The notes under the pieces were generated by a model. It did no database searches. It was not told the DNA's origin and saw nothing but the letters and a program-made list of their open reading frames with translations. This document shows, piece after piece, positions 1 to 64,000 of a stretch of DNA of 64,000 nucleotides. The stretch is from the NCBI RefSeq assembly GCF_007752535.1, contig NZ_CP036426.1, positions 8,184,001 to 8,248,000 on the forward strand, in the 5' to 3' direction. The DNA is from Tautonia plasticadhaerens (GTDB taxonomy: Bacteria; Planctomycetota; Planctomycetia; Isosphaerales; Isosphaeraceae). A program made the position numbers and the translations under genes. Position 1 is the stretch's first letter. Each line of letters begins with the position of its first letter.

Positions 1-1
1 C

Positions 2-748
2 GAGCTGGCCAACCGGGTCGAGGGGGTCGACCTCGTCCTCGTCGCCCGGGGGGGCGGCAGCCTGGAGGACCTCTGGGCCTTCAATGAAGAGGTGGTGGCG
101 CGGGCGATCGTCGCCTCCCGGGTGCCGGTCGTCTCCGGGGTCGGCCACGAGACCGATCTGACCATCGCCGACCTCGCCGCCGACGCCCGGGGGCCCACCC
201 CCAGCGGCGCCGCCGAGCTCGCCGTGCCCGACGCCCGGGAGATCCTCGCCCGGCTCGACGCCGACGCCTCCCGGATGGGCCGGGCCCTGACCACCCGGGC
301 CGCCGACGCCAGGGCCCGGGTCGAGTCCCTCGCCGACCGCGCCGACCTCGCCGTCTCCCGATTGCTCGACCGCCGCCGCGACCGCCTCGCCGCGATCGCC
401 GCGCAGCTCGACGCGCTCAGCCCCCTGGCCGTCCTCTCCCGCGGCTACAGCCTCACCCAGCGGGCCGACGACTCCCGGATCGTCCGGGCCCGCGAAGATG
501 CCCGGCCCGGCACCCTGATCCGCACCCGGCTCGCGACCGGGTCGGTCCTCAGCCGGGTCGAGCCCGATGCCGAGTCCCTCCCCGAGCCGCCCACCCCCGC
601 CGAGCCGGCCGATCCCCCCCGCCCCTCCCGGCTCGACCGCCGCCCCGCCCCCGGGGCCGCCGCCCCGGGCCCGACCGATCGCCCCCGCAAGCCGCGTGCC
701 CCCTCCGGCGGCGCCGGCCCGTCCCGGACCGACCCCGAGCGGAGCTGA
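2..748 (+). CDS. xseA: Exodeoxyribonuclease VII large subunit, C-terminal part
   Basis: Large subunit of exonuclease VII, the cytoplasmic nuclease that with XseB degrades single-stranded DNA into oligonucleotides. The frame is open from base 2, so the N-terminal OB-fold region lies outside the window and about 248 residues remain. Visible blocks are [14 protein letters not shown], the [18 protein letters not shown] block that is highly typical of the catalytic domain, an Arg/Ala-rich region likely to be helical, and the LSRGYSL motif. The last 50 or so residues form a Pro/Arg/Ala-rich low-complexity tail not required by the family, probably a lineage extension. xseB begins 6 bases after the stop, so the two subunits are almost certainly co-transcribed. 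Confidence 0.93.
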
Positions 749-754
749 CACGCC

Positions 755-1045
755 ATGCCCCCGACCGAGCCCCCATCGACCCCCGACGACCCCCGGACCT
801 TCGAGGCCGCCCTCGGCCAGCTCGAGACGATCGTCGCCGAGCTGGAGCGCGGCTCCCTGGACCTCGACGCCTCCCTCTCCCGCTACGAGCGCGGCGTCCG
901 CCTCCTGTCGAGGTGCCGCTCCACCCTGCGGGACGCCGAGCGCCGGGTCGCGCTGCTCACCGGCTCCTCCCCCGACGGCTCCCCGATCACCACCCCCTTC
1001 GACGCCCCCACCGCGGCCTCGCCGGACGAGCCCGACGACGATTGA
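755..1045 (+). CDS. xseB: Exodeoxyribonuclease VII small subunit
   Basis: Small helical subunit of exonuclease VII, 96 residues. Residues from about 13 to 65 match the family core: FEAALGQLETIVAELERG, then a SLDLDASLSRYERGVRL block, followed by a helical CR..L..AERRV segment. The N-terminal dozen residues and the Ser/Pro/Asp-rich tail are extra. It sits directly behind xseA with a 6-base gap, the usual arrangement. The start is the ATG at 755; no other start would keep the conserved FE..L motif so close to the N terminus. Confidence 0.93.
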   Translation: MPPTEPPSTPDDPRTFEAALGQLETIVAELERGSLDLDASLSRYERGVRLLSRCRSTLRDAERRVALLTGSSPDGSPITTPFDAPTAASPDEPDDD

Positions 1046-1126
1046 ACCGCCGAGCCCCGCCCCGACGCCGCCCATCCTCGGCCGCCCCGTCCGGCCGGAT
1101 CCGGCATCCCCCAACCACCCGCCGCC

Positions 1127-2245
1127 ATGCGTCTCCGCCGCATCGACCTGAAGCTCGTCCGCCTGCCGCTGGTCCGCCCCTTCCGGACAAGCTCCAGCGT
1201 GAAGGACCACCTCGCACACATCGTCGTCCGCGTGGAGTCCGACGACGGCCTCGTCGGCTGGGGGGAATGCGCCAGCCCGTCCGACCCCTACTACTGCCCC
1301 GAGACGACCGAGACGTGCTGGCACCTCCTGCGCGACTTCCTCGGCCCGCTCGTGCTGGGCCGGGAGTGGGAGGCCATCGACGACCTGACCGCCTTCTATC
1401 GGTTGGTCAAGGGGAACAACTTCGCCAAGGCCGGTCTGGAGATGGCCTGCTGTGACCTGTTGGCGAGGGCCGAGGGCGTCCCGCTCGCCGCCTTCCTCGG
1501 CGGCGTCCGGCCCCGGATCGCCTCGGGCGTGAGCCTCGGCATCGAAGACGACACGGCCGCCCTCCTGGACACGATCGAGCGCCACCTCTCCTCGGGATAT
1601 AAACGCATCAAGCTGAAGATCGGCCCCGGCCGGGACGTCGAGGTCGTCCGGGAGGTCCGCCGGGCCTACCCCGACATCCTGCTCCAGGTCGACGCGAATT
1701 CGGCCTACACGCTCAACGACATCGACCTGCTCCGCGCGCTCGACGAGTTCGACCTCCTGCTCATCGAGCAGCCCCTGGCCCACGACGACATCATCGACCA
1801 TGCCCGCCTCCAGGCCGCGTTGCGGACGCCGGTCTGCCTCGACGAGTCGATCCACTCCGAGGCCGACGCCCGCAAGGCCCTGGAGCTGGACGCCTGCCGG
1901 GTCATCAACATCAAGGTCAGCCGGGTCGGAGGCCTGATGGAGGCCCGACGCATCCACGACCTCTGCTTCACCCGGGGCGTCCCGGTCTGGTGCGGGGGCA
2001 TGCACGAGTTCGGCATCGGCCGCGCCGCCAACGTCGCCGTGTGCAGCCTCCCCGGCTTCGTCTTCCCCGGCGACGTCTCCGGCTCCGACAAGTACTACCT
2101 CCAGGACCTCGTCGATCCCCCCGTCCTCGCCCACGACGGGTACGTCACCGTCCCCACCGGCCCCGGCCTCGGCCACGAGCCGATCGAGGATCGCATCGTC
2201 TCCAACACCCGACGCGAGGTGACCCTGGAGGCGGGCGTGGCCTGA
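1127..2245 (+). CDS. N-succinylamino acid racemase / o-succinylbenzoate synthase (MenC type 2)
   Basis: Enolase-superfamily enzyme of 372 residues. The N-terminal capping domain (about 1-125) precedes the barrel. The catalytic residues are all visible: K162 and K164 in RIKLKIGPG, metal ligands D189 (QVDAN), E214 (LIEQPL) and D239 (CLDES), and K263 in NIKVSRVGG. WCGGMHEFGIGRAANVA and PTGPGLG near the end are typical of the NSAR/OSBS group rather than muconate or mandelate enzymes. Such proteins either make o-succinylbenzoate for menaquinone or racemise N-succinylamino acids; no other men gene is nearby, while an M20 hydrolase follows at 92 bases and a COG3375-like GNAT lies at 5969, which favours the racemase role. 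That choice is inference. Confidence 0.85.
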   Translation: MRLRRIDLKLVRLPLVRPFRTSSSVKDHLAHIVVRVESDDGLVGWGECASPSDPYYCPETTETCWHLLRDFLGPLVLGREWEAIDDLTAFYRLVKGNNFAKAGLEMACCDLLARAEGVPLAAFLGGVRPRIASGVSLGIEDDTAALLDTIERHLSSGYKRIKLKIGPGRDVEVVREVRRAYPDILLQVDANSAYTLNDIDLLRALDEFDLLLIEQPLAHDDIIDHARLQAALRTPVCLDESIHSEADARKALELDACRVINIKVSRVGGLMEARRIHDLCFTRGVPVWCGGMHEFGIGRAANVAVCSLPGFVFPGDVSGSDKYYLQDLVDPPVLAHDGYVTVPTGPGLGHEPIEDRIVSNTRREVTLEAGVA

Positions 2246-2336
2246 GCGGCCGATCGGCCGACCGCGGTCCCGATCCCCTCCCGATTCGCTCCCCTCCACC
2301 TCCTGGGATTAGCACGCGAGAATCGGACCCCTCCCC

Positions 2337-3494
2337 ATGCCCACCCCCGACCTCCTCCCCCACCTCACCTCACGCCTCGACGACACCGTCGCCCTGCTCC
2401 GCTCCCTCGTCGAGCACGAGTCCCCCAGCAATAACAAGCCCGCCCTCGACGCGCTGGCCGACCGCCTCTCCGGCCTCCTCACCGCCGCAGGGGCGACGAC
2501 CATCGAGCGCATCCCCAACCCCGGCGGCGGCGACCACCTCCGCGCCCGGTTCCCCTTCGGCCATGCCACAGGCCCCGACGCCCCGAAGCCCGCCCTGCTG
2601 CTCTCCCACTTCGACACCGTCTGGCCGATCGGCACCCTCGCCTCGATGCCCTTCCGCATCGAGGACGGCCGCATCCACGGGCCCGGCACCTTTGATATGA
2701 AAGGCGGCCTCACGCTGCTGCTCGTCGCCCTCGCCGCCCTCCGGGACCTCGGCCTCACGCCCCCCCGGCCGGTCGAGTTCCTGCTGACCTCCGACGAGGA
2801 GGTCGGCAGCCCCACCTCCCGCCCGATCATCGAGGCCTCCGCCCGATCGGCGGCCTACGCCCTCGTCCCCGAGCCCCCCCTGCCCGGCGGCGCGTTGAAG
2901 ACGGGGCGGAAGGGGGTCGGCCGCTACACCCTCAAGGTGACCGGCGTCCCCGCCCACGCCGGGATCGAGCCGGAGAAGGGCCGCAGCGCCCTGCTGGAGC
3001 TGGCCCATCAGGTCATCGCCATCCATGCCCTTGCCGATCCGTCGCTGGGCACGACCCTGACCGTCGGCCGGGCCGAGGGGGGAGGCGCCGTCAACGTCGT
3101 CCCCGCCTCGGCCGCCGCCGAGATCGACCTCCGGGTCACCTCCGCCGCGGAGGCCGATCGGGTCGACCGGGCCCTCCACTCCCTCTCCCCCGCCCTCGAC
3201 GGCACCCGCCTCGCCCTCTCCGGCGGCCTGAATCGCCCGCCGATGGAACGCACCCCCGCCATCGCCTCCCTGTTCGGCCGCGCGAGGGCCGCCGCCGAGC
3301 CCCTCGGCCACTCCCTCTCCGAGGGCACCACCGGCGGCGGCTCCGACGCCAACTTCACCGCCGCGATCGGCCTCCCCACTCTCGACGGCCTCGGTCCCCT
3401 CGGCGCCGGCGCCCACGCCGAGCACGAGCACGTCGAGGCCGAGTCATTACCGATCCGGGCGGCCCTGATCGCCACGCTGCTCCTCAAGCTTTGA
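2337..3494 (+). CDS. M20 family metallohydrolase (carboxypeptidase G2/desuccinylase-like)
   Basis: Zinc-dependent amide hydrolase of 385 residues, cytoplasmic with no signal peptide. Metal-site motifs are intact: SHFDTVWP (H91, D93), FDMKGG (D120), SDEEVGS (E154/E155), an EP motif near 180, and a C-terminal GAGAHAEHEHV histidine. The insertion from about 195 to 300 (GRYTLKVTGVPAHAG onwards) is the dimerisation/lid domain. The closest recognised type is the carboxypeptidase G2/ArgE-DapE-ACY1 group. Following an NSAR-type racemase, it could be the L-specific desuccinylase that releases L-amino acid and succinate; plain glutamate carboxypeptidase activity is the alternative. The 3' end is partly repeated about 825 bases downstream (see the PIN remnant). 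Confidence 0.85.
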   Translation: MPTPDLLPHLTSRLDDTVALLRSLVEHESPSNNKPALDALADRLSGLLTAAGATTIERIPNPGGGDHLRARFPFGHATGPDAPKPALLLSHFDTVWPIGTLASMPFRIEDGRIHGPGTFDMKGGLTLLLVALAALRDLGLTPPRPVEFLLTSDEEVGSPTSRPIIEASARSAAYALVPEPPLPGGALKTGRKGVGRYTLKVTGVPAHAGIEPEKGRSALLELAHQVIAIHALADPSLGTTLTVGRAEGGGAVNVVPASAAAEIDLRVTSAAEADRVDRALHSLSPALDGTRLALSGGLNRPPMERTPAIASLFGRARAAAEPLGHSLSEGTTGGGSDANFTAAIGLPTLDGLGPLGAGAHAEHEHVEAESLPIRAALIATLLLKL

Positions 3495-3538
3495 TCGATT
3501 GGCTTTGTCCTCTTGTCGAGCGCGGCTGTACGAGGCCG

Positions 3539-4153
3539 ATGAAATCCATCCGCATGACCACCCGTCGCTGGATGATCGCCATCGCGATCCTCTCCCCAAT
3601 CTTCGCCGTCTCGGCGGCGCTCTACCGGGCCGGCCAATCCCTGGACAGGTTTTACGGCCCGGGAGGCTTGCTCGAAACGCAACGCCGGCTCTCGCTCGTG
3701 TACGAAGCTGCCTCCGAGGCTTCGGAGCGGGGTGAGTACGCGAAAGCCGAGGCCGAATACCGCACGGCCCTCAAGCTCCACGAACGGCTCGAGTCCCTTC
3801 AAGGCGGATTGTCTTTTTTGAACAGCACGCCGAGCCTCATCGGCCTTGCCGACTCGCTCGCCGGACAAGGCCGCCTCACCGAAGCGGAGTCGCTCTACCG
3901 AACCGCCTTGTCCGTCGAAGAAGATGACGGTGCTGGAGTAAGCCTCGTGCTCGTCGAGGCGCTCGAACGCTACTCCGCGTTCCTGAGGCGATCGGGGAGG
4001 GCGGAGGAGGCGATAGAGCTGGAAGATCGGGCCATCGACCTCCTCGATCGCCACGCGGCATCGCTGCGGAAGGATGGCCACGACCCAACAGCGACCGAGG
4101 CCCGCGCCGAGGCGATCCGGGCCCGAAGGCCCGGGGCATCGTCCGATCCCTGA
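3539..4153 (+). CDS. Membrane-anchored TPR protein
   Basis: Unrecognised protein of 204 residues. MTTRRWMIAIAILSPIFAV at the N terminus is a positively charged, hydrophobic membrane anchor or signal, followed by repeats of the tetratricopeptide type (GEYAKAEAEYRTALKLHERL, GRLTEAESLYRTAL, GRAEEAIELEDRAIDLL). It probably faces the periplasm and mediates protein contacts; no enzymatic motif is visible. A TTG start at 3491 overlapping the M20 stop would also be open, but ATG 3539 places the basic residues right before the hydrophobic stretch. The lower GC of its third positions compared with neighbours is mild. Confidence 0.65.
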   Translation: MKSIRMTTRRWMIAIAILSPIFAVSAALYRAGQSLDRFYGPGGLLETQRRLSLVYEAASEASERGEYAKAEAEYRTALKLHERLESLQGGLSFLNSTPSLIGLADSLAGQGRLTEAESLYRTALSVEEDDGAGVSLVLVEALERYSAFLRRSGRAEEAIELEDRAIDLLDRHAASLRKDGHDPTATEARAEAIRARRPGASSDP

Positions 4154-4191
4154 CTCCTCGCACAACACCCGTCGGACACCGCACTCACCGC

Positions 4192-4320
4192 TCAGAGAGT
4201 GATCCACTCCCAGGGCCGGGCGTCGACGAATCGAGACAGGTGCCCGACGTTCGAGGTGGCGACCGTCACCACGTCCCCCGGCCCGGCGGCCCTGATCACC
4301 ACGCTCCTCCTCACTCTTTA
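4192..4320 (-). pseudogene. C-terminal remnant of a PIN-domain (VapC-like) toxin
   Basis: On the reverse strand a short frame encodes RSVVIRAAGPGDVVTVATSN, then VGHLSRFVDARPWEWITL and a TGA. The ATSNVGHLSRFVDARPW pattern is what the C terminus of PIN-domain toxins looks like (VATTN..HL.RFV.A..W). The frame is closed by a stop at about 4320, and no N-terminal half with the first acidic residues is present, so this is a decayed fragment. It fills most of the 276-base gap between the TPR and thioredoxin genes. On the forward strand its 5' edge resembles the 3' end of the M20 gene. Confidence 0.5.
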
Positions 4321-4429
4321 GAATTGGACTTCGGTCCGATGCGGGGCTATCGTCGGGATTCGTCAGACGTGGATTCGCCCATGCGACCGGGAGCCCGGCC
4401 GCTCCCGCCCCCCAATCGAGGCCAGGACC

Positions 4430-5530
4430 ATGACCCTGATTCGCATTGTGGCGGCGTTGGCGCTGTTCGTGGCCTGCGGGATCGCGTCGGCTCGTCAAAT
4501 CGAAGTTTCCGAGGATGAGAAGACTTTCCTCATCCCGTATGCCCGACTGTCGCAGGACGTGCGCACCCTCCTCGAGGAAGGGAAGGTCGAGGAGGCCCAT
4601 CTGCGGGTCGAGGAGGAACTCCGGGAGATCGAGGCGGCCCGGGAGGCCGACCCGGACGACCGGCTGCCGGCGATTCGCCTGGCCTGGACGCTCCCGGAGC
4701 AGATGGAGTTGACGCTCAAGACTCGGGGGCTCCAGGATGCCTCCGAGGCCTGCGAGACGATCCTGACCCGGCAACAGGAACTCGTCGACGCGTTCCCGGG
4801 CGAGCTCTATGTGATCAATCGCCTCCTGGTCGGCTACGACATCGCGATTCGTCACCACCTCGAAGACGACCCCGACCGGGCCGAGCGGTTCTTCCCCGCC
4901 TACCGGGCCGCCCTCGACTCGACCCCGACCGACGACCCCGAATGGAAGGAGATGGTCGAGCACTCTGCGCGATCCTACGAGTCCTGGAGGAACAAACTGG
5001 CCCGGGTCCGGCATCATCGCTCCCTGATCGGCCAGCCCGCCCCGGCGCTGCCTTTGGCCGGCGACTGGGTCAACGGGAATCCCCTCACCGAGGCCGACCT
5101 CGACGGTAAGGTCATCCTGCTCGACTTCTGGGCCGTCTACTGCGTCCCCTGCATCGAAGCCTTCCCCAAATTGACTCGCTGGCAGGAGCAGTACGCCGAC
5201 CGCGGCCTGGTCGTCGTCGGGGTGACCGGTTGCTTCGACTACAAATGGGATGATGCGTTCGAGCAGGCGGTCCAGGTCGAGGGCCTGTCCCGGGAGGACG
5301 ACCTCCGGACGCTCGAGCAGTTCGCCTCCCATCACAGGCTGAACTACCGGATCCTCGCCGAGGGTGAGGACTATCCCCTCCACCAGCAGTACAAGATCGG
5401 CTCCATCCCCAGCACCGTCCTCATCGACCGCGAGGGGAAGATCCGGCTCATCGAGGTCGGTTCCGGCGAGGACTCCCTCCGGACCATCGAAGCCAAGATT
5501 ATCGAGCTGATCGGGGTTCCCCGATCATGA
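4430..5530 (+). CDS. TlpA/ResA-like thioredoxin-fold protein
   Basis: Exported thiol-disulfide protein of 366 residues. A signal peptide (LIRIVAALALFVACGIASA) is followed by an alpha-helical region to about residue 195 and a C-terminal AhpC/TSA-TlpA domain starting at LIGQPAPALPL. The redox motif is WAVYCVPC (C238 and C241). The cis-Pro region is IGSIPSTVLIDREG. The long helical N-terminal region of unknown role is common in planctomycete TlpA proteins. A similar two-part protein is at 50004-51209. It likely acts in the periplasm in disulfide reduction or cytochrome maturation, but no partner gene is adjacent. Confidence 0.85.
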   Translation: MTLIRIVAALALFVACGIASARQIEVSEDEKTFLIPYARLSQDVRTLLEEGKVEEAHLRVEEELREIEAAREADPDDRLPAIRLAWTLPEQMELTLKTRGLQDASEACETILTRQQELVDAFPGELYVINRLLVGYDIAIRHHLEDDPDRAERFFPAYRAALDSTPTDDPEWKEMVEHSARSYESWRNKLARVRHHRSLIGQPAPALPLAGDWVNGNPLTEADLDGKVILLDFWAVYCVPCIEAFPKLTRWQEQYADRGLVVVGVTGCFDYKWDDAFEQAVQVEGLSREDDLRTLEQFASHHRLNYRILAEGEDYPLHQQYKIGSIPSTVLIDREGKIRLIEVGSGEDSLRTIEAKIIELIGVPRS

Positions 5531-5585
5531 CCCAGGGGACCGGCCAGCTGCCCGCCCGGCCCTGAGTCGAGGAAGACCAGCCGCA

Positions 5586-5804
5586 TCAGGGAAACCGCCT
5601 CCGGTAGGACATCCGGTCCTCGTCGATGAGCTTCATGAGGAGGTCGAGCGTCTGACGTTGCTCCTCATCCCCCTCGCCGTCGACGGCGTCGAGGGCCCGG
5701 ATCGCCTCCTCGGCCCGCTGTCGGACCTCGTCCTCGGTCATCGGGATCGCCCGGCCATGCTCGTCGACCGAGCGGCGGGGCGGGGAGGCGTTGGGCGGCT
5801 GCAT
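5586..5804 (-). CDS. Small hypothetical protein
   Basis: A 72-residue reading frame on the reverse strand, not recognised. The sequence is hydrophilic and helical: MTEDEVRQRAEEAIRALDAV followed by an acidic turn and LDLLMKLIDEDRMSYRRRF. The start at 5804 is preceded by a GAGGGGGA ribosome-binding site 5 to 12 bases upstream, and codon choice matches the region. It is convergent with the thioredoxin gene (55 bases between stops) and divergent from the GNAT gene at 5969. No function can be assigned. Confidence 0.55.
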   Translation of the reverse strand: MQPPNASPPRRSVDEHGRAIPMTEDEVRQRAEEAIRALDAVDGEGDEEQRQTLDLLMKLIDEDRMSYRRRFP

Positions 5805-5968
5805 GGCGGTCCCCCTCGGGTTTTGCGGCAACGATCGATTGTACGAGACCACCGGAGAGCCGCCAATCGACGTCGGGCCATGCGTCGGCGTCATCGGCCC
5901 CCCGGCTGCGGTTGCAATCGGGGGCGTCCCTCGGCGATCATCCGGGGACCATACCGGAGCCCCTCGCC

Positions 5969-6781
5969 ATGACCGAGCCCGCCCTCGACGACCTGACCAT
6001 CCGACGCGCCGAGTCCCCGGCCGACTACCTCGCCTGCCAGGACGCCCAGCGGAGGGCCTGGAACCTGAGCGATGAGTCCTATGTCGTGCCGGTCGCCACC
6101 CTGGTCGGGGCGAACCTGCACGGGGGGCTCGTCCTGGGGGCATTCCGGCCGGACGGCTCGGCGGCGGGGCTGTCGTTCGCGTTCCTGGGGCGCATCGGGG
6201 TGAAGCTCGGGTTCTATTCGCAACTGACGGGGGTCGTCCCGGAGTACCAGGGGAGGGGCCTCGGCCGTCGGCTGAAGCTGGAGCAGTTCGCCGTCGCCGA
6301 GGCCGAGGGCCTGGCCTGCGTCGCCTGGTCGTTCGACCCGCTCCAGTCCGGCAACGCCCGGTTCAACCTCGAGACGCTGGGGGCCACCGCCTCGCACTAC
6401 GTCGCCGACATGTACGGGCCCCGGACCGACGCCCTCAACGCCGGGATCCCCACCGATCGGCTCGTCGCCGTCTGGGAGCCGGGCCCCTCCCGACGACCCC
6501 CGCTCCCCGACGACCCCTTCGCCTCGCTCCCCCTGCTCATCGACCCCGACGGCCCCGGGGCCCGTCCCGTCGGCCCCTCGGAGCCGGTCGCCCTGCTGGA
6601 AATCCCCCCCGAGCTGGCCGCGCTCCGGGCCGTCGACCTCGATCGGGCCAACCGCTGGAGGGTCGCGGTGCGGTCCGCCTTCTCCTCCGCCTTCGAGGCC
6701 GGATATCGGGCCGTGGGCGTGGTCCGAGGGGGCGGCACGACGCCCGCCCGGGTCGCCTACGTGCTCCACCGATCGCCCTGA
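5969..6781 (+). CDS. GNAT family N-acyltransferase (COG3375-like), candidate D-amino acid N-succinyltransferase
   Basis: GCN5-related acyltransferase, 270 residues. The core is GVKLGFYSQLTGVVPEYQG followed by RGLGRRLKLEQ (acyl-CoA pyrophosphate loop, Q94 to R100) and WSFDPLQSGNARFNLETLG, a combination I associate with the COG3375 group. In Geobacillus kaustophilus a member of this group is the succinyl-CoA:D-amino acid N-succinyltransferase working with NSAR and an M20 desuccinylase; homologues of both are at 1127 and 2337. The substrate here is inferred from that context. ATG 5969 was chosen because conserved sequence begins soon after; an upstream start would overlap the divergent promoter region. 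Confidence 0.78.
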   Translation: MTEPALDDLTIRRAESPADYLACQDAQRRAWNLSDESYVVPVATLVGANLHGGLVLGAFRPDGSAAGLSFAFLGRIGVKLGFYSQLTGVVPEYQGRGLGRRLKLEQFAVAEAEGLACVAWSFDPLQSGNARFNLETLGATASHYVADMYGPRTDALNAGIPTDRLVAVWEPGPSRRPPLPDDPFASLPLLIDPDGPGARPVGPSEPVALLEIPPELAALRAVDLDRANRWRVAVRSAFSSAFEAGYRAVGVVRGGGTTPARVAYVLHRSP

Positions 6782-7027
6782 GCCGGAATCGGGCGGTCGG
6801 CGATCTCCGCGCCTCCCCGGCGACGGGGCGGGCCCTCCCCCGAACTCCGGGCCGATCGGCCCGTTGATCCCGGGCGCCGGCGGGTGGACAATCGGGCCGC
6901 GATCGCCAACAATAAACCCTGGGCCGCCGAGACGGCCGACCCGACCGGGGACGCCTCCGCACGTGCCGAGCCCGATCCGGCCGACCGGCGGGCGGGACGC
7001 CCCCACCTCGCCCCAAGACCCTCCGCC

Positions 7028-7942
7028 ATGAGCAGCCCGAGCACCGACGTCGACCTCGCCGCGTTCCTGGCGGACGCCCGGCGGCGGGTGGACGCCGCGT
7101 TGGACCGCTACGTCCCCGGCGACGACGACCCGGGTGCCGACTGCCCCCCCCGGCTGGCCCAGGCCATGCGCCACAGCCTGCTCGGCGGCGGCAAGCGCCT
7201 CCGCCCCATCCTCGCCCTGATGGCGGCCGAGGCCGTCGGCGCCGAGCCCGACGTCGCCCTGCCCGCCGCCTGTGCCCTGGAGATGGTGCACACGTATTCG
7301 CTGATCCACGACGACCTGCCCGCGATGGACGACGACGACCTCCGCCGTGGCCGCCCCACCTGCCACCGCGCCTTCGACGAGGCCACGGCCATCCTCGCCG
7401 GGGACGCCCTGCAGGCGCTCGCCTTCGAGGTCATCGCCCGGGACCTCTCCCCCGCCGAGGCCGCCGCGCGGTGCTGCCTGGAGCTGGCCGTCGCCTCCGG
7501 TCCGATCGGCATGGTCGGCGGCCAGATGGCCGACCTCCAGGCCGAGCACCGCACCGACGCCACCGCGCCGGCCCTGGAGGCCATCCACCGCCGCAAGACC
7601 GGCGCGTTGCTCCGCGCCGGCCTCCGCATGGGGGCCATCGCCGCCGGGGCCGCCGAGGCCGAGCTCGACGCTTTGGACCGCTACGGCCGGGGCGTCGGCC
7701 TCGCCTTCCAGATCGTCGACGACCTGCTCGACGTGCAAGGGGACGAGACGAAGCTGGGCAAGCGGGTCGGCAAGGACTCCGGCCTCGGCAAGTGGACCTA
7801 CCCCGGACTGCTCGGCGTCGACGGCAGCCGCCGGCGCGCCCGACAGGTGGCCGAGGACGCCGTCTCGGCATTGGAGCCGCTCGGCGACCGCGCCGCCCGA
7901 CTGAGGGCCCTGGCCCTGGACCTGCTGGAAAGGGACCGTTGA
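7028..7942 (+). CDS. ispA: Farnesyl/geranylgeranyl diphosphate synthase (type II trans-prenyltransferase)
   Basis: Condenses isopentenyl diphosphate with allylic diphosphates to give C15 (or C20) prenyl diphosphate. 304 residues, all helical. The first Asp-rich motif is the bacterial long form HDDLPAMDDDDLRRGRP (D95, D96, D101), the second is FQIVDDLLDV (D231, D232, D235). GGGKRLRP near residue 55 binds the pyrophosphate of IPP. HTYSLIHDD immediately before the first motif is typical of the E. coli-type FPP/GGPP synthases; exact chain length cannot be read off. dxs starts 2 bases after the stop, so precursor supply and chain elongation are co-expressed. Confidence 0.93.
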   Translation: MSSPSTDVDLAAFLADARRRVDAALDRYVPGDDDPGADCPPRLAQAMRHSLLGGGKRLRPILALMAAEAVGAEPDVALPAACALEMVHTYSLIHDDLPAMDDDDLRRGRPTCHRAFDEATAILAGDALQALAFEVIARDLSPAEAAARCCLELAVASGPIGMVGGQMADLQAEHRTDATAPALEAIHRRKTGALLRAGLRMGAIAAGAAEAELDALDRYGRGVGLAFQIVDDLLDVQGDETKLGKRVGKDSGLGKWTYPGLLGVDGSRRRARQVAEDAVSALEPLGDRAARLRALALDLLERDR

Positions 7943-7944
7943 CG

Positions 7945-9900
7945 ATGACCACGCCGCAGTCGCAGCCGATCCTCCCCCGCATCCAGTCGCCGAGCGACCT
8001 GCACGCGCTGTCGGAGGCGGACCTCGGGCGCCTGGCCGCCGAGATGCGCGAGGAGCTCATCGGCGTCGTCGGCCGACGCTCCGCCCACTTCGCCAGCAAC
8101 CTCGGCGTGGTCGAACTGTGCCTCGCGCTGCACCTGGCCTTCGACTTCGCGAAGGACCGCCTGATCTGGGACACCGGGCACCAGATCTACCCCCACAAGC
8201 TCATCACCGGCCGGGCCGACCGGATCCACACGATCCGGACCAAGGACGGCCTGATGGGCTACCCCAACCCCGCCGAGAGCCCCTACGACCTGTTCATGAC
8301 CGGACACGCCGGCGCCGCCCCCTCCACCGCGATGGGCCTGCACGCCGGCGACATCGTCATGGGCCGCCCCGAGCGCTACAGCGTCGCCGTCATCGGCGAC
8401 GGCGCCTTCCCCTCCGGCGTCGTCTACGAGGCCCTCAACAACGCCGGCGACCAGGCCCACGGCAGGCGTTACATCATCATCCTCAACGACAACAAGATGT
8501 CGATCTGCCCCCGGGTCGGCGGCATCGCCTACTACCTCGACAAGGCCCGGATGGCCCCCGAGTACAAGCGGGCCAACACGCTCGTCCGCAAGGTCCTGCC
8601 CAGCATCCCGCTGGTCGGCGACCAGGCCGACCGCCTCCTCCAGCAGTTCAAGGACGCGGTGAAGGCCAGCGTCCACGGCGGCATGATCTTCGAGGAACTC
8701 GGCTTCACCTACCTCGGCCCCATCGACGGCCACGACCTGAAGACCCTCAACACCTACCTGGAGAAGGTCAAGGCCATGGACGGCCCCATCCTGCTCCACG
8801 TCCTCACCGACAAGGGCCGCGGCTTCGAGCCCGCCGAGCGCGACCCCGTCTCCTTCCACGCCCCCGCCCCCTTCCAGCGCTGCGAGGAGGGGATCATCCC
8901 CCTGAAGACCTCGTCGACGAGGGCGTACACCAACGCCGTCTCCGAGGCCCTCTACGAGGCGCTCCGGCGCGACCCCAAGGTCGCCGTCCTCACCGCCGCC
9001 ATGTGCGAGGGGAACAAGCTCCAGAAGATCCGCGACGCCTTCCCCGAACGCTTCTTCGACGTCGGCATCTGCGAGGCCCACGCCGTCACCTTCGCCGCCG
9101 GCATGGCCAAGGCCGGCGCCCGCCCGGTGGTCGACATCTACAGCACCTTCCTCCAGCGCGGCTACGACCACATCTTCCAGGAGGTCGCCCTGCAGGACCT
9201 CCCCGTCCTCTTCTGCCTCGACCGCGCCGGCCTGGTCGGCTCCGACGGCCCCACCCACCACGGCTCCTACGACCTGGCCTACATGCGGCCCTTCCCCAAC
9301 ATGGTCGTCATGGCCCCCGGCGACGCCAAGGACGTCGCCCCCATGGTCGACTGGGCCCTGCAGCACGACCACCCCGTCGCCCTCCGCTACCCCAAGGCCA
9401 ACCTCGAAGAGGTCCAGCGCGACCCCCAACCCATCGAACTCGGCCAGGCCGAGGTCCTCGAATGGGAGACCGACGGCATGCTCGTCGCCCTGGGCGCGCA
9501 GGTCCCCGACTGCCTCCGGGCCGCCGAGCGCCTCCGGGCCGACCACGGCCTCCGGGTCGGCGTCATCAACGCCCGGTTCGCCAAGCCGCTGGACACCGCC
9601 ACCATCTTCAAGGCCCTGGACGAGTGCGGCTTCGTGCTCACCATCGAGGAAGGGGCGCTGATGGGGGGCTTCGGCTCCGCCGTGCTGGAGGCCGCCAACG
9701 ACGCCGGCCGCTCCACCTCCCACGTCCGACGCCTCGGCCTGCCCGACCGCTTCGTCCTGCATGCCGAGCGCGACGAGCAGCTCGCCGAGGTCGGCCTCGA
9801 CGTCGACGGCATCGTCGCCCGGGCCCTCGAACTCGCCCAGCAGCTCGGCATCACCGGGGAGCTCGGCACCTCTTCCGCCGCCACCCGATCCGTCGGCTGA
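7945..9900 (+). CDS. dxs: 1-deoxy-D-xylulose-5-phosphate synthase
   Basis: Thiamine-diphosphate enzyme making DXP from pyruvate and glyceraldehyde 3-phosphate, first step of the MEP pathway. 651 residues: N-terminal ThDP domain with RRSAHFASNLGVVEL, DTGHQIYPHKLITGR, and the GDG Mg/ThDP motif (IGDGAFPSGVVYEALNNAG); central Pyr domain with GICEAHAVTFAAGMA (catalytic Glu) and DRAGLVGSDGPTHHG; C-terminal transketolase-C domain. It is divergent from the textbook enzyme at several conserved blocks (YPNPAESPYDLF, GDGAFPSG, THHG). ATG 7945 is used; earlier in-frame starts lie inside ispA. The two genes are separated by 2 bases. Confidence 0.9.
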   Translation: MTTPQSQPILPRIQSPSDLHALSEADLGRLAAEMREELIGVVGRRSAHFASNLGVVELCLALHLAFDFAKDRLIWDTGHQIYPHKLITGRADRIHTIRTKDGLMGYPNPAESPYDLFMTGHAGAAPSTAMGLHAGDIVMGRPERYSVAVIGDGAFPSGVVYEALNNAGDQAHGRRYIIILNDNKMSICPRVGGIAYYLDKARMAPEYKRANTLVRKVLPSIPLVGDQADRLLQQFKDAVKASVHGGMIFEELGFTYLGPIDGHDLKTLNTYLEKVKAMDGPILLHVLTDKGRGFEPAERDPVSFHAPAPFQRCEEGIIPLKTSSTRAYTNAVSEALYEALRRDPKVAVLTAAMCEGNKLQKIRDAFPERFFDVGICEAHAVTFAAGMAKAGARPVVDIYSTFLQRGYDHIFQEVALQDLPVLFCLDRAGLVGSDGPTHHGSYDLAYMRPFPNMVVMAPGDAKDVAPMVDWALQHDHPVALRYPKANLEEVQRDPQPIELGQAEVLEWETDGMLVALGAQVPDCLRAAERLRADHGLRVGVINARFAKPLDTATIFKALDECGFVLTIEEGALMGGFGSAVLEAANDAGRSTSHVRRLGLPDRFVLHAERDEQLAEVGLDVDGIVARALELAQQLGITGELGTSSAATRSVG

Positions 9901-9922
9901 GGCCCGCCGGCTGATTTCCGGA

Positions 9923-9958
9923 TTTTGAGTGACTCCCGCACCCCTCCCCCTCGATAGT
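9923..9958 (+). promoter_or_regulatory. Promoter-like bipartite motif, copy 1
   Basis: Reads ATTTTGAGTGACT, 17 bases, then CGATAGTAT. The same GTGACT-N17-CGAT arrangement occurs at 14566, 40837 and (reverse strand) 48112-48141. Here it lies 128 bases before the ATG of the Ser/Thr kinase gene in the only noncoding stretch after dxs, which is a sensible place for a promoter. The sigma factor is unknown; the elements do not fit TTGACA/TATAAT. Confidence 0.45.
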
Positions 9959-10085
9959 ATCACCGGGCACCGCCGATGCCGCCGGCCGTCCGGAATGAGA
10001 GAACCACCGAGGGGACGGGCAGCGAGCGTCAGCGAATCGCTCCGACCGCCCGCCATCACCTGGCCCGGCCCGGAGTCGCCACCCC

Positions 10086-13000
10086 ATGTCTCCGCCCACC
10101 GCCGACCGCAACCTGCTCTTCGGCATCCTCTCGCTGCAGATAGACTTCATCACGCGAGACGCCCTGATCGCCGCCCTCAACGCCTGGGTCCTCGAGAAGC
10201 ACCGGCCCCTCGGCGAGATCCTCGTCGCCCGCGGCGACCTCTCCGAGGCCCGCCGCACCCTGCTCGAGCTTCTCGTCGACGAGCACGTCCGCCAGCACGG
10301 CGGCGATCCCCGGCGGTGCCTCGCCACCCTCGTCTCGGCCGACTCGACCCGCACCGTCCTGCTCGGGATCGACGACCTCGACGTCCGGGACAGCCTCGGC
10401 CACCTCGACGTCGATCGGCCCCCGGACGGCCCCGCCCGCGCCACCGACGCGACCGGGAGCATCCCGACCGCCCCCGACCCCGACCCCAACGCGACGGTGA
10501 CGTACGTCGTGGGGCCGGATGGCCCCTCCCCCCGCTACCGCGTCCTCCGCCTCCACGCCCAGGGGGGCATCGGCTCGGTCTCCGTCGCCCTCGACTCCGA
10601 GCTGAACCGCCAGGTCGCCCTGAAGCAGATCCAGGAGCCGTACGCCGACCACCCCGAGAGCCGCTCGCGCTTCGTCCTCGAGGCCGAGATCACCGGAGGC
10701 CTGGAGCACCCGGGCATCGTGCCGGTCTATTCGCTCGGCCACGACCCGAACGGCCGCCCCTTCTACGCCATGCGCTTCGTCGAGGGGGACAGCCTCAAGC
10801 ACGCCATCGCCCGCTTCCACGCCAATGCCGACCGGCACGATCCCGGCCGGCGCATCCTCGAATTCCGCCAGCTCCTCCGCCGCTTCCTCGACATCTGCCA
10901 GGCGATCGCCTACGCCCACAGCCGCGGGGTGCTCCACCGCGACATGAAGCCCGGCAACGTCATGGTCGGCCGCTTCGGCGAGACCCTCGTCGTCGACTGG
11001 GGACTGGCCAAGGTCGTCGGCACTCCCGAGGGCTCGGACGAGGCGACCCTGCGGCCCCCCTCCTCCGTCGGCGTCGGCCAGACGGTCGCCGGTAAGGCCG
11101 TCGGCACCCCCTCCTACATGAGCCCCGAGCAGGCCGACGGCCGGCTCGACCTGCTCGGCCCGGCCAGCGACGTCTACAGCCTCGGCGCCACCCTCTACGC
11201 CCTGCTCACCGGCCGCCCCCCCGTCGAGGACCTCGACACCCCCTCGATCCTCGAGCGCGTCCGCCGCGGCGACTTCCCCCCTCCCCGCCTCGTCAACCCC
11301 GACGTCCCCCCCGCGCTGGACGCCCTCTGCCTCAAGGCGATGGCCCTCACCCCGACCGACCGCTACCCCTCCCCGCTCGCCCTGGCCGCCGACCTCGAGG
11401 CCTGGCTGGCTGACGAGCCCGTCTCCTGCTACCGCGAGCCGCCGCCCGTCCGCGCCCGCCGCTGGGCCCGTCGCCACCAGGGGCTCGTCTCCGCCGCCGC
11501 CGCCGCCTTCGTCATCGGCTTCGCCGCCCTCGCCGCCCTGGCCGTCGTCATCACCTCCTCCAATCGCCGCCTCGACGCCGCCAATTTCCTGCTGGCCACC
11601 GCAAACACCGAACTCGCCGACGCGAACACCCGCATCCTCGACCAGAACACACAGCTCCAGGCCACCAACGCCGCCCTCGACCGCTCTCGGGCCGAGGCCC
11701 TGAGGGAACGCGACCAGTCCCGGGTCGTCACCGAGTTCCTCATCACCAGCTTCCGAAGCCCCGACCCTGGACGCGACGGCCGCACCATCACCATCGTCGA
11801 AATCCTCACACGCTCCCTCGACGACCTCCGCGACCGCGACGCCCTCGCCCCGCCCACCCGGGCCGCGATCCTGAACGCGATCGGCCAGTCCTACCGCGGC
11901 CTCGGCCTCACGCGAGAGGCGGTCGACGTGCTCGAGGAGGCACGGGCCCTCTCCGCCGAACACCTCGGCCCCGACCACCCGGACACCCTCCGATCGCAGA
12001 ACGAGCTCGGCATGGCCTACTGGGACGTCGGCCGGAGGGACGAGGCCATCGCGATGCACGAAGCGACGCTCCGTGCCTGGCGGTCGACGCTCGGCGACGA
12101 CCACCCCGAGACGATCACCACGCGCGGCAACCTTGCCGGCGCCTATGCGGACTCCAGCAGGCATGCCGAGGCGGTCCCGCTCGCCGAGGCGAACCTCCGC
12201 GCGGCGAGGTCGGCATACGGCCCCGACCACCCGGACACCCTGACCTCCCAGAATACCCTCGCATTTGCCTATCAAAATGCGGGCCGGCTCGACGAGGCGG
12301 CCCCGCTGCTCGAGGCCAACCTGGAGGCCGTGCGCCTCGCTCATGGCGACGACCACCCCGTCACCCTCACCGCCCGGAGCAACCTCGCCGAGGCATACCG
12401 GGAGTCAGGCCGCTGGGACGAGGCGATCCCATTGTTGCAGGCGACCCTCCCGGCGATGCGGGCCGCGCTCGGCGACGACCACCCCGACACCCTGCGAACG
12501 CAGAGCAACCTCGCCACCGCCTTCCTGTCCGCGCACCGCTGGGATGAGGCGATCCCGCTGCTCGAGGCGACCCTCCCGGCGATGCGGTCGAAGCACGGCG
12601 ACGACCACCCCGTCACCCTCACCGCCCGGAGCAACCTCGCCGGCGCCTATCAGCAAACGGGTCGCTGGGACGAGGCGATCCCGCTGCTCGAGGCGACCCT
12701 CCAGGCGATGCGGGCCGCGCTCGGCGACGACCACTTCAACACGATGGCCGCCCGGAACAACCTCGCCACCGCCTACGCGTCCTCCGGCCGCTCGGCCGAG
12801 GCGCTCCCGCACTTCGAGGCGACCCATCGTGCCTTGCAGTCGATATTCGGCGACGATCACCCTACCACGATGACCGCCTTGAACAACCTCGCCGTCACCT
12901 ACCAGAAAACCGACCGCCTGGACGACGCAATCGCGCTCCACGAACGCAACCTGCACGCGGCGCGATCGAAATTCGGCGACGATCACGCGCATACGCTGAC

Positions 13001-13784
13001 CTCGCTGAATAACCTTGCCGGCGCCTACATGGACGCAGCCCGCTGGGACGAGGCGATCCCGTTCGCCGAGGCGAACCTCCGCGCGGCGAGATCGACGCGC
13101 GGCGACGACCACCCCGATACCCTCCGGGCCAAGAATAATCTCGCCGAGGCCTACCGCGGCGCGGGCCGCCGGGACGAGGCGATCCCGCTGCTCGACCAGG
13201 CCCTCGACGGGTTGCAAACCCAATTCGGGGCGCAGCATCCCTGGACGACCCGGACACGGGGCAACCTCATCCTGGCCCTCGAAGAGGCGGGCCGCCACAG
13301 CGACGCCGAGCCGCTCCATCGCGACCAGCTCGACGCGGACGGGCGTCGGGAGCCTGCGGATGAGCCCGCATACGCCGATGCGCTCGCGATGCTCGGCCTG
13401 AACCTCCTCATCCAGCGGGAGCACGCCGAGGCCGGACCGGTCCTCCGCGAGTGCCTGGAGCTCCGCGATCGGCTCGATCCCGGTGCCTGGACGACCGCCA
13501 ATACCCGGTCGATGCTTGGCGAGGCTCTGACCAACCTCGGGCAGTTCGACGAGGCCGAGCCCCTCCTGCTGGACGGCCGGCGGGACCTGGAGGATCAAGC
13601 CGACGCGATCCCGGACCAGGTCCGCGAGTCGCGCCGCCGCGAGTCCATCGAACGGCTCGTCCGGCTCTACGAGTCCTGGGGTAAGCCCGAGCCGGCGGCG
13701 CGGTGGCGGCGGGAGGTCGCGGCGTTGCGAGCCGAGCCGGGGCTGCCGGACGACGTGTTCGCCGGCTCGGAGGCGGGCCGATAG
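10086..13784 (+). CDS. Transmembrane Ser/Thr protein kinase with kinesin-light-chain-type TPR array
   Basis: Hanks-type kinase of 1232 residues. Order: an N-terminal helical region with FGILSLQIDFITRDALIAAL (1-90) seen in planctomycete kinases; kinase domain about 150-435 with VALKQI (K180), HRDMKPGN (D286), DWG instead of DFG (D304), and GTPSYMSPEQADGR; a transmembrane helix about 467-490; a Gln/Asn/Leu heptad-like coiled coil to 560; then about eleven 42-residue TPRs from 595 to 1080 with the GDDHPDTL..NNLA..Y pattern; and a helical C terminus. The TPR half is on the far side of the membrane from the kinase and probably senses or binds a partner. No substrate or phosphatase gene is adjacent. 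Confidence 0.9.
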   Translation: MSPPTADRNLLFGILSLQIDFITRDALIAALNAWVLEKHRPLGEILVARGDLSEARRTLLELLVDEHVRQHGGDPRRCLATLVSADSTRTVLLGIDDLDVRDSLGHLDVDRPPDGPARATDATGSIPTAPDPDPNATVTYVVGPDGPSPRYRVLRLHAQGGIGSVSVALDSELNRQVALKQIQEPYADHPESRSRFVLEAEITGGLEHPGIVPVYSLGHDPNGRPFYAMRFVEGDSLKHAIARFHANADRHDPGRRILEFRQLLRRFLDICQAIAYAHSRGVLHRDMKPGNVMVGRFGETLVVDWGLAKVVGTPEGSDEATLRPPSSVGVGQTVAGKAVGTPSYMSPEQADGRLDLLGPASDVYSLGATLYALLTGRPPVEDLDTPSILERVRRGDFPPPRLVNPDVPPALDALCLKAMALTPTDRYPSPLALAADLEAWLADEPVSCYREPPPVRARRWARRHQGLVSAAAAAFVIGFAALAALAVVITSSNRRLDAANFLLATANTELADANTRILDQNTQLQATNAALDRSRAEALRERDQSRVVTEFLITSFRSPDPGRDGRTITIVEILTRSLDDLRDRDALAPPTRAAILNAIGQSYRGLGLTREAVDVLEEARALSAEHLGPDHPDTLRSQNELGMAYWDVGRRDEAIAMHEATLRAWRSTLGDDHPETITTRGNLAGAYADSSRHAEAVPLAEANLRAARSAYGPDHPDTLTSQNTLAFAYQNAGRLDEAAPLLEANLEAVRLAHGDDHPVTLTARSNLAEAYRESGRWDEAIPLLQATLPAMRAALGDDHPDTLRTQSNLATAFLSAHRWDEAIPLLEATLPAMRSKHGDDHPVTLTARSNLAGAYQQTGRWDEAIPLLEATLQAMRAALGDDHFNTMAARNNLATAYASSGRSAEALPHFEATHRALQSIFGDDHPTTMTALNNLAVTYQKTDRLDDAIALHERNLHAARSKFGDDHAHTLTSLNNLAGAYMDAARWDEAIPFAEANLRAARSTRGDDHPDTLRAKNNLAEAYRGAGRRDEAIPLLDQALDGLQTQFGAQHPWTTRTRGNLILALEEAGRHSDAEPLHRDQLDADGRREPADEPAYADALAMLGLNLLIQREHAEAGPVLRECLELRDRLDPGAWTTANTRSMLGEALTNLGQFDEAEPLLLDGRRDLEDQADAIPDQVRESRRRESIERLVRLYESWGKPEPAARWRREVAALRAEPGLPDDVFAGSEAGR

Positions 13785-13836
13785 AATGGGCCGGGAGGCG
13801 ACATCCGACGGCATCTGGCCGCGAGGAGCATCGATC

Positions 13837-14544
13837 ATGGCCACCGCATCGAAGACGAACGTCGGTGATCCCGAGGCCCCGACCCGGCGGGTCCTCCCGC
13901 TGGAGAACGGCGATCGGCTGACCCGCGCCGAGTTCGAGCGCCGCTACGAGGCGATGCCCCAGGTGAAGAAGGCCGAACTCGTCGAAGGAGTCGTCTACAT
14001 GGGCTCTCCCGTCCGCCTCCGGAAGCACGGCCTGCCCCATTCCGACCTGATGACCTGGCTGGGCGTCTATCGGGCATCAACCCCCGGCATCCTCATCGGC
14101 GACAATGCGACCGTCCGGCTCGACCTGGACAATGAGCCTCAGCCCGATGCATTCCTGATGATCGACCCGGCCAAGGGCGGTCAGGCGCGGATCTCCGAGG
14201 ACGACTACGTCGAGGGGGCCCCCGAACTCGTCGTCGAGATCGCCTCGAGCAGCGTCAGCCTCGACCTGAACGCCAAGCTCCACGTCTACCGCCGTAGCAA
14301 CGTCCGCGAATACGTCACCTGGCGGGTCCTGGACCGGGCGATCGACTGGCGGGTGCTCCGCGAGGGCGAGTACCAGCCGACGACTACCGATGAACGGGGC
14401 CGATACCGCAGCGAGGTCTTCCCCGGCCTCCGGCTCGACCCCGCCGCCATGCTCCGAGGGGATCTGGCCGCCGTGCTCGACGCCCTCCGGGACGGCCTGG
14501 CCAGCCCCGAGCACGCCGCGTTCGTCGACCGGCTCCGGGGCTGA
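13837..14544 (+). CDS. Uma2 family (DUF820) restriction-endonuclease-fold protein
   Basis: 235 residues with the Uma2 pattern: an N-terminal helix (TRAEFERRYEAMP), KKAELVEGVVYM, then DNATVRLDLDNEPQPDAFL and PELVVEIASSSVSLDLNAKL...YRRSNVREYV, i.e. the D, E.A.K-like elements of the PD-(D/E)XK fold. Such genes are amplified in planctomycetes and cyanobacteria; a role in DNA cleavage or repair is assumed from the fold only. ATG 13837 has a GAGGAG site 8 bases upstream; a longer form from 13786 lacks one. It begins 52 bases after the kinase stop and may be read through from it. Confidence 0.85.
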   Translation: MATASKTNVGDPEAPTRRVLPLENGDRLTRAEFERRYEAMPQVKKAELVEGVVYMGSPVRLRKHGLPHSDLMTWLGVYRASTPGILIGDNATVRLDLDNEPQPDAFLMIDPAKGGQARISEDDYVEGAPELVVEIASSSVSLDLNAKLHVYRRSNVREYVTWRVLDRAIDWRVLREGEYQPTTTDERGRYRSEVFPGLRLDPAAMLRGDLAAVLDALRDGLASPEHAAFVDRLRG

Positions 14545-14561
14545 TCCGGCCCGCCCTCCCA

Positions 14562-14597
14562 TTTCGAGTGACTGCCGACCGCCCTTTCCACGATAAT
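14562..14597 (+). promoter_or_regulatory. Promoter-like bipartite motif, copy 2 (head of array A)
   Basis: ATTTCGAGTGACT, 17 bases, CGATAATTT. The spacer GCCGACCGCCC is shared with copy 4 on the reverse strand at 48112-48141. It lies 18 bases after the Uma2 stop and points into a 600-base stretch with no gene, so if it is a promoter its product is noncoding. Confidence 0.45.
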
Positions 14598-15190
14598 TTG
14601 GTCGAGGGGGCTCGTCGCCTCATGCGCCCATCGTCCGTCCCCGCCGACGCTCGGACGGTCCGTCGTCGCTCCTTGGCAACCCGATCAGCCAGTCCCAAGG
14701 GAACTCGGCCGACCCCGACGGGCCAGAATCGGCTCCCCAGCGAGTCCCGACGAAACGAACCCAATGGCCCCTCGCTCGATCGACGGAACGAACCCAACTC
14801 GTATTCCGTAACCCCTGTCGGGAAGACCAGAACGGACAATCCAACGCCGGTGCAATTCGGCGCACCAGCCCGTCGACCTCGGCGTCCCGATTCGGATCCG
14901 GAGCCGAATGGGCCCCCCGGATCGGGCCACGATCAGGCGCGACGAAACGAACCCGATCGGGCGGGGCCGTTTGACGGAGCGAAGCCAATTCAAATCCCGG
15001 AAGTCCCATACTGGATTGGGACATCGGGCCAATTCTCCGGGCGCACCGCAGCGCACCGGCCTCCGTCGGGGCCGGATCGAGGAGCGTCGTCGAATCCCGA
15101 GGACCGTTCTCGGGAGGGATGCGGACGACGACCCCGGCGGGCGCCGGGGCCGTCGTCCCGGGGCGATCGCGGATGCGATCGCCGGGGGGT
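14598..15190 (+). repeat. Intergenic repeat array A
   Basis: No convincing gene is visible in this 646-base gap between convergent genes. It holds degenerate repeats: GACGGAACGAACCCA near 14782 and GACGGAGCGAAGCCA near 14973, each followed after about 75 bases by GGCGCACC(A/G). Two further partial copies (GACGAAACGAACCC) are at 14750 and 14941. The leader carries GCTCCTTGGCAACCCGA at 14668, which recurs at 40919 in array B. The following AACCCCTGTCGGGAAGACC also aligns with array B. The same element family is present at 40.9-41.5 and 47.4-47.9 kb. Confidence 0.6.
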
Positions 15191-15709
15191 TCAGCGGCCG
15201 TCCTTGTCGAAGTCGCCGGGGATGGCACGCTCGACGCGGTGCCAGGCGTCCCGGGCGGCGAGCTTGGCGCGGTCCCATTCGAGGTGGTCGTCGGACCGCG
15301 AGGACTCCCAGTCCCGGCGGACGTCCGTCTCGGCGTCGTCCCAGGAGCGGTCCTGGTATCGGCAGCGCGACTCCCAGCCGTGACGGTAGGCGGGGCCGTA
15401 GGTCTCGTAGCCGGACCCCTCCTCGTAGTACGGCCGGCTCGAGTAGTTCTCCCGCCAGTAGGACTCCTCGACGGTCGGGTCGACCTTCTCGCCGATCGCC
15501 TTGCCCGCGTAGCCGCCCGCGACGCCGCCGACCACGGCGCCGACCACGGCACCGACCGGCCCGGCCACCGCGCCGGCCGCCGCGCCCGCGGCCGCGCCGC
15601 CGGCCGCCGCACCCAGGCCCGCCCCGACCGGGTGCGAGCCGTGCTCGCCGGTGATCGGGTCCGGGTTCGTATCGACCTCACGCTCGTCATCGCGACGACT
15701 GGTCGCCAT
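15191..15709 (-). CDS. Glycine-zipper protein, probably membrane-associated
   Basis: 172 residues. A hydrophilic start (MATSRRDDEREVDTNPDPIT) precedes an Ala/Gly stretch from about 29 to 72 in which AAAGAAAG and VGGVAGGYAG follow the glycine-zipper spacing, so it can form membrane-inserting helices. The remainder is Tyr/Arg/Trp/Asp-rich (SYWRENYSSRPYYEEG, YGPAYRHGWESR) and ends in DFDKDGR. The start at 15709 is preceded by GGAGG. I know similar proteins as planctomycete hypotheticals without a known role. It is divergent from nadK, with 276 bases between. Confidence 0.7.
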   Translation of the reverse strand: MATSRRDDEREVDTNPDPITGEHGSHPVGAGLGAAAGGAAAGAAAGAVAGPVGAVVGAVVGGVAGGYAGKAIGEKVDPTVEESYWRENYSSRPYYEEGSGYETYGPAYRHGWESRCRYQDRSWDDAETDVRRDWESSRSDDHLEWDRAKLAARDAWHRVERAIPGDFDKDGR

Positions 15710-15836
15710 CGTTGCATCCTCCGGTTGACTGCTCCCCCACCCTCCCCCGACGGGGGACGGGCTGAGGATTGGGAAATATCCAAGCATTTCGAATGCCAAA
15801 TCCCAGTAGGCCGAGGCCGGGTCGGGAGACGCACAC

Positions 15837-15865
15837 CGGCTCGGACATCCCCGGGCCTGTATAAT
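15837..15865 (+). promoter_or_regulatory. Possible nadK promoter (TATAAT box)
   Basis: A perfect TATAAT at 15860-15865 sits 120 bases before nadK in the divergent intergenic region. No good -35 box is seen 16 to 18 bases upstream. The same gap also holds an imperfect stem (TTGGGA...TCCCA) around a GCATTTCGAATGC core at 15775-15812, which could be an operator or terminator. Confidence 0.25.
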
Positions 15866-15985
15866 GGCCGGTCGCGTTCGGGGCCCGGCGGCCGGGGCCG
15901 GGTCGATCCCGGGCCTTCCGTCCGGGAGAACCCCCGCCCCCCGCCGCCGGTCCTCGCCTCCGTCCCAACGCCCCGGAGCCCCCCC

Positions 15986-16885
15986 ATGCCCGAGCCCAGG
16001 ACCGAACCGAGCCCCGTGTTGCGGGTCGCGCTGCTCGGCAACGGGACCAAGCCGGAGGTGGTGGCCGAGGCCGATCGGCTCGGCCGGGAGCTCCGGAGCC
16101 GTCCCCGGCTGGAGTTGACCGGGATCGACCTCGGCCCCGACTCGGACCTGACCTGCCTGGAGGCCGACGTCGCCCTGGTGCTCGGCGGCGACGGCACCGT
16201 GCTGCACACCGCCCGTCGGATGGGGGACTGCCCCATCCCGGTGCTCGGCATCAATCTCGGCCGCCTCGGCTTCCTCGCCGACCTGGCCCCCTCGGAGTTC
16301 CTCGACCGCCTGGACGACCTGTGCGACCGACGCCTCACGATCGACAACCTCATGACCCTGGATTGCACGATCCGACACCCCGACGGCCGGTCGGAGACCT
16401 TCCGGGGGCTCAATGACGTGGTCCTCCGGGCCGCCCCGCCGTTCCACCTGATCGAGTTGGGGATCCGGATCGACGGCGAGAGCGTGATCAGCTACCGGGG
16501 GGATGGTCTGATCCTGGCCACGCCGGTCGGCTCGACGGGCCACAGCCTCTCGGCGGGGGGGCCGATCCTCCCGCCGGATGCACAGATGTTCGTGATCACG
16601 CCGATCTGCGCCCACACGCTGACCCAGCGCCCGCTGGTCGATTCGGGGCACAAGTGGTACGAGATCGCGCCGGAGGTGACCGAGTCCCACGCCGTCACCG
16701 CGGTCATCGACGGCCAGATCCAGCGGAAACTCGGCCCCGGCGACCGGGTCGCCGTCCGACGGGGGGAGTCCCCCTTCCCCATGGTCCGGCTGCCGGGACA
16801 TTCCTTCTACCGGACCCTCCGCAACAAGCTCGGCTGGGGCGCCGACCCGGCCCTCGACCGCCGCTCCGGGGCCGGCTCCGGCTGA
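15986..16885 (+). CDS. nadK: NAD kinase
   Basis: Phosphorylates NAD to NADP using ATP or polyphosphate. 299 residues. The GGDGT motif (G67-T71 in LVLGGDGTVL) and GINLGRLGFLADL form the nucleotide site; the second conserved block is YRGDGLILATPVGSTGHSLS, followed by PLVDSG and a C-terminal beta-sandwich region ending VRLPGHSFYRTLRNKLGW. All typical. The start at 15986 gives a short Pro-rich lead before VALLGNGTKPEV. No operon partner: the next gene is 198 bases downstream. Confidence 0.95.
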   Translation: MPEPRTEPSPVLRVALLGNGTKPEVVAEADRLGRELRSRPRLELTGIDLGPDSDLTCLEADVALVLGGDGTVLHTARRMGDCPIPVLGINLGRLGFLADLAPSEFLDRLDDLCDRRLTIDNLMTLDCTIRHPDGRSETFRGLNDVVLRAAPPFHLIELGIRIDGESVISYRGDGLILATPVGSTGHSLSAGGPILPPDAQMFVITPICAHTLTQRPLVDSGHKWYEIAPEVTESHAVTAVIDGQIQRKLGPGDRVAVRRGESPFPMVRLPGHSFYRTLRNKLGWGADPALDRRSGAGSG

Positions 16886-17083
16886 AGGCGGCCGGGCTCG
16901 GGCGGAAAGGGCCAACGGTTCGGGCCGAGATTTGCGTACCAGGGGCAGGGCAGCGGCGCCGGCCCCCGGCCGTCGCCCCCGACGACCGCCCGAGGCGAAA
17001 CGCACCCACCCCCCCGGCTCGGGCCGGGGGCCCCGGCGGTCGAGCCCCGATTCCGGATCCGATCAGCCAAGGAGCCGCACCCG

Positions 17084-17425
17084 ATGACCGACCTGATCAA
17101 GCGCCTCGGTTGGGTGACCAGCCTCAGCTTCTCCGCCGCCCTGCTGCTCGCCGGCTGCGGCGGCGAGCCCGGCGACATGGACGACGACGGCGTCGATGAA
17201 ACCATCGAGGTCATCGAGCCGTCCCCCGAGGGAGTCCCCTCGACTGACATGGACGACATGGGCGGCATGCCCGCCCCTTCCGGCGAGATGGACATGGAGA
17301 CCCCCGTCCCCGAGCCCACCCCGACCCCCGAGCCCGAGATTGAGTCCACCCCGACCCCCGAGCCCGAGATCGAGCCCGCCCCCGAGGAGCCCGGCACCGA
17401 GGAGCCGGCCCCCGAGCAGCCCTGA
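17084..17425 (+). CDS. Acidic, Pro/Glu-rich lipoprotein
   Basis: 113 residues with a lipoprotein signal (SFSAALLLAGC, lipobox LAGC at about residue 25). The mature part is Asp/Glu/Pro-rich with a repeated TPTPEPEIE unit and no folded domain visible, so it looks like a surface-tethered disordered spacer. The 198 bases between nadK and this gene contain nothing recognisable. Function unknown. Confidence 0.7.
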   Translation: MTDLIKRLGWVTSLSFSAALLLAGCGGEPGDMDDDGVDETIEVIEPSPEGVPSTDMDDMGGMPAPSGEMDMETPVPEPTPTPEPEIESTPTPEPEIEPAPEEPGTEEPAPEQP

Positions 17426-17578
17426 GGCCGACCCGGCCCCTCCCCTCGGCGGGATCCCCCGACCGGATCCCGCCCGGCGTCCCCGTCGAGCAGACTCGAT
17501 CGCTCGACGGGGACGCCCCGGGCCCTCCTCCCCTTGATTTGATCCCGTCCCGTCGCCCGAGCCCCCGCCGCACCGCCC

Positions 17579-18001
17579 ATGGTCCACTCCGAGACGATCA
17601 CCGTCGACACCCGGGGGCGGGGGACGGTCGAACTGACCGACCGCATCGGCCGCATCGTGGCCGATTCCGGCGCGGATCGGGGTCTATGCTCGGTCTTCGT
17701 CCACCACACGAGCGCCTCGCTGATCATCTGCGAGAACGCCGATCCGAGCGTCCGCTCCGACCTGGAGCGCTATTTCGCTCGCCTCGTGCCCGACGGCGAC
17801 CCGATCTTCCGGCACACCCTGGAGGGGCCCGACGACATGCCGGCCCACGTCCGGTCGATCCTCACCCAGGCCTCCCTGTCGATCCCCATCTCGTCCGGCC
17901 GCTGCGACCTCGGCACCTGGCAGGGCGTCTTCCTCTGGGAGCACCGCGCCGACGGCCACCGCCGCCGCGTCACCGTCACCATCCTCGGAGACCCCGCCTG
18001 A
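17579..18001 (+). CDS. YjbQ/UPF0047 family protein
   Basis: 140 residues covering the whole small-beta-barrel family. Conserved motifs: GLCSVFVHHTSASLIICEN (His-Thr/Ser site), the acidic NADPSVRSDLE, FRHTLEGPDDMPAHV, and LGTWQGVFLWEHR. The family has been reported to carry weak thiamine-phosphate synthase activity, but its true role is unsettled. Start ATG 17579; no neighbours of related function. Confidence 0.92.
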   Translation: MVHSETITVDTRGRGTVELTDRIGRIVADSGADRGLCSVFVHHTSASLIICENADPSVRSDLERYFARLVPDGDPIFRHTLEGPDDMPAHVRSILTQASLSIPISSGRCDLGTWQGVFLWEHRADGHRRRVTVTILGDPA

Positions 18002-18157
18002 CCCGGGGTCCGGCCCAGGCCGGGACGACCAGGGCCGCCGCGACCCCCGACCACGCCGTCGTCGTCGTCGGGGGTGCGGGCTCGCCCGTCGTCGGCCCGG
18101 TCCCCGAGGTCCCGAACGGGGCCCCCGGGGACCGGGCTCGAATCACGACCGGACCGA

Positions 18158-19024
18158 TCACACGCCCGGCGTGCAGCAGGGGGCAGAGGCCCCCTTCACG
18201 TCGGCCTGGCAGCAGGGCGCCACGCCACAGGCCTTCGTGCCGGCTTCGGCGGGGACGGAGCAGCACACCGCCTTCACCTCAGCCTCCTGAGCGGCCCCGC
18301 AGCCGTCCTGGCAGCACGGGGTGCAAGCCGCCTCGTCCTGCCAGCAGGACGAGGCGGCCTTCGCCGCCTTGGCCGCCGGGCAGCAGGAGTCGCAGCCGTC
18401 CTGGCAGCAGGCCGCACACGCCTCCTCCTCCTCGCAGCACGAGGCGTCGCAAGCAGTCGTCGATGCCTTCGCCGCCCCGCAGCAGGGCGAGACGTCCTGG
18501 CAGCAGGCGACGGCCGGGGCGTCCGACTCCACCGCGGCCTCCCGGGCAACCCCGCAACCCTCCGGGCAGCAGGCCTTGCACGCCTCCTCCTCCTCGCAGC
18601 ACGAGGCGTCACAGCCGGCCACCGACGCCTCCGGGGAGGCACAGCACGCCGCCTTCGGGGCGACGGCGCAGCACACCGGGGCGGCCGGGGCCGGGGCCGG
18701 GGCGCCCGGCTCGGTCGCCGAGACGACCTCGGCTCCCACAGGGACACTCGCCTTCGGGGCGGCGGCGCAGCACGCCTCGGGCTTGACCGCCGAGGGGGCC
18801 GCCCCGGCGAGGGCAACGACGCAACATCCCCTGGCCTTCGCCTCGGCCTCGGCCGCGGCGACGACGGCGCAACAGGGCTTGGACTTCGCCTCGGCGGCGA
18901 CGGCGCAGCACGCCTCGGCCTTGGCACCGGGGGCGACGGCCTCATCGGCCGGCGCGGTGGTCGCGGCGAGGGCCAGGGCGAATGCCCAGGAGCCCAGGAT
19001 GACGAAAGACATCCGACGATTCAT
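18158..19024 (-). CDS. Secreted Cys-rich protein with repeated CC pairs
   Basis: 288 residues, with a signal peptide (FVILGSWAFALALAATTAPA). The mature chain has about 44 Cys, most as CC pairs set in Ala/Glu/Lys-rich spacers (EACCAV, KPCCAV, RGCCVV, PVCCAV). Two copies of CDASCCEEEEAC-ACC--GC lie near residues 138 and 191, and shorter derivatives (CTPCCQDGC, APCC) follow. This could bind soft metals such as Cu, Zn or Hg, or be heavily disulfide-bonded; it is not a known metallothionein to me. ATG 19024 is chosen because the signal peptide begins there. A second secreted Cys-containing gene lies upstream on the same strand. Confidence 0.72.
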   Translation of the reverse strand: MNRRMSFVILGSWAFALALAATTAPADEAVAPGAKAEACCAVAAEAKSKPCCAVVAAAEAEAKARGCCVVALAGAAPSAVKPEACCAAAPKASVPVGAEVVSATEPGAPAPAPAAPVCCAVAPKAACCASPEASVAGCDASCCEEEEACKACCPEGCGVAREAAVESDAPAVACCQDVSPCCGAAKASTTACDASCCEEEEACAACCQDGCDSCCPAAKAAKAASSCWQDEAACTPCCQDGCGAAQEAEVKAVCCSVPAEAGTKACGVAPCCQADVKGASAPCCTPGV

Positions 19025-19359
19025 CGTATCGATCTCCGATCCGAATTGCCTGGACTGGTGCTCGGGAACGACGGGCCGGGCTCGGCCCGGACCATCCGAA
19101 TGACGACCATGGACGGGGAGCGGGCCAGACCCGGCCGGGCCGGTCGATCGACCAGCCCGGCCGGGTCGGCGGTGCTCGTTCAATTCACGCAGGGCGATCC
19201 GCGCCCGGTCGTTCGGCGCGGACTCACCGCATCCCCGTCGGGATTGCCGGAGGGCGACCGCCCGGGCACGGCAAGGGGGGATCGGCTTCGCACCGGGACG
19301 GCGCGAACGACGGCCCCCGAGGGGCGCGGCCCGAGGCGGGAGGGATCGGGGGGCGCGTG
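19025..19359. other. Intergenic region with a 40-bp near-perfect palindrome
   Basis: No gene seen. A palindrome at 19128-19167 has GACCCGGCCGGGC arms around a CGGTCGATCGACC centre; only one or two positions break symmetry. It could fold into a strong hairpin between the two Cys-containing genes and act as terminator, attenuator or repeat. At 19182 the string AATTCACGCAGGG also occurs in the inverted repeat at 53543. Confidence 0.4.
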
Positions 19360-19845
19360 CTAATTCCGCAGCCGGGCGGTCCTGAGGTAGAGCGGGACCT
19401 TCGCCGGGGCGGGGGGAACGAGGAGGGCGGCGAACCGAGGGCCACGGCCGCACGGCCCCCTCGGGGGCGTGGCCGGCGACGGGGCGATCTCGAGGTTTCG
19501 AGCGGCGACCGCCCGTCCGGGACGCTCGGCAACCGCCTGGCCGCCCGGGGCCACGCAGCAGCAAGACGGGGATCTCGCCCCGCACGGGTCACCGGCACCC
19601 GACGCCCCGGGCGAGGGCACCCCCGGCCGTGACGTGACGGCCTCGGGGGCGTGGCAACAGGATCGATCGGCCGGTCCCGGCCCCGGGAGTGGCACCTCCC
19701 GAAGGTCGTCCCCGGCGTGGCGGCCCGACGCCTCGACCGACGCGATCATGCAACGATCGCCGGCGGGCAGGACGCCGAGGATCAGCCCGAGCAGCACGCT
19801 CAGGTTGATCCTCGCCCGACGCCGATGTCGCTGACGCTGTGCCAT
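19360..19845 (-). CDS. Hypothetical secreted protein with Cys clusters
   Basis: 161 residues, not recognised. A very basic start (MAQRQRHRRRARI) leads into a hydrophobic segment LSVLLGLILGVLPAG, i.e. a signal or anchor. The rest contains SCCHAPE and SPSCCCVAPG Cys clusters in a Pro/Ala/Arg-rich chain. No ribosome-binding site of high quality is present. It reads toward the Cys-rich gene at 18158-19024 and could share its role, but codon bias alone is the support beyond the signal-like N terminus. Confidence 0.45.
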   Translation of the reverse strand: MAQRQRHRRRARINLSVLLGLILGVLPAGDRCMIASVEASGRHAGDDLREVPLPGPGPADRSCCHAPEAVTSRPGVPSPGASGAGDPCGARSPSCCCVAPGGQAVAERPGRAVAARNLEIAPSPATPPRGPCGRGPRFAALLVPPAPAKVPLYLRTARLRN

Positions 19846-20182
19846 GACCCGACCCCGGAGGGGCCCCGAGCCATCGGGGCCGACCTCGATACGATCCTAG
19901 ATCGGCCCGAACTCGCCGTCAATCGGGATCGGCACGCCCGGCCCGCCGTCCGCACCGAATCCGCGGATGATACGACGACGCCCCGCCCTCGGTTCGCGCG
20001 GCCAGGCGGTCGGCCCGGGAACGGTCCAGCCCCGTCGGCGTCCGCCACCCCCCTCGCCGCAGGGCCGCCGAGCCCGGGGGCCGGGCGTCGAGGGTCGGCC
20101 CCGGCCCCGCCGACCCCCGAGGCCGCACCGGCCGACGGGCCGATCCGACCGGATCGCGGGCCCCCGGGGACGCCCGGGCGGA
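19846..20182. other. Intergenic region, nothing certain
   Basis: 337 bases between two reverse-strand genes. Very GC-rich; the only AT-richer spot is near 19890 (TAGGATCG on the reverse strand), which might be a -10 region for the gene at 19360-19845. No RNA gene or repeat recognised. Confidence 0.3.
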
Positions 20183-22669
20183 TCAACCGGAGGGGACGGC
20201 CCCGGCCCGCTCGGCGGTCGTCTCGCCGCAGCCGAGGTAGCGACCGGAGAGGCGGTAGTCGACCGGGGCCAGGCCGACCTCGGCCATCAGGCGATGCAGG
20301 CCCGATCGGGTGAAGAAGTGCAGATGCTCGGCGACGCGCCACATCGGGTCCCTCGGGCCGAGGGCCCGGGCCCAGGCGCCGTCCCGGTTCGGGGTCGACA
20401 CCCAGGCCAGCCCGCCGGGCTCCAGCAGCGAGGCCACGACCTCCAGCCCCCTCCTCGGGTCGGGGAGGTGCTCGATCACGTCGCCGAGCAGGACCACCTC
20501 GAACCGACGGCCCCCGAAGGGGAAGCCCAGCAGGTCGCCCCGGAGCAGTTCGACGCCGAAGCGGCGGATGCTCTCCTCGAAGGCGGGGTTCACCTCCAGC
20601 GCCGAGACCTCGAAGCCGAGCTCGGCCGCCGCCCCGGCCATCACGCCGCCCGCCGCCCCCACGTCGAGCAGCCGGCCGCCCGGCCGACGGGACCGGAGGC
20701 GGTGCACGACGGCCGACGCCTTCCGCAACGATTCGTAATTCCAGGTGACCAGGTGGGGCGGCGGCGGCGAGGCCAGCGCCTCGGCCAGCGCGGCGGGGGT
20801 CGGCCTCGGGTCGGCCATCCCGTGCCCGCAGCCGAGGCAGCGGGCCCAACGCCGGACGGGGTCGATCGCCGTCGGGGTGGAGTCGGCGGCCAGGCAATTG
20901 ACGACCCGGATCGTCTCCCGGTCCGACGCGCCGCAGACCGGGCAGGCGGGGGCCGGCTCGGCCCGGTAGGCCCTGGCCGTCACGGCCAGGCGGTGCGGCG
21001 CCCCCTCGGGGGCGACCCGGGCGGCCAGGCCCGGGTCGGCCACCACGGCGAGCCGGTGCAGCCGGGTCGCCTCGTCGAAGTCGCCCCGGGCGTCGGCGAT
21101 CGTCCCGAGCCGATAGGCCATCAGCCCTTCGAGATAACCCTCGTCGAGCAACTCCCGATAGATCGCCTCCGCCTCCTCGACCCTCCCGGCCGCCAGCTCC
21201 CGATCGGCCCGGGCCAGCGACTCGGCCGCTCCGGGGGGGTCGGGGATCGCCCGGAGGGACGCGGCGGGGGCGGTCCCCACCCCGGTCTCGGCCATTCCCC
21301 CTCCTGCCCCCCGCGCTCGGGGTGCGGGCGGGGGTGAGGGGGCCGGCGTGGCCTCCTTCGGCCCTGAGCCCACCCTCGCCCACCCCGCCCCCGGGCCCGC
21401 TCGCATCGGGGGCGGGGGTGGCGAGGGTGGGCCGTCGTCTCGTGCGCCCGGCCCGGCACCGTCCCCGAGCCGTCTCCGCAGGTCCTCGGCCGCATCGGCG
21501 CCCCCGGGGCACCGGGCGAGCTGGTCGGTCGCCTGGCGGGCGGCGTCATGGAACCCGTGGGCGAGGTACAGCTCGGCCAGCCCCCGCCAGGAGGGGCCGA
21601 AGTGGGGGGCCTCAGCCGAGGCGGCGCGCCAGTGGGTCTCGGCGTCGGCGTCCCGGCCCCGCTCACGGCAGATCTCGGCCAGGTTGTGGCGGGCCCGGTG
21701 GCCCCGGATCCCCGGGTTGTAGCCGGCCGTCAGGTAGGAGGGGGCCGGGCCGGAGATGAGCCGGTTGAGCAGCGTCTCGGCCCCGGACGGGTCGCCCCGC
21801 TCCCGGAGCAGCAGGGCTTCGAGGAAGGTCAATTCGTCGTCGTCCGGCAGCGCCGCCCTGCCCTCCCGGCAGATGGCCAGCGCCTCGTCGGGGCGGCCGA
21901 GCGCGTGGGCGTCCCGGGCCCAGAGCGAATAGAGCTTGCGCAGGTAGCTGATGGTGGGCGTCGACCGGGCCCGGGCCTCGGGCCAGATCGCCATCGCCTC
22001 GTCGAGCCGACCGAGGACGTGCAGCGTCCAGGCGAGGTTGAAGAGCGTGAAGCCGTCGCCCGGCCGCTCCGACCGCTCCCGCTCCAGCAGGCGGAGGTTC
22101 CGCTCGGCCTTGCGGCGGTGGGTGGCCGGGTCGCGGTAGCCCTCGTGCTCGAAGGCGATGTCGGTGGCGATGACCCTCGCCCCCAGCCGCTCCAGGCTCG
22201 GCAGGATCTGCTCGTGCACCCGACGCTCCCAGCGCACCTCCGGGCGCCGGGGGAACAGGTGGACGCGGTCGAAGACCACGCGCTCTCCCGGCGCCTCGGC
22301 CACCGAGTTGACCTGGCGCATCAGGTAGCCGGCCGGCTCGTCGCCGAGGCGGGCGATCAGCGACCGCAGGCGGTCCCGGTTCGGCTCGTCGAGCCGGTCG
22401 TCGGCGTCGAGCCAGAGGATCCAGTCGCCGGTGGCGTGGTCGATCGCCGCATTCCGGGCCTCGGCGAAGTGGTCGACCCAGGAGAACTCGACCACCCGGG
22501 CGCCGAACCCGGCCGCCACCTGCCGGGAGCGGTCGGCCGAGCCGGTGTCGACCACCACCACCTCGTCGACCAGGTCGGCCACCGAGCCCAGGCACCTCGG
22601 CAGGTCCCGCTCCTCGTCCCTCACGATCATCGTCAGCGAGACCCGCCGCCGCCCCGTCGCGTCGGCCAT
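20183..22669 (-). CDS. Glycosyltransferase 2 / TPR / methyltransferase fusion
   Basis: 828 residues. Residues 8-200 are a GT-A glycosyltransferase family 2 domain (SLTMIVRDEERDLPRCLGSV, VVVDTGSADRSRQVA, WILWLDADD). Residues 200-410 are TPR-like helices. A Pro/Gly-rich linker of about 60 residues is encoded by a palindromic repeat. A second TPR-like stretch follows, then a Cys4 knuckle (CPVCG..., CLGCGHG) and a class I methyltransferase domain (LLDVGAAGGVMAG, VVLLGDVIEHLPDP), as in C-methyltransferase-type sugar enzymes. Start 22669 has GGAGGGAGGG upstream. An internal start at 21295 (MAETGVG) has AGGAGGGGGA before it, so the second half may also be made alone. Role: surface polysaccharide or glycoprotein synthesis, inferred. 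Confidence 0.8.
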   Translation of the reverse strand: MADATGRRRVSLTMIVRDEERDLPRCLGSVADLVDEVVVVDTGSADRSRQVAAGFGARVVEFSWVDHFAEARNAAIDHATGDWILWLDADDRLDEPNRDRLRSLIARLGDEPAGYLMRQVNSVAEAPGERVVFDRVHLFPRRPEVRWERRVHEQILPSLERLGARVIATDIAFEHEGYRDPATHRRKAERNLRLLERERSERPGDGFTLFNLAWTLHVLGRLDEAMAIWPEARARSTPTISYLRKLYSLWARDAHALGRPDEALAICREGRAALPDDDELTFLEALLLRERGDPSGAETLLNRLISGPAPSYLTAGYNPGIRGHRARHNLAEICRERGRDADAETHWRAASAEAPHFGPSWRGLAELYLAHGFHDAARQATDQLARCPGGADAAEDLRRRLGDGAGPGARDDGPPSPPPPPMRAGPGAGWARVGSGPKEATPAPSPPPAPRARGAGGGMAETGVGTAPAASLRAIPDPPGAAESLARADRELAAGRVEEAEAIYRELLDEGYLEGLMAYRLGTIADARGDFDEATRLHRLAVVADPGLAARVAPEGAPHRLAVTARAYRAEPAPACPVCGASDRETIRVVNCLAADSTPTAIDPVRRWARCLGCGHGMADPRPTPAALAEALASPPPPHLVTWNYESLRKASAVVHRLRSRRPGGRLLDVGAAGGVMAGAAAELGFEVSALEVNPAFEESIRRFGVELLRGDLLGFPFGGRRFEVVLLGDVIEHLPDPRRGLEVVASLLEPGGLAWVSTPNRDGAWARALGPRDPMWRVAEHLHFFTRSGLHRLMAEVGLAPVDYRLSGRYLGCGETTAERAGAVPSG
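21369..21431. repeat. GC-rich palindrome inside the GT2-methyltransferase gene
   Basis: Two 24-base arms (CCCACCCTCGCCCACCCCGC and its near-exact complement) separated by about 15 bases. It is in frame and encodes the PSPPPPPMRAGPGAGWARVG linker. Similar CCCTC/GAGGG-type repeats occur between genes at 36225 and 37940. Confidence 0.6.
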
Positions 22670-23056
22670 GCCCGGCCCTCCCTCCCCCGGTGACCCCCGC
22701 CCCATCCGTCCTCGCCCGCCCGACCGGACGATAGCAGGAGGGCCGGCGGCCGGCTACGGCGGGCTCCCGGGGGATGGCGGTCGCCGGATGCCGGGGACGG
22801 CGGGCCACATGCCGGCGTGACCGCCCCCCGGGCCGTGCCGGGTCGCGGTCGGGCCCGTCCGCCCCGCCCCCCACCTCCATCCCCCGATCCCCTGCCGGCC
22901 CCCATCCGCCCCCTCGCATCCGGCATCCCCCGTCGTTCCCCGGGGCCCGGGCCATCGCCGCCCGCTTGAGCCCCGGCCGCCCCCCGTCGTACGCTGGAGG
23001 GCCGTCGGCTTGCGAGAGCGAGCGGGGCCCCCAGATCCGCCGCCGGGAGGTTGAAC
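22670..23056. other. Divergent intergenic region, nothing certain
   Basis: 387 bases between the glycosyltransferase fusion and the oxidoreductase. GC-rich, with short GGCCGGC inverted repeats near 22740 but no clear promoter, RNA gene or reading frame. GGGAGG at 23045 is the ribosome-binding site of the next gene. Confidence 0.3.
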
Positions 23057-24061
23057 ATGAAGGCGATCGTCCTCCGCGAATTCGGCCAGATCGACCACTT
23101 CCGCCTCGAGGACATGCCCGACCCGACCCCGGGCCCCGGCGAGGTGGTGGTGCGGCTCCGGGCCGCGGCCCTGAACCACCGGGATCTGTGGATCTCCCGG
23201 GGCAAGTACCCCAACGTCACGCTCCCCGCCGTGCTCGGCTCCGACGGCGCCGGGCAGGTGGCGAGCCTGGGGGAGGGGGTCGAGGGCCTCCGCACCGGCC
23301 AGGATGTGGTCATCAACCCGAGCCTCGACTGGGGGCCCGACCCCCGGGTGCAGGGGGATCGCTTCCGGATCCTCGGCATGCCCGACCACGGTACCTTCGC
23401 CGAGCTGATCGCCGTCCCGGCCGAGAACGTCGTGCCCAAGCCCGCGGGGATGAACTTCGAGGACGCCGCCGCCATCCCGCTGGCCGGCCTGACCGCCTAC
23501 CGGGCCGTCGTCACCAAGGCCGAGGTCCAGCCGGGGGAGACCGTGCTGGTCACCGGCATCGGCGCCGGCACGGCCACCCTGGCCTTGCAGTTCGCCCTGG
23601 CCCTGGGGGCCCGGGTCTTCGTCACCTCGGGCAGCGAGGCCAAGCTGGAACGGGCCCGGGCCCTCGGCGCCAAGGGGGGCGTCAGCTACCGGGACGACGA
23701 CTGGCCCTCGAAGCTCCGCGAGCTGGCCGGGGCGCCCGACGTGGTCATCGACAGCGCCGGGGGGGAGGGGTTCGGCCGGTGCGTCGACCTGCTCCGGCCC
23801 GGCGGCCGGCTCGTCACCTTCGGCGGCACCGCCGGGCCGGTCCCGTCGTTCAACGTCTTCCCCCTCTTCTGGAAGCAGCTCCGGCTGCTCGGCACCACGA
23901 TGGGCACCGCCGCCGAGTTCGCCGCGATGCTCGACCTCGTCGAGGACCGCGGCATCCGCCCGGTCGTCGACCGCGCCTTCCCCCTCGCCGAGGCCACCGA
24001 GGCCCTCCGCCACATGGAGCAGGCCGGCCAGTTCGGCAAGATCGTCATGAAGGTCGAGTAG
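23057..24061 (+). CDS. Medium-chain dehydrogenase/reductase (zinc-type alcohol dehydrogenase-like)
   Basis: 334 residues, MDR superfamily. GroES-like domain (LNHRDLWISRGKYP, LGSDGAGQVASLGEGVEGL) followed by the Rossmann domain (VLVTGIGAGTATLALQFALA). The catalytic zinc Cys and the four structural zinc Cys of classical alcohol dehydrogenases are absent, so it is closer to quinone oxidoreductases or the YogA-type group. NADPH specificity is likely but not provable. ATG 23057 has GGGAGG upstream; a TTG two codons before is also possible. No operon partner. Confidence 0.85.
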   Translation: MKAIVLREFGQIDHFRLEDMPDPTPGPGEVVVRLRAAALNHRDLWISRGKYPNVTLPAVLGSDGAGQVASLGEGVEGLRTGQDVVINPSLDWGPDPRVQGDRFRILGMPDHGTFAELIAVPAENVVPKPAGMNFEDAAAIPLAGLTAYRAVVTKAEVQPGETVLVTGIGAGTATLALQFALALGARVFVTSGSEAKLERARALGAKGGVSYRDDDWPSKLRELAGAPDVVIDSAGGEGFGRCVDLLRPGGRLVTFGGTAGPVPSFNVFPLFWKQLRLLGTTMGTAAEFAAMLDLVEDRGIRPVVDRAFPLAEATEALRHMEQAGQFGKIVMKVE

Positions 24062-24162
24062 GCGAGTCGTGCGTCGAGGGCTCGGGCCGGCGCCGCCGCG
24101 CCCCGGGGCGACGCGCCGGGCCGCCCCTCGAACCCCTCCCAAACACGAAAGAGTTTTCCTCT

Positions 24163-24615
24163 GTGCATATTTTTGATACCTCTCCGCTCCGAGACTCGGG
24201 CCGACACCGCCGTCGGCTCCCCTCCCGGCCCTCCGCCGAGGTCGACCTCGATCCCGGCTCGGTCGCGCTGGGCATGCTCTCGATCGCGATCAGCCTGGCG
24301 ACCCTGGCGCTGCTCGCCCTGCCCCCGCTCGGCCTCGCCGAGTCGGCGCCCCGGGCCTTCGACACGTCCCGGGTCCCGGTGATGACCGGATCCTCGACGC
24401 TGGAGGAAGTGTTCCTCCCGTCGCCGATGCTGATGATCGCCCCCGCCGCCGGGGCCTTCCTGGCGATCCTGGGGGCCGGGCCTCGCCGGCGGAGGGGGGT
24501 GCCGATCGTGCCGATCATCGGCGTGGTCTGCTCCGCCGTCACCCTGGTCGCCTGGTGGGCCTACCCCCTCTGGTTCCTGTCGACCTACGGGCACCTGGAC
24601 ATCGGCCTCCCCTGA
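24163..24615 (+). CDS. Small integral membrane protein
   Basis: 150 residues, unrecognised. Three hydrophobic helices are visible: ALGMLSIAISLATLALLALP, LMIAPAAGAFLAILGAG, and VPIIGVVCSAVTLVAWWAYP. A GTG at 24163 is the best start by frame length, with only a weak AAAGAG site; an ATG at 24274 would remove the hydrophilic N terminus. Sequence around 24140-24170 is unusually AT-rich for this window, as expected of a translation start or promoter. Resembles DUF4190-like membrane proteins only in size and layout. Confidence 0.5.
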   Translation: MHIFDTSPLRDSGRHRRRLPSRPSAEVDLDPGSVALGMLSIAISLATLALLALPPLGLAESAPRAFDTSRVPVMTGSSTLEEVFLPSPMLMIAPAAGAFLAILGAGPRRRRGVPIVPIIGVVCSAVTLVAWWAYPLWFLSTYGHLDIGLP

Positions 24616-24678
24616 GTCGACCCCCGGCCGGGATCGGATCGCCCGATCGCCTCGCCCCCCCTCACGCCGGAGCCCGTC

Positions 24679-25326
24679 GTGCCCGCGTCCCGATCCCCGG
24701 ACCCCGACCGACCGCCCAACCCGGCCCGGCCGGGGCGACGCCCCACGGCCGAGGAACTGACCGCGTCGAGGGGCCGCACCGTGCCGGACCTGATCGCCCC
24801 GGGGCTCCGCGTCCTGTTCTGCGGGATCAACCCGAGCCTCTACTCCGCCGCCGTCGGCCACCACTTCGCCCGGCCCGGCAACCGCTTCTGGCCCGCCCTG
24901 TTCGGGGGCGGGTTCACCGACCGCCTGCTCCAGCCCCACGAGGGGGACGAGCTGCTCCGCCTGGGCCTGGGCATCACCAACGTCGTCGACCGCGCCACCG
25001 CCTCGGCCGACGAGCTGGCCCCGGTCGAATACGTCGAGGGGGGCCGTCGGCTCGCCGAGAAGGTGCGGGCCCATCGCCCGTCGGCCGTCGCCCTGCTGGG
25101 CATCACCGCTTACCGGCTCGCCTTCGGCCGGAAGCACGCCCGGGTCGGCCCCCAGCCGGAGTCCCTCGCCGGCGCGTCCCTCTGGGTCCTGCCCAACCCC
25201 AGCGGCCTGAACGCCCACTACACCCCCGCCGCCCTCGCCGAGCAGTTCCGGAGGCTTCGCGAGGCGATCGCGGGTGGCCCGATCGGGGCACCGGGCCGAC
25301 CCGATGCGACGCCGGGCCGCGATTGA
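24679..25326 (+). CDS. mug: G/U mismatch-specific DNA glycosylase
   Basis: Removes uracil or ethenocytosine opposite guanine. 215 residues; residues 55-190 match the Mug/TDG family: LFCGINPSLYSAAVGHHFAR (catalytic GINP, with Asn as in Mug), PGNRFWPALF, LGLGITNVVDRATASADEL and VLPNPSGLNAHYT. The first 40 residues are a disordered Pro/Arg-rich extension. The start is a GTG at 24679. The nitrilase-family gene follows 43 bases later on the same strand. Confidence 0.92.
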   Translation: MPASRSPDPDRPPNPARPGRRPTAEELTASRGRTVPDLIAPGLRVLFCGINPSLYSAAVGHHFARPGNRFWPALFGGGFTDRLLQPHEGDELLRLGLGITNVVDRATASADELAPVEYVEGGRRLAEKVRAHRPSAVALLGITAYRLAFGRKHARVGPQPESLAGASLWVLPNPSGLNAHYTPAALAEQFRRLREAIAGGPIGAPGRPDATPGRD

Positions 25327-25369
25327 CCCTCCCCGGCGCGGCCGGGGTGTCGGGAAAGGACAGGAGACC

Positions 25370-26212
25370 ATGAGCGACCGCCCGTTCCTCGTCGGCATGG
25401 GCCAGATCCTGGTCGAGGGGGCGTGCCCCGAGGCGAACCTCGACCGGGCCTCCCGGGCGATCGGCGAGGCGGCCGATCGGGGGTGTCGCCTCGTCGTCCT
25501 CCCGGAGTGCCTCGACCTGGGATGGACCGACCCCTCGGCCCGGTCGATGGCCGAGCCGATCCCCGGCCCTCGCTCCGAACTCCTCGCCCGGCAGGCTCGC
25601 GACCGCCAGGTCTTCGTGGCCGCCGGGCTCGTCGAGCGGTCGGGAGACCTCCTCTACAACGCCGCCGTCCTGATCGGCCCCGAGGGCCGGATCCTGCTGC
25701 ACCACCGCAAGGTCAACGAGCTGGACATCGCGCTGGACCTCTACGCGATCGGCGACCGGATCGGGGTGGCCGAGACCGAATTGGGGACGATCGGCCTGGC
25801 CACCTGCGCCGACAACTTCGGCAGCTCGCTGGCCATCGGCCACGTCCTGGCCCGGATGGGGGCGCAGTTGATCCTCTCCCCGTCGGCCTGGGCGGTCGAC
25901 GCCGAGCACGACCACGACCGGACGCCCTATGGCGGGATCTGGCTCGACTCGTATACCGAACTCGCCCGCCTCTACGACCTGACGATCCTCGGCGTCAGCA
26001 ACGTCGGCCGGCTGACCGCCGGCCCCTGGGGAGGGCGCAGGGTCATCGGCTGCTCGATGGCCGTCGGCCCGGGCGGCGAGGTCCTCGCCCGGGGCCCGTA
26101 CGGCGAACGCGCCGAGTCGATGATCGTCGTCGAGGTCCGGCCCCGGCCGCCGATCGGCCGGGGCACTCGGATCGCCGAGGTCCTGGCGTCCCGAGGGTAC
26201 CGTGGGCCGTGA
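25370..26212 (+). CDS. Carbon-nitrogen hydrolase (nitrilase superfamily)
   Basis: 280 residues with the full Glu-Lys-Cys triad: E46 (VLPECLDLGW), K114 (LHHRKVNELD), C146 (ATCADNF). ATG 25370 follows CAGGAGA. The type is the aliphatic amidase/omega-amidase-like branch of the superfamily; substrates vary widely and cannot be inferred. No signal peptide, so cytoplasmic. It may be cotranscribed with mug. Confidence 0.9.
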   Translation: MSDRPFLVGMGQILVEGACPEANLDRASRAIGEAADRGCRLVVLPECLDLGWTDPSARSMAEPIPGPRSELLARQARDRQVFVAAGLVERSGDLLYNAAVLIGPEGRILLHHRKVNELDIALDLYAIGDRIGVAETELGTIGLATCADNFGSSLAIGHVLARMGAQLILSPSAWAVDAEHDHDRTPYGGIWLDSYTELARLYDLTILGVSNVGRLTAGPWGGRRVIGCSMAVGPGGEVLARGPYGERAESMIVVEVRPRPPIGRGTRIAEVLASRGYRGP

Positions 26213-26293
26213 TCGGCCCTCGCTCCCCGCTCCCGGCCGGGCGAAGTCATACCGCATTGCCCGGGAGGCTTGCCATCGGGGGCCCGGGCAGGG

Positions 26294-26345
26294 CCACCGC
26301 GCGACAGGTGCACGGAAACCGTGCGAGTCATGGAGCCGAGGGCCC
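26294..26345 (+). repeat. Dispersed hairpin repeat, left copy
   Basis: CGACAGGTGCACGGAAACCG and the following TGCGAGTC recur in inverted orientation at 29024-29051; similarity extends to about 50 bases. The core GCACGGAAACCGTGC is itself a perfect 6-bp stem with an AAA loop. The two copies bracket the IS701 element and the membrane-protein gene. Confidence 0.6.
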
Positions 26346-26468
26346 TCGTCCCAGGCCGACTGGCAAGCCCTACGTGCCCACGGACTGGCAAGTCATCGGG
26401 GACGTTCATCGGGGCAAGGGTGGGGCTCGACCTCCTGGCTCCCCCCCATGTCGCCACGAGTCCCGGCG

Positions 26469-26595
26469 TCAGGAGTTCATGGTGCGGCAGCCCTGCTCCA
26501 TGCAATCGACGATCGAGCCGCCGAAGTCGCGGTCAGCGGTTGCGTTGATGCCCAGCTTGCCGAGTTGGCGGAAGTGCTCGCGGTCATGACGCTTC
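26469..26595 (-). pseudogene. 3' fragment of an unidentified gene next to the IS element
   Basis: On the reverse strand a frame reads KRHDREHFRQLGKLGINATA, then DRDFGGSIDCMEQGCRTMNS and a stop. It ends with a TAG formed by the CTAG target site of the IS, so no upstream coding part is present on the other side of the element. It looks like real, lower-GC coding sequence, but the family is not recognised. The remainder of the 386-base gap before the IS holds only the hairpin repeat. Confidence 0.3.
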
Positions 26596-26654
26596 TAGTA
26601 CTACTCCGTTAGCCACTACGAACCAGCCCCGGGGTCTTGTTCGTACCAGGTGGT

Positions 26655-27926
26655 ATGAGCAAGACCTACACCCCCGAACTCGACCCCGAGGCCCTCTCAC
26701 GCCTCGACGCCTACGCCGCCCGCTTCCGCGACGCCTTCGCCCTCGATCGGCCCGCCCGCTGGTGCCCGGTCTATCTCCGCGGCCTGATCACCGACGGCGA
26801 GCGCAAGAGCATCGAGCCGCTCTCCCGACGCGTCCCCCTGCCGCCCGAGCTGGCCGTCAAGGACCCCGAGCAGGCGCTGCAGCAGTTCGTCAGCCAGAGC
26901 CCCTGGGACGAGCAGGCGGCCTGGAAGCGCTACAGGGCCGTCATGGCCGAGTGCTTCGCCGACCCGGCCGGCATCTTCGTCATCGACGACACGACCTTCC
27001 CCAAGCAGGGCAAGCACTCCGTCGGGGTGCAGCGTCAGCACTGCGGCGCGCTGGGCAAGAAGGCCAACTGCCAGTGCGCCGTCTCGGTGCACTACGTCAG
27101 CCCGAAGGGGCACTGCCCGCTCGACCTGCGGCTGTACCTGCCGGAGAGCTGGCTGGGGGACGAGGCGCGCCTCGACCGGGCGGGCGTGCCCGAGCCGGAG
27201 CGGCGGATGCTGACCAAGGGGCAGATCGCCTTGGAGCTGCTGGACCGGGTCCGTGGCGAGGGGCTGCCGGGGCAGCTGGTGCTGGCCGACGCCGGCTACG
27301 GCGTCTCCGGGCCGTCCCGCGCCGGCCTGGCCGAGCGTGGCCTGCACTATATCGTCGGCGTCACCGACGAGTTGGTGGTCTTCACCGAGGAGCCCCGGTG
27401 GATCGAGCCGACGGCCGCGACGGGCGGCCGCCCGCAGAAGCGGCCCCGCCTGGCCGAGGGATCCCCCCGGCCGGTCAGCCTGAGGGAGCTGGCCTCGCGG
27501 ACGCCGCGGCGGAAGGTCACCTGGCGCGAAGGGACGAAGGGCCCGATGTCGGGCCGCTTCGCCTGGCTGCGGGTCTGGCCGGGGCACGGCTGGGCCACCG
27601 GCGACTGTGCCGGCGAGGAGCCGCTCTGGCTGCTGATCGAGGAGCAGGCCGACGGCAAGCTCAAGTACGCCTTCAGCAACCTGCCGGCGGGCACCAGCCG
27701 CCTGCGGGCAGTGCGGCTGTGGCGGAGCCGCTGGCCGGTGGAGCAGGGCTACCAGCAGATGAAGGAGGAACTCGGGCTGGACCACTTCGAGGGCCGCTCC
27801 TGGCGCGGGTTCCACCACCATGCCTGCCTGGTGATGCTGGCCTACGGCTTCCTGGCACTCGAGCAGCGGCGAGCCCGCCGGGGTCGACCCCGGCCGGGCA
27901 AAAGGGGGGGCGCCGAGGTCCGGTGA
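26655..27926 (+). CDS. IS701 family transposase
   Basis: DDE transposase of 423 residues in the 0 frame. FVIDDTTFPKQGKHSVGVQR and CGALGKKANCQCAVSVHY are diagnostic blocks (first Asp), VLADAGYG carries the second Asp, and SRWPVEQGYQQMKEELGLDHFEGR carries the Glu. ATG 26655 chosen; a TTG at 26637 is in frame. The C-terminal family motif (a short LPSIRRALQRLL helix and a CRHDCPYC pair) is not in this frame but in the -1 frame right after a run of seven G at 27904-27910, with stop at 28042. Confidence 0.92.
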   Translation: MSKTYTPELDPEALSRLDAYAARFRDAFALDRPARWCPVYLRGLITDGERKSIEPLSRRVPLPPELAVKDPEQALQQFVSQSPWDEQAAWKRYRAVMAECFADPAGIFVIDDTTFPKQGKHSVGVQRQHCGALGKKANCQCAVSVHYVSPKGHCPLDLRLYLPESWLGDEARLDRAGVPEPERRMLTKGQIALELLDRVRGEGLPGQLVLADAGYGVSGPSRAGLAERGLHYIVGVTDELVVFTEEPRWIEPTAATGGRPQKRPRLAEGSPRPVSLRELASRTPRRKVTWREGTKGPMSGRFAWLRVWPGHGWATGDCAGEEPLWLLIEEQADGKLKYAFSNLPAGTSRLRAVRLWRSRWPVEQGYQQMKEELGLDHFEGRSWRGFHHHACLVMLAYGFLALEQRRARRGRPRPGKRGGAEVR

Positions 27927-28042
27927 TCACGCTGCCGTCGATCCGCCGGGCGCTGCAACGCCTGCTGGCCCCGATCTGCCGGCACGACTGCCCCTACTGC
28001 CGGGGACTCGTCGACCCACCTCCCGAGCAACTAACGGAGTAG
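27905..28042 (+). other. -1 frame C-terminal extension of the transposase
   Basis: From the G7 run (27904-27910) the -1 frame stays open to a TAG at 28040-28042, almost at the IS end, and encodes VITLPSIRRALQRLLAPI and CRHDCPYCRG, as other IS701 transposases end. The 0-frame codons at the run form G GGG GGC, a possible slippery site. Either programmed frameshifting or a one-base indel would explain this. Confidence 0.5.
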
Positions 28043-28196
28043 TACTAGAGCCCCTCTGCCGCCATTGGCTCCGGCTCTCTCGGGCTTCTCCGACATCCGG
28101 AACGGTGAGCACGGGACGGTGGACGGCGCAACTCCCGCTCATCGCGATTGCTGAACTTTGCAACGCAAAGTAAACTGCGAGTCAGTGCTGAGGAGT

Positions 28197-28355
28197 TGCG
28201 CAAGAATCACCTGGTCAGAGATCTGGAGGGGCACGTGCCGGGGTGGCCGGGGTCTCGTCCGCGAGACCCCGTGCGATGGCCTCCCGGCCGGGGTCTCGCG
28301 GACGAGGCCCCGGCCACCCACTCCCGGAATTTCACCAGATTATTCTTGCGCGAGT
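28197..28355. repeat. Long imperfect palindrome, MITE-like
   Basis: Arms of about 70 bases. The inner 30 bases (28242-28271 and 28291-28320, GGGTGGCCGGGG start) match at 29 of 30 positions; the outer part matches loosely and ends in GCGCAAGAAT on both sides. The centre is about 19 bases. No gene is seen in the 357-base gap between the IS and the next gene. Confidence 0.65.
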
Positions 28356-28405
28356 CCTTATCGACTCGGGCGAATCGACCGTTGACCGATCAGAGGAGCG
28401 GGGCG

Positions 28406-28834
28406 ATGACGCAGAAGTACGAGGGGTCTTCGGGGGCGGCGATGGAGGCGTTTCGCGAGACGCGGCCGTGGGCGCTGGCGTCCGCGGTGTTTCTGCTCAC
28501 ATACGCGGCGGTGGGCGGGACGGCCGGCGTGCTGTGGCTGATCGCCCTGGTCGACCAAAGCGTCACGGGGCCGCCGCCGAGCAGGCCGTTCATCACGGTG
28601 TGGAGCGTCAATCTCCTCTTCGCCCCGGTTGCGCTGGTGGGCGGTGTGCTGGCGGTCGAGTATTACTCCGCCGCGTGGTTCGCCTCCTGGCGGCGCGATT
28701 CCGACGACCTGGAGCGGGCGTCGATCGCCCTGAAGCGCCTCCGGCTCTGGGCAGGCGCAGCGATGATCATCCTGATCGCGTTCCTCGCGTGTATGGCCGC
28801 CGCCGCCGTACTGACGGGCGAGTTCCCCGGCTGA
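28406..28834 (+). CDS. Small integral membrane protein
   Basis: 142 residues with three predicted helices: WALASAVFLLTYAAVGGTAG onwards, VWSVNLLFAPVALVGGVLA, and LWAGAAMIILIAFLACMAAA. Between helices two and three is a charged cytoplasmic loop (SWRRDSDDLERASIALKRLR). The start at 28406 has GAGGAG upstream. Not recognised; no neighbours of known function. Bracketed by palindromic repeats on both sides. Confidence 0.62.
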   Translation: MTQKYEGSSGAAMEAFRETRPWALASAVFLLTYAAVGGTAGVLWLIALVDQSVTGPPPSRPFITVWSVNLLFAPVALVGGVLAVEYYSAAWFASWRRDSDDLERASIALKRLRLWAGAAMIILIAFLACMAAAAVLTGEFPG

Positions 28835-29003
28835 CGGTCGTCCGCCCGCAGTCGCATCCTGCCGCTCCCCGGTCCATCGGACGGGGCTCTCAGGCTTTGA
28901 GGCGGAGCGAAACCTCCCCTCCACCGCCTCACCGCCACGACCCTGAACCCGAGGTGGTCGTGGCCGCGCTCCGGCTCGTCGCGGAGGCGGGACGTCGCCC
29001 GGC

Positions 29004-29060
29004 AGAAGAGAGCACTCGGCGACAGGACTCGCACGGTTTCCGTGCACCTGTCGTGCGGTA
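29004..29060 (-). repeat. Dispersed hairpin repeat, right copy
   Basis: Inverted copy of the repeat at 26294-26345, including the GCACGG-AAA-CCGTGC hairpin and about 20 bases on either side with scattered differences. Part of the 395-base gene-free stretch 28835-29229. Confidence 0.6.
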
Positions 29061-29071
29061 GGCCCGGGGGT

Positions 29072-29150
29072 CGGGGTGGCTGGGACCTCGCCCGCGAGGC
29101 CCCAGCCACCCAAGGGTGATCGATCCGGGAAATCCCGCATCATTCCCGGC
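29072..29150. repeat. Palindrome related to the 28197-28355 element
   Basis: GGGTGGCTGGGACCTCG pairs with CGAGGCCCCAGCCACCC (one mismatch) around a CCGC loop at 29073-29111. The downstream part resembles the outer arm of the larger palindrome, so this is probably a shorter member of the same family. Confidence 0.5.
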
Positions 29151-29229
29151 CCCCGGCCAGGCCGATCCCCCGGCCGGATCGAGGCGACGCTCGCGCGGGA
29201 TGAGGCAGCCGGCAGCCGGGGTGCCGAGC

Positions 29230-30228
29230 TTACGACCCCGAGCCGGTCGCCTGCTTCATCTTCCGGAGTCCCTCCACCGCCACCTCCATCGGGTCGCGTT
29301 GCCAGTAGTCCCGGTTGAAGAGTTCGAGGGAAAACGTGCCGTCGAAGCCGATGGCGTCGAGGATGGCCATCAGGTCGCCGAGGGGCGCGACGCCGTCGCC
29401 GGGGAAGACGCGGTCGGCGTCGGAGATCGTCTCGCGAGGGGGGTCGGCCGGGTAGTCGTTCAGGTGGAAGACCCGGATCGTCCGGCCGCTGAGGTGGCGG
29501 AGCCCTTCGAGGCTCGACCCTCCCTTGTAGACGTGATAGACATCCGGCAGGATGCAGGCATCGGCCCGGCCGCTCTCGACGGCGACGAAGGCCACCTCCC
29601 CCAGCCGGCTGAAGGTCTTCGAGAAGCCCCAGACCTCCAGCTGGGGGACCACGCCCATCCGCTCCCCCAGCTCCAGGAGCCTCGCATAGCGACCGGCCAG
29701 GGTGAGCAGATCCTCATACTTCCGGTCGGTCAGCCCGACGGGGGGGGCGGCGATCCGGGTGCCGCCGATCTCGGCGATGGCGGCCATGTCCCGCTTCGCC
29801 TGCTCCAGCCCCTCGGCGCGTTCGGCGTCGTCGTCCACGGCCCACCGGGCGTAGCCGATGGCGCTGGGCACGGCGAGGCCCGCGTCCTCGATCCGGGCGG
29901 CGAGGTCCCGGAGCGACCCGCCCTCCTCGACGTATCGGTCGATGTCGCGGAGCCAGGGCTCGATGCCGTCGTACCCGGCCTCCCCGGCGATCCGGATCTG
30001 CTCGACCACGCCGACCTGGGAGTCCTGCCCCCGGATCGTGCTCGTGTTCAGGCAGTACCGGGCCTTCGGCATCGGCGTCGGCGTCCGGGCCGGCCGGTCC
30101 TGGGCCCGGCCGACCGCCCCCGGGGCGACCGCCGCGCAGGCGGCCAGCCCTCCCAGGGCACCCCGGATCGCCTGCCGGCGGGAGACGCCCCGCCCCTCCC
30201 CCCGCCCCGACGGATCTCGTTCGGTCAT
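29230..30228 (-). CDS. Tat-exported sugar phosphate isomerase/epimerase-like TIM-barrel protein
   Basis: 332 residues. Twin-arginine signal VSRRQAIRGALGGLAACAAV in the first 50 residues. The mature part is an AP-endonuclease 2-like (xylose isomerase-like) TIM barrel: GEAGYDGIEPWLRD, VPQLEVWGFSKTF (metal Glu), ILPDVYHVYKGG (Asp and His) and VFHLNDYP. Typical of planctomycete secreted isomerase-like genes; substrate unknown. ATG 30228 (MTERDPSG) chosen; a TTG at 30243 is possible. It is followed by a Zn-hydrolase gene upstream on the same strand (74 bases between). Confidence 0.82.
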   Translation of the reverse strand: MTERDPSGRGEGRGVSRRQAIRGALGGLAACAAVAPGAVGRAQDRPARTPTPMPKARYCLNTSTIRGQDSQVGVVEQIRIAGEAGYDGIEPWLRDIDRYVEEGGSLRDLAARIEDAGLAVPSAIGYARWAVDDDAERAEGLEQAKRDMAAIAEIGGTRIAAPPVGLTDRKYEDLLTLAGRYARLLELGERMGVVPQLEVWGFSKTFSRLGEVAFVAVESGRADACILPDVYHVYKGGSSLEGLRHLSGRTIRVFHLNDYPADPPRETISDADRVFPGDGVAPLGDLMAILDAIGFDGTFSLELFNRDYWQRDPMEVAVEGLRKMKQATGSGS

Positions 30229-30301
30229 CGGCCTCATCCTCAAGGAGTTGCTGCGAAGTCGTCGATGGCCCGCCCCGACGACCCCGGGCGGATCGATCCG
30301 A

Positions 30302-31036
30302 TCAGGAGATCGTCCCGCCCGGCTCGGTGGAAATCACCTCGGTCGAGAGGCCGAGGCCCTGCACGTGGTTGCGGAACTGCTCCGGGGTGCCGATCAGCGG
30401 CGGGAACGTGCCGTAGTGGCACGGGATCGCCGCCTCCACGCCGAGCAGCCGGCAGGCATGGGCCGCGGCCCGGGGGTCCATCGTGTAATGGTCGCCGATC
30501 GGCAGGATGGCCGCATCGGGGGCGTACAGCTCGCGGATCAGGGCCATGTCGCCGAACAGGGAGGTGTCCCCGGCGATGTAGAGCCTGAAGTCGTTCGAGA
30601 ACGTCACGACGTAGCCGCCCGGCTCGCCGAGGTAGACCACCGTGCCGTCCGGCTCGGTCCAGGAGGAGGAGTGCCGGGCGTCGGTCATCGTCAACGCGAT
30701 GTCCGGCGTCCCCAGGCGGACCGAGCCCCCCTTGTTCATGCCCAGCAGCTTCTCGCCGTCGACCCCCTTGGTCCCCAGCCACCCGGTCAGGTCGTACATG
30801 CCGACGACCTTGCCCGAGCACCGCTCGGCGGCCGAGAAGACGTCGGCCAGGTGGTCGGCGTGGCCATGGGTGATGGCGATCGCGTCGCATCTGACGTCGT
30901 GGAACTGCTTCGGGCACTTCGGGTTGCTCGCCAGGAACGGGTCGACCAGCAGCGTCGGGCCCTCCGGGGCCGCGATCAGGAAGGTCGAGTGCCCCAGCCA
31001 GGTGATGCGGACGCCCTTGAAGTCCATCAGCCCCAT
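30302..31036 (-). CDS. Metallo-beta-lactamase-fold hydrolase (UPF0173 type)
   Basis: 244 residues. Dinuclear metal motif THGHADH beginning at H57, VDPFLASNP, LYIAGDTSLFGDM (Asp ligand) and IPCHYGTFPPL (C-terminal His). Matches the UPF0173/YtkL group of metal-dependent hydrolases whose substrates are unknown. MGLMDF start at 31036 has GAGGGGAG at a good distance; the second Met at 31027 is the alternative. It reads toward the isomerase-like gene and may share its transcript. Confidence 0.88.
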   Translation of the reverse strand: MGLMDFKGVRITWLGHSTFLIAAPEGPTLLVDPFLASNPKCPKQFHDVRCDAIAITHGHADHLADVFSAAERCSGKVVGMYDLTGWLGTKGVDGEKLLGMNKGGSVRLGTPDIALTMTDARHSSSWTEPDGTVVYLGEPGGYVVTFSNDFRLYIAGDTSLFGDMALIRELYAPDAAILPIGDHYTMDPRAAAHACRLLGVEAAIPCHYGTFPPLIGTPEQFRNHVQGLGLSTEVISTEPGGTIS

Positions 31037-31311
31037 CGCTCCCCTCGTCCCACGGCCCGGCGACGGCCCTCCCGAGCCGGCCGGGCCTCGCCCCGATGTC
31101 CCTGGCAGTGTCGCCCACCGCCGCCCGACCGTCCACCCCGAGGCCCCCGCAACCCTCACCCAGCCCCCCGACCTACCCCGCCTCGGCCCGACCCGGACCG
31201 GCAGCCGGCGAAAAATGGCCGACCTCGTGGACGCCAACTTAAGGACGTGATATTCATGGTTTGGCGATGTCGCCACGCCCCTTCCTCGTCCAACGATCGG
31301 GACCTGCTTCC

Positions 31312-33987
31312 ATGACCTTCCTTCGACGCACCCGTCCGTCACGGACGCGAGGGCGACGTCCGGCGACCCTCCGGGGGATCCGCCCGACGATCCAGGCGCT
31401 GGAGCCCCGGCACCTGCTGGCGATCATCGTCCCGCCGACCTCCGACGGCCCGCTGCACGAGCCGCCGGTGATCCGGAGCGTCGACGGCGTGCTCGACGCC
31501 GACGTCACCGTGATCCGGGCCGGGCTGCCGGGCTCGGGGGCGCCGGTCCTCTCGGGCGACATGCCGATCTACTCCAAGCCGGTGCCGGCGAATTACCAGC
31601 CCCCCGCCGCGTTGAACTTCGCCGCCGGCTATCAGTTCACGACCGCCGACGGCACCGTGCTGCCCCCGCAGTTCCCCGGCCCCCTCCTGAAGATGGAGCC
31701 CGGCGACACGCTCGACCTGATCCTCCGCAACGACCTCGACGGCGCCAACGACGACCCGCCCCCCTACCCGGTCGCCTACACGACCAACTATCACACGCAC
31801 GGCTTCCTCGTCAGCCCGCTGGGGGACGGCGACAACGTCTACCGGGCCATGCTGCCCGACGGCACCTTCCGGACCCGGATCGAGCTGCCCGAGACCCAGC
31901 AGCACGGCATCAACTGGTACCACACCCACCAGCACGGCTCGACCGCCGACCAGGTCTACGGCGGCCTCGCCGGCCTGATCCAGGTCGGCGACCCGCTCGA
32001 CCCCTTCCCCCAGTACCGGGGCCGGTTCGACGAGCGGTTGCTGGCCCTCACCCTGGGCAACGTCGCCGTCGACCCGGCCACCGGCGATCGCACGCCCGAC
32101 GACGTCGGCTACATCAACAACAACAAGCCCCCCTACCTGCAGGACTGGCAGAAGCGGGTCAACGGCCAGCTCAACCCGACCTTCACGCTGCGCCCCGGCG
32201 AGACGGAGATCTGGACCTTCGCCTCGATCGGCCGGACCGGCTTCTACAACCTCGGCGTGGTCGACGCCGACGGCGAGGCCCCCTGGCAGGGGACCGTCAT
32301 CGCCCACGACGGCAACAGCCGCGACCTCGTCCCCCGGGCGCTCTCGCTCGACCTGCCCGAGCCCTACCTCGTCGAGGGCCTGAGCTTCGTCGCCCCGGGA
32401 GAACGGTTGACGATGGCCGTCACCGCGCCGACGGAGCCGGGCACCTACTACATCGTCGACAACATGGCTCCGGACATCCAGCCGCTCGGCGAGTTCTTCG
32501 CCCTGGCGACGATCGTGGTGGAGGGGGATCCGGTCGCCGAGCCCCCGCCGGTCTTCGACCCCGTCGGCTCGATCCCCGAGGTCTTCTCGGCGGAGCCGGA
32601 CCACCGCCGGGAGTTCGTCTTCCACTCCGGGGGCGGCAACTTCACGATCAACGGCTCCGCCTTCCCCGACTCGCCGATCGTCACCATCCAGGCGGGCCAG
32701 GTGGAGGAGTGGACCTTGAGGAACACCTCGAACGTCGACCACCCCTTCCACATCCACCAGAACGACTTCGCCGTCATCTCCATCAACGGGGAGACGGTCG
32801 ACACCTCGACCGAGGGGGGCGGGGTCTACGACTACGTCTCGATGCGGGACACGATCACGATCCCCGCCAAGGGCGAGGTGGTCGTCCGCTGGCGAGTGCA
32901 GCCGCACTTCGGCAAGTACGTCTTCCACTGCCACATCCTGACGCATGAAGACGCCGGAATGATGATGGGGGTGCTCGCCGTCTTCAACCCCGAGCAGCGC
33001 CGGATCGCCGTCGGCGCCGGGCTCGGCCAGGGGGGCGGCGTGCTCGTCCAGGACGGCGACGGCAACCCCGTCGGCCGCGTCGACCCCCTGCCCCCCTCGT
33101 GGAAGGGGGGCGTCTCCACCGCCGTCGGCGACCTGGACGGCGACCTCATCGAGGACGTCATCGCCGGCCCCGCCCGCCGGGGCTCCCGGGGGTTCGTCTC
33201 GATCTTCGACGGCGCGACCCTCCGGGAGATCACCCGCTTCCGCCCCTTCCCCGAGCACCCGTTCGCCGGGGTGAGCCTGGCCTCGGGCGACCTCGACCGC
33301 GACGGCCGCCCCGAGATCATCGCCGGCCGGGTCGGCCCCGGCGGCAGCCTCGTCCGGATCTTCGGGCCCGACGGCTCGCTCGTCCGGGAGCTGGCGGGCG
33401 TCCTCCCCGGCCGCTTCCCCGACGGCGTGACGGTGGCCAGCGCCGACTACAACGGCGACAACTACGACGACCTGGCCGTCGGCGCCGGCCGGTTCCGGGA
33501 GCCCCTGGTCGTCGGCCTCGACGGCTACACCCTGGGCGTCGCCCACGCGATGCCGCCCCAGGAGCTGTTCTCGTTCACCGCGCCCGGCGGCCGGTCCTCG
33601 GGCGTGCAGGTCTCCGGCGGCTACCTCGACCCGGCCACGCGCCCCGGCCTGCTCTCGAACCTGATCACCTCGCCGATGCTCGGCCGGGGGGCCGGCACGG
33701 TCTCGGTCTGGAACGTGGCGCCGAGCCTGGCGATGGTCCACGGCTCCCCCAACGCCCACTCGGTCGTCCAGATCGGCCACGACGCCTCGGAGACCTCGCC
33801 CCCGGAGCTGCTCTCGCAGTTCACCCCCCTGCGGCGGCGGTCCCCCCTCGGCCTGAACCTCCAGTTCAACCGGCTCGGCTTCGACGGCAGCCCCGTCGTC
33901 GTCTCCTGGCAGAACGCCCACCGGCCCGTCTACACCACGATCGACGACGACGGCGAGCCCGTCGAGATCGGGCCGACCCCGGGCTGA
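31312..33987 (+). CDS. Surface multicopper oxidase with LEPRHLLA motif and FG-GAP repeats
   Basis: 891 residues. The N terminus is basic and carries IQALEPRHLLA, the planctomycete surface-protein motif, instead of a usual signal. Copper ligands are complete: YHTHGF (H161, H163), WYHTHQHG (H204, H206, H208), HPFHIHQNDF (H477, H480, H482) and FHCHILTHEDAGMM (H539, C540, H541, H545, M550). From about 590 to 760, FG-GAP/VCBS-type units such as VGDLDGDLIEDVIAG, SGDLDRDGRPEIIAG and SADYNGDNYDDLAVG form a beta-propeller-like region. Probably a cell-surface laccase or cuproxidase. Start 31312 is used; ATG 31267 or TTG 31261 are possible. Confidence 0.9.
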   Translation: MTFLRRTRPSRTRGRRPATLRGIRPTIQALEPRHLLAIIVPPTSDGPLHEPPVIRSVDGVLDADVTVIRAGLPGSGAPVLSGDMPIYSKPVPANYQPPAALNFAAGYQFTTADGTVLPPQFPGPLLKMEPGDTLDLILRNDLDGANDDPPPYPVAYTTNYHTHGFLVSPLGDGDNVYRAMLPDGTFRTRIELPETQQHGINWYHTHQHGSTADQVYGGLAGLIQVGDPLDPFPQYRGRFDERLLALTLGNVAVDPATGDRTPDDVGYINNNKPPYLQDWQKRVNGQLNPTFTLRPGETEIWTFASIGRTGFYNLGVVDADGEAPWQGTVIAHDGNSRDLVPRALSLDLPEPYLVEGLSFVAPGERLTMAVTAPTEPGTYYIVDNMAPDIQPLGEFFALATIVVEGDPVAEPPPVFDPVGSIPEVFSAEPDHRREFVFHSGGGNFTINGSAFPDSPIVTIQAGQVEEWTLRNTSNVDHPFHIHQNDFAVISINGETVDTSTEGGGVYDYVSMRDTITIPAKGEVVVRWRVQPHFGKYVFHCHILTHEDAGMMMGVLAVFNPEQRRIAVGAGLGQGGGVLVQDGDGNPVGRVDPLPPSWKGGVSTAVGDLDGDLIEDVIAGPARRGSRGFVSIFDGATLREITRFRPFPEHPFAGVSLASGDLDRDGRPEIIAGRVGPGGSLVRIFGPDGSLVRELAGVLPGRFPDGVTVASADYNGDNYDDLAVGAGRFREPLVVGLDGYTLGVAHAMPPQELFSFTAPGGRSSGVQVSGGYLDPATRPGLLSNLITSPMLGRGAGTVSVWNVAPSLAMVHGSPNAHSVVQIGHDASETSPPELLSQFTPLRRRSPLGLNLQFNRLGFDGSPVVVSWQNAHRPVYTTIDDDGEPVEIGPTPG

Positions 33988-34016
33988 CCGACCGGGGGGT
34001 CGGCCCGTCGCCGAGG

Positions 34017-34325
34017 TCACCCCTCGTCGGACCATCGTTCCATCCGCTCCCGGAGCTTCCGCTGCTCCTGGGTCTCGGGCTCCTCGGGCCGGGGGGAGGC
34101 GGCCCGGGGGCGGCCCGGGCCCGGACCCGGGCTCGGATCCGGGGCCGGGCCCGCGGACGACCGACCCGGCCGGGCCCGGGGCTCGTCGACCAGGTCGTAG
34201 GCGCCCGGGCGCTCGACGACGCAGGGCAGCTTGCACTTCGGGCAGGTCATCGACGAGCCCACCAGCGACTCCTCGACCTGCAATCCCGCGCCGCACTCGG
34301 AGCATTCGACGTCGACGGTGGCCAT
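34017..34325 (-). CDS. Zinc-ribbon protein
   Basis: 102 residues. An N-terminal Cys4 ribbon (VECSECGAGLQVEESLVG then MTCPKCKLPC) is followed by a Pro/Arg/Gly-rich linker and a charged helix EEPETQEQRKLRERMERW. This layout is frequent among planctomycete hypothetical proteins; nucleic-acid or protein binding is plausible. Convergent with the multicopper oxidase (29 bases between stops). Confidence 0.72.
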   Translation of the reverse strand: MATVDVECSECGAGLQVEESLVGSSMTCPKCKLPCVVERPGAYDLVDEPRARPGRSSAGPAPDPSPGPGPGRPRAASPRPEEPETQEQRKLRERMERWSDEG

Positions 34326-34538
34326 GGCCGGACGCACTCCCGGGGTCGGGGAGGCCCCGGGCCCTCCCCGGGGTCCTCGCCCGACCCCCTCACGGTGGGC
34401 GATGGCCGCCCCCTCTGTCAAGTGGCATCAAGAATCGTGAAGGTGCCCGACCCGACGCGTTCCCCTGTCGCAGCCCGCCGACTGGCCGTATCCTCGTCGG
34501 GCGTCCCCCCCGATGGCCTGGGCCCCGGATCCGGCTCG

Positions 34539-35492
34539 ATGCGACCGCCCCCCGTCCTGATCGGCCTGCTGCTGCTCTCTGGCCTGGCCCTCGCCTGGCC
34601 GAGGGCGTTCGGGTCCTCGGCGTTCGACCCCTTCCTCGCCAGCACGGGGGGCCTTTGGGGCCTGATCGCGCTGGCGATGTTCGCCATCGGCTGGCGGCTG
34701 CCCCGCGACGAGGTCGCGCAGGTCGCCCGGCGGTGGCCGGCGGTGCTCGGCGGGACGGCGGTCCAGTACGCGGCGATGCCCGCGCTCGCCTACCTCGCCG
34801 CCCGGCTCTCCCGGCTCGACGCCGACGCCACCGTCGGCCTGATCCTCGTCGGCTGCGTGCCCGGGGCGATGGCCTCCAACGTCCTCACCCTGATGGCCCG
34901 GGGCAACGTCAGCTACTCCGTCAGCCTGACGACCCTGGCCACCGTCGCCTCGCCGGTCGTCGTCCCGCTGACACTCCGGGTCGCGCTGGGGGGCATCTCG
35001 GTCGACTTCCCGGCGGCCGACGCCATGCGGCAGCTCTCCCTGTTCGTCGTCCTCCCGGTGGGGCTCGGCCACGCCCTCGGCCGGGCCCGGCCGGGATGGG
35101 CCCGTGCGGCCGGGCCGGTCGCCGAGGCGGCGGCGAACCTGGCGATCCTCTGGATCATCGCCGTGGTCGTCGCCGCCAACCGCGACCGCCTCGCCGTGCC
35201 CGACGCCCGCCTGATCGCCGCCTTGCTGGCGGTCAACCTCCTGGGCTACCTCGCCGGCGACCTCGGCGGCCGGGCCTTGTGCGTGGATCGCCCGATGCGA
35301 CGGGCCCTCACGCTGGAGGTCGGCATGCAGAACGCCGGCCTCGGCACCACGATCGCCCTCTCCCTGTTCCCCGACCGCCCCGCCGTGGCCATCCCCTGCG
35401 CCCTCTACACCTTCGGCTGCATGCTCACGGGCACGGCCCTGGCCTCCTGGTGGGGCCGGGACCCCGTCGAGGCACGCCCCGCTCCCCCCTGA
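34539..35492 (+). CDS. Bile acid:sodium symporter family transporter
   Basis: 317 residues, about 9 to 10 hydrophobic helices and no signal beyond the first helix (VLIGLLLLSGLALAWP). GLILVGCVPGAMASNVLTLMARGN and LTLEVGMQNAGLGTTIALSLF are the two crossover motifs that carry the sodium sites in the SBF/BASS family. Bacterial members move organic anions such as pantoate or keto acids; the substrate is not inferable. ATG 34539 places the first helix at the N terminus; a GTG further upstream would add a hydrophilic lead. Confidence 0.85.
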   Translation: MRPPPVLIGLLLLSGLALAWPRAFGSSAFDPFLASTGGLWGLIALAMFAIGWRLPRDEVAQVARRWPAVLGGTAVQYAAMPALAYLAARLSRLDADATVGLILVGCVPGAMASNVLTLMARGNVSYSVSLTTLATVASPVVVPLTLRVALGGISVDFPAADAMRQLSLFVVLPVGLGHALGRARPGWARAAGPVAEAAANLAILWIIAVVVAANRDRLAVPDARLIAALLAVNLLGYLAGDLGGRALCVDRPMRRALTLEVGMQNAGLGTTIALSLFPDRPAVAIPCALYTFGCMLTGTALASWWGRDPVEARPAPP

Positions 35493-35630
35493 GCGGCTCC
35501 CCTTCGCGCCGAATTCATCCGGAGGGCCGGTGTCCCGGGGCGGCCCCCCCGGTATGATCTTCCCCGGGCCGGCCAGCAGTCCCGGCCCGTCACATCCCAT
35601 GCCCCAATTCCCACGGATCGCGAGGCACGC

Positions 35631-36182
35631 ATGATGATCGCTCCGCTGATGGTCCCCAGCCTGCTCGCCCTGCTGATCGGCCCCGGCCCCGCCCCCTCGC
35701 CGATTGTCGCCCAGGACGAGGAGGAGGCCTCCTATCACGGCACCTTCACCTACGTCAAGGGGATGCGAGGCGACCAGGAGGTCCCCGAGGAGAACCTCGA
35801 GGGCCGCACGGTCGAGATCGAGGAGGGCGAGCTCACGCTGGTCGGCCCCGACGGCACCGACGAGTTCGTGATCAAGGTCACCATGGACGGCGAGCCCGGC
35901 GAGGACGGCGTCGGCAAGTTCACCATGGAAATCACCGAGTCCTCGGCCTTCGCCGAGGCCGTCGGCTCCAAGGCCAAGGCCCTCGGCAAGCACGAGGGGG
36001 ACACCATCACCGTCATCTACGACTACTCCGAGGGCGCCGAGTACCCCGACGACTTCGAGCCGGACGGCCCCACCCAGCACCTCTTCGTCCTCAAGAAGTC
36101 CGCCGAGGAGGAGGAGGACGACGACGACGAGGACGACGACGACGACGACACCGAGGAAGATGACGACGACCCCCGCGCCTGA
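35631..36182 (+). CDS. Secreted acidic protein, TIGR03067-like domain
   Basis: 183 residues. Short signal peptide (LMVPSLLALLIGPGPAPSP), then residues 35-150 resemble the planctomycete TIGR03067 beta-rich domain (GTFTYVKGMRGDQEVPEENL, LEGRTVEIEEGELTLVGPDG). The last 30 residues are almost only Asp and Glu, suited to calcium or cation binding. A TATGAT at 35553 could be the -10 box. Function unknown. Confidence 0.72.
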   Translation: MMIAPLMVPSLLALLIGPGPAPSPIVAQDEEEASYHGTFTYVKGMRGDQEVPEENLEGRTVEIEEGELTLVGPDGTDEFVIKVTMDGEPGEDGVGKFTMEITESSAFAEAVGSKAKALGKHEGDTITVIYDYSEGAEYPDDFEPDGPTQHLFVLKKSAEEEEDDDDEDDDDDDTEEDDDDPRA

Positions 36183-36224
36183 GCCGTTTCGCGGCCCATC
36201 CCCCGTGTCGGTCGACGGGACGAT

Positions 36225-36272
36225 CCCCTCCCCCTCTCCCCGCGAGCGGGGAGAGGGCCGGGGTGAGGGGTC
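36225..36272. repeat. CTCTCCCC-type hairpin repeat, copy 1
   Basis: CCCTCTCCCCGCGAGCGGGG and AGAGGG form a near-perfect stem, followed by CCGGGGTGAGGGG. A second copy is at 37940-37990 and related sequence is at 36325-36362. They sit in the gaps on both sides of the PEP-CTERM gene, probably as REP-like elements or terminators. Confidence 0.6.
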
Positions 36273-36399
36273 CCGGCATTCGCATCAAGGTGTTTGAATC
36301 GTCCGATCCCCCCTCAACCGGGCTTCGCCGACCCTCTCCCCCGCACGCGGGGGCGAGGGTCGGAACTCCCCGGATAGGACGTTCTCCGCCCCCCGGCGG

Positions 36400-37734
36400 T
36401 CATCCCCCGATCGCCGCCGCCCTCCCCCGTCGCCTCGACCGGACGACGACCGCCCCGAGGCCGACGGCGCCCCAGGCGACCAGGCTGATCGGCTCGGGCA
36501 CCGGGTTCGGGGAACCCGGGCCCGCCTTGGGCGAGATCCAGAGATCCGTCCGGTTGCGGTAGCCAGGCACCAGCCGGATCGGGTCGGGCAGCTCCAGCCA
36601 GGACATGGCGTCCGAGGCCCCCTCGAACAGGGGAGGGCCGTGGGTCCACAGGTGGCGGACCGAGGTCACCGTCGCCGTCAGGTCCGAGGCCCCCCCGGCC
36701 GTCACCCCGCCGTTGAGCACCCCCTCGACCACGAAATCGGACTCGGTCGCGACGGGACCCGGCCAGACTCCCCGCTCGAAGCCCAGCTCGATCCGGAAGG
36801 GCATGTCGATGTAGTCGAATCCGGAATTGGCCGGGAGTTCCCAGATCTCGAACGACCCCAGCTTGATCGGCGAGGCCAGGGCCGTCGGGCCCCAGGCCCC
36901 GAAGAAGTTGACGTGGTTGAACCCCACGCCCCCCCGATCGGCGATCCTCCCGGAGGTCGAGTATCCTACCAGCTCGCTCGCCCGACCCTCCCGGGCCCCG
37001 GACGCCGCCAGCATCGCCAGCACCCCGACCGCCGCCAGGCGGACGCCCCGGCCCCTGCCCGCCGCCCGCCGGCCCCGGACCCGGGACCGGGCCACGATCG
37101 CGCCCAGCCCGACCACGCCCCAGGCGAGCACCGAGGACGGCTCGGGCACCGGGCGGGGGTCGAACCTCGGGGTGATCCAGAGCTCTCCCCGATAGCCGTT
37201 CTCCTTCGACAGGAGGATCGACTCGGGGACCTCCATCCACCAGGGGTCGCTCCACGCCCCGTCGAGGTGGGAGGCGTCCCACCAGGACTTCAGGCGGGGC
37301 GAGTTGAGGGTCGCCGTCAGGTCGGACACCCCCGAGGGCGACACGCCGCCGTTGAGCACCCCCTCGATCACGTATTCCGGGCGCTCCCCGAAGCGGCTCC
37401 CCTCCGGGAAGAATTCCATGGAGATCCGGAACGGCATGTTGTGGTAGCGGAAGCCGGAGCCCTCCGGCAGCTCCTCGACCACCAGGTCCGCCACCTTGAA
37501 CGGCGAGGCCAGGTCCGTCGTGCTCCGGCCCCAGAGGTCATCGCTGATGTCGACGTGGTGGAACCCCACCCCCGCGGAGTTGCCGACGCTGGCGTGGGTC
37601 GAATACCTGACCAGCTCGCTCCCCCGGGCCGTCCCGGCCTCGAGCGCCGCCAGCAGCAGCAACGCCCCGACCGCCGCGAGGCGTCCGCCCCGACCCCGAC
37701 GCAGGCCCAGATCCGATCGTCCTTCGAGCGACAT
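36400..37734 (-). CDS. Tandem-fused PEP-CTERM protein
   Basis: 444 residues made of two similar complete PEP-CTERM proteins head to tail. Unit 1 has a signal-like LAAVGALLLLAALEAG, a beta-rich body starting SELVRYSTHASVG, and near residue 195 PVPEPSSVLAWGVVGLGAIV followed by RSRVRGRR. Unit 2 restarts at once with RLAAVGVLAMLAASG, SELVGYSTSG, and ends with PVPEPISLVAWGAVGLGAVV plus RSRRRGR near residue 411. Shared body motifs include GVLNGGV, DLTATV and MPFRI. PEP-CTERM sorts proteins to an exosortase; here a first sorting signal lies in mid-chain. Start 37734 is preceded by GGACGGAG. Confidence 0.82.
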   Translation of the reverse strand: MSLEGRSDLGLRRGRGGRLAAVGALLLLAALEAGTARGSELVRYSTHASVGNSAGVGFHHVDISDDLWGRSTTDLASPFKVADLVVEELPEGSGFRYHNMPFRISMEFFPEGSRFGERPEYVIEGVLNGGVSPSGVSDLTATLNSPRLKSWWDASHLDGAWSDPWWMEVPESILLSKENGYRGELWITPRFDPRPVPEPSSVLAWGVVGLGAIVARSRVRGRRAAGRGRGVRLAAVGVLAMLAASGAREGRASELVGYSTSGRIADRGGVGFNHVNFFGAWGPTALASPIKLGSFEIWELPANSGFDYIDMPFRIELGFERGVWPGPVATESDFVVEGVLNGGVTAGGASDLTATVTSVRHLWTHGPPLFEGASDAMSWLELPDPIRLVPGYRNRTDLWISPKAGPGSPNPVPEPISLVAWGAVGLGAVVVRSRRRGRAAAIGG

Positions 37735-38040
37735 GCCGGCACTCCGTCCCTTCCCCGGGGATTCACGCATCGCCTCGTGCGAGCGTCGGCGAATGTAGCC
37801 GGCGGCGCCCCCCCGTCAAGCCGAATCCGCTCGGGTATGCCTCCGGGAGTAGGCCGGCCCGAGCCGACGCGCGGCGGGTCGGCTCGTCGGGGGTCCCCCT
37901 CACCCGGCCTCCGGCCACCCAGGACGGGGGAGAGGGGCGGAGTCCCTCCCCCTCTCCCCGCGGGCGGGGAGAGGGCTGGGGTGAGGGGACTTCGATGGCT
38001 CGCAACGCGTTGCGCGTGGCCCGATCCCCCCTCACCCGGG
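37735..38040. repeat. CTCTCCCC-type hairpin repeat, copy 2, with flanks
   Basis: No gene. The stem CCCTCTCCCCGCGGGCGGGG plus AGAGGG is at about 37948-37975 and is followed by CTGGGGTGAGGGG. Further CCCCTCACCCGG strings flank it at both ends, as does a short GCAACGCGTTGC palindrome near 38003. Confidence 0.55.
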
Positions 38041-40734
38041 CTACGCCCAGATCTTCCCCAGCTCGTCCACCAGCTTGCCGAACTGCTCGGCGATCATCGG
38101 GAAGGCCTTGAAGTCGGGGGCCATCCTCCTCAGGTTCCGGAGCGCCCTGGCCACCCGGCCCGTCGCCTCCTCCTCCTTGGCCCCCTCGGCGACCTCCTCG
38201 ACCTCCGAGAGGGCGTCGCTCGCCGTCTGCTCCCCCACGCCCTCGGCCTTCGCGCGCTCGATGATCGCCTTCAGCTCGGCGAGCAGGCCCTTCGCGTCCT
38301 CCCCGCCCGGCCCCGTCACCTCGGGCATCTGGTTGATCGTGTTCGAGACCCTCCCGCTCAGCTCGCCGAAGTTGATCGTCGAGCCCGAGACGTGAGAAAC
38401 CTTGATGTTCTTGTTCGAGACATTCTTGCCCGGCTCGCTCATGATGAACTGCTCCACGTGGGCGATGTACGCCCCCCTGACGTCCCCCGACCGCATCCGG
38501 TCGGCCTCCCGGTCCCCCGCCGTCGTCACCCCTTCCAGCAAGTCGGCGACGTCGTACTTCCGGCCCGCACCCTCCGGCAGGTAGGTGCGTTCCCCCAGCT
38601 CTTCCAGCTTCAAGAGGTGCCGATAACCGACCACCACCCTCGGGTCGTCGGGCATCGGCACCTTCTCCTCGGCCTCCAGCCTCGGGATCGTCGCGTGGAT
38701 GGCCCGGAAGGCGTCGCGGACCACCGCCAGCGCCGCCCTCCGCCTCCGCTCCGGACCCAGCACCGAGACGAACACCCGCCCCGAGTCGGAATCCCCCCGC
38801 ACCAGCGCCCGGCAGCCGTCCACGCCCAGCAGCACGCCGCTCCGCCAGTACGTCGGCCGGTCGGGCGACAGGTAGCGGTGCATCCGGACGATGAACCGGC
38901 AGATCAGGCCCCCCGGCAGCACGTTGTAGTGGTACTGGAATTTCAAGGCCTTCGGGTCGTCCAGGTCCGGCAGGTCCGGCTCGTTGCGGGGCAGCAGCTC
39001 GGGGATCAGCCAGCGCCGGTTCGGCGCGTCGGCGAAGTCGAAGCACAGCTCGAACTTCCGCATCATCTCGATCAGGAACCGGTGCCGGTCGGCCGGATAC
39101 CGAACCGGGTCGTTCAGGATCCCGGCGATCTGGCCCCACTCCAGCCGGCCCTGCTGGCCCGCGAGTCGGGCGCTGTTGATCAGCCGATAGACGCCCCCCG
39201 TCACCCATTCCGGGTTGAGGATGTTCGTGTCCCTGAGTTCGTAGGGGTCCTCGGGGTCGTCGAAGTTCAGGACGTTCCCCAGGTCGTGGAGGAACCGGAG
39301 CAGGAGGTCCCGATCCCGGCGGTCGGTGAGCCGGTGTCGGCCGCAGATCCGCTCGTACTGGGCGTAGTCGATGAAGTCGCTCGACCGGGCCCGCTTGATC
39401 AGGCTCTCCTTGACCTTGAAGTAGCGCTCCGGCAATTCGTCGAAGACGTGCGGCAGCCCGCAGGACTCCCGGACGATCGCCCCTCGCAGGGCGTCGATCC
39501 CCGTCCCCTCGGCGCACGAGACCTTGAAGAACCCCCGCAGGTTCGGCGCGTAATCCTTCGCCAGCCTCCTCTCGTCCAGCTCCAAGTGGTGCGACTCCGC
39601 CTTGTTCACGACCACCAGCACGGGCGAGTCGGCCCCGTAGCTCTGGATGATCTTCAGCCAGTAGCGGACGTTCCCCTCGTTTTCCCCCTTGCGGGCGTCG
39701 AGCACCAGCAGGTAGAGGCTCCGCCTGGTGAGGAAGAACTGGTGGGTGGCGTGCATGATCTCCTGGCCGCCGAAGTCCCAGACGTTCAGCCGGACCCGCT
39801 CCCCCGCCGGGCCCCGGCGGAGGCCCTCGGGCGGGTCGATCATCCAGGGCTCGATGGCGATCCCCTCGGTCTTCGCCTCCTCCGGGTCGAACTCGTCCCG
39901 GATCAGCCGACGGACCAGCGAGGTCTTGCCGACGCCCCCCTGGCCGACGACCAGCAGCTTCGCCTCGTTGAGCCGACGCCTCGGCTGTCGCTGCCGCTGG
40001 AAGTAATAGCGGAGGATGTCCTTGGGGTCCGCGGGCTGGAGCCTCGACCGGGGCCGCTTCCCCGAGTACCGGTCCTTCTGCACGGCCTGCCGGTCGGGGC
40101 CCAGGACCTCCGGGGGCATGTCCAGGCCCGGATTCTCGTGCAGGTAGAGCTCCTCCAGCTCCTGGAGGCGGGCCAGCGACTCGGGCAGCGCCGTCAATCG
40201 GTTGTCGAAGAGGTAGAGCCGCTGCAGCCCGGTGAGCCCCCCGAGCGACTCGGGGAGCGTCGTCAACCGGTTGTGGAAGAGGTAGAGCTTCCGGAGCCCG
40301 CGAAGGCGACCGAGCGACTCGGGGAGCCTCACCAGCTGGTTGACCGACAGGTCGAGCACCTCCAACCAGCCCAACTTCCCCAACGACTCGGGGAGCGTCA
40401 CCAGCCGGTTGCCGCGGAGGTCGAGCAGCTCGAGTTCGGCCAGGTGCCCGATCGACTCGGGCAGCGCCGAGAGCCGGTTGCCGGACAGGTCGAGCGACCG
40501 CAGCCCGGCCAGGTGCCCGATCGACTCGGGCAGCGTCGCCAGCTGGTTGACCGACAGGTCGACCGCCGTCAGCCCCGAAATCCGGCCGATCTCCTCCGGG
40601 ACCCGCTCAAGCCCGAGGTCGCTGAGGTCCAGCTTCGCCCCCCCCGAGCGACGAACCTCGTCGATCCGGCGCTGGGCTTCCAGGAAGGGGGCTTCGGCGG
40701 GCATCCCCGGGCCTTCCGTCGGAGGTCGACTCAT
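38041..40734 (-). CDS. Roco family GTPase (LRR-Roc-COR) with C-terminal adaptor-like domain
   Basis: 897 residues. Residues 35-240 are eight 23-residue leucine-rich repeats (SIGHLAGLRSLDLSGNRLSA type). The Roc GTPase follows: P-loop VVGQGGVGKTS about 263-271, switch II VWDFGGQEIMH near 320, and NKAE near 376 in place of NKxD. Residues 440-720 are the COR dimerisation region (VFDELPERYFKVKESL, FLHDLGNVLNF, NPEWVTGGVYRLI). The last 130 residues hold HVSGSTINFGELSGRVSNTI and long helices, similar to a module I know from NTPase and signalling proteins. Start 40734 has GGGGTGGAG upstream. Array B is read divergently from its 5' side. Confidence 0.88.
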   Translation of the reverse strand: MSRPPTEGPGMPAEAPFLEAQRRIDEVRRSGGAKLDLSDLGLERVPEEIGRISGLTAVDLSVNQLATLPESIGHLAGLRSLDLSGNRLSALPESIGHLAELELLDLRGNRLVTLPESLGKLGWLEVLDLSVNQLVRLPESLGRLRGLRKLYLFHNRLTTLPESLGGLTGLQRLYLFDNRLTALPESLARLQELEELYLHENPGLDMPPEVLGPDRQAVQKDRYSGKRPRSRLQPADPKDILRYYFQRQRQPRRRLNEAKLLVVGQGGVGKTSLVRRLIRDEFDPEEAKTEGIAIEPWMIDPPEGLRRGPAGERVRLNVWDFGGQEIMHATHQFFLTRRSLYLLVLDARKGENEGNVRYWLKIIQSYGADSPVLVVVNKAESHHLELDERRLAKDYAPNLRGFFKVSCAEGTGIDALRGAIVRESCGLPHVFDELPERYFKVKESLIKRARSSDFIDYAQYERICGRHRLTDRRDRDLLLRFLHDLGNVLNFDDPEDPYELRDTNILNPEWVTGGVYRLINSARLAGQQGRLEWGQIAGILNDPVRYPADRHRFLIEMMRKFELCFDFADAPNRRWLIPELLPRNEPDLPDLDDPKALKFQYHYNVLPGGLICRFIVRMHRYLSPDRPTYWRSGVLLGVDGCRALVRGDSDSGRVFVSVLGPERRRRAALAVVRDAFRAIHATIPRLEAEEKVPMPDDPRVVVGYRHLLKLEELGERTYLPEGAGRKYDVADLLEGVTTAGDREADRMRSGDVRGAYIAHVEQFIMSEPGKNVSNKNIKVSHVSGSTINFGELSGRVSNTINQMPEVTGPGGEDAKGLLAELKAIIERAKAEGVGEQTASDALSEVEEVAEGAKEEEATGRVARALRNLRRMAPDFKAFPMIAEQFGKLVDELGKIWA

Positions 40735-40831
40735 CGACTCCACCCCGTCGAGCCGGGGCCAATAATGGCCAATTGTACACCAAGAGTGCCTAATCCGAAG
40801 GGAAATCTCCCGGCGATGGCGGCCCCGCGCG

Positions 40832-40868
40832 ATTTCGTGTGACTGGAAACGGGCCGGGACACGATGGT
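40832..40868 (+). promoter_or_regulatory. Promoter-like bipartite motif, copy 3 (head of array B)
   Basis: GATTTCGTGTGACT, 17 bases, CGATGGTAA. It lies about 100 bases upstream of the Roco start and points the opposite way, into the gene-free array B. Confidence 0.42.
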
Positions 40869-41559
40869 AATGGACGGGGACCCCGCTCGACCGGGGACGC
40901 CCGGCGCCCGTCCGATCCGCTCCTTGGCAACCCGAATCGAGTCGAAGGCCCGACCGACCGCCCGTCGGCCATCGAGGAGACCGGCGTCCGGTCCGGGTCC
41001 CGGCCCATCCCCCCGATTGTCGCACGACGCCCCGCGCGAATCGAACCCAATCCGCCGGTGCGCCCGCGCGGAGCGAACCCATTTCGCCGACGTAACTCCC
41101 GGCCCGATCAGGGAGTCTTCCGGTTCAGTTCGGCGCACCGGGCCGCCCCCGGTCGGCTCCCCGACCCCGCCCTCGGCCGCGGGGCCGGGGCGAGACGACC
41201 CCGGGCATCATCCCGGGGCGATCCTCCTCGGAGGCGTTCCCGGAGTCCGGCGCGAGACGAAGCCATTTCCCCGGTGCGCCCGCGCGGAGCGAACCCATTT
41301 CTCGGACGCAACCCCCGTACTGATCAAGACCTCCGCGATCGGCCGTTGGCGCACCGGCCCGTGCCGGGGCACCCGAAGTCGTGCCCACCCCGAGGGCACG
41401 CCGGGGGTCGGGCCCGGGGTCGGGACGACCCCGGTCACCGTGCGCGAATCGAACCCAGTTGCCCGGTGCGCTTGCGCGGAGCGAACCCATTTCTCTCCGA
41501 AAACATCTTGTCCTACAACGACTTGCGTCAATCCCAATCGGCGCACCGATCCCCGGGCC
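40869..41559 (+). repeat. Intergenic repeat array B
   Basis: An 825-base stretch between the Roco and M24 genes with no convincing gene. Three copies of CCGGTGCGCCCGCGCGGAGC followed by GAACCCATTTC start at 41055, 41271 and 41463 (spacing 216 and 192). Each is preceded by a GCGA(A)TCGAACCCA- or GACGAAGCCA-like string and followed after about 80 bases by GGCGCACCG. The leader shares GCTCCTTGGCAACCCGA (40919) with array A. The copies of the first 31 bases differ in only two or three positions. Confidence 0.7.
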
Positions 41560-42762
41560 CTACTGCCCCGAGGCGGTCGGATCGGCCAGGATGGGCAGGA
41601 CCCGTGTCTGGAGGCCGCCGGTGACGTGGACCTCGCCGGAGGCGTCGACGAAGACGTCGACCTCGGACCGGATGCCGAACTCGGGCAGGTAGATGCCGGG
41701 CTCGATCGAGAAGCAGGTCCGGGGCAGGACGAGGCGGGTCTCGTGGGTCTCCAGGTTGTCCATGTTGGCGCCGTTGCCGTGGGTCTCCTCGCCGATGCTG
41801 TGACCGGTCCGGTGAATAAAGGCATCGCCATAGCCGGCGGCCTCGATGACCTGCCGGGCGGCGTCGTCGACCTCGAAGCCCCGGAGGGGGGTCCCGGTCC
41901 GGGAGGCGTCCTCGACCCGGGCGATGGCGGCGTCCCGGGCCCGGGCGACGACCCGGAAGACGGCCTCGTATTGCTCGGGGACCTCGGTGCCGACGAAGCC
42001 GACCCGGGTCAGGTCGCTGTAGACGCCCCCGGGGCGGTCCATCTTGGCCCAGAGGTCGATCAGGACGAAGTCCCCTTCGCGGATCTCCGCATCCTGCCCG
42101 GCTTTGGGCTCGTAGTGCGGGTCGCCGCTGTGGGGCCCGACCCCGACGATGGGGGGGGAGTAGGTGGTCATGCCGTTGCGGTGGAAGTGGTCCATGATGA
42201 CCGCCTGCACCTCCGCCTCCCGGATGGAGCCGCCGCCGGAGCAGCGCCCGGCGATCAGGCCGAAGGCGACGTTGAAGGCCTCGGTCGTGTGCCCGGTGGC
42301 CTCCCGGTGCATCGCCCACTGCTCGTCCGACCACGAGGCCTCGAACCGCTGGATCAGGTCCCCGGACGGCCGGACCTCGACGCCGAAGGAACGGACCAGC
42401 TCCACCACCCCGGCGTCGACCCGGGCGATGTACGGGTTCGAGAGCCGGGGGGCGTACTCCATCGCCACCGCCTTCGATCCCCCGACGAGCGACCGGACCC
42501 CCTCCTCCAGCTCCTGCCATCGGAGGTACGCGGTGGCCTCGCCCGGCAGGTGGTCCAGGGCGCCGGGCTCGATCCGGTGGACCAGCTTCCTCGGCTCCCC
42601 CTGCCTCGGGATGAAGTAGAGGAATCGGCGGGTCGTCTTGGCCTTCTCGGGGAGGCCGAGCACCCGTCGGGCCAGCGGGTTGCTGCCCCGGAAGTCGTAC
42701 AGCAGCCAGCCGTCGAACCCGAACTGGCCGAGGGCCTCCTGGACGGCGGTCAGGTCGAACAT
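41560..42762 (-). CDS. M24 family metallopeptidase (Xaa-Pro aminopeptidase-like)
   Basis: 400 residues. N-terminal creatinase-like domain (about 1-160), then the pita-bread fold. Metal ligands can be read in order: DLWAKMD (first Asp), SDLTRVGF (second Asp), HRTGHSIG (His), SIEPGIY (Glu) and RSEVDVFV (Glu). Likely a dipeptidase or aminopeptidase; the odd SGDPHYEPKAGQDAEIREGD segment also fits the family. It lies 119 bases downstream of the amidase gene on the same strand and may belong to that transcript, suggesting a joint role in amide or peptide degradation. Confidence 0.87.
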   Translation of the reverse strand: MFDLTAVQEALGQFGFDGWLLYDFRGSNPLARRVLGLPEKAKTTRRFLYFIPRQGEPRKLVHRIEPGALDHLPGEATAYLRWQELEEGVRSLVGGSKAVAMEYAPRLSNPYIARVDAGVVELVRSFGVEVRPSGDLIQRFEASWSDEQWAMHREATGHTTEAFNVAFGLIAGRCSGGGSIREAEVQAVIMDHFHRNGMTTYSPPIVGVGPHSGDPHYEPKAGQDAEIREGDFVLIDLWAKMDRPGGVYSDLTRVGFVGTEVPEQYEAVFRVVARARDAAIARVEDASRTGTPLRGFEVDDAARQVIEAAGYGDAFIHRTGHSIGEETHGNGANMDNLETHETRLVLPRTCFSIEPGIYLPEFGIRSEVDVFVDASGEVHVTGGLQTRVLPILADPTASGQ

Positions 42763-42881
42763 GGCGGGCTCCCGGGGTGGGAAATGACGGATGGAGGAGG
42801 TTGGATGGCCGGTGGCCGGGGACGGGTCATGCCGGGTCGGCATTCGACGGCCGCACCGGGCGGGCCGACCATCCTCCGGCC

Positions 42882-44291
42882 TCAGATCCCCGGCGGCACC
42901 CGCTCGGTCCAGTGGGTGGCCGACTCGTACGAGGCGCCGACCCGGAGCAGGGCGGCCTCCTCCCAGGGGCGACCGACCAGTTGCAGGCCGATCGGCAGGC
43001 CGGTCGTCGAGAACCCGCAGGGGACCGAGAGCGCCGGCTGCCCCGAGAGGTTGAAGGGCATCGTATGGTCCAGGTACAGGTAGACCAGCGGGATCGACCG
43101 ATCGCCGACCGCCAGCTCCCGGAGGCCGATCGGCGTGGCGAGCAGCGGGCTGGTGGGGGTGGCGAGCACGTCGAAGGAGCGCCAGAGGTCGCGGTACTGG
43201 GCCATCACGACCCGTCGGGCCCGCTGGCCGTCGAGATACTGGTCGCCGTTGAGGAACAGGCCGGAGAGGATCAGGGCCCGGATGTCGTCGGTCATGCCGT
43301 TGCCCAGGTCCCGGGCGGCGGGCTCGTGGGCCGAGGCGGCCTCGGCGAAGATGATCGCCCGGTGGGCGGCCCGGGCGAGGTCGACGGCGGGGAAGTCGAC
43401 CTCCACCACCGACGCCCCCAGCCCCCGGAGCACCTCGATGGCGTCCCGGACCGACTCGGCCACCTCCGGCTCGCTCGAGTCGAAGAAGTGCCCGCCCGGC
43501 ACGCCGACGCGGAGGCCGGAGAGGTCGGAGCCGTCGGGGACCAGCGTCTCGGGCAGCGGCGGGGAATGGGCGGTGGCCCGGTCCTTGGGGTCGGGCCCGG
43601 CCATGACCGAGAGCAAGAGGGCCGCGTCGCCGACCGTCCTGGCCATCGGCCCGACGGTGTCCATCGACCAGCTCAGGGGGATGCCGCCGTGCCGGCTGAC
43701 CCGGCCGTAGGTCACCTTCAGGCCGACGACCCCGCAGAGCGCCGACGGCTGCCGGACGGAGCCCCCCGTGTCGCCGCCGACGGCGGCCAGGGCCATGCCG
43801 GTCGCCAGGGCGATGGCCCCGCCCCCGGTGCTGCCGCCGGGGATGTGGCCGATCCTCCAGGGATTCTGGGCGTTGCCGAAGGTGGGGTTCTCATTCGTGA
43901 ACCCATAGGCATATTCGTGCATCGACGCCTTGCCGACCAGCACGCACCCGGCCTTCTTCAGGCGGGCGACCGACTCGGCGTCCTCCCCGGGCACGAAGTC
44001 GAGCAACGCCTTCGAGCCGTTGGTCGTCCGGACCCCTTCGGTCCAGAAGCCGTCCTTCACCGCCAGGGGGACCCCGGCCAGCGGGAGGGATTCGCCCCGG
44101 GCCGCTGCGGCGTCCACGGCCTCGGCGTCCCGGATCGCCCGGTCGGCGGTGACGGTGATGAAGGCCCGGAGGCTCTCGTTGTGCCGCTCGATCCGCTCGA
44201 GGGCCGACCTCGCCACCTCGACGGCCGACAGCTCCCCGGCGTTCACCCGGCGGGCGACCTCCCGGGCGTTGGTCTGGGTCAGGTCGATCAT
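42882..44291 (-). CDS. Amidase signature family hydrolase (GatA/AtzE-like)
   Basis: 469 residues. The Ser-cisSer-Lys triad is visible: K79 (PLAVKDGFWTEG), S near 154 in GGSTGGGAIALATGMAL, and S178 in GGDTGGSVRQPSALCG. GLKVTYGRVSRHG and FNLSGQPALSVPCG are typical. Because glutaminyl-tRNA amidotransferase GatA is close in sequence, that remains possible, but no gatB is here and the small GatC-like gene overlaps the start by ATGA, the arrangement of AtzG/AtzE-type hydrolases. Substrate unknown. Start 44291. Confidence 0.85.
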   Translation of the reverse strand: MIDLTQTNAREVARRVNAGELSAVEVARSALERIERHNESLRAFITVTADRAIRDAEAVDAAAARGESLPLAGVPLAVKDGFWTEGVRTTNGSKALLDFVPGEDAESVARLKKAGCVLVGKASMHEYAYGFTNENPTFGNAQNPWRIGHIPGGSTGGGAIALATGMALAAVGGDTGGSVRQPSALCGVVGLKVTYGRVSRHGGIPLSWSMDTVGPMARTVGDAALLLSVMAGPDPKDRATAHSPPLPETLVPDGSDLSGLRVGVPGGHFFDSSEPEVAESVRDAIEVLRGLGASVVEVDFPAVDLARAAHRAIIFAEAASAHEPAARDLGNGMTDDIRALILSGLFLNGDQYLDGQRARRVVMAQYRDLWRSFDVLATPTSPLLATPIGLRELAVGDRSIPLVYLYLDHTMPFNLSGQPALSVPCGFSTTGLPIGLQLVGRPWEEAALLRVGASYESATHWTERVPPGI

Positions 44292-44515
44292 CTCGGCCAG
44301 CCCCCCGGGTCGAGCGCGAAGGCGGTCTCCGGCTCGACCCCCGACAGGTCGGCCTCGGCCATGGGGGCCAGCTCGGCGACCAGGCCGTTGACCACCTGGC
44401 GGAGCCCTTCGAGCCGCTCGTCGTCCAGGCCCAGCTCCAGGACCTCCCGGGCGAGCAGTCGGAACACCTCGGGCCCGAAGGTCTCGGGGATCTCCTGCGG
44501 ATTCGGCTGCGGCAT
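44288..44515 (-). CDS. Small GatC/AtzG-like partner of the amidase
   Basis: 75 residues, helical: FGPEVFRLLAREVLELGLDD, ERLEGLRQVVNGLVAELAPM, and the extended tail SGVEPETAFALDP. The tail resembles the GatC segment that wraps around GatA (a D-x-x-G/P-hydrophobic-P-x-x-x-F pattern, here EPETAF). The stop TGA overlaps the amidase ATG by 4 bases (ATGA), so the two are translationally coupled. Probably stabilises the amidase as in the GatCA or AtzEG complexes. Confidence 0.7.
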   Translation of the reverse strand: MPQPNPQEIPETFGPEVFRLLAREVLELGLDDERLEGLRQVVNGLVAELAPMAEADLSGVEPETAFALDPGGWPR

Positions 44516-44574
44516 GGCCGGGGCCTCCCCTCCGTCGTCGATTCGTCGCGGCGACGCCCATCGGCGCCGGGCCG

Positions 44575-44605
44575 ATTGTGCCCCGCCCCCGCCCCCCGGC
44601 ACAAT
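44575..44605. promoter_or_regulatory. Perfect inverted repeat between divergent genes
   Basis: ATTGTGCC (44575-44582) and GGCACAAT (44598-44605), 15 bases between. It is centred in the 136-base gap between the GatC-like gene and mog; each arm contains a CACAAT that could serve as a -10 box in its own direction. Possible operator or paired divergent promoters. Confidence 0.4.
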
Positions 44606-44651
44606 AGGCCGGTCGACCCGATGTCCCGCCCCCCGTCCCGGATCCCCCGCC

Positions 44652-45191
44652 ATGCCCGACACCCCTCCCGCCCGCATCGGCATCGTCACCGTCTCCGACC
44701 GCGCCAGCCGGGGCGAGTACGAGGACCGGGGCGGCCCGGCCATCCGCCAGTACTTCGAGGACGTGCTGACCTCCCCCTGGGAGGCCGTCCCCCGGCTCGT
44801 GCCCGACGATCGGGGGGCGATCGCCGCCGCCCTGGTCGAGCTGGCCGACGCCGAGGGCTGCCCCCTGATCGTCACCACCGGCGGCACCGGCCCCGCCCCC
44901 CGGGACGTGACCCCCGAGGCCACCCTCGACGTGGCCGAGAAGGTCATGCCCGGCTTCGGCGAGCTGATGCGGCAGGTCTCCCTGCGGAAGGTCCCCACCG
45001 CCATCCTCTCCCGGCAGACCGCCGTCATCCGGGGCCGGTGCCTGATCATCAACCTCCCCGGCCAGCCCCGAGCCATCGCCGAATGCCTCGACGCCGTCCT
45101 GCCCGCCGTCCCCTACTGCGTCGACCTCGTCGGCGGCCCCCGCCTGGAGACCAACCCCGACCGCATCGCCGCCTTCCGGCCCAAGACGTGA
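44652..45191 (+). CDS. mog: Molybdopterin adenylyltransferase (MogA/MoaB family)
   Basis: Adenylylates molybdopterin before molybdenum insertion. 179 residues, the entire MoCF domain: GIVTVSDRASRGEYEDRGGP, LIVTTGGTGPAPRDVTPEAT, IINLPGQPRAIAECLDAVLP. The DRASRGEYEDRGGP block is closer to MogA than to the inactive MoaB proteins. No other Mo-cofactor gene is in the window. Start ATG 44652. Confidence 0.9.
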   Translation: MPDTPPARIGIVTVSDRASRGEYEDRGGPAIRQYFEDVLTSPWEAVPRLVPDDRGAIAAALVELADAEGCPLIVTTGGTGPAPRDVTPEATLDVAEKVMPGFGELMRQVSLRKVPTAILSRQTAVIRGRCLIINLPGQPRAIAECLDAVLPAVPYCVDLVGGPRLETNPDRIAAFRPKT

Positions 45192-45261
45192 GCCGGACAT
45201 GGGCGTGCGGGGAGGAGTCGGCCGTCACGGCGGTTGGGCCCGGTCCGGGTCGGCTCGTCGT

Positions 45262-46002
45262 TCAGGAGGCCGGGCCGACCAGTTGCTTCCAGCGATCTTC
45301 GAGGAGGCCGGAGTAGGCGAGCGGGCCGAGCCCGAGGCAGCCGAGCAAGAAGCCGTCGTTGACCTCGACCAGGTAAGTGCCCCCAACTTCGGCGACGCCG
45401 AAGTCGATCCCGAAGGTGACGGGGACCCCCGGTGCGTAGTCGTCGATCGCCGCCCTGACCACCGAGGCGTCGGGATATCGGAGCGGATCTCCCTTATAAT
45501 GGCCGACGCCGACGACCTCGCCCCGCCGCACGAAGAACCGCCACTCCGAGGCGAACGACAGGATCTCCGAGGCCCAGAGCTTCATCTCCCCGGGCCATCT
45601 CGCCGTGTGGATCAGGTCGCGGAAGGCCGAGACGACATATCCGGTGAACGCCTTATCCTGCTCGACCGGCTTCACGAACACCGGGATTCCGGGGTCGTCG
45701 ATCCGGGAGCGAACGACCGACCAGGTCGTCTGCCAGATTTTCCGCCCGAGGTAGCCTCTCAGCCGGGGCGGGTAATCGAGCGGGGCCGTCTCGACGCCGA
45801 GTCGGCCCAATGCCCGCCTCACAAACTTGACCGACCCGACCACGATCGTTGCGGGGTCGACGGGGGCGACCCCCGAGGCCATCTGCTCCCAGTCGAAGAA
45901 CGCGACCTCGAAGCCTCGCTCGTCGAACCCCTGCCAGGCAGTGAACCCCTTCGCATTGACGAACTCCCCCCGCTCCTTCTGGACGATGACGCTTCCCCCC
46001 AT
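45262..46002 (-). CDS. ATP-grasp domain protein
   Basis: 246 residues. The second half reads like ATP-grasp: VFVKPVEQDKAFTGYVV (nucleotide Lys), SEWRFFVRRGEVVGVGHYKG, FGIDFGVAEVGGTYLVEVND (metal-binding Glu/Asn). It most resembles the DUF4343-type short members that add amino acids or modify small peptides, but no peptide precursor gene is seen nearby. ATG 46002 has GGGAGG upstream; a TTG at 46020 is in frame. It lies 59 bases upstream of... aroB's neighbour on the same strand: aroB (46035-47195) is transcribed toward it, with 32 bases between, so they may be one transcript. Confidence 0.75.
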   Translation of the reverse strand: MGGSVIVQKERGEFVNAKGFTAWQGFDERGFEVAFFDWEQMASGVAPVDPATIVVGSVKFVRRALGRLGVETAPLDYPPRLRGYLGRKIWQTTWSVVRSRIDDPGIPVFVKPVEQDKAFTGYVVSAFRDLIHTARWPGEMKLWASEILSFASEWRFFVRRGEVVGVGHYKGDPLRYPDASVVRAAIDDYAPGVPVTFGIDFGVAEVGGTYLVEVNDGFLLGCLGLGPLAYSGLLEDRWKQLVGPAS

Positions 46003-46034
46003 GGCCACCACCTCCCCCAATCGACCCGGACGGT

Positions 46035-47195
46035 TCAGTCAGCCGCCGTCAGCTCGTCCAGCACGGCCCGCACGTCCCCCTCGGCCGGGGCGTCGGTCAG
46101 CTCGACCGAGCCGAGGGCCCGGGGGAGGACGAACCGGATCCGGCCCCCCGCGTTCTTCTTGTCGAGGGTCATGGCGGCGATCAGGGCGCGAGGATCGAGC
46201 CCGGGGGCGCTCGTCGGCAGGCCGAGCAGGCGGAGCAGGCGGGAGAGTCGGTCGGTGAGGCCAGGGTCGATCCAGCCGAGCCGCTCGGCCAGGCGACTCT
46301 CGGCCACCATGCCGGCGGCCACCGCCTCGCCGTGCTGGAAGGGGCCGCCGTAGCCGGCGACGGCCTCGACGGCGTGGCCGATCGTGTGGCCGAAGTTCAG
46401 GACGGCCCGGAGGCCGGTCTCCTCCCGCTCGTCCTCCGAGACGACCCCCGCCTTCAGCTCGCAGCAGCGGGCCACCACCGGGGCCACGGCCGCCGGATCC
46501 AGCGCGAGCACGGCGGCGGCGGCCCGCTCGACGGCCTCGAAGAAGGCCGGGTCGAGGATCACCCCGTACTTCACCACCTCGGCCATCCCGCAGCGCAGCT
46601 CCCGGGGGGGGAGGGTGTCGAGCGACCTCGTGTCGATCCAGACCCCGCTCGGCTGGTGGAAGGCGCCGACGATGTTCTTCGCGGCCGGGCGGTTCACGCC
46701 CACCTTGCCGCCGACGGAGCTATCCACCTGGGCCAGCAGGGTGGTCGGCGCCATCAGCAGCGGGATGCCCCGGGCGTAGGTCGAGGCGACGAACCCGGCC
46801 AGGTCCCCCACCACCCCGCCGCCGACGGCGACGACGGCCGAGTGCCGGTCGGCCCTCAGCGCGATCAGCCGGTCGAGCAGTTCGGCGGCCTGCTCCAGGG
46901 ACTTGCTCCCCTCCCCCGGCGGGACCACCGCCACCTCGGCGGCGATCCCCTGCGCCGCCAGGGCCTCGGCGTGGCGGGCGGCGAGGGCCCGGACGTTGGA
47001 GTCGGTCACCACCAGGGCCGACCGGCAGGACCTCCCGGCCCGGGTCGCCTCCAGGGCCTCCCGGGCGAACGGGCCGAAGCCGCCGCTCTCGTCCCCGTGG
47101 ACGATCCGGATGTCATAGGAACGGTCCCCCAGCGGCACCCGGACGGTCCGGGATCCGGGCGGGTGGGCGGCCCTGGTCTGCGATTCGGCGGTCAC
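46035..47195 (-). CDS. aroB: 3-dehydroquinate synthase
   Basis: NAD- and zinc-dependent second enzyme of the shikimate pathway. 386 residues: PPGEGSKSLEQAAELLDRLI, AVGGGVVGDLAGFVASTYAR, PTTLLAQVDSSVGGKVGVNR (substrate loop), FHQPSGVWIDTRSLDTLP, MAEVVKYGVI, LNFGHTIGHAVEAVAGYG and HGEAVAAGM (Zn His). No ATG is available near the start of homology; the GTG at 47195 (VTAESQT) is the likely start. Upstream lies array C, read in the same direction. Confidence 0.94.
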   Translation of the reverse strand: MTAESQTRAAHPPGSRTVRVPLGDRSYDIRIVHGDESGGFGPFAREALEATRAGRSCRSALVVTDSNVRALAARHAEALAAQGIAAEVAVVPPGEGSKSLEQAAELLDRLIALRADRHSAVVAVGGGVVGDLAGFVASTYARGIPLLMAPTTLLAQVDSSVGGKVGVNRPAAKNIVGAFHQPSGVWIDTRSLDTLPPRELRCGMAEVVKYGVILDPAFFEAVERAAAAVLALDPAAVAPVVARCCELKAGVVSEDEREETGLRAVLNFGHTIGHAVEAVAGYGGPFQHGEAVAAGMVAESRLAERLGWIDPGLTDRLSRLLRLLGLPTSAPGLDPRALIAAMTLDKKNAGGRIRFVLPRALGSVELTDAPAEGDVRAVLDELTAAD

Positions 47196-47410
47196 GATCG
47201 GCCTCGCTCTGCCTGCGACTCCGGGTCGGCACCGACCCGAGGGCGACTGTATCGGCCCCCGTCCGGGACGGTCAAGCCAGGGTCCTCGCCCCCCGGTCGC
47301 TCCCCGAGCGGCCTTCCCCGGGCCGGGCATCCCGGGCCCCGGGCGGAGCCCCCCTGCCCTGCGGCGTCCCCATCGGCCCGAGACGACCCGGTGCGCCTCC
47401 GGGATCGGCC

Positions 47411-47851
47411 CGGTGCGCGCACAACAGAATGCGATTTCCATTACCGAATCAGGACTTGCGTCCGAGAAATGGGTTCGCTCCGTAAATCGGCGCACCCGAT
47501 CGCTCCCCGGCCCGGTCGAGCCACTCCCGGCGGGGCGGTTTGCCGGCCGGATCCGGCCGGTGCGCCAGACGCGAACCGCGATCTTCGTTGTGCGACAATG
47601 AGTTCGGTCGGACAAATGGGTTCGGTCCGCGAACCGGCGCACCGGGACGCCCGTCGGCCGAGTCGATGGATCTTCGACGGACCGGTGCGCCGGAGAGATG
47701 GGGCCGGTGCGCCAAACGCGAAGTGCAATATTTGTTTCCGGGAAACGAGTTGCGCCGACGAAATGGCTTCGCTCCGTCAACCGGCGCACCCGAGCATCGG
47801 CCCCCCGGAGGCGTCCCTCAAGTGTCCCCCCTCCGCTCGCCCCTTGCCCGA
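47411..47851 (-). repeat. Array C: three tandem 147-bp repeats
   Basis: Units begin with CGGTGCGC at 47411, 47558 and 47705, exactly 147 bases apart. Within each unit the conserved blocks are CGGTGCGCC(A), then GA(C/G)(G/A)AAATGG(G/C)TTCG(C/G)TCCG and GGCGCACC(C/G). On the reverse strand the core is GAACCCATTT, as in arrays A and B. Outside these blocks units diverge strongly. The reverse frame stays open through all three units (49 codons each), but it has no start signal and codon pattern is poor, so I do not call a gene. Confidence 0.75.
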
Positions 47852-48111
47852 CGCGACGGGGGCCGGCGACCGCCATCTGGGGGGACCCGAGGAGGGCCGG
47901 GATCGGGCGGAGGCCTCTCGGGCGATCCGCGATCGGGGGACGACCACGCCCCCTGAGGGGTCGATCCGCGCACCGCGATCGTCGCGGCGGTGGTCGGTTC
48001 GATCGTCGATCGGGAAGGGCCGGAGGCATCGCGGTCGGGTCTCGGGGGTCGATCGTGCCAGAGTCAAGGCGGACGACGACCGCCCCAGGCCGGCCATCGC
48101 CCCCCTCAATA
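47852..48111 (-). other. Leader-like region of array C
   Basis: About 260 bases between the head motif and the first 147-bp unit, in the reverse direction. No gene seen. It contains GTCCGCCTTGACTCTGGCAC, loosely similar to the CTCCTTGGCAACCCGA string in the leaders of arrays A and B. Confidence 0.35.
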
Positions 48112-48147
48112 AGATCGAGGATCGGGCGGTCGGCAGTCACAAAATCT
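48112..48147 (-). promoter_or_regulatory. Promoter-like bipartite motif, copy 4 (head of array C)
   Basis: On the reverse strand: ATTTTGTGACT, the 17-base spacer GCCGACCGCCCGATCCT, then CGATCTTATT. Eleven spacer bases (GCCGACCGCCC) are identical to copy 2. It reads into array C. The 229 bases between it and the toxin gene (48148-48376) hold nothing recognised. Confidence 0.42.
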
Positions 48148-48376
48148 CCCCGGGTCTCCGCTCGTGCCCGGCCCGAGGCCCCGGTGACCCGCCGGGTGCC
48201 TCGGGTGCATTGGCGGGTGGCCGGGGGCGGGCCAACCACCTCGTGTCGCTGAGCGCCACCAGGTTGCTCGCAACCGCCGCCACTCGCCGCCGGGCCCCAC
48301 CCGAGCCCGGTCAGATCCATCCCCCTGTCACGGACCGTCGACGGTGCGCCCTCGACGGGAGAGGCCACGAGCGAGG

Positions 48377-48673
48377 CTAGACCCGCGACTTCCAGATCTT
48401 TGGATCACGTTTACTGTGGAACACCGCCAGGACCACGACCCGATGACCTCGGATCCGGTAGAAGATCGAGTACGGATAGGGCTTGACCAGGGCCTTGCGG
48501 ACATCGCGGTAGACGAGGGCGTGGAGTTCGGGCATGGCACTGATGGAGTCGAAGGTCGCCTGGACACGATCCGCGAACTTGACGCCCAGGCCGATCTCCT
48601 GCCGCTCGTACCAGTCGAACGCCTCATCGAACTCGACCCGTGCCGCTCGGCGGATCACGAGCGGCAGGCTCAT
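48377..48673 (-). CDS. RelE/ParE superfamily toxin
   Basis: 98 residues, the complete ParE-like fold: LPLVIRRAARVEFDEAFDWY at the start, GVKFADRVQATFDSI, YRDVRKALVKPYPYSIFYRI and VVVLAVFHSKRDPKIW at the end, all typical. Members either cleave mRNA or inhibit gyrase; the ParE-type layout favours gyrase, not certain. The ATG at 48671-48673 overlaps the antitoxin stop as ATGA, so translation is coupled behind the antitoxin. Confidence 0.9.
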   Translation of the reverse strand: MSLPLVIRRAARVEFDEAFDWYERQEIGLGVKFADRVQATFDSISAMPELHALVYRDVRKALVKPYPYSIFYRIRGHRVVVLAVFHSKRDPKIWKSRV

Positions 48674-48900
48674 CGCCCCGCTCTCCTGAGCGCCTCCGAC
48701 TTGACCTCCTCCCAGGTGACCACGTCGTCCGGAGACGCATCATCGTCCGCAAGGCGACGGTCGATCTCGGCCCGCTGGGCTTCGGTCAGGCCCGGCTCAT
48801 CTCCACGATCACCCAGGCCCTCCCAGATTCGTTCCACCAGGCGGAGACGATCCTCGATCGGCCACGACTCGACCTCGGCCAGGATGGTTTGCAAGTCCAT
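48670..48900 (-). CDS. Addiction-module antitoxin (TIGR02574-type)
   Basis: 76 residues with the pattern of the putative addiction module component family: ILAEVESWPIEDRLRLVERI, WEGLGDRG, LTEAQRAEIDRRLADDDASP and VTWEEVKSEALRR. Cognate antitoxin of the ParE-like toxin, encoded first and overlapping it by 4 bases. Start at 48900; no obvious operator found upstream, where the 235-base gap contains a long hairpin. Confidence 0.88.
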   Translation of the reverse strand: MDLQTILAEVESWPIEDRLRLVERIWEGLGDRGDEPGLTEAQRAEIDRRLADDDASPDDVVTWEEVKSEALRRAGR

Positions 48901-49009
48901 TGATGGAAACCTACCCGGCGATATGCCGTATAACGAAATCCTTCCGGCTCGGCCCCTCATCGGTCCAATCTACCCAATTCTGCCGGACACGCCCAGAGCG
49001 GCGGATGGC

Positions 49010-49094
49010 CCGGGTGGCCGGGCCAAAGCGTAGCGTGCCCCGGGGTCACAAGCCCCCAGATTCGGGGCACGCTACGCTTTGGCCCGGCCACCCG
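49010..49094. repeat. Perfect 32-bp-arm palindrome, copy 1
   Basis: CGGGTGGCCGGGCCAAAGCG and the following TAGCGTGCCCCG match the complement of the right arm (49062-49094) without a mismatch; about 20 bases of loop (GGTCACAAGCCCCCAGATT). A variant is at 49883-49968. Confidence 0.8.
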
Positions 49095-49135
49095 CCGCCC
49101 TTGACAGGGGAGGCCGTGAGAGCGGTTAGGCGGCC

Positions 49136-49693
49136 TCAATAGTGGGTGATTCGCGTACCGGGTAAGGACCTCTGCAACCTCACCATGCCGTCGTTGCTGA
49201 TCCTCGTGCCGCCGATGTTCAATTCCTTCAAGCCGCCCAGCTCCTCTAACACAGGGATGCTCGCGTCGCCGATCCGGGTGGAGCCCAGGTAAAGTTCTTC
49301 AAGCTGCGACAGTCCATGGAGATGCCGCGCCTCGACGTCCCCGAAAGCCGGATCGGCGATGTATAGGCTGCGGAGGCCGCCGAATGAGCGGAGTTGACGC
49401 AAAGCTTCTTGGCTCGGCCCTCGATCGGTGAATCCTACGACGATGACATCGGAGAAAAAGTCATCACCCAGCTTCGTACGCAACCAGTCGGGAATGGGCG
49501 GCCTCCCGTTCGGGTCAGGGACTCGGGGATCCCCATTGACGAACTGATGAGCATAGGCGACACCACCGCCGCCCTTCTGGACTGCAGCGACCGCCGCTCG
49601 TTGGCGGCGCGCCGAGTTGACCCACCAGGCTAAACCGACCGCAAGGACTGCGACGGCAGCGAGCATTACGCGAAGCGAGACCCGTCGCTTCAT
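49136..49693 (-). CDS. Membrane-anchored leucine-rich repeat protein
   Basis: 185 residues. N-terminal anchor (RVMLAAVAVLAVGLAWWV) and a body ending in three LRR-type units: SFGGLRSLYIADPAFGDVEA, LHGLSQLEELYLGSTRIGD, and LEELGGLKELNIGGTRISND. GC is noticeably lower than in the flanking genes, which with the palindromes on both sides suggests an acquired or mobile segment. Function unknown. Planctomycetes carry many such genes. Confidence 0.75.
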   Translation of the reverse strand: MKRRVSLRVMLAAVAVLAVGLAWWVNSARRQRAAVAAVQKGGGGVAYAHQFVNGDPRVPDPNGRPPIPDWLRTKLGDDFFSDVIVVGFTDRGPSQEALRQLRSFGGLRSLYIADPAFGDVEARHLHGLSQLEELYLGSTRIGDASIPVLEELGGLKELNIGGTRISNDGMVRLQRSLPGTRITHY

Positions 49694-49812
49694 GTCGAGG
49701 CTTGCCTCCCTTGCCGCCCAAAGAATCCATGTAAGCCGTGGGGCCGCCTCGGGGCAACCTTGAAGTGGTTAACGATCTCTCAATCCCACCGATCCGATGA
49801 GCCCCCACGGCC

Positions 49813-49882
49813 ATGACCATCATCGGCATCGACCTGGGCAAGTTCAAGAGCGTCGCCTGCACCTACGACCCCGAGACCCGGC
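49813..49882 (+). pseudogene. Truncated N terminus of an IS110-family transposase
   Basis: The 5' end of an IS110/IS1111-type transposase: MTIIGIDLGKFKSVACTYDP, with the first catalytic Asp of the DEDD RuvC-like domain (GIDLGK). It breaks off after ETRR where palindrome copy 2 begins; nothing of the remaining 300 or so residues is left. No ends of the original IS are seen. Confidence 0.6.
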
Positions 49883-49968
49883 GGGTGGCCGGGGCAAAGC
49901 GCAGCGTGCCCCGGAGTCACAGGCCCCCGGATCCGGGGCACGCTGCGCTTTGCCCCGGCCACCCCGCC
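49883..49968. repeat. Perfect palindrome, copy 2
   Basis: GGTGGCCGGGGCAAAGCGCA plus GCGTGCCCCGG, 31 bases, pairs perfectly with the right arm; loop AGTCACAGGCCCCCGGAT. Differs from copy 1 at two or three symmetrical positions, so compensatory changes have kept the stem. Confidence 0.8.
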
Positions 49969-50003
49969 GCCTCGAACCCTCCGAGCGGACCAGGCCACCG
50001 GGC

Positions 50004-51209
50004 TCAACGCGGTGAGGAGACCGCATCAGGGGCACCGAGCAAGTTCGCAACGGCCCGGTCGAGGTCGTCGCCCCGCACATCCTTGAATCGGATCACGCCG
50101 TGGCGGTCGAGCACGAAGATGCTCGGGAACGAGTCGATCCCCCAGCGCGTCGTGATCGGCCCGTCGGTCCCGCCGTCCCACCAGCAGCGCCAGGTGATCT
50201 CGCCCGAGGCGATCGCCTCCTTCAGTGCCTCGACCTCCGTGTCGGTATCGACGCTCACGATCGCGAAGGGCTCGTCTTGGTGCCTCGACCGCAGCTCCCG
50301 CATCTGGGGATACATGGCCACGCAAGGCCCGCACCAGCTCCCCGTGAAGGTCAGCAAGACGACCTTGCCGCGCGTCTCGCCGAGCGTGAACGGCTTGCCC
50401 TCGTGGTCGGCCCCCTCGATCTCGGGCGCGGTCTGGCCTACGTTCAGGCTCCGGGCCGCGAATAACTCGCCGCGCGCGATCTCGGCGATGGACTGCGTGT
50501 ATTCGGGCATCCGCACGTCGCCGAACTCGGCGATCGCCCGCCCGAGCAGGGCCTCGACCTCCGTGTCGAGGGCGACCGGCTCCTTCTCCTCGACGAACCT
50601 GCCGATCGGCTCCGCGGCGAGTTGGCCCTCGAAATTCTTCTGGTTGCCGGGCTTCTCACGCAACATTCGGCAGATGCGGGCCTGCTCGGAGAGGTAGCGT
50701 GCCAGCCAGTAGCAGGCCGCGGCCCGGTCGTCGCGGTTCGGGTTCCGATCGAGGATGCGGCGGAGCAGCGCCTCGGCGTCCGGGTACTGCCAGAGCCTCA
50801 GCGCGACGTGAGCGAGGTAGTCCCCCTGCCCCGGCCGGCGGTCATCGCCGTGGTCGAGCATCAATTGCAAGGCCCGCGCCGAACCATCCCCGGGACCGGA
50901 CCCGTTGGTCCGGATCACGAACTTGAGGGCCTCGAAGGCCGCGGGATCGCCGGGGTTGGCACGGGCCAGCTCGAGCGCCGCCTCGACGTTCTTCACCACC
51001 TCCTTCAGGTAGCGGTCGATCGGTGCCTGTCGCGCCGCCTCGGTCTGCTCGACCTGCTGGAGTTCTTGTGAGTAGCGTTCACTCGCGGCCGCCTGTGCCG
51101 CCTCGATCGCCGCGAGTCGCTCCCCGGGCGTGTCGTCCGCCGCCTGCACCGGCGCCCCGCAGGCTGCCAGGACCAACGCCGCGAGGGCCGCCCCGTGTCG
51201 CGTCCACAT
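50004..51209 (-). CDS. TlpA-like thioredoxin-fold protein with long helical N-terminal region
   Basis: 401 residues. Signal peptide ALAALVLAACGAPVQA (the Cys could make it a lipoprotein), a helical coiled-coil-like region (IEAAQAAASERYSQELQQ) and TPR-like segment to about 255, then a TlpA/AhpC domain. GSWCGPCVAMYP carries the redox pair C293/C296; DSFPSIFVLDRHG holds the cis-Pro. Same architecture as the protein at 4430-5530 but with canonical CGPC. Probably periplasmic reductase. Start at 51209. Confidence 0.85.
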   Translation of the reverse strand: MWTRHGAALAALVLAACGAPVQAADDTPGERLAAIEAAQAAASERYSQELQQVEQTEAARQAPIDRYLKEVVKNVEAALELARANPGDPAAFEALKFVIRTNGSGPGDGSARALQLMLDHGDDRRPGQGDYLAHVALRLWQYPDAEALLRRILDRNPNRDDRAAACYWLARYLSEQARICRMLREKPGNQKNFEGQLAAEPIGRFVEEKEPVALDTEVEALLGRAIAEFGDVRMPEYTQSIAEIARGELFAARSLNVGQTAPEIEGADHEGKPFTLGETRGKVVLLTFTGSWCGPCVAMYPQMRELRSRHQDEPFAIVSVDTDTEVEALKEAIASGEITWRCWWDGGTDGPITTRWGIDSFPSIFVLDRHGVIRFKDVRGDDLDRAVANLLGAPDAVSSPR

Positions 51210-51456
51210 CAGTGGTTCCCCCCCACTCGTCTCTCAGGAACGACCCCCGTGATGTTCGCCGAGTCTGAGCGAACATCCGACATCTGTCAATGGCCGACTC
51301 GGGATGGGCATGAGGCGGGGAATCCCGGGTGATCGGGCGCCGGCCGGGGCGCCGAATTGACGGGCGTCCGATTTGCTGGTGAATCGGGCGACGCGGGTCG
51401 ATCGGGGCGACGGCCCCGGCCGTTCTCGCCGGGCAACGTCGGCCGGTCGGGTGTCG

Positions 51457-51486
51457 TTGCGGACGGGCTGGGCGGGGTGCTACACT
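51457..51486 (+). promoter_or_regulatory. Putative promoter of the M50 protease gene
   Basis: TTGCGG (51457-51462), 18 bases, TACACT (51481-51486) with a TG two bases before it (extended -10, TGCTACACT). It lies 69 bases before the ATG at 51556. The rest of the 346-base gap (51210-51555) shows no gene. Confidence 0.45.
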
Positions 51487-51555
51487 GATCCTTCTCCCGA
51501 AAACGCGACGACCGTCGGACGATTCACGCCCGGTTCCCCCCCCGAGTGGACCGCC

Positions 51556-52635
51556 ATGTCCGATCCCTTCTCCTGGTCGATCAACCTGGGCCGATGGGCG
51601 GGCGTCCCGGTCCGGGTGCATTTCCTGCTGGTGCTCTTCGCGGCGGTGAAGCTGCTGGGGGCGTCGCTCTTCGACGCCGAAGGGGAGGGTGACCCGATCC
51701 AGACGGCGGCCTGGCTGGGGCTGCTGCTGCTGGCGCTGGCCGCCCACGAGCTGGGGCACGCGGCGGCGGCCTGGCGGCTGGGCATGGAGCCGGACGAGAT
51801 CCGGCTCTGGCCGCTGGGGAACCTGGCCGGGCCGCACCCGGTGCCGGTCTCCCGGTCGAGGGAGGCGATGGCGGTCGCCCTGGCCGGCCCGCTGACGAGC
51901 CTGTCGATCGCCGCGATCCTCTGCACCGGCCTGCTGTTCGCCGACGCCCGGATGGTGCTCAACCCCTTCGGCCTGGCCGGCTCCGGCAGCGGGGCGCCGA
52001 CCGTCGGCGGCGAGCCGGTCGAGGCCCTGGGCGCCATCTGGCTGATCGGCTGGTTCGGCTACCTCAACTGGGTGCTCTTCCTGGCCAACCTGATCCCGGC
52101 CCTGCCCATGGACGCCGGTCGGGCCCTGCGGGCGTATCTCGCCGGGCCGGCCCTCTCGGCCACCCGGGACGGCCTGATCGCGCCCTGGATGGCCCGCTCG
52201 TTCGCCGTGTTGCTGGCGATCATCGGGGTGATCCGCATCCTCTTCTTCTCGCCCAACGCCGGGGGCTTCGAGCTGCTCTCGCTGGCGATCCTCATCGAGC
52301 TGATGGTCCGGCACGAGACGAGGATGCTGGAGGAGGGCGGCTACTACGAGGACAGCCTCTTCGGCTACGACTTCTCCGAGGGGTACACCAGCCTGGAAGG
52401 ATCCGGCCCCAAGGTCCGCCCCTACCGGGAGAACGCCCTCGCCCGCTGGCGTCGACGCCGGTCGGACGCGAGGCGGCAGCGCCAGACGGCCAAGGAGGCC
52501 GCCGAGGAACGGCGGATGGACGAGATCCTGGCCAAGATCCACACCTCCGGCCGGGACTCCCTCTCCCCCGAGGAGCAGCGCTTCCTGGCCCGGGTCAGCA
52601 CCAAGTACCGCAAGCGGACCCGGACCCGGGGCTGA
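51556..52635 (+). CDS. Site-2-protease-like M50 metalloprotease
   Basis: 359 residues, polytopic. HELGH zinc motif at 64-68 in LLLLALAAHELGHAAAAW, and the third ligand D186 in NLIPALPMDAGRALRA. Five or six hydrophobic segments. There is no PDZ or CBS domain; instead a C-terminal soluble region with ARWRRRRSDARRQRQTAKEA and a small helical motif DEILAKIHTSGRDSLSPEEQ, also seen at the ends of planctomycete rhomboid proteases. Likely intramembrane cleavage of an unknown substrate. ATG 51556 chosen. Confidence 0.88.
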   Translation: MSDPFSWSINLGRWAGVPVRVHFLLVLFAAVKLLGASLFDAEGEGDPIQTAAWLGLLLLALAAHELGHAAAAWRLGMEPDEIRLWPLGNLAGPHPVPVSRSREAMAVALAGPLTSLSIAAILCTGLLFADARMVLNPFGLAGSGSGAPTVGGEPVEALGAIWLIGWFGYLNWVLFLANLIPALPMDAGRALRAYLAGPALSATRDGLIAPWMARSFAVLLAIIGVIRILFFSPNAGGFELLSLAILIELMVRHETRMLEEGGYYEDSLFGYDFSEGYTSLEGSGPKVRPYRENALARWRRRRSDARRQRQTAKEAAEERRMDEILAKIHTSGRDSLSPEEQRFLARVSTKYRKRTRTRG

Positions 52636-52674
52636 CCGGGGCGGATGCGGATCGATTCGAATCGGCGGTGATCG

Positions 52675-53508
52675 ATGGCGGATTCCCGATGGCCGGGGCC
52701 CGGGGGGGGCGGCCCTCCCCCCCCGATCCTGCTCGACGCCGCGATGGGGACCCGGCTGATCGCCCGGGGACTCGACCTGTCGGGGGATGACCCCTGCCTC
52801 TGGTGCCTCGACCGGCCGGAGGAGGTCGCCGAGGTCCACCGGCTCGACGTGATGGCGGGCGCCGACGCGCTGACGACCAACACCTTCGGGGCCAACCGCT
52901 CCTGGCTCTCCCGGTTCGGCCGGGCCGGCGAGGTGGGGGCGATCAATCGGGCCGCAGTCGCCCTGGCCCGGGAGGCGGCCGGGCCGGGCCTCCTGGTCCT
53001 GGGGTGCCTCGGGCCGACGGCCGAGGGGTCCGAGGTCGAGGTCGAGCAGGCCCTCGCGCTGGCGGCCGGCGGGGTCGACGCCCTGATCCTGGAGACCAAC
53101 GCCGCCTCCGCCCCGATCGGCCCGAGGCTCGCCGCCCTGGATGCGGCCGTCGGCCTGCCGATGATCCTCACCTTCTCCCTCGCGGTCGACGACGACCCGT
53201 TTCCGAGGCTGGGGTATGACGTGTTCGAGCTGCCCTTGCAGGCGATCGGCTGGAACTGCATCCCGCCGCCCCGGGCGGTCGAGCTGCCCGGTCACCTCCG
53301 GGGGACGGTCGGGCTGCCCCTGGTGCTCCAGCCGTCGGGGCCCTGGATCGGGTCGGGGCCCGGCGTCGAGCCGACGGCGGAGACGATCGCCCGGCTGGTC
53401 GACCAGGGCGTCCGACTCTTCGGCGGCTGCTGCGGCACGACCGAGCGGGACATCGCCGCCCTGCGATCGGCCCTCGGCCCGTCGCCGCTCCGGGCCGGAT
53501 CGGGATGA
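52675..53508 (+). CDS. Homocysteine S-methyltransferase family protein
   Basis: 277 residues. The TIM barrel of the Hcy-binding family: ILLDAAMGTRL, ALTTNTFGANRSWLSRFG, ILETNA, and three zinc Cys: C195 (GWNCIPP), C252 and C253 (GGCCGTTERD). Methyl donor could be S-methylmethionine, betaine or a folate; short stand-alone proteins of this type usually use the first or a corrinoid partner. Gene begins 39 bases after the protease; an operon is possible without functional link. Confidence 0.85.
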   Translation: MADSRWPGPGGGGPPPPILLDAAMGTRLIARGLDLSGDDPCLWCLDRPEEVAEVHRLDVMAGADALTTNTFGANRSWLSRFGRAGEVGAINRAAVALAREAAGPGLLVLGCLGPTAEGSEVEVEQALALAAGGVDALILETNAASAPIGPRLAALDAAVGLPMILTFSLAVDDDPFPRLGYDVFELPLQAIGWNCIPPPRAVELPGHLRGTVGLPLVLQPSGPWIGSGPGVEPTAETIARLVDQGVRLFGGCCGTTERDIAALRSALGPSPLRAGSG

Positions 53509-53542
53509 GGCGAGGCGGCGGGGCCGAGTCGTCCGGAGGGGA

Positions 53543-53652
53543 ATTCACGCAGGGGCGCGGGGACGCGAAGGAGGACCGAGCGAGGAAGCCGGGCGGAGGA
53601 GGTCGGCTCCCGGGGCCCCTGATTCCCGCCCCGCCGCGCGGCCCTGCGTGAA
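53543..53652. repeat. Inverted repeat with TTCACGCAGGG arms
   Basis: TTCACGCAGGG plus CGCGG on the left pair with the complement at 53634-53652, about 75 bases apart. AATTCACGCAGGG is also at 19182. In the 261-base gap before the GT4 gene; otherwise featureless. Confidence 0.45.
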
Positions 53653-53769
53653 ATCCCCCCCCCGAGAATCGGCCTGGAGCGATCGGCCGATCCGTGGTAG
53701 ACAGGCGGTTCGACCCGGGCCGGGAGGGCCCGGGGAGGTGAGCACGATCCGCCGCCAGGGAGGGCACCG

Positions 53770-55068
53770 ATGAGGATCTGCATGGTCACGACCTTCTTCG
53801 GCGCCCACAGCTTCGGCGGCGACGCGGCGTACGTCGAACGCCTGGCCGGGGCCCTGGCGAGGAGGGGGCACGAGGTCCACGTCGCCCACTGCGTCGACGC
53901 CTTCGAGTCCGTCCGGGGCGGTCACCCGCTCCGCCCCTTCGAGCCGCCGCCGGGGGTCACGGTCCACCCGCTCAAGAGCCGGTTCGGCATCCTCTCGCCG
54001 ATCGCCACCCAGGCCACCGGGCGGCCCTACTTCAAGGCCGAGGCGCTGAAGGGCCTGATCGACGACGTGAAGACCGACGTCGTCCACTTCCACAACATCT
54101 CGCTCGTCGGCGGCCCCGCGGTGCTGGAGCTGGGCAGCCATGCCGTCCGGATCATGACGGCGCATGAGCACTGGCTGATCTGCCCGATGCACCTGCTCTG
54201 GAAGTACGACCGCCGGCGCTGCGAGACGCCGAACTGCGCCTCGTGCTGCCTCGCGGGCAGGAGGCCGCCGCAGGCGTGGCGGTCGACCGGGCTGATCGGC
54301 CGATCGCTCCGGCAGCTCGACGCCCTGGTCTTCCCCAGCCGGCACGCCCTGGAGGAGCACCGGGCCCGGGGGATCGGCGCCCCCCTGGTCCACCTGCCGT
54401 ACTTCCTGCCGGACGACTGGTCCGGGGGCATCGAGGACGAGGACCCGCCCGTCCCTGCCCGGCCCTACGTCGCGGCGGCCGGCCGGCTGGTGCGCATGAA
54501 GGGGTTCCAGCGGCTGATCCCGCTGATGAAATACCTGCCCGAGGTCGACCTGAAGATCGCCGGCACCGGGCCGCATGAGGGCCGCCTCCGGGAGCTGGCC
54601 CGGGGCCTGCCGAACGTGCAATTCGAGGGCCTGCTCGGCCGGGAGGGGCTGGCCCGGCTCTTCCACGGGGCGAGGGCAGTGGTCGTGCCGTCGCTGTTCC
54701 CGGAGACGTTCGGCTACGTCGTTCTGGAGGCGTTCTCGGTCCGCACCCCGGTGATCGTCGACGCCGACGCCGGCGCCCTGTTCGAGAACGCCGCGCTCAG
54801 CGGCGGCGGCCTCTCCTACCGGACCGACGCCGAATTGCTCTGGTCGATCCGACGGCTCGTCCACGACGACGACCTGCGCGACGAGTTGTCGCACGCCGGC
54901 TACTCCCGCCGGATCAACGAGTGGTCCGAGGCCGCCCACCTCGACCGCTACTTCGAGCTGATCGCCACCATCCGGGCCGGCCGGGCCTCGCGGGGCCCCC
55001 ACCTGCCGACGGCCGGGGCGACCCGGCCGGGGCCGAGTCGGGTCGCCGGGCGGGTGGGAGAGGGCTGA
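53770..55068 (+). CDS. Glycosyltransferase family 4 protein
   Basis: 432 residues, GT-B fold. N-terminal domain MRICMVTTFFGAHSFGGDAA, GALARRGHEVHVAHC; acceptor-side segment with a Cys cluster (CPMHLLWKYDRRRC, CASCCLAG) known in a subset of these enzymes; C-terminal nucleotide-sugar domain YVAAAGRLVRMKGFQRLIPL, LKIAGTGPHEGRLRELA, and VVVPSLFPETFGYVVLEAFS (the EX7E region). Probably transfers a sugar in polysaccharide or lipid glycoside synthesis. ATG 53770; tail of 25 residues disordered. Confidence 0.9.
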   Translation: MRICMVTTFFGAHSFGGDAAYVERLAGALARRGHEVHVAHCVDAFESVRGGHPLRPFEPPPGVTVHPLKSRFGILSPIATQATGRPYFKAEALKGLIDDVKTDVVHFHNISLVGGPAVLELGSHAVRIMTAHEHWLICPMHLLWKYDRRRCETPNCASCCLAGRRPPQAWRSTGLIGRSLRQLDALVFPSRHALEEHRARGIGAPLVHLPYFLPDDWSGGIEDEDPPVPARPYVAAAGRLVRMKGFQRLIPLMKYLPEVDLKIAGTGPHEGRLRELARGLPNVQFEGLLGREGLARLFHGARAVVVPSLFPETFGYVVLEAFSVRTPVIVDADAGALFENAALSGGGLSYRTDAELLWSIRRLVHDDDLRDELSHAGYSRRINEWSEAAHLDRYFELIATIRAGRASRGPHLPTAGATRPGPSRVAGRVGEG

Positions 55069-55161
55069 GCGTCGGCCGGCGGAGCAAGACGGCGGATGCC
55101 CGATGGGTCCGGCCCTCGGTCACCCGCCGTCGGTCGATCCTCGGCTCGTCACCCGGCCGCG

Positions 55162-56583
55162 TCAGCCGCGGTCGCCGGCATACTCCGGCTTCGGCGCCCC
55201 GGCGTGGCTGTTGCCATTCCCATTGCCATTCCCGTTCGCGTGGCCGTTGCCGTTGGCGGCGGCCCCGGTGGCGAGGAGGGCGCCGCCGAGGGCGGTCTCG
55301 CCGTGCTGGCTGAGGTCCAGGCCGATCAGCTCCTGCTCCTCGGAGACGCGGAGCGGCAGGATCAGCCCGACGACCTTGTACAGGATCAGCGAGCCGACGA
55401 ACGTGAAGGCCGAGACGATCACCAGCGCCAGCATGTGATAGCCGAAGAGGGTGGTCTCGCCCTCGGCCAGGCCGCCGTCGGCGAAGACGCCGGTGAGGAT
55501 CATCCCCACGATGCCGCCGACGCCGTGGCAGGGGAAGACGTCGAGCGTGTCGTCCAGGGTCGACTTCGTCTTCATGTGCACGGCGAGGTTGCTGACGACG
55601 CTGGCCACCAGGCCGATGACGATGCTCTCCCGGACGGTGACGAAGCCGGCCGCCGGGGTGATCGCCACCAGGCCGACCACGGCGCCGATGCAGGCGCCCA
55701 GGGCCGAGGGCTTCTTGCCGAGCATCCAGTCCCAGAAGATCCAGCCGAGCATCGCGGCGGCCGACGCGGTGTTCGTGGTGGCGAAGGCGGTGGCCGCCAG
55801 CTCATTGGCGCCCAGGGCCGAGCCGGCGTTGAAGCCGAACCAGCCGAACCAGAGCATGCCGGTGCCCAGCAGCACGAACGGGATGTTCGCCGGCACGTGC
55901 TCCTCCCGGGCCTTGTGGCTCTTGCGGCGGCCGAGGATCATCGCCCCGGCCAGGGCCGCGAAGCCGGCCGACATGTGCACCACCGTGCCGCCAGCGAAGT
56001 CGAGCACGCCCCACTTCCGCAGCAGGCCGTCGGGGTGCCAGGTCATGTGCGCCAGCGGCGAGTAGATCAGGACGCTGAAGAGCACCATGAACAGCAGGTA
56101 GCTGGAGAACCGCACCCGCTCGGCGAACGAGCCGGTGATCAGCGCGGGGGTGATGATGGCGAACTTCAGCTGGAACAGGGCGAAGATCAGCAGCGGGACC
56201 GTGGGCGAGAGGGCCTCGCTCGTCGCGCCGCCGACGCCGTCGAACATGAAGAAGGTCAGCGGGTTGCCGATCACGCCGCCGATGCTGTCGCCGAAGGCCA
56301 GGCTGAAGCCGAAGGCCACCCAGAGCAGGCTGATCACGCCCAGGGCGATCACGCTCTGCAACATGGTCGAGACCACGTTCTTGAACCCGACCATGCCGCC
56401 GTAGAAGAACGACAGGCCCGGCGTCATCAGCAGCACCAGGGCCGCCGCGGTGAGCATCCAGGCCGTGTCCCCCGTGTCCAGCGGGCCGCCCGGCGCCACC
56501 TCGGTCGGGCTGCCCTTGACGAATAACGCGACGACCGCCAAGGCGGCCAGGGTCAGGAAGGGGAGAGGCTTTGCACGATTCAT
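55162..56583 (-). CDS. amt: Ammonium transporter
   Basis: 473 residues, eleven to twelve hydrophobic helices. MLTAAALVLLMTPGLSFFYG, the first pore His in GGTVVHMSAGFAALAGA, and the second in VFPCHGVGGIVGMILTG (twin-His). An extra N-terminal hydrophobic segment may be a cleaved signal. The C terminus contains a Gly/Asn repeat (NGNGHANGNGNGNGN) encoded by simple-sequence DNA, after the conserved GLDLSQHGE. No glnB/glnK follows, which is unusual for amtB. Start 56583. Confidence 0.94.
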   Translation of the reverse strand: MNRAKPLPFLTLAALAVVALFVKGSPTEVAPGGPLDTGDTAWMLTAAALVLLMTPGLSFFYGGMVGFKNVVSTMLQSVIALGVISLLWVAFGFSLAFGDSIGGVIGNPLTFFMFDGVGGATSEALSPTVPLLIFALFQLKFAIITPALITGSFAERVRFSSYLLFMVLFSVLIYSPLAHMTWHPDGLLRKWGVLDFAGGTVVHMSAGFAALAGAMILGRRKSHKAREEHVPANIPFVLLGTGMLWFGWFGFNAGSALGANELAATAFATTNTASAAAMLGWIFWDWMLGKKPSALGACIGAVVGLVAITPAAGFVTVRESIVIGLVASVVSNLAVHMKTKSTLDDTLDVFPCHGVGGIVGMILTGVFADGGLAEGETTLFGYHMLALVIVSAFTFVGSLILYKVVGLILPLRVSEEQELIGLDLSQHGETALGGALLATGAAANGNGHANGNGNGNGNSHAGAPKPEYAGDRG

Positions 56584-56851
56584 GGGCGTTCCCGTCGCAA
56601 TAAGAGGCAGGAGAGGTGTGCGGTCGCACCTGTTGGGAGGGCCTGGCGTGATGCCCGCCTTCGGGCGAATGCCGGCCATCTCGTTTCGCCGTTTCGGCTT
56701 ACGACGAGAGCACTCGTCTCGTCGCCGCACGACCGCCGGAGAGGGATTCCGACGGGGACCGATGTAAGGCATGCGGCATGCCGTCACATTCGGCGGCAGG
56801 TGCGAGCGAATCTCCGGATGTGCCGCGCCGGAGGGTCGCCGCCCCGGCGGA

Positions 56852-57682
56852 TCAGCCCTCGTCGCCCACCAGTTCCAGCACGGCGAAGATCGGCCGGTGG
56901 TCGGAGGCGACCGCCTCGTCGAGCACCCGGACCTCCACCGTCCTCCAGCGCCCCTCCGGCCTCAGCAGGATGTAGTCGATCTGCCGGGTCGGCTCGGCGA
57001 CCGGGAAGGTGGGCATCGGCTCGGGGTTGGCCCGGGCCCACGACTCGTCAAACCGTCGCAGCACGGCGCTGTCGGGCAGGGCGTTCAGGTCTCCCATCAG
57101 CACCGTCGGCCGATCGGGCTCCTCGGCCGCCAGCCCGGCGATCAGGGCGGCCGAGTCCAGCCGCTCGCCGTCATCGCGCCGGTAGTCGAAGTGGGTGGCG
57201 AAGATCCGGATCGGCCCGGCGTCCCCGGGGCCGTCCAGGTCGACGACCAGGCAGCCGCGCCGTTCTCCCTCGTGGTGGCTGGGGAGGGGGACGTTCCGGC
57301 TGTCGAGGATCGGCAGCTTCGACAGCAGGGCGTTGCCGTAGTCGCCCCCCTGATGGGTGATGTTCCGCTCGAAGACGGCCACCGTGCCGGTCAGCCGGGC
57401 CAGCTCGGCCGGCACGTCAATCCGGCCGGAGCGCTCGACGCCGCGGTCGACCTCCTGGAGCGCGACCACGTCCGGCCGGACCTCGTTGATGACCCGGGCG
57501 ATGCGTCCCAGGTCGATGACGTCGTCCATGCCCCGGCCGTGGTGGATGTTGTAGCTCAGGACGCGGAGCCGGACGGGCTCGTCGGCTCGGGCGGTTCCGG
57601 CGACGACCGCGGGGAAGGACAGCGCCAGCGCGGCGACCAGGGGCCGGAAACCGACGACGATCCCGGAGCGATCTCGGATCAT
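56852..57682 (-). CDS. Secreted endonuclease/exonuclease/phosphatase family protein
   Basis: 276 residues, signal peptide (PLVAALALSFPAVVAGTARA), then the whole EEP fold: LRVLSYNIHHGRGMDD, VVALQEVDRGVERS (metal Glu), ATHFDYRRD, VLMGDLNALPDS and VASDHRPIFAVLEL. Members hydrolyse nucleic acid or phosphoester substrates (sphingomyelinase, phosphatase, nuclease); here the exported form suggests phosphate or nucleic-acid scavenging. Start 57682. Confidence 0.88.
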   Translation of the reverse strand: MIRDRSGIVVGFRPLVAALALSFPAVVAGTARADEPVRLRVLSYNIHHGRGMDDVIDLGRIARVINEVRPDVVALQEVDRGVERSGRIDVPAELARLTGTVAVFERNITHQGGDYGNALLSKLPILDSRNVPLPSHHEGERRGCLVVDLDGPGDAGPIRIFATHFDYRRDDGERLDSAALIAGLAAEEPDRPTVLMGDLNALPDSAVLRRFDESWARANPEPMPTFPVAEPTRQIDYILLRPEGRWRTVEVRVLDEAVASDHRPIFAVLELVGDEG

Positions 57683-57802
57683 GGTGCCCTCGACGAGGAT
57701 GAGGTGGGGAAGCGGTTCGATGGACGAAGAACCCCGCGTGACCCGCCGAACGGGCCACGCGGGGCCGAGTCTCAGTTCGAGTCGTTGCTCAACGGGCCGG
57801 CC

Positions 57803-60800
57803 TCAGCGGGCCGAGACCTTGCGGCCCTCGGGGGCGCGGAACTCCAGGGGGGCGTCGGCGACGAAGGTGGCGACGAGGCCGGAGTCGGGGCCGCCGGGGA
57901 GGCGGAGGACGAGGTCGTGGGCCCCTCGGGAGAGGTCGAGGGAGACGGACCGGGTGGGGTCGTCTCCGGAGGGGGCGGGGAGGTCGAGTTCCTCGCCGTC
58001 GAGCCAGGCGCGGAGGCCGGCCGAGGGGGAGTCGACGACGAGGGTGGCCGGCAGGTCGGCCGGGGAGGCGACCGGGGAGTGCAGGTAGACGGCCCGGTCG
58101 GCGTCGGGTCCGGCGAGGGCGGAGAGGTCGATGCGGCCCTCGGCGTCGGCCCGGAGGCGTCTCCAGGACTGCGACCGGCCGTCGGCCCCCCGGACGGGGA
58201 GCGCGGTGTCGATGGGCCCGGCCGGGTCGACGGCGGGCTCGCCCTCGGCCTCGGCCAGCGGGCCGACGGCCTGGAACTCGCCGACGATGCTGACGGGCTG
58301 CTTCAGGGTCTCGAGGAAGGCGAGCAGGTCGACGAGCTGGGCGTCGGTCATCTGCTGGGCGAGGCCCTCGGGCATCAGCGAGACGTCGCTGGTGCGCCTC
58401 TCGTCGATGTCGCCCGGGTCGATCTCGATCCGCTGGCCCTCGGCGGTCTTCAGGACGAGGCGGTCGGCGGTCTCCTCGACGGGCAAGCCGGTGAGGATCC
58501 GGCCATCGGCCAGCGCGACGACATAACTGCGGAAGTTGTAGCCGATGGCGGCGCCGGGGCTGAGGATGGAGGTGAGCAGGCCGTCCTTGCCGTACTTGGT
58601 GCCGATGGTGGAGAGGTCCGGGCCGACCCAGCGCCCCCGGCCCTGGACGCGGTGGCAGCCGGCGCAGGAGGTCTCCCCGGCGGAGGCGAACGCCTCACGC
58701 CCGGCCTCGGGGTCGCCTTGGCGGGAGAGCAGCTCCTCGAAGGGTGGCAAGGGCCGGCCGCCGCCGATCCCGGCGAGGGGGAGGGCCTCGGCGGCCCGGC
58801 GTCGGACGCCCTGGTCGGGGTGGGCGTTGAGCAGGGTGGTGGCCTCGGACTTCAGGTCGTCGGGCAGGTCGCCCTGCTCGGCCCGGCCGAGCAGGCGATG
58901 GGCGGTCTCGACCTGCATGGAGGCCGACCGGAGGGCCTCCCGGCGGAGGCCGAGCGGATAGCCGGGGTCGGCGAGGATGGCGATGAGCTGGTCGCGGTCG
59001 ACCCCCAGCTCCGGCAGGGTCCGGAGGGCGGCCTCGGCGACGGGGTCGGAGCCGCCGGACTGCTTGACGCGCTCGACCATCGCCTCGAGCAGCGGCCGGG
59101 CGCCGCCCGACTTGAGCCGGCCGAGGGCCTCGACGGCGGCGATCCGGACCGGGGTGGACGCCGAGTCGTCCTTGACGAAGGCCATGATCGCGTCGGCATA
59201 ATCCGGGTCGCCGGTGGCGGCGGCGGCGGCGATGCCCTCGGCCCGGGTGTCGGCGAAGTCGATGGCGGCCCGGATCGCCTGGGAGACCCGGGGGTCGTCG
59301 GCGGCCTCCCGCCAGTCCCCGGAGAGGCGACGGCCGAGGGTGTCGAGGACCTGGCGCTCCCGGACGGGGTCGTCGATCTCGAAGAGGAGATCCGCCAGGG
59401 CGAGGGCGCCGCTCGGGTCGGTGATCTGCGAGAGCACGTCGTCGGCGGCCTGCTGGAGGTCGGGCGTGGCCAGCCTCGGCAGGATCCGGGTCAGCAGCGG
59501 GAGCACCTCGGGGCCGTGGATCTGCCACATCAGGCCGAGGGTCTTGCTCAGGGCATTGGCCGGCGGCAGCACGTCGGTGGCGGCGAGGAAGGCCTCGTTG
59601 CGGTCGACCGGGAAGTACGGCGGCAGGGCGGCGCTGCTGGTCCCGCCGGCCGCGTCGAGGTCGAGGTTGCCGTAGAGGGTGCCGTCGAACAGCCCGGCGA
59701 GGTAGCCCGGCTCACGGCCCCGCAACGCGACGCCGAGGGCCTCCAGGTACCAGCGGTCGCGGCCGTCCCACGAGGCGGCGAGCGACGTCAGGGCCTCGCC
59801 GACCCGGTCGGTGGGCAGGTACCGGAAGGCGAGGATCAGCTCCCGGCGGACCCCGGCGTCAGGGTCGTCGACCTGGGAGACGAGGGCGTCGAGGTGCTCG
59901 GCCGCGGCGGGCGGTTGCGGCCGGGCGTCGTCGAGGTACTCGACAGTCCCCTCGCGGCTCACGTCCCGGCCGAGGATGCGGACGGCCTGCTCGCGGATCC
60001 GGGGCTCGGCGTCGTCCAGGGCGAGGAGGGCGGCCCGGTCCCCCTCGATGGCGTGCTTGACCCAGAGGGCCCGGGCCCGCTGGATGGGCTCACCCGCGCG
60101 ATACAGGGCGTTCAAGGCCTCGACGGCGGCCCCTCCCCGGGCGATCAGGCCGCGACGGGCGGCGTCCTGGGTGGCGACGTTGGGGGACTGCAACGCGAGG
60201 ACCAGGCCGTCGATCGAGCCGAAGTCGGGGGCGGAATGCTCGGGACTTGCTCCCTTCGGGACGACCCGGTAGATGCGCCCGGTGGTCTGGTCGCTGAAGG
60301 CGTGGCCGCCGACCCCGGCGTCGTACCAGTCGGCGACGAAGACGGAGCCGTCCGGCGCGGCGGTCATGTCGACGGGGCGGAACCAGGGGTCGTCCGAGGA
60401 CATGAGCACCTCGTACTCGGTGCGGAAGGCGGCCCCCTCCCGGGTGATCGGGAAGGAGTTGATCTGTCGGGTGCCGGCGTCGGCCTCGAAGACGGCGCCG
60501 AGGTACGGCTCGGGGAGCAGGCCGCCCTCGTACACCATGATGCCGCAGGGGCTGCCGTTGCCGGTGCCGACGAGCTTGGGGACGTTGCCGGGGACCTCCT
60601 CCCCCCAGTGCCGGGGGCTGCCGGGGGTCCGATAGCCGTAGGAGCCGCCGTCCATCACCCAGATGACCCGGCAGCCGCGGTTGCCGTCGTCGTCGTTGTC
60701 GGAGGTGAAGATGTTGCCGAACGAGTTCAGGCTGGTCTCGTAGTTGTTCCGCTGGCGGTCGGCGATGACCTCGAACCGGGTGCCGTCCCGGTTGACGCGG

Positions 60801-61522
60801 AGGGTGTTGGCGAGCTGGTCGGAGGAGACCCGTCGGCCGGAGGCGTCGGTCACGTCGAAGTTCTGGGTGCGGTCGCCGCCGTCGGGCTGGACGGAGCAGC
60901 AGCCGTCGCCGTGGGTGAAGTACAGCGAGCCGTCGAGGCCGAGGACCATGCCGTGCACGCCGTGGTCGCTGTCGATGCCGCCGAAGCCGGTGAGCAGCGG
61001 GTAGCGGAGGTCGGCCTTGTCGTCGCCGTCGGTGTCCTCCAGCACGAGGAGGTTCGGGCTGTTGCCGACGTAGACGCGGCAGCCGGCGTAGCGGCCCGCC
61101 TCGTCGTACCGCTCCTCCACGGCGATGCCCATCGGCACGGGGAAGATCTGGTCGGCGAAGACGGTGACGGTGTCGGCCTTCCCGTCGCCGTCGGCGTCCT
61201 CGAGGATCTTGATCGCGTCGGCCTCGCCGATCCGGGAGAACTCGCGGTTGCGCTCGCGGGTGAGGCGGTAGTTGAGCCCCTCGGTGACCCAGACGCGCCC
61301 CCGGGAGTCGACGTCGATGTTGGTGGGGTTCACCACCATCGGCTCGGCGGCCCAGAGGGTGGCCTCCAGCCCGTCGGCCACCTTGACCTGGGCGGCGGAC
61401 TGCTCGGGCCCGACCTGGCCCCGGGCGGCCGTCGGGCAGAGGGCGAGCGTCATCCCCCCCGCCATCAGCGCCCCGAAGGCGACGATCCTGGTGCGGTGCG
61501 ATCCTGGGCGCGAGAGCGACAT
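57803..61522 (-). CDS. Large secreted beta-propeller/HEAT/cytochrome c protein
   Basis: 1239 residues; signal peptide (VAFGALMAGGMTLALCPTAA). Residues 45-430 are a membrane-bound-dehydrogenase/propeller domain (TIGR02604 type: VVNPTNIDVDSRGRVWVTEG, SLYFTHGDGCCSVQPDG, YGYRTPGSPRHWGEEVPGN). HEAT-like repeats run from 460 to 890. A c-type heme motif CAGCH is at about 950 in the TIGR02603-type domain (ETSCAGCHRVQGRGRWVGPD), and a C-terminal beta domain completes it. Typical of planctomycetes, assumed to be an electron-transferring sugar or alcohol dehydrogenase. Start 61522. Confidence 0.88.
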   Translation of the reverse strand: MSLSRPGSHRTRIVAFGALMAGGMTLALCPTAARGQVGPEQSAAQVKVADGLEATLWAAEPMVVNPTNIDVDSRGRVWVTEGLNYRLTRERNREFSRIGEADAIKILEDADGDGKADTVTVFADQIFPVPMGIAVEERYDEAGRYAGCRVYVGNSPNLLVLEDTDGDDKADLRYPLLTGFGGIDSDHGVHGMVLGLDGSLYFTHGDGCCSVQPDGGDRTQNFDVTDASGRRVSSDQLANTLRVNRDGTRFEVIADRQRNNYETSLNSFGNIFTSDNDDDGNRGCRVIWVMDGGSYGYRTPGSPRHWGEEVPGNVPKLVGTGNGSPCGIMVYEGGLLPEPYLGAVFEADAGTRQINSFPITREGAAFRTEYEVLMSSDDPWFRPVDMTAAPDGSVFVADWYDAGVGGHAFSDQTTGRIYRVVPKGASPEHSAPDFGSIDGLVLALQSPNVATQDAARRGLIARGGAAVEALNALYRAGEPIQRARALWVKHAIEGDRAALLALDDAEPRIREQAVRILGRDVSREGTVEYLDDARPQPPAAAEHLDALVSQVDDPDAGVRRELILAFRYLPTDRVGEALTSLAASWDGRDRWYLEALGVALRGREPGYLAGLFDGTLYGNLDLDAAGGTSSAALPPYFPVDRNEAFLAATDVLPPANALSKTLGLMWQIHGPEVLPLLTRILPRLATPDLQQAADDVLSQITDPSGALALADLLFEIDDPVRERQVLDTLGRRLSGDWREAADDPRVSQAIRAAIDFADTRAEGIAAAAATGDPDYADAIMAFVKDDSASTPVRIAAVEALGRLKSGGARPLLEAMVERVKQSGGSDPVAEAALRTLPELGVDRDQLIAILADPGYPLGLRREALRSASMQVETAHRLLGRAEQGDLPDDLKSEATTLLNAHPDQGVRRRAAEALPLAGIGGGRPLPPFEELLSRQGDPEAGREAFASAGETSCAGCHRVQGRGRWVGPDLSTIGTKYGKDGLLTSILSPGAAIGYNFRSYVVALADGRILTGLPVEETADRLVLKTAEGQRIEIDPGDIDERRTSDVSLMPEGLAQQMTDAQLVDLLAFLETLKQPVSIVGEFQAVGPLAEAEGEPAVDPAGPIDTALPVRGADGRSQSWRRLRADAEGRIDLSALAGPDADRAVYLHSPVASPADLPATLVVDSPSAGLRAWLDGEELDLPAPSGDDPTRSVSLDLSRGAHDLVLRLPGGPDSGLVATFVADAPLEFRAPEGRKVSAR

Positions 61523-61819
61523 CGGCGACTCCTGGCTTGGCTCGATCGGGTTCGCGCCATCCCGGCCCGGCGAGCCGGGACGGCGCGAGGGCGGCCGGAC
61601 CCCTTCGATCGCGGCGGGGCAGAGGGCTCCCGCCGCGCGATGGTCCCATTGTCCCGTCCCGATCCGTTCGAGTCCAGGCGCAGGGAGGGGGGCGGGACCG
61701 GACATCCCGAAGGCGGAGGAGGGAGGGCCGACGGCCGGACAGGTCGGCACTCAACCCATCGCCCTCGGCCATCCGGCGCCCGTGGGCCGTCGGCCCTCCG
61801 CCCCCGATTTTCCGCCCGA

Positions 61820-63043
61820 TCAGGCGGGCTGGAGTTCGACCTTGCGGCCGGCCAGGGCGAGGTTCTCGGCGATGTAGGTCTCGTCCCAGAGGTTGGAGAT
61901 GACGGCGGCGATCCGGGGGTTCTGGAGGGCCCAGACGTAGGCCTTCTGGGGGGCCTTCAGGTCGTCCCCGGGGACGATCCGCTGGACCTTCTGGATCCGC
62001 CAGTCGGGCACCGGCTGGAGCGGCGTGTGGTGGGTGGCGACGGCCATCGCCACCTTCATGGCGATGATGCCGAGGTCCTTGTCGGAGGCGTGTCGGATCG
62101 CGTCGTCGACGTAGCCGCCGTTGACCACGTTGTAGGCCATCATCACGAGGTCGTAATGCCCGGCGTCGGCGGCGGCCTTCAGCACGCCGGCCGGGTCGTT
62201 GTGCGAGGTGACGCCGAGGAATCGGACCTTGCCCTGCTGCTTCAGCTGCTTGAAGGCGTCGAGGATCGCGGGGCTGTCGAGATCCTCCGGGGCGTCGGCG
62301 CCGTGGGGGCACATGAGGATGTCGACGTGGTCGGTGCCGAGGCGGCGGAGGCTCCCCTCCAGCGACTCGACGATCGTGTCGCGGAGAATCGCATTGTCCT
62401 CGACCCGATCCCGGTACTCGGCCAGCATGGCGATCCGGAGGTACGCCGGGTCGTAGGAGTCGGGCTGGCCGGGGAAGTACGTGAGGAAATAGCCGGGCTT
62501 CTTCACCCCTCGGCGCTCGATGATCTCATCCGCCCGGGCCCGGATCTCCTCCTGCTCGCCCGCGGGGAGTTTGTCGAAGGCGTCCTTGTACATCTGGTTG
62601 CGCACGCGGTTGAGCGGGCTGACCTTGGTGGCCAGGAACACGCGGTCCCGGCCGACCGAGGGCTCCTTGATGAGCTTGCCCCAGGCCTCCTCGGTGCCGC
62701 CGTCGTGGTAGGCCGGGGCCATGTCGAGGTAGTTCAGGCCGCGTTCGATGGCCCGGAGCATGTGCCGGTAGTTGTCCGGGGTGATCGGGTCGCCGCCGGC
62801 GACGACCTCGGAGACCATCAGGTTCGTCCGGCCGAGCCGGCGGTAGGCCATGCCGTCCTGCCGGTTCCGCCACTCGGGCTCGCCCCCCGGCTTCGGGGCC
62901 TCCCCGGCCTCCTGGGCCGAGGCCCCCGGGGCGGCCAGGGCGCCGGGGCCGAGGGCCAACGCGGCGGTGCCGGTCTGGAGGAAGGATCGGCGGTCGACGC
63001 CGGGGTCGTCGGACCGGGTCCGGGGGGATCGGGGCGGGGTCAT
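61820..63043 (-). CDS. Tat-exported aldo/keto reductase
   Basis: 407 residues with a twin-arginine signal (DRRSFLQTGTAALALGPGAL) and the AKR barrel: MAYRRLGRTNLMVSEVVAGG, YLDMAPAYHDGGTEEAWGK (Asp and Tyr), VFLATKVSP (Lys), DILMCPHGADAP (His). NADP site toward the C terminus is weaker than usual (AAVISNLWDETYIAENL), as in planctomycete exported AKRs, which may no longer bind soluble cofactor. 297 bases of gene-free sequence separate it from the cytochrome protein. Start 63043. Confidence 0.86.
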   Translation of the reverse strand: MTPPRSPRTRSDDPGVDRRSFLQTGTAALALGPGALAAPGASAQEAGEAPKPGGEPEWRNRQDGMAYRRLGRTNLMVSEVVAGGDPITPDNYRHMLRAIERGLNYLDMAPAYHDGGTEEAWGKLIKEPSVGRDRVFLATKVSPLNRVRNQMYKDAFDKLPAGEQEEIRARADEIIERRGVKKPGYFLTYFPGQPDSYDPAYLRIAMLAEYRDRVEDNAILRDTIVESLEGSLRRLGTDHVDILMCPHGADAPEDLDSPAILDAFKQLKQQGKVRFLGVTSHNDPAGVLKAAADAGHYDLVMMAYNVVNGGYVDDAIRHASDKDLGIIAMKVAMAVATHHTPLQPVPDWRIQKVQRIVPGDDLKAPQKAYVWALQNPRIAAVISNLWDETYIAENLALAGRKVELQPA

Positions 63044-63171
63044 CGGGGGCCTCCTCTGTCCGGGGTCGGGTTCGGAGTCTCGGGGAGCGGGATCATCGAT
63101 CGGCCGGGACGGTTCCCGCCCCCCAGGGGTTTCGGCAAACGTCGCGCCGGAGGCCGAAGTCGGCCTTCGCC

Positions 63172-63195
63172 CCTCTCGCGGTACGATCCTATAAT
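63172..63195 (+). promoter_or_regulatory. Putative promoter of the antitoxin-doc module
   Basis: Perfect TATAAT at 63190-63195; TTCGCC 18 bases before it is a poor -35 box. It is 67 bases before the antitoxin start. Confidence 0.35.
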
Positions 63196-63262
63196 GAGCA
63201 GCGTAGGCGCTGTGAAGGACTCGGTCCCGGGCGTTGCCAGGGGCCGCCCAAACGAGGTCCGC

Positions 63263-63463
63263 ATGATGGCCACACTGACGATCGAGCTCTCCGAGGATCA
63301 GGAGCGTCAACTCCTCGACCGCGCCCGGGAGGCAGGAACGACCCCGGAACAGCTCCTCCGGGCCGGTATCGCCGAATGGCTCGCCCGCCCCCGCGACGAC
63401 TTCTCCGAAGCGGCGGAGTACGTCCTCGAAAAGAATGCCGAACTCTACCGGCGGTTGGCGTAG
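63263..63463 (+). CDS. Small DNA-binding antitoxin of the doc module
   Basis: 66 residues: MATLTIELSEDQERQLLDRA, REAGTTPEQLLRAGIAEWL, then an acidic helical tail EAAEYVLEKNAELYRRLA. The N-terminal part fits a ribbon-helix-helix or Phd-like DNA-binding domain and the tail would wrap the toxin. First ATG at 63263; the next codon is also ATG. Ends 3 bases before the doc ATG, the usual arrangement. Confidence 0.75.
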   Translation: MMATLTIELSEDQERQLLDRAREAGTTPEQLLRAGIAEWLARPRDDFSEAAEYVLEKNAELYRRLA

Positions 63464-63466
63464 GCC

Positions 63467-63859
63467 ATGAGGTTCCTGACCCTGGATGAGGTCATTGCCC
63501 TGCACCGCCTGGTGATCGCCCGGTCCGGCGGGTCGCCGGGCCTACGCGACCCCGGTGCGTTGGATTCCGCCGTCTCCCAGCCGAGGATGACGTTCGGCGG
63601 CGAGGACCTCTACCCGACCCTGGTCGACTAGGCTGCCGCCCTCGGGTTCTCCCTGGTGATGAACCACGCCTTCGTCGATGGCAACAAGCGAATCGGCCAC
63701 GCCGCGATGGAGACGTTCCTCGTGATCAATGGGGCGGAAATCGCCGCCTCGGTCGACGAGCAGGAGCGAGTCATCCTGGACCTGGCAGCCGGCCTGATCA
63801 AACGAGAGGCGTTCCCGGAATGGCTCCGGTCTCGCGTCGTCGAGCGATCCCGGCCGTGA
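63467..63859 (+). pseudogene. doc: Doc/Fic family toxin interrupted by an amber codon
   Basis: The frame reads MRFLTLDEVIALHRLVIARS, GGSPGLRDPGALDSAVSQPR, DLYPTLVD, then TAG at 63629-63631 (codon 55), then AAALGFSLVMNHAFVDGNKR (the Fic motif, HAFVDGNKRIGH) through to a normal stop at 63859. Family members normally have Glu or Lys here, one base away from TAG. Without readthrough only 54 residues are made and the active site is lost; an ATG at 63656 could restart inside the domain. Doc phosphorylates EF-Tu in known systems. Confidence 0.85.
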
Positions 63860-63878
63860 GCGACGGCGGTTCCTGGGC

Positions 63879-64000
63879 TCAACCCCCGCCGCCGGGGACG
63901 ACCTCGGCCGTCGGCAGGGCGTCGCCGGGGATGGCGTAGTTGGCGAATCGGACGGAGTAATCGCGCTCGAACCACTCGCGGATCGCCGGCAGGCGGCCGG
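63879..64000 (-). CDS. C-terminal end of an unidentified protein, partial
   Basis: The last 39 residues of a reverse-strand gene that continues beyond the window: GRLPAIREWFERDYSVRFAN, YAIPGDALPTAEVVPGGGG, stop. The LPAIREWF pattern might be the end of an inorganic pyrophosphatase-like protein, but this is too short to be certain. Confidence 0.45.
   Translation of the reverse strand, partial: GRLPAIREWFERDYSVRFANYAIPGDALPTAEVVPGGGG

Follow-up and report, generated by a model that had tools for sequence, protein, structure and literature searches.

Sequence analysis of array B, a directional multi-motif array of Tautonia plasticadhaerens with elements in common with a multicopy protein family

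Judged from its sequence, array B of Tautonia plasticadhaerens is a directional, multi-motif noncoding array that is conserved at its locus and is one of dozens in this genome. By the same kind of evidence, its head is common to arrays and protein-coding genes, and its box is common to arrays and the genes of a family of paralogous proteins, labeled STGP here after the STGPRTAEGK motif that they have in common at the N terminus. We tentatively propose that the arrays are transcribed, noncoding platforms that offer multiple docking sites for STGP proteins.

Within the 64,000-nt stretch of DNA analyzed (the window), array B (positions 40839 to 41547, + strand) comprises three units preceded by a head and a leader (Table 1). 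The initial annotation described three copies of a 31-base block, CCGGTGCGCCCGCGCGGAGCGAACCCATTTC, and these indeed start at 41055, 41271, and 41463, the third with two changes; the motif said to trail each block by about 80 bases is GGCGCACC, exactly 77 nt from each block start. Likewise, the core reported on the reverse strand in array C is found at 47481, and the leader sequence ascribed to both arrays A and B, CTCCTTGGCAACCCGA, has exactly two occurrences in the window, one in each. Having the same plan (head, leader/boxes, GGCGCACC), arrays A, B, and C are one kind of element, as had been proposed. The 21-base core gave three matches at up to 3 mismatches in the window versus none in 100 dinucleotide shuffles. 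Two features can be added, namely, a second, weaker box that precedes each main box by 32 nt and inner CGCAA/TTGCG-type motifs inside the array B units. Other parts of the description were not supported. A constant pair of GGTGCGCC and GGCGCACC arms does not hold since the left arm is absent from many units. Nor is there support for a special tie to the divergent Roco gene (domains Roc, COR, and LRR) on one flank of array B: the strands of the genes flanking 50 array loci are evenly distributed, without orientation bias [(+,+) 14, (-,+) 12, (-,-) 12, (+,-) 11, unknown 1], and the congener array stays by the M24 peptidase gene. The latter lies convergently on the other flank, where the last GGCGCACC of array B stops 12 nt short of its stop codon. 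A tRNA-like array was considered and rejected, the sole tRNA detected in the window being a tRNA-Arg (ccg) at 22488 to 22581 on the - strand.

Table 1. Array elements and associated features in the window
Feature	Position	Strand	Description
Array B head	40839-40872	+	GTGACT, 17 nt, CGATGGTAATG; promoter-like
Array B leader element CTCCTTGGCAACCCGA	40920-40935	+	Common to array A (14669)
Array B unit 1	41038-41139	+	Weak box 41038, GGTGCGCC 41057, main box 41070, GGCGCACC 41132; spacing 62
Array B unit 2	41254-41355	+	Weak box 41254, GGTGCGCC 41273, main box 41286, GGCGCACC 41348; spacing 62
Array B unit 3	41446-41547	+	Weak box 41446, GGTGCG 41465, main box 41478, GGCGCACC 41540; spacing 62
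Convergent M24 peptidase gene	41560-42843	-	Array neighbor kept in three congeners
Array A	14568-15047	+	Head 14568, leader element 14669, box pairs 14752/14785 and 14944/14976, GGCGCACC 14859 and 15040
Array C	47390-48140	-	Head 48140; three units, leftward reading
Further head	9929-9959	+	No boxes; 157 nt ahead of predicted Ser/Thr kinase-TPR gene start (10086)

Allowing at most one mismatch, GGAGCGAANCCATTTC has 114 matches in the own genome versus none when read backwards, and a sequence profile built from 57 units (cutoff, E ≤ 0.05) finds at least 151, with 150 of 2,400 candidates scored. The 124 matches listed group into 73 clusters, of which 39 contain multiple units and none has mixed strands; the noncoding arrays among these matches are fewer than 73 since several single clusters sit in STGP genes, and units missed by the profile would add to them. 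Orientation was assessed at 53 loci that each carry one or more strict boxes, including the three arrays of the window and leaving out 12 named STGP loci. Each locus was oriented by its own boxes, and the test therefore lies in the lack of opposite boxes and in the position of the head. All 113 strict boxes were on one strand, with none opposite within 700 nt. The GTGACT-N17-CGAT head, whose fixed orientation at each cluster the initial annotation proposed as a check, was present with at most one substitution within 650 nt upstream and on the same strand at 51 of the 53 loci, compared with 5 downstream and 12 on the other strand, as counted with this loose pattern. Scattered single copies lacking heads and orientation bias, the mark of an ordinary REP-like repeat, were thus not what we found, though 8 of the 53 loci hold one strict box only. 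Exact matches to the head number 46 in the own genome (none reversed) and 21, 19, and 1 in the congeners, with one reversed match overall.

The surroundings of the head were inspected in 20 fetched stretches and at the window head at 9929. Boxes lay downstream in 12 of these 21 cases, six heads were boxless and preceded a gene start predicted by a simple codon-usage caller 150 to 273 nt downstream, and three had neither. The six genes encode an STGP protein, the Ser/Thr kinase-TPR protein of the window, two laminin-G proteins, a member of the endonuclease/exonuclease/phosphatase family, and a DUF433 protein. Because some protein genes also have the head ahead of them, it is most likely a promoter, and it may define a regulon. 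In the window at 9929 to 13784, this array-type head is followed by the kinase gene, which has many TPR repeats and no boxes.

Array units also occur in the 3' coding ends of STGP paralogues that start near a head, where the usual spacing is 108. The own genome holds 28 STGP matches, some partial, and relatives are found in Acidobacteria, Phycisphaerales, Alphaproteobacteria, and other groups; of 137 loci from that scan, 80 were retained. A box in the sense direction within the last 360 nt was found in 9 of 27 own and 3 of 3 congener STGP genes (none antisense or at the 5' end in both sets), in 9 of 26 genes of the bacterial-family set (antisense, 1; 5' end, 0), and in 23 of 63 cross-phylum genes (antisense, 10; 5' end, 3). 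The cross-phylum set lost 17 of the 80 loci, which were open-ended or masked, and has some genes from one genome; one gene (L217/L154) is counted in two sets. Taking all sets together, three reading frames are used for the box and yield NEP-, ERTQ/KQSQ-, and TNP-type peptides, with one frame used in eight of the nine own-genome boxes. Since the frames are mixed, this argues that the nucleotides rather than the peptide are conserved. One STGP protein that was searched had no match in Pfam, NCBIfam, PHROGs, or PDB sequences, and the family had none in phages. The structure predicted for the searched protein (pLDDT, 79.7; pTM, 0.62) shows long coiled coils and, at the N terminus, a helical pair; no Foldseek match was obtained at E ≤ 0.001, and VIA-align returned helical look-alikes (best Z, 8.1) that are uninformative as to a relative.

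Boxes and STGP proteins tend to occur in the same genomes. Among 45 genomes of Isosphaeraceae, in which AACRAASCCAAT has 1,372 matches versus 17 reversed, at least 10 boxes were present in 20 of the 28 genomes with a strong STGP match (E < 1e-35) and in none of the 17 without (P = 1e-6, kinship ignored). At cutoffs of 1e-30 and 1e-6, the figures were 20 of 29 versus 0 of 16 (P = 4e-6) and 20 of 35 versus 0 of 10 (P = 0.001), again ignoring kinship. Box number and STGP copy number have a rank correlation of 0.49 in these genomes. Two genomes with one STGP match each, G031 and G032 (loci L404 and L405), contain 226 and 158 boxes, and three others are nearly boxless: G033 has no boxes, G024 has 33 STGP matches and 2 boxes, and G006 has 23 matches and 1 box. 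Beyond the family, 28 genomes chosen through loci were covered. Five other Planctomycetota had 109, 47, 54, 27, and 26 matches to AACRAASCCAATTT (reversed, 0, 0, 0, 0, and 1), two Acidobacteria had 6 and 5 (none reversed), and the remaining genomes outside the family had 0 to 6. GAACGAACCCAA has matches in 75 of 246 Planctomycetota genomes, mostly 1 to 3 each, like its reversed control. The element is patchy across the phylum. At 20 loci of other Planctomycetota (G297, G298, G291, and G295), chosen for closely spaced matches, 52 boxes lay on one strand and none on the opposite strand. A loose promoter scan of these loci proved nondiscriminating (upstream, 11; antisense, 6; downstream, 8), and the exact pattern TTGAC-N17-19-TAnnnT, run afterwards, was found upstream at 9 loci (4 masked), antisense at none, and downstream at 2. 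A search of plasmids gave two records.

We infer that the array is transcribed from its head and that the boxes are candidate docking sites for STGP-family proteins. Transcription would start at the head and yield a noncoding array transcript, and STGP proteins would dock at its boxes. With several sites in register, the protein could assemble along the array, whether as transcript or as DNA undergoing transcription. The arrays might then serve as decoys or scaffolds, controlling how much STGP protein is free or where it resides, and the protein could recognize its own gene or mRNA through the matching sites at the 3' end. This docking reading draws on the fixed heads, the 113:0 strand distribution of the boxes, and the heads before six boxless genes; on the confinement of box-rich Isosphaeraceae to genomes with a strong STGP match and the many boxes of G031 and G032; on the mainly sense, frame-variable boxes of STGP genes, the preserved M24 locus, and the quantized spacing described below; and on the promoter pattern that precedes 9 of 20 loci in other Planctomycetota. 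Counting against it are the genomes with STGP proteins and hardly any boxes (G033, G024, and G006), the antisense boxes in 10 of 63 cross-phylum genes, the different spacing in other genomes, and the fact that related genomes are nonindependent points. Possibly, in a system of the Planctomycetota with traces in Acidobacteria, STGP proteins and genome-wide, promoter-driven noncoding arrays, with motifs roughly a turn of the double helix apart, form protein-nucleic acid assemblies that regulate STGP genes and organize the chromosome or transcripts, a view that we hold as tentatively as the docking itself.

A unit has four motifs, CGGAGCGAACCCATTTC (the main box), CGCAAnTC, TTGCG about 24 nt after it, and GGCGCACC; a weaker box often lies 31 to 34 nt ahead of the main box, and the closing motif GGCGCACCG often has a second copy 10 to 12 or 21 to 23 nt on. 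The units analyzed for spacing had been selected on the presence, no more than 125 nt away, of a motif resembling GGCGCACC (n = 154, with 128 being the last box of a unit). From the main box to the first GGCGCACC, the distance was 62 to 64 (47 units), 73 to 77 (42 units), 84 to 86 (24 units), 96 to 98 (5 units), or 108 (9 units). The first-to-last spacing was quantized in 127 of the 128 units, at about 63, 74, 85, 97, and 108, with a fitted step of 11.26 and a phase coherence of 0.905 versus at most 0.387 in 1,000 jittered sets, a fit to be read with this selection and the common ancestry of the unit copies in mind. Distances from box 1 to GGCGCACC alone peak at 11.3, and broad period peaks were obtained for box-to-box distances (12.5; n = 39), GGCGCACC-to-GGCGCACC distances (11.9; n = 53), and all 220 pooled (10.6). 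Length is added ahead of CGCAA or behind TTGCG, by about one turn per step. The quantization suggests sites on one face of the double helix; for bacterial DNA loops in vivo, a helical repeat of 11 bp per turn has been reported (PMC8501960). Because spacings differ in other genomes (79 between paired boxes in G003, 34 to 37 in G007, and 51 to 53 in most G297 units), helix phasing is shown for the own genome only.

Phasing points to duplex DNA and orientation to RNA, which suggests a tension within the docking reading; speculatively, a protein that meets the DNA during transcription would fit both. Alternatively, the arrays may work purely as DNA, as phased sites for a protein (STGP or other) whose role would be chromosome bending or bridging or the control of neighboring genes, with any transcript being incidental. 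We regard this as an unlikely alternative. It would accommodate the closeness of the step to the repeat reported for in vivo DNA loops (PMC8501960), as well as the sparseness of the clusters among the matches listed in the middle of contig C1 and the failure to find an RNA fold (see below). However, it needs neither the one-strand order behind a head nor the mainly sense placement in STGP genes, and box-to-box spacings by themselves do not single out 11.26.

Rfam gave no match in the window (gathering threshold), in the array region (E ≤ 1), or at six other Planctomycetota loci (E ≤ 0.5). An RNA hairpin or attC-like site was rejected as half-unit swaps showed no gain for native units (z positive in 11 of 12, maximum +2.3, and -0.3 in the other). 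Consensus folding against column shuffles gave z values of -0.3 to -0.8 for spacing classes 63, 64, and 74, and of -3.8, -2.8, -6.4, and -10.6 for classes 62, 86, 108, and 84. The stems are mainly the outer GGTGCGC/GCGCACC pair in classes 62, 64, and 108 and are short in classes 84 and 86, and some units may therefore still have invariant stems. An alignment of 14 G297 sequences had four pairs and no compensatory change.

Conceivably, the arrays are selfish or relict elements, that is, deletion derivatives of STGP genes that kept the promoter and 3' boxes and multiplied by an unspecified route. STGP genes and arrays are preceded by the same head, and a truncated STGP start lies among array boxes at about 584 to 951 of locus L351 (G298), as if a deletion within an STGP gene had given rise to the array, and a short remnant of STGP is present at L147. 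Profile matches also vary within the genus, from at least 151 in the own genome to 57, 13, and 7 in three congeners. Against this stands the conservation of array loci. At the 3' end of the M24 gene, a head and units are found in the same place and orientation in all three congeners; by eye, there are two, two, and one units with drifted boxes, none of which fits CGAA[CG]CCA in G040. Eleven other congener loci were compared by their flanks: six arrays (L109, L110, L112, L113, L114, and L117) have flanking DNA in common with own-genome arrays, two (L111 and L116) with the STGP locus L052, one (L118) aligns chiefly with STGP genes and, over 376 bp, with the L093 flank, and two (L115 and L119) had no match. 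Moreover, the motifs are kept while the remainder diverges (identical columns, 22 to 40% in three aligned sets, with the boxes standing out by eye), and viral contigs contained no arrays, only 47 single matches. We consider this origin improbable as an account of the arrays. An ordinary REP-like or decayed coding repeat (NEP/ERTQ peptides) that is functionless by itself is very improbable: copy number is high, the boxes are coding in STGP genes, and 49 of 53 arrays have one or more open frames spanning the boxes, as is common at high GC, but the encoded peptide differs between frames although the DNA is retained, the heads and orientation do not vary, and successive boxes lack a common frame (their spacings leave remainders of 0, 1, and 2 modulo 3 in 26, 11, and 23 cases), which also led us to reject a coding array.

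The arrays resemble several known systems in part. REP/BIME repeats are linked to RAYT transposases, which are of the HUH tyrosine type (PMC3733652). Our element is alike in its many short intergenic copies and its tie to a protein family that carries the same sequence, but its main box is nonpalindromic, only some units have GGTGCGCC/GGCGCACC arms, its arrays stand in fixed orientation behind a promoter-like head, and the linked STGP protein lacks a Pfam, NCBIfam, or PHROGs match. A second comparison is with decoy RNAs of the CsrB type, which carry many copies of one protein-binding motif. Promoter-like head, many copies of a short motif in one orientation, and presence of the motif in genes are features in common; in contrast, the arrays occupy dozens of loci per genome and are helix phased, and their transcript and partner protein are putative. 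Integron attC arrays have units with outer and inner inverted arms round a variable center, as do outer GGTGCGCC/GGCGCACC and inner CGCAA/TTGCG here. However, native units are no more stable than half-swapped ones, so that unit-specific self-complementarity is missing, and the outer left arm is often absent.

Searches of an open-access library gave no description of the array element. Given this and the absence of matches in Rfam (array) and in Pfam, NCBIfam, and PHROGs (one STGP protein), the system may, with caution, be called undescribed so far. One DNA motif joins a multicopy protein family that has no name in the databases searched, its odd C-terminal peptides (NEP, ERTQ, and KQSQF), and dozens of intergenic arrays per genome. 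Planctomycete nucleoids are unusual and condensed, and a chromosome- or transcript-binding system of such size, if true, would be a new part of this picture. Genomes with one STGP match and more than 150 boxes make the idea of a factor and its sites testable through one gene.

Along contig C1, the clusters among the matches listed number 13, 10, 9, 8, 3, 1, 4, 9, and 13 per ninth, and the thinning in the middle perhaps corresponds to the terminus half. Arrays are also present on the small contigs C2, C5, and C6 of the own genome, which are possibly plasmids. Beside a convergent gene, own-genome arrays often end 14 to 34 nt from the 3' end of that gene, and beside a codirectional gene, the gap is mostly 100 to 400 nt.
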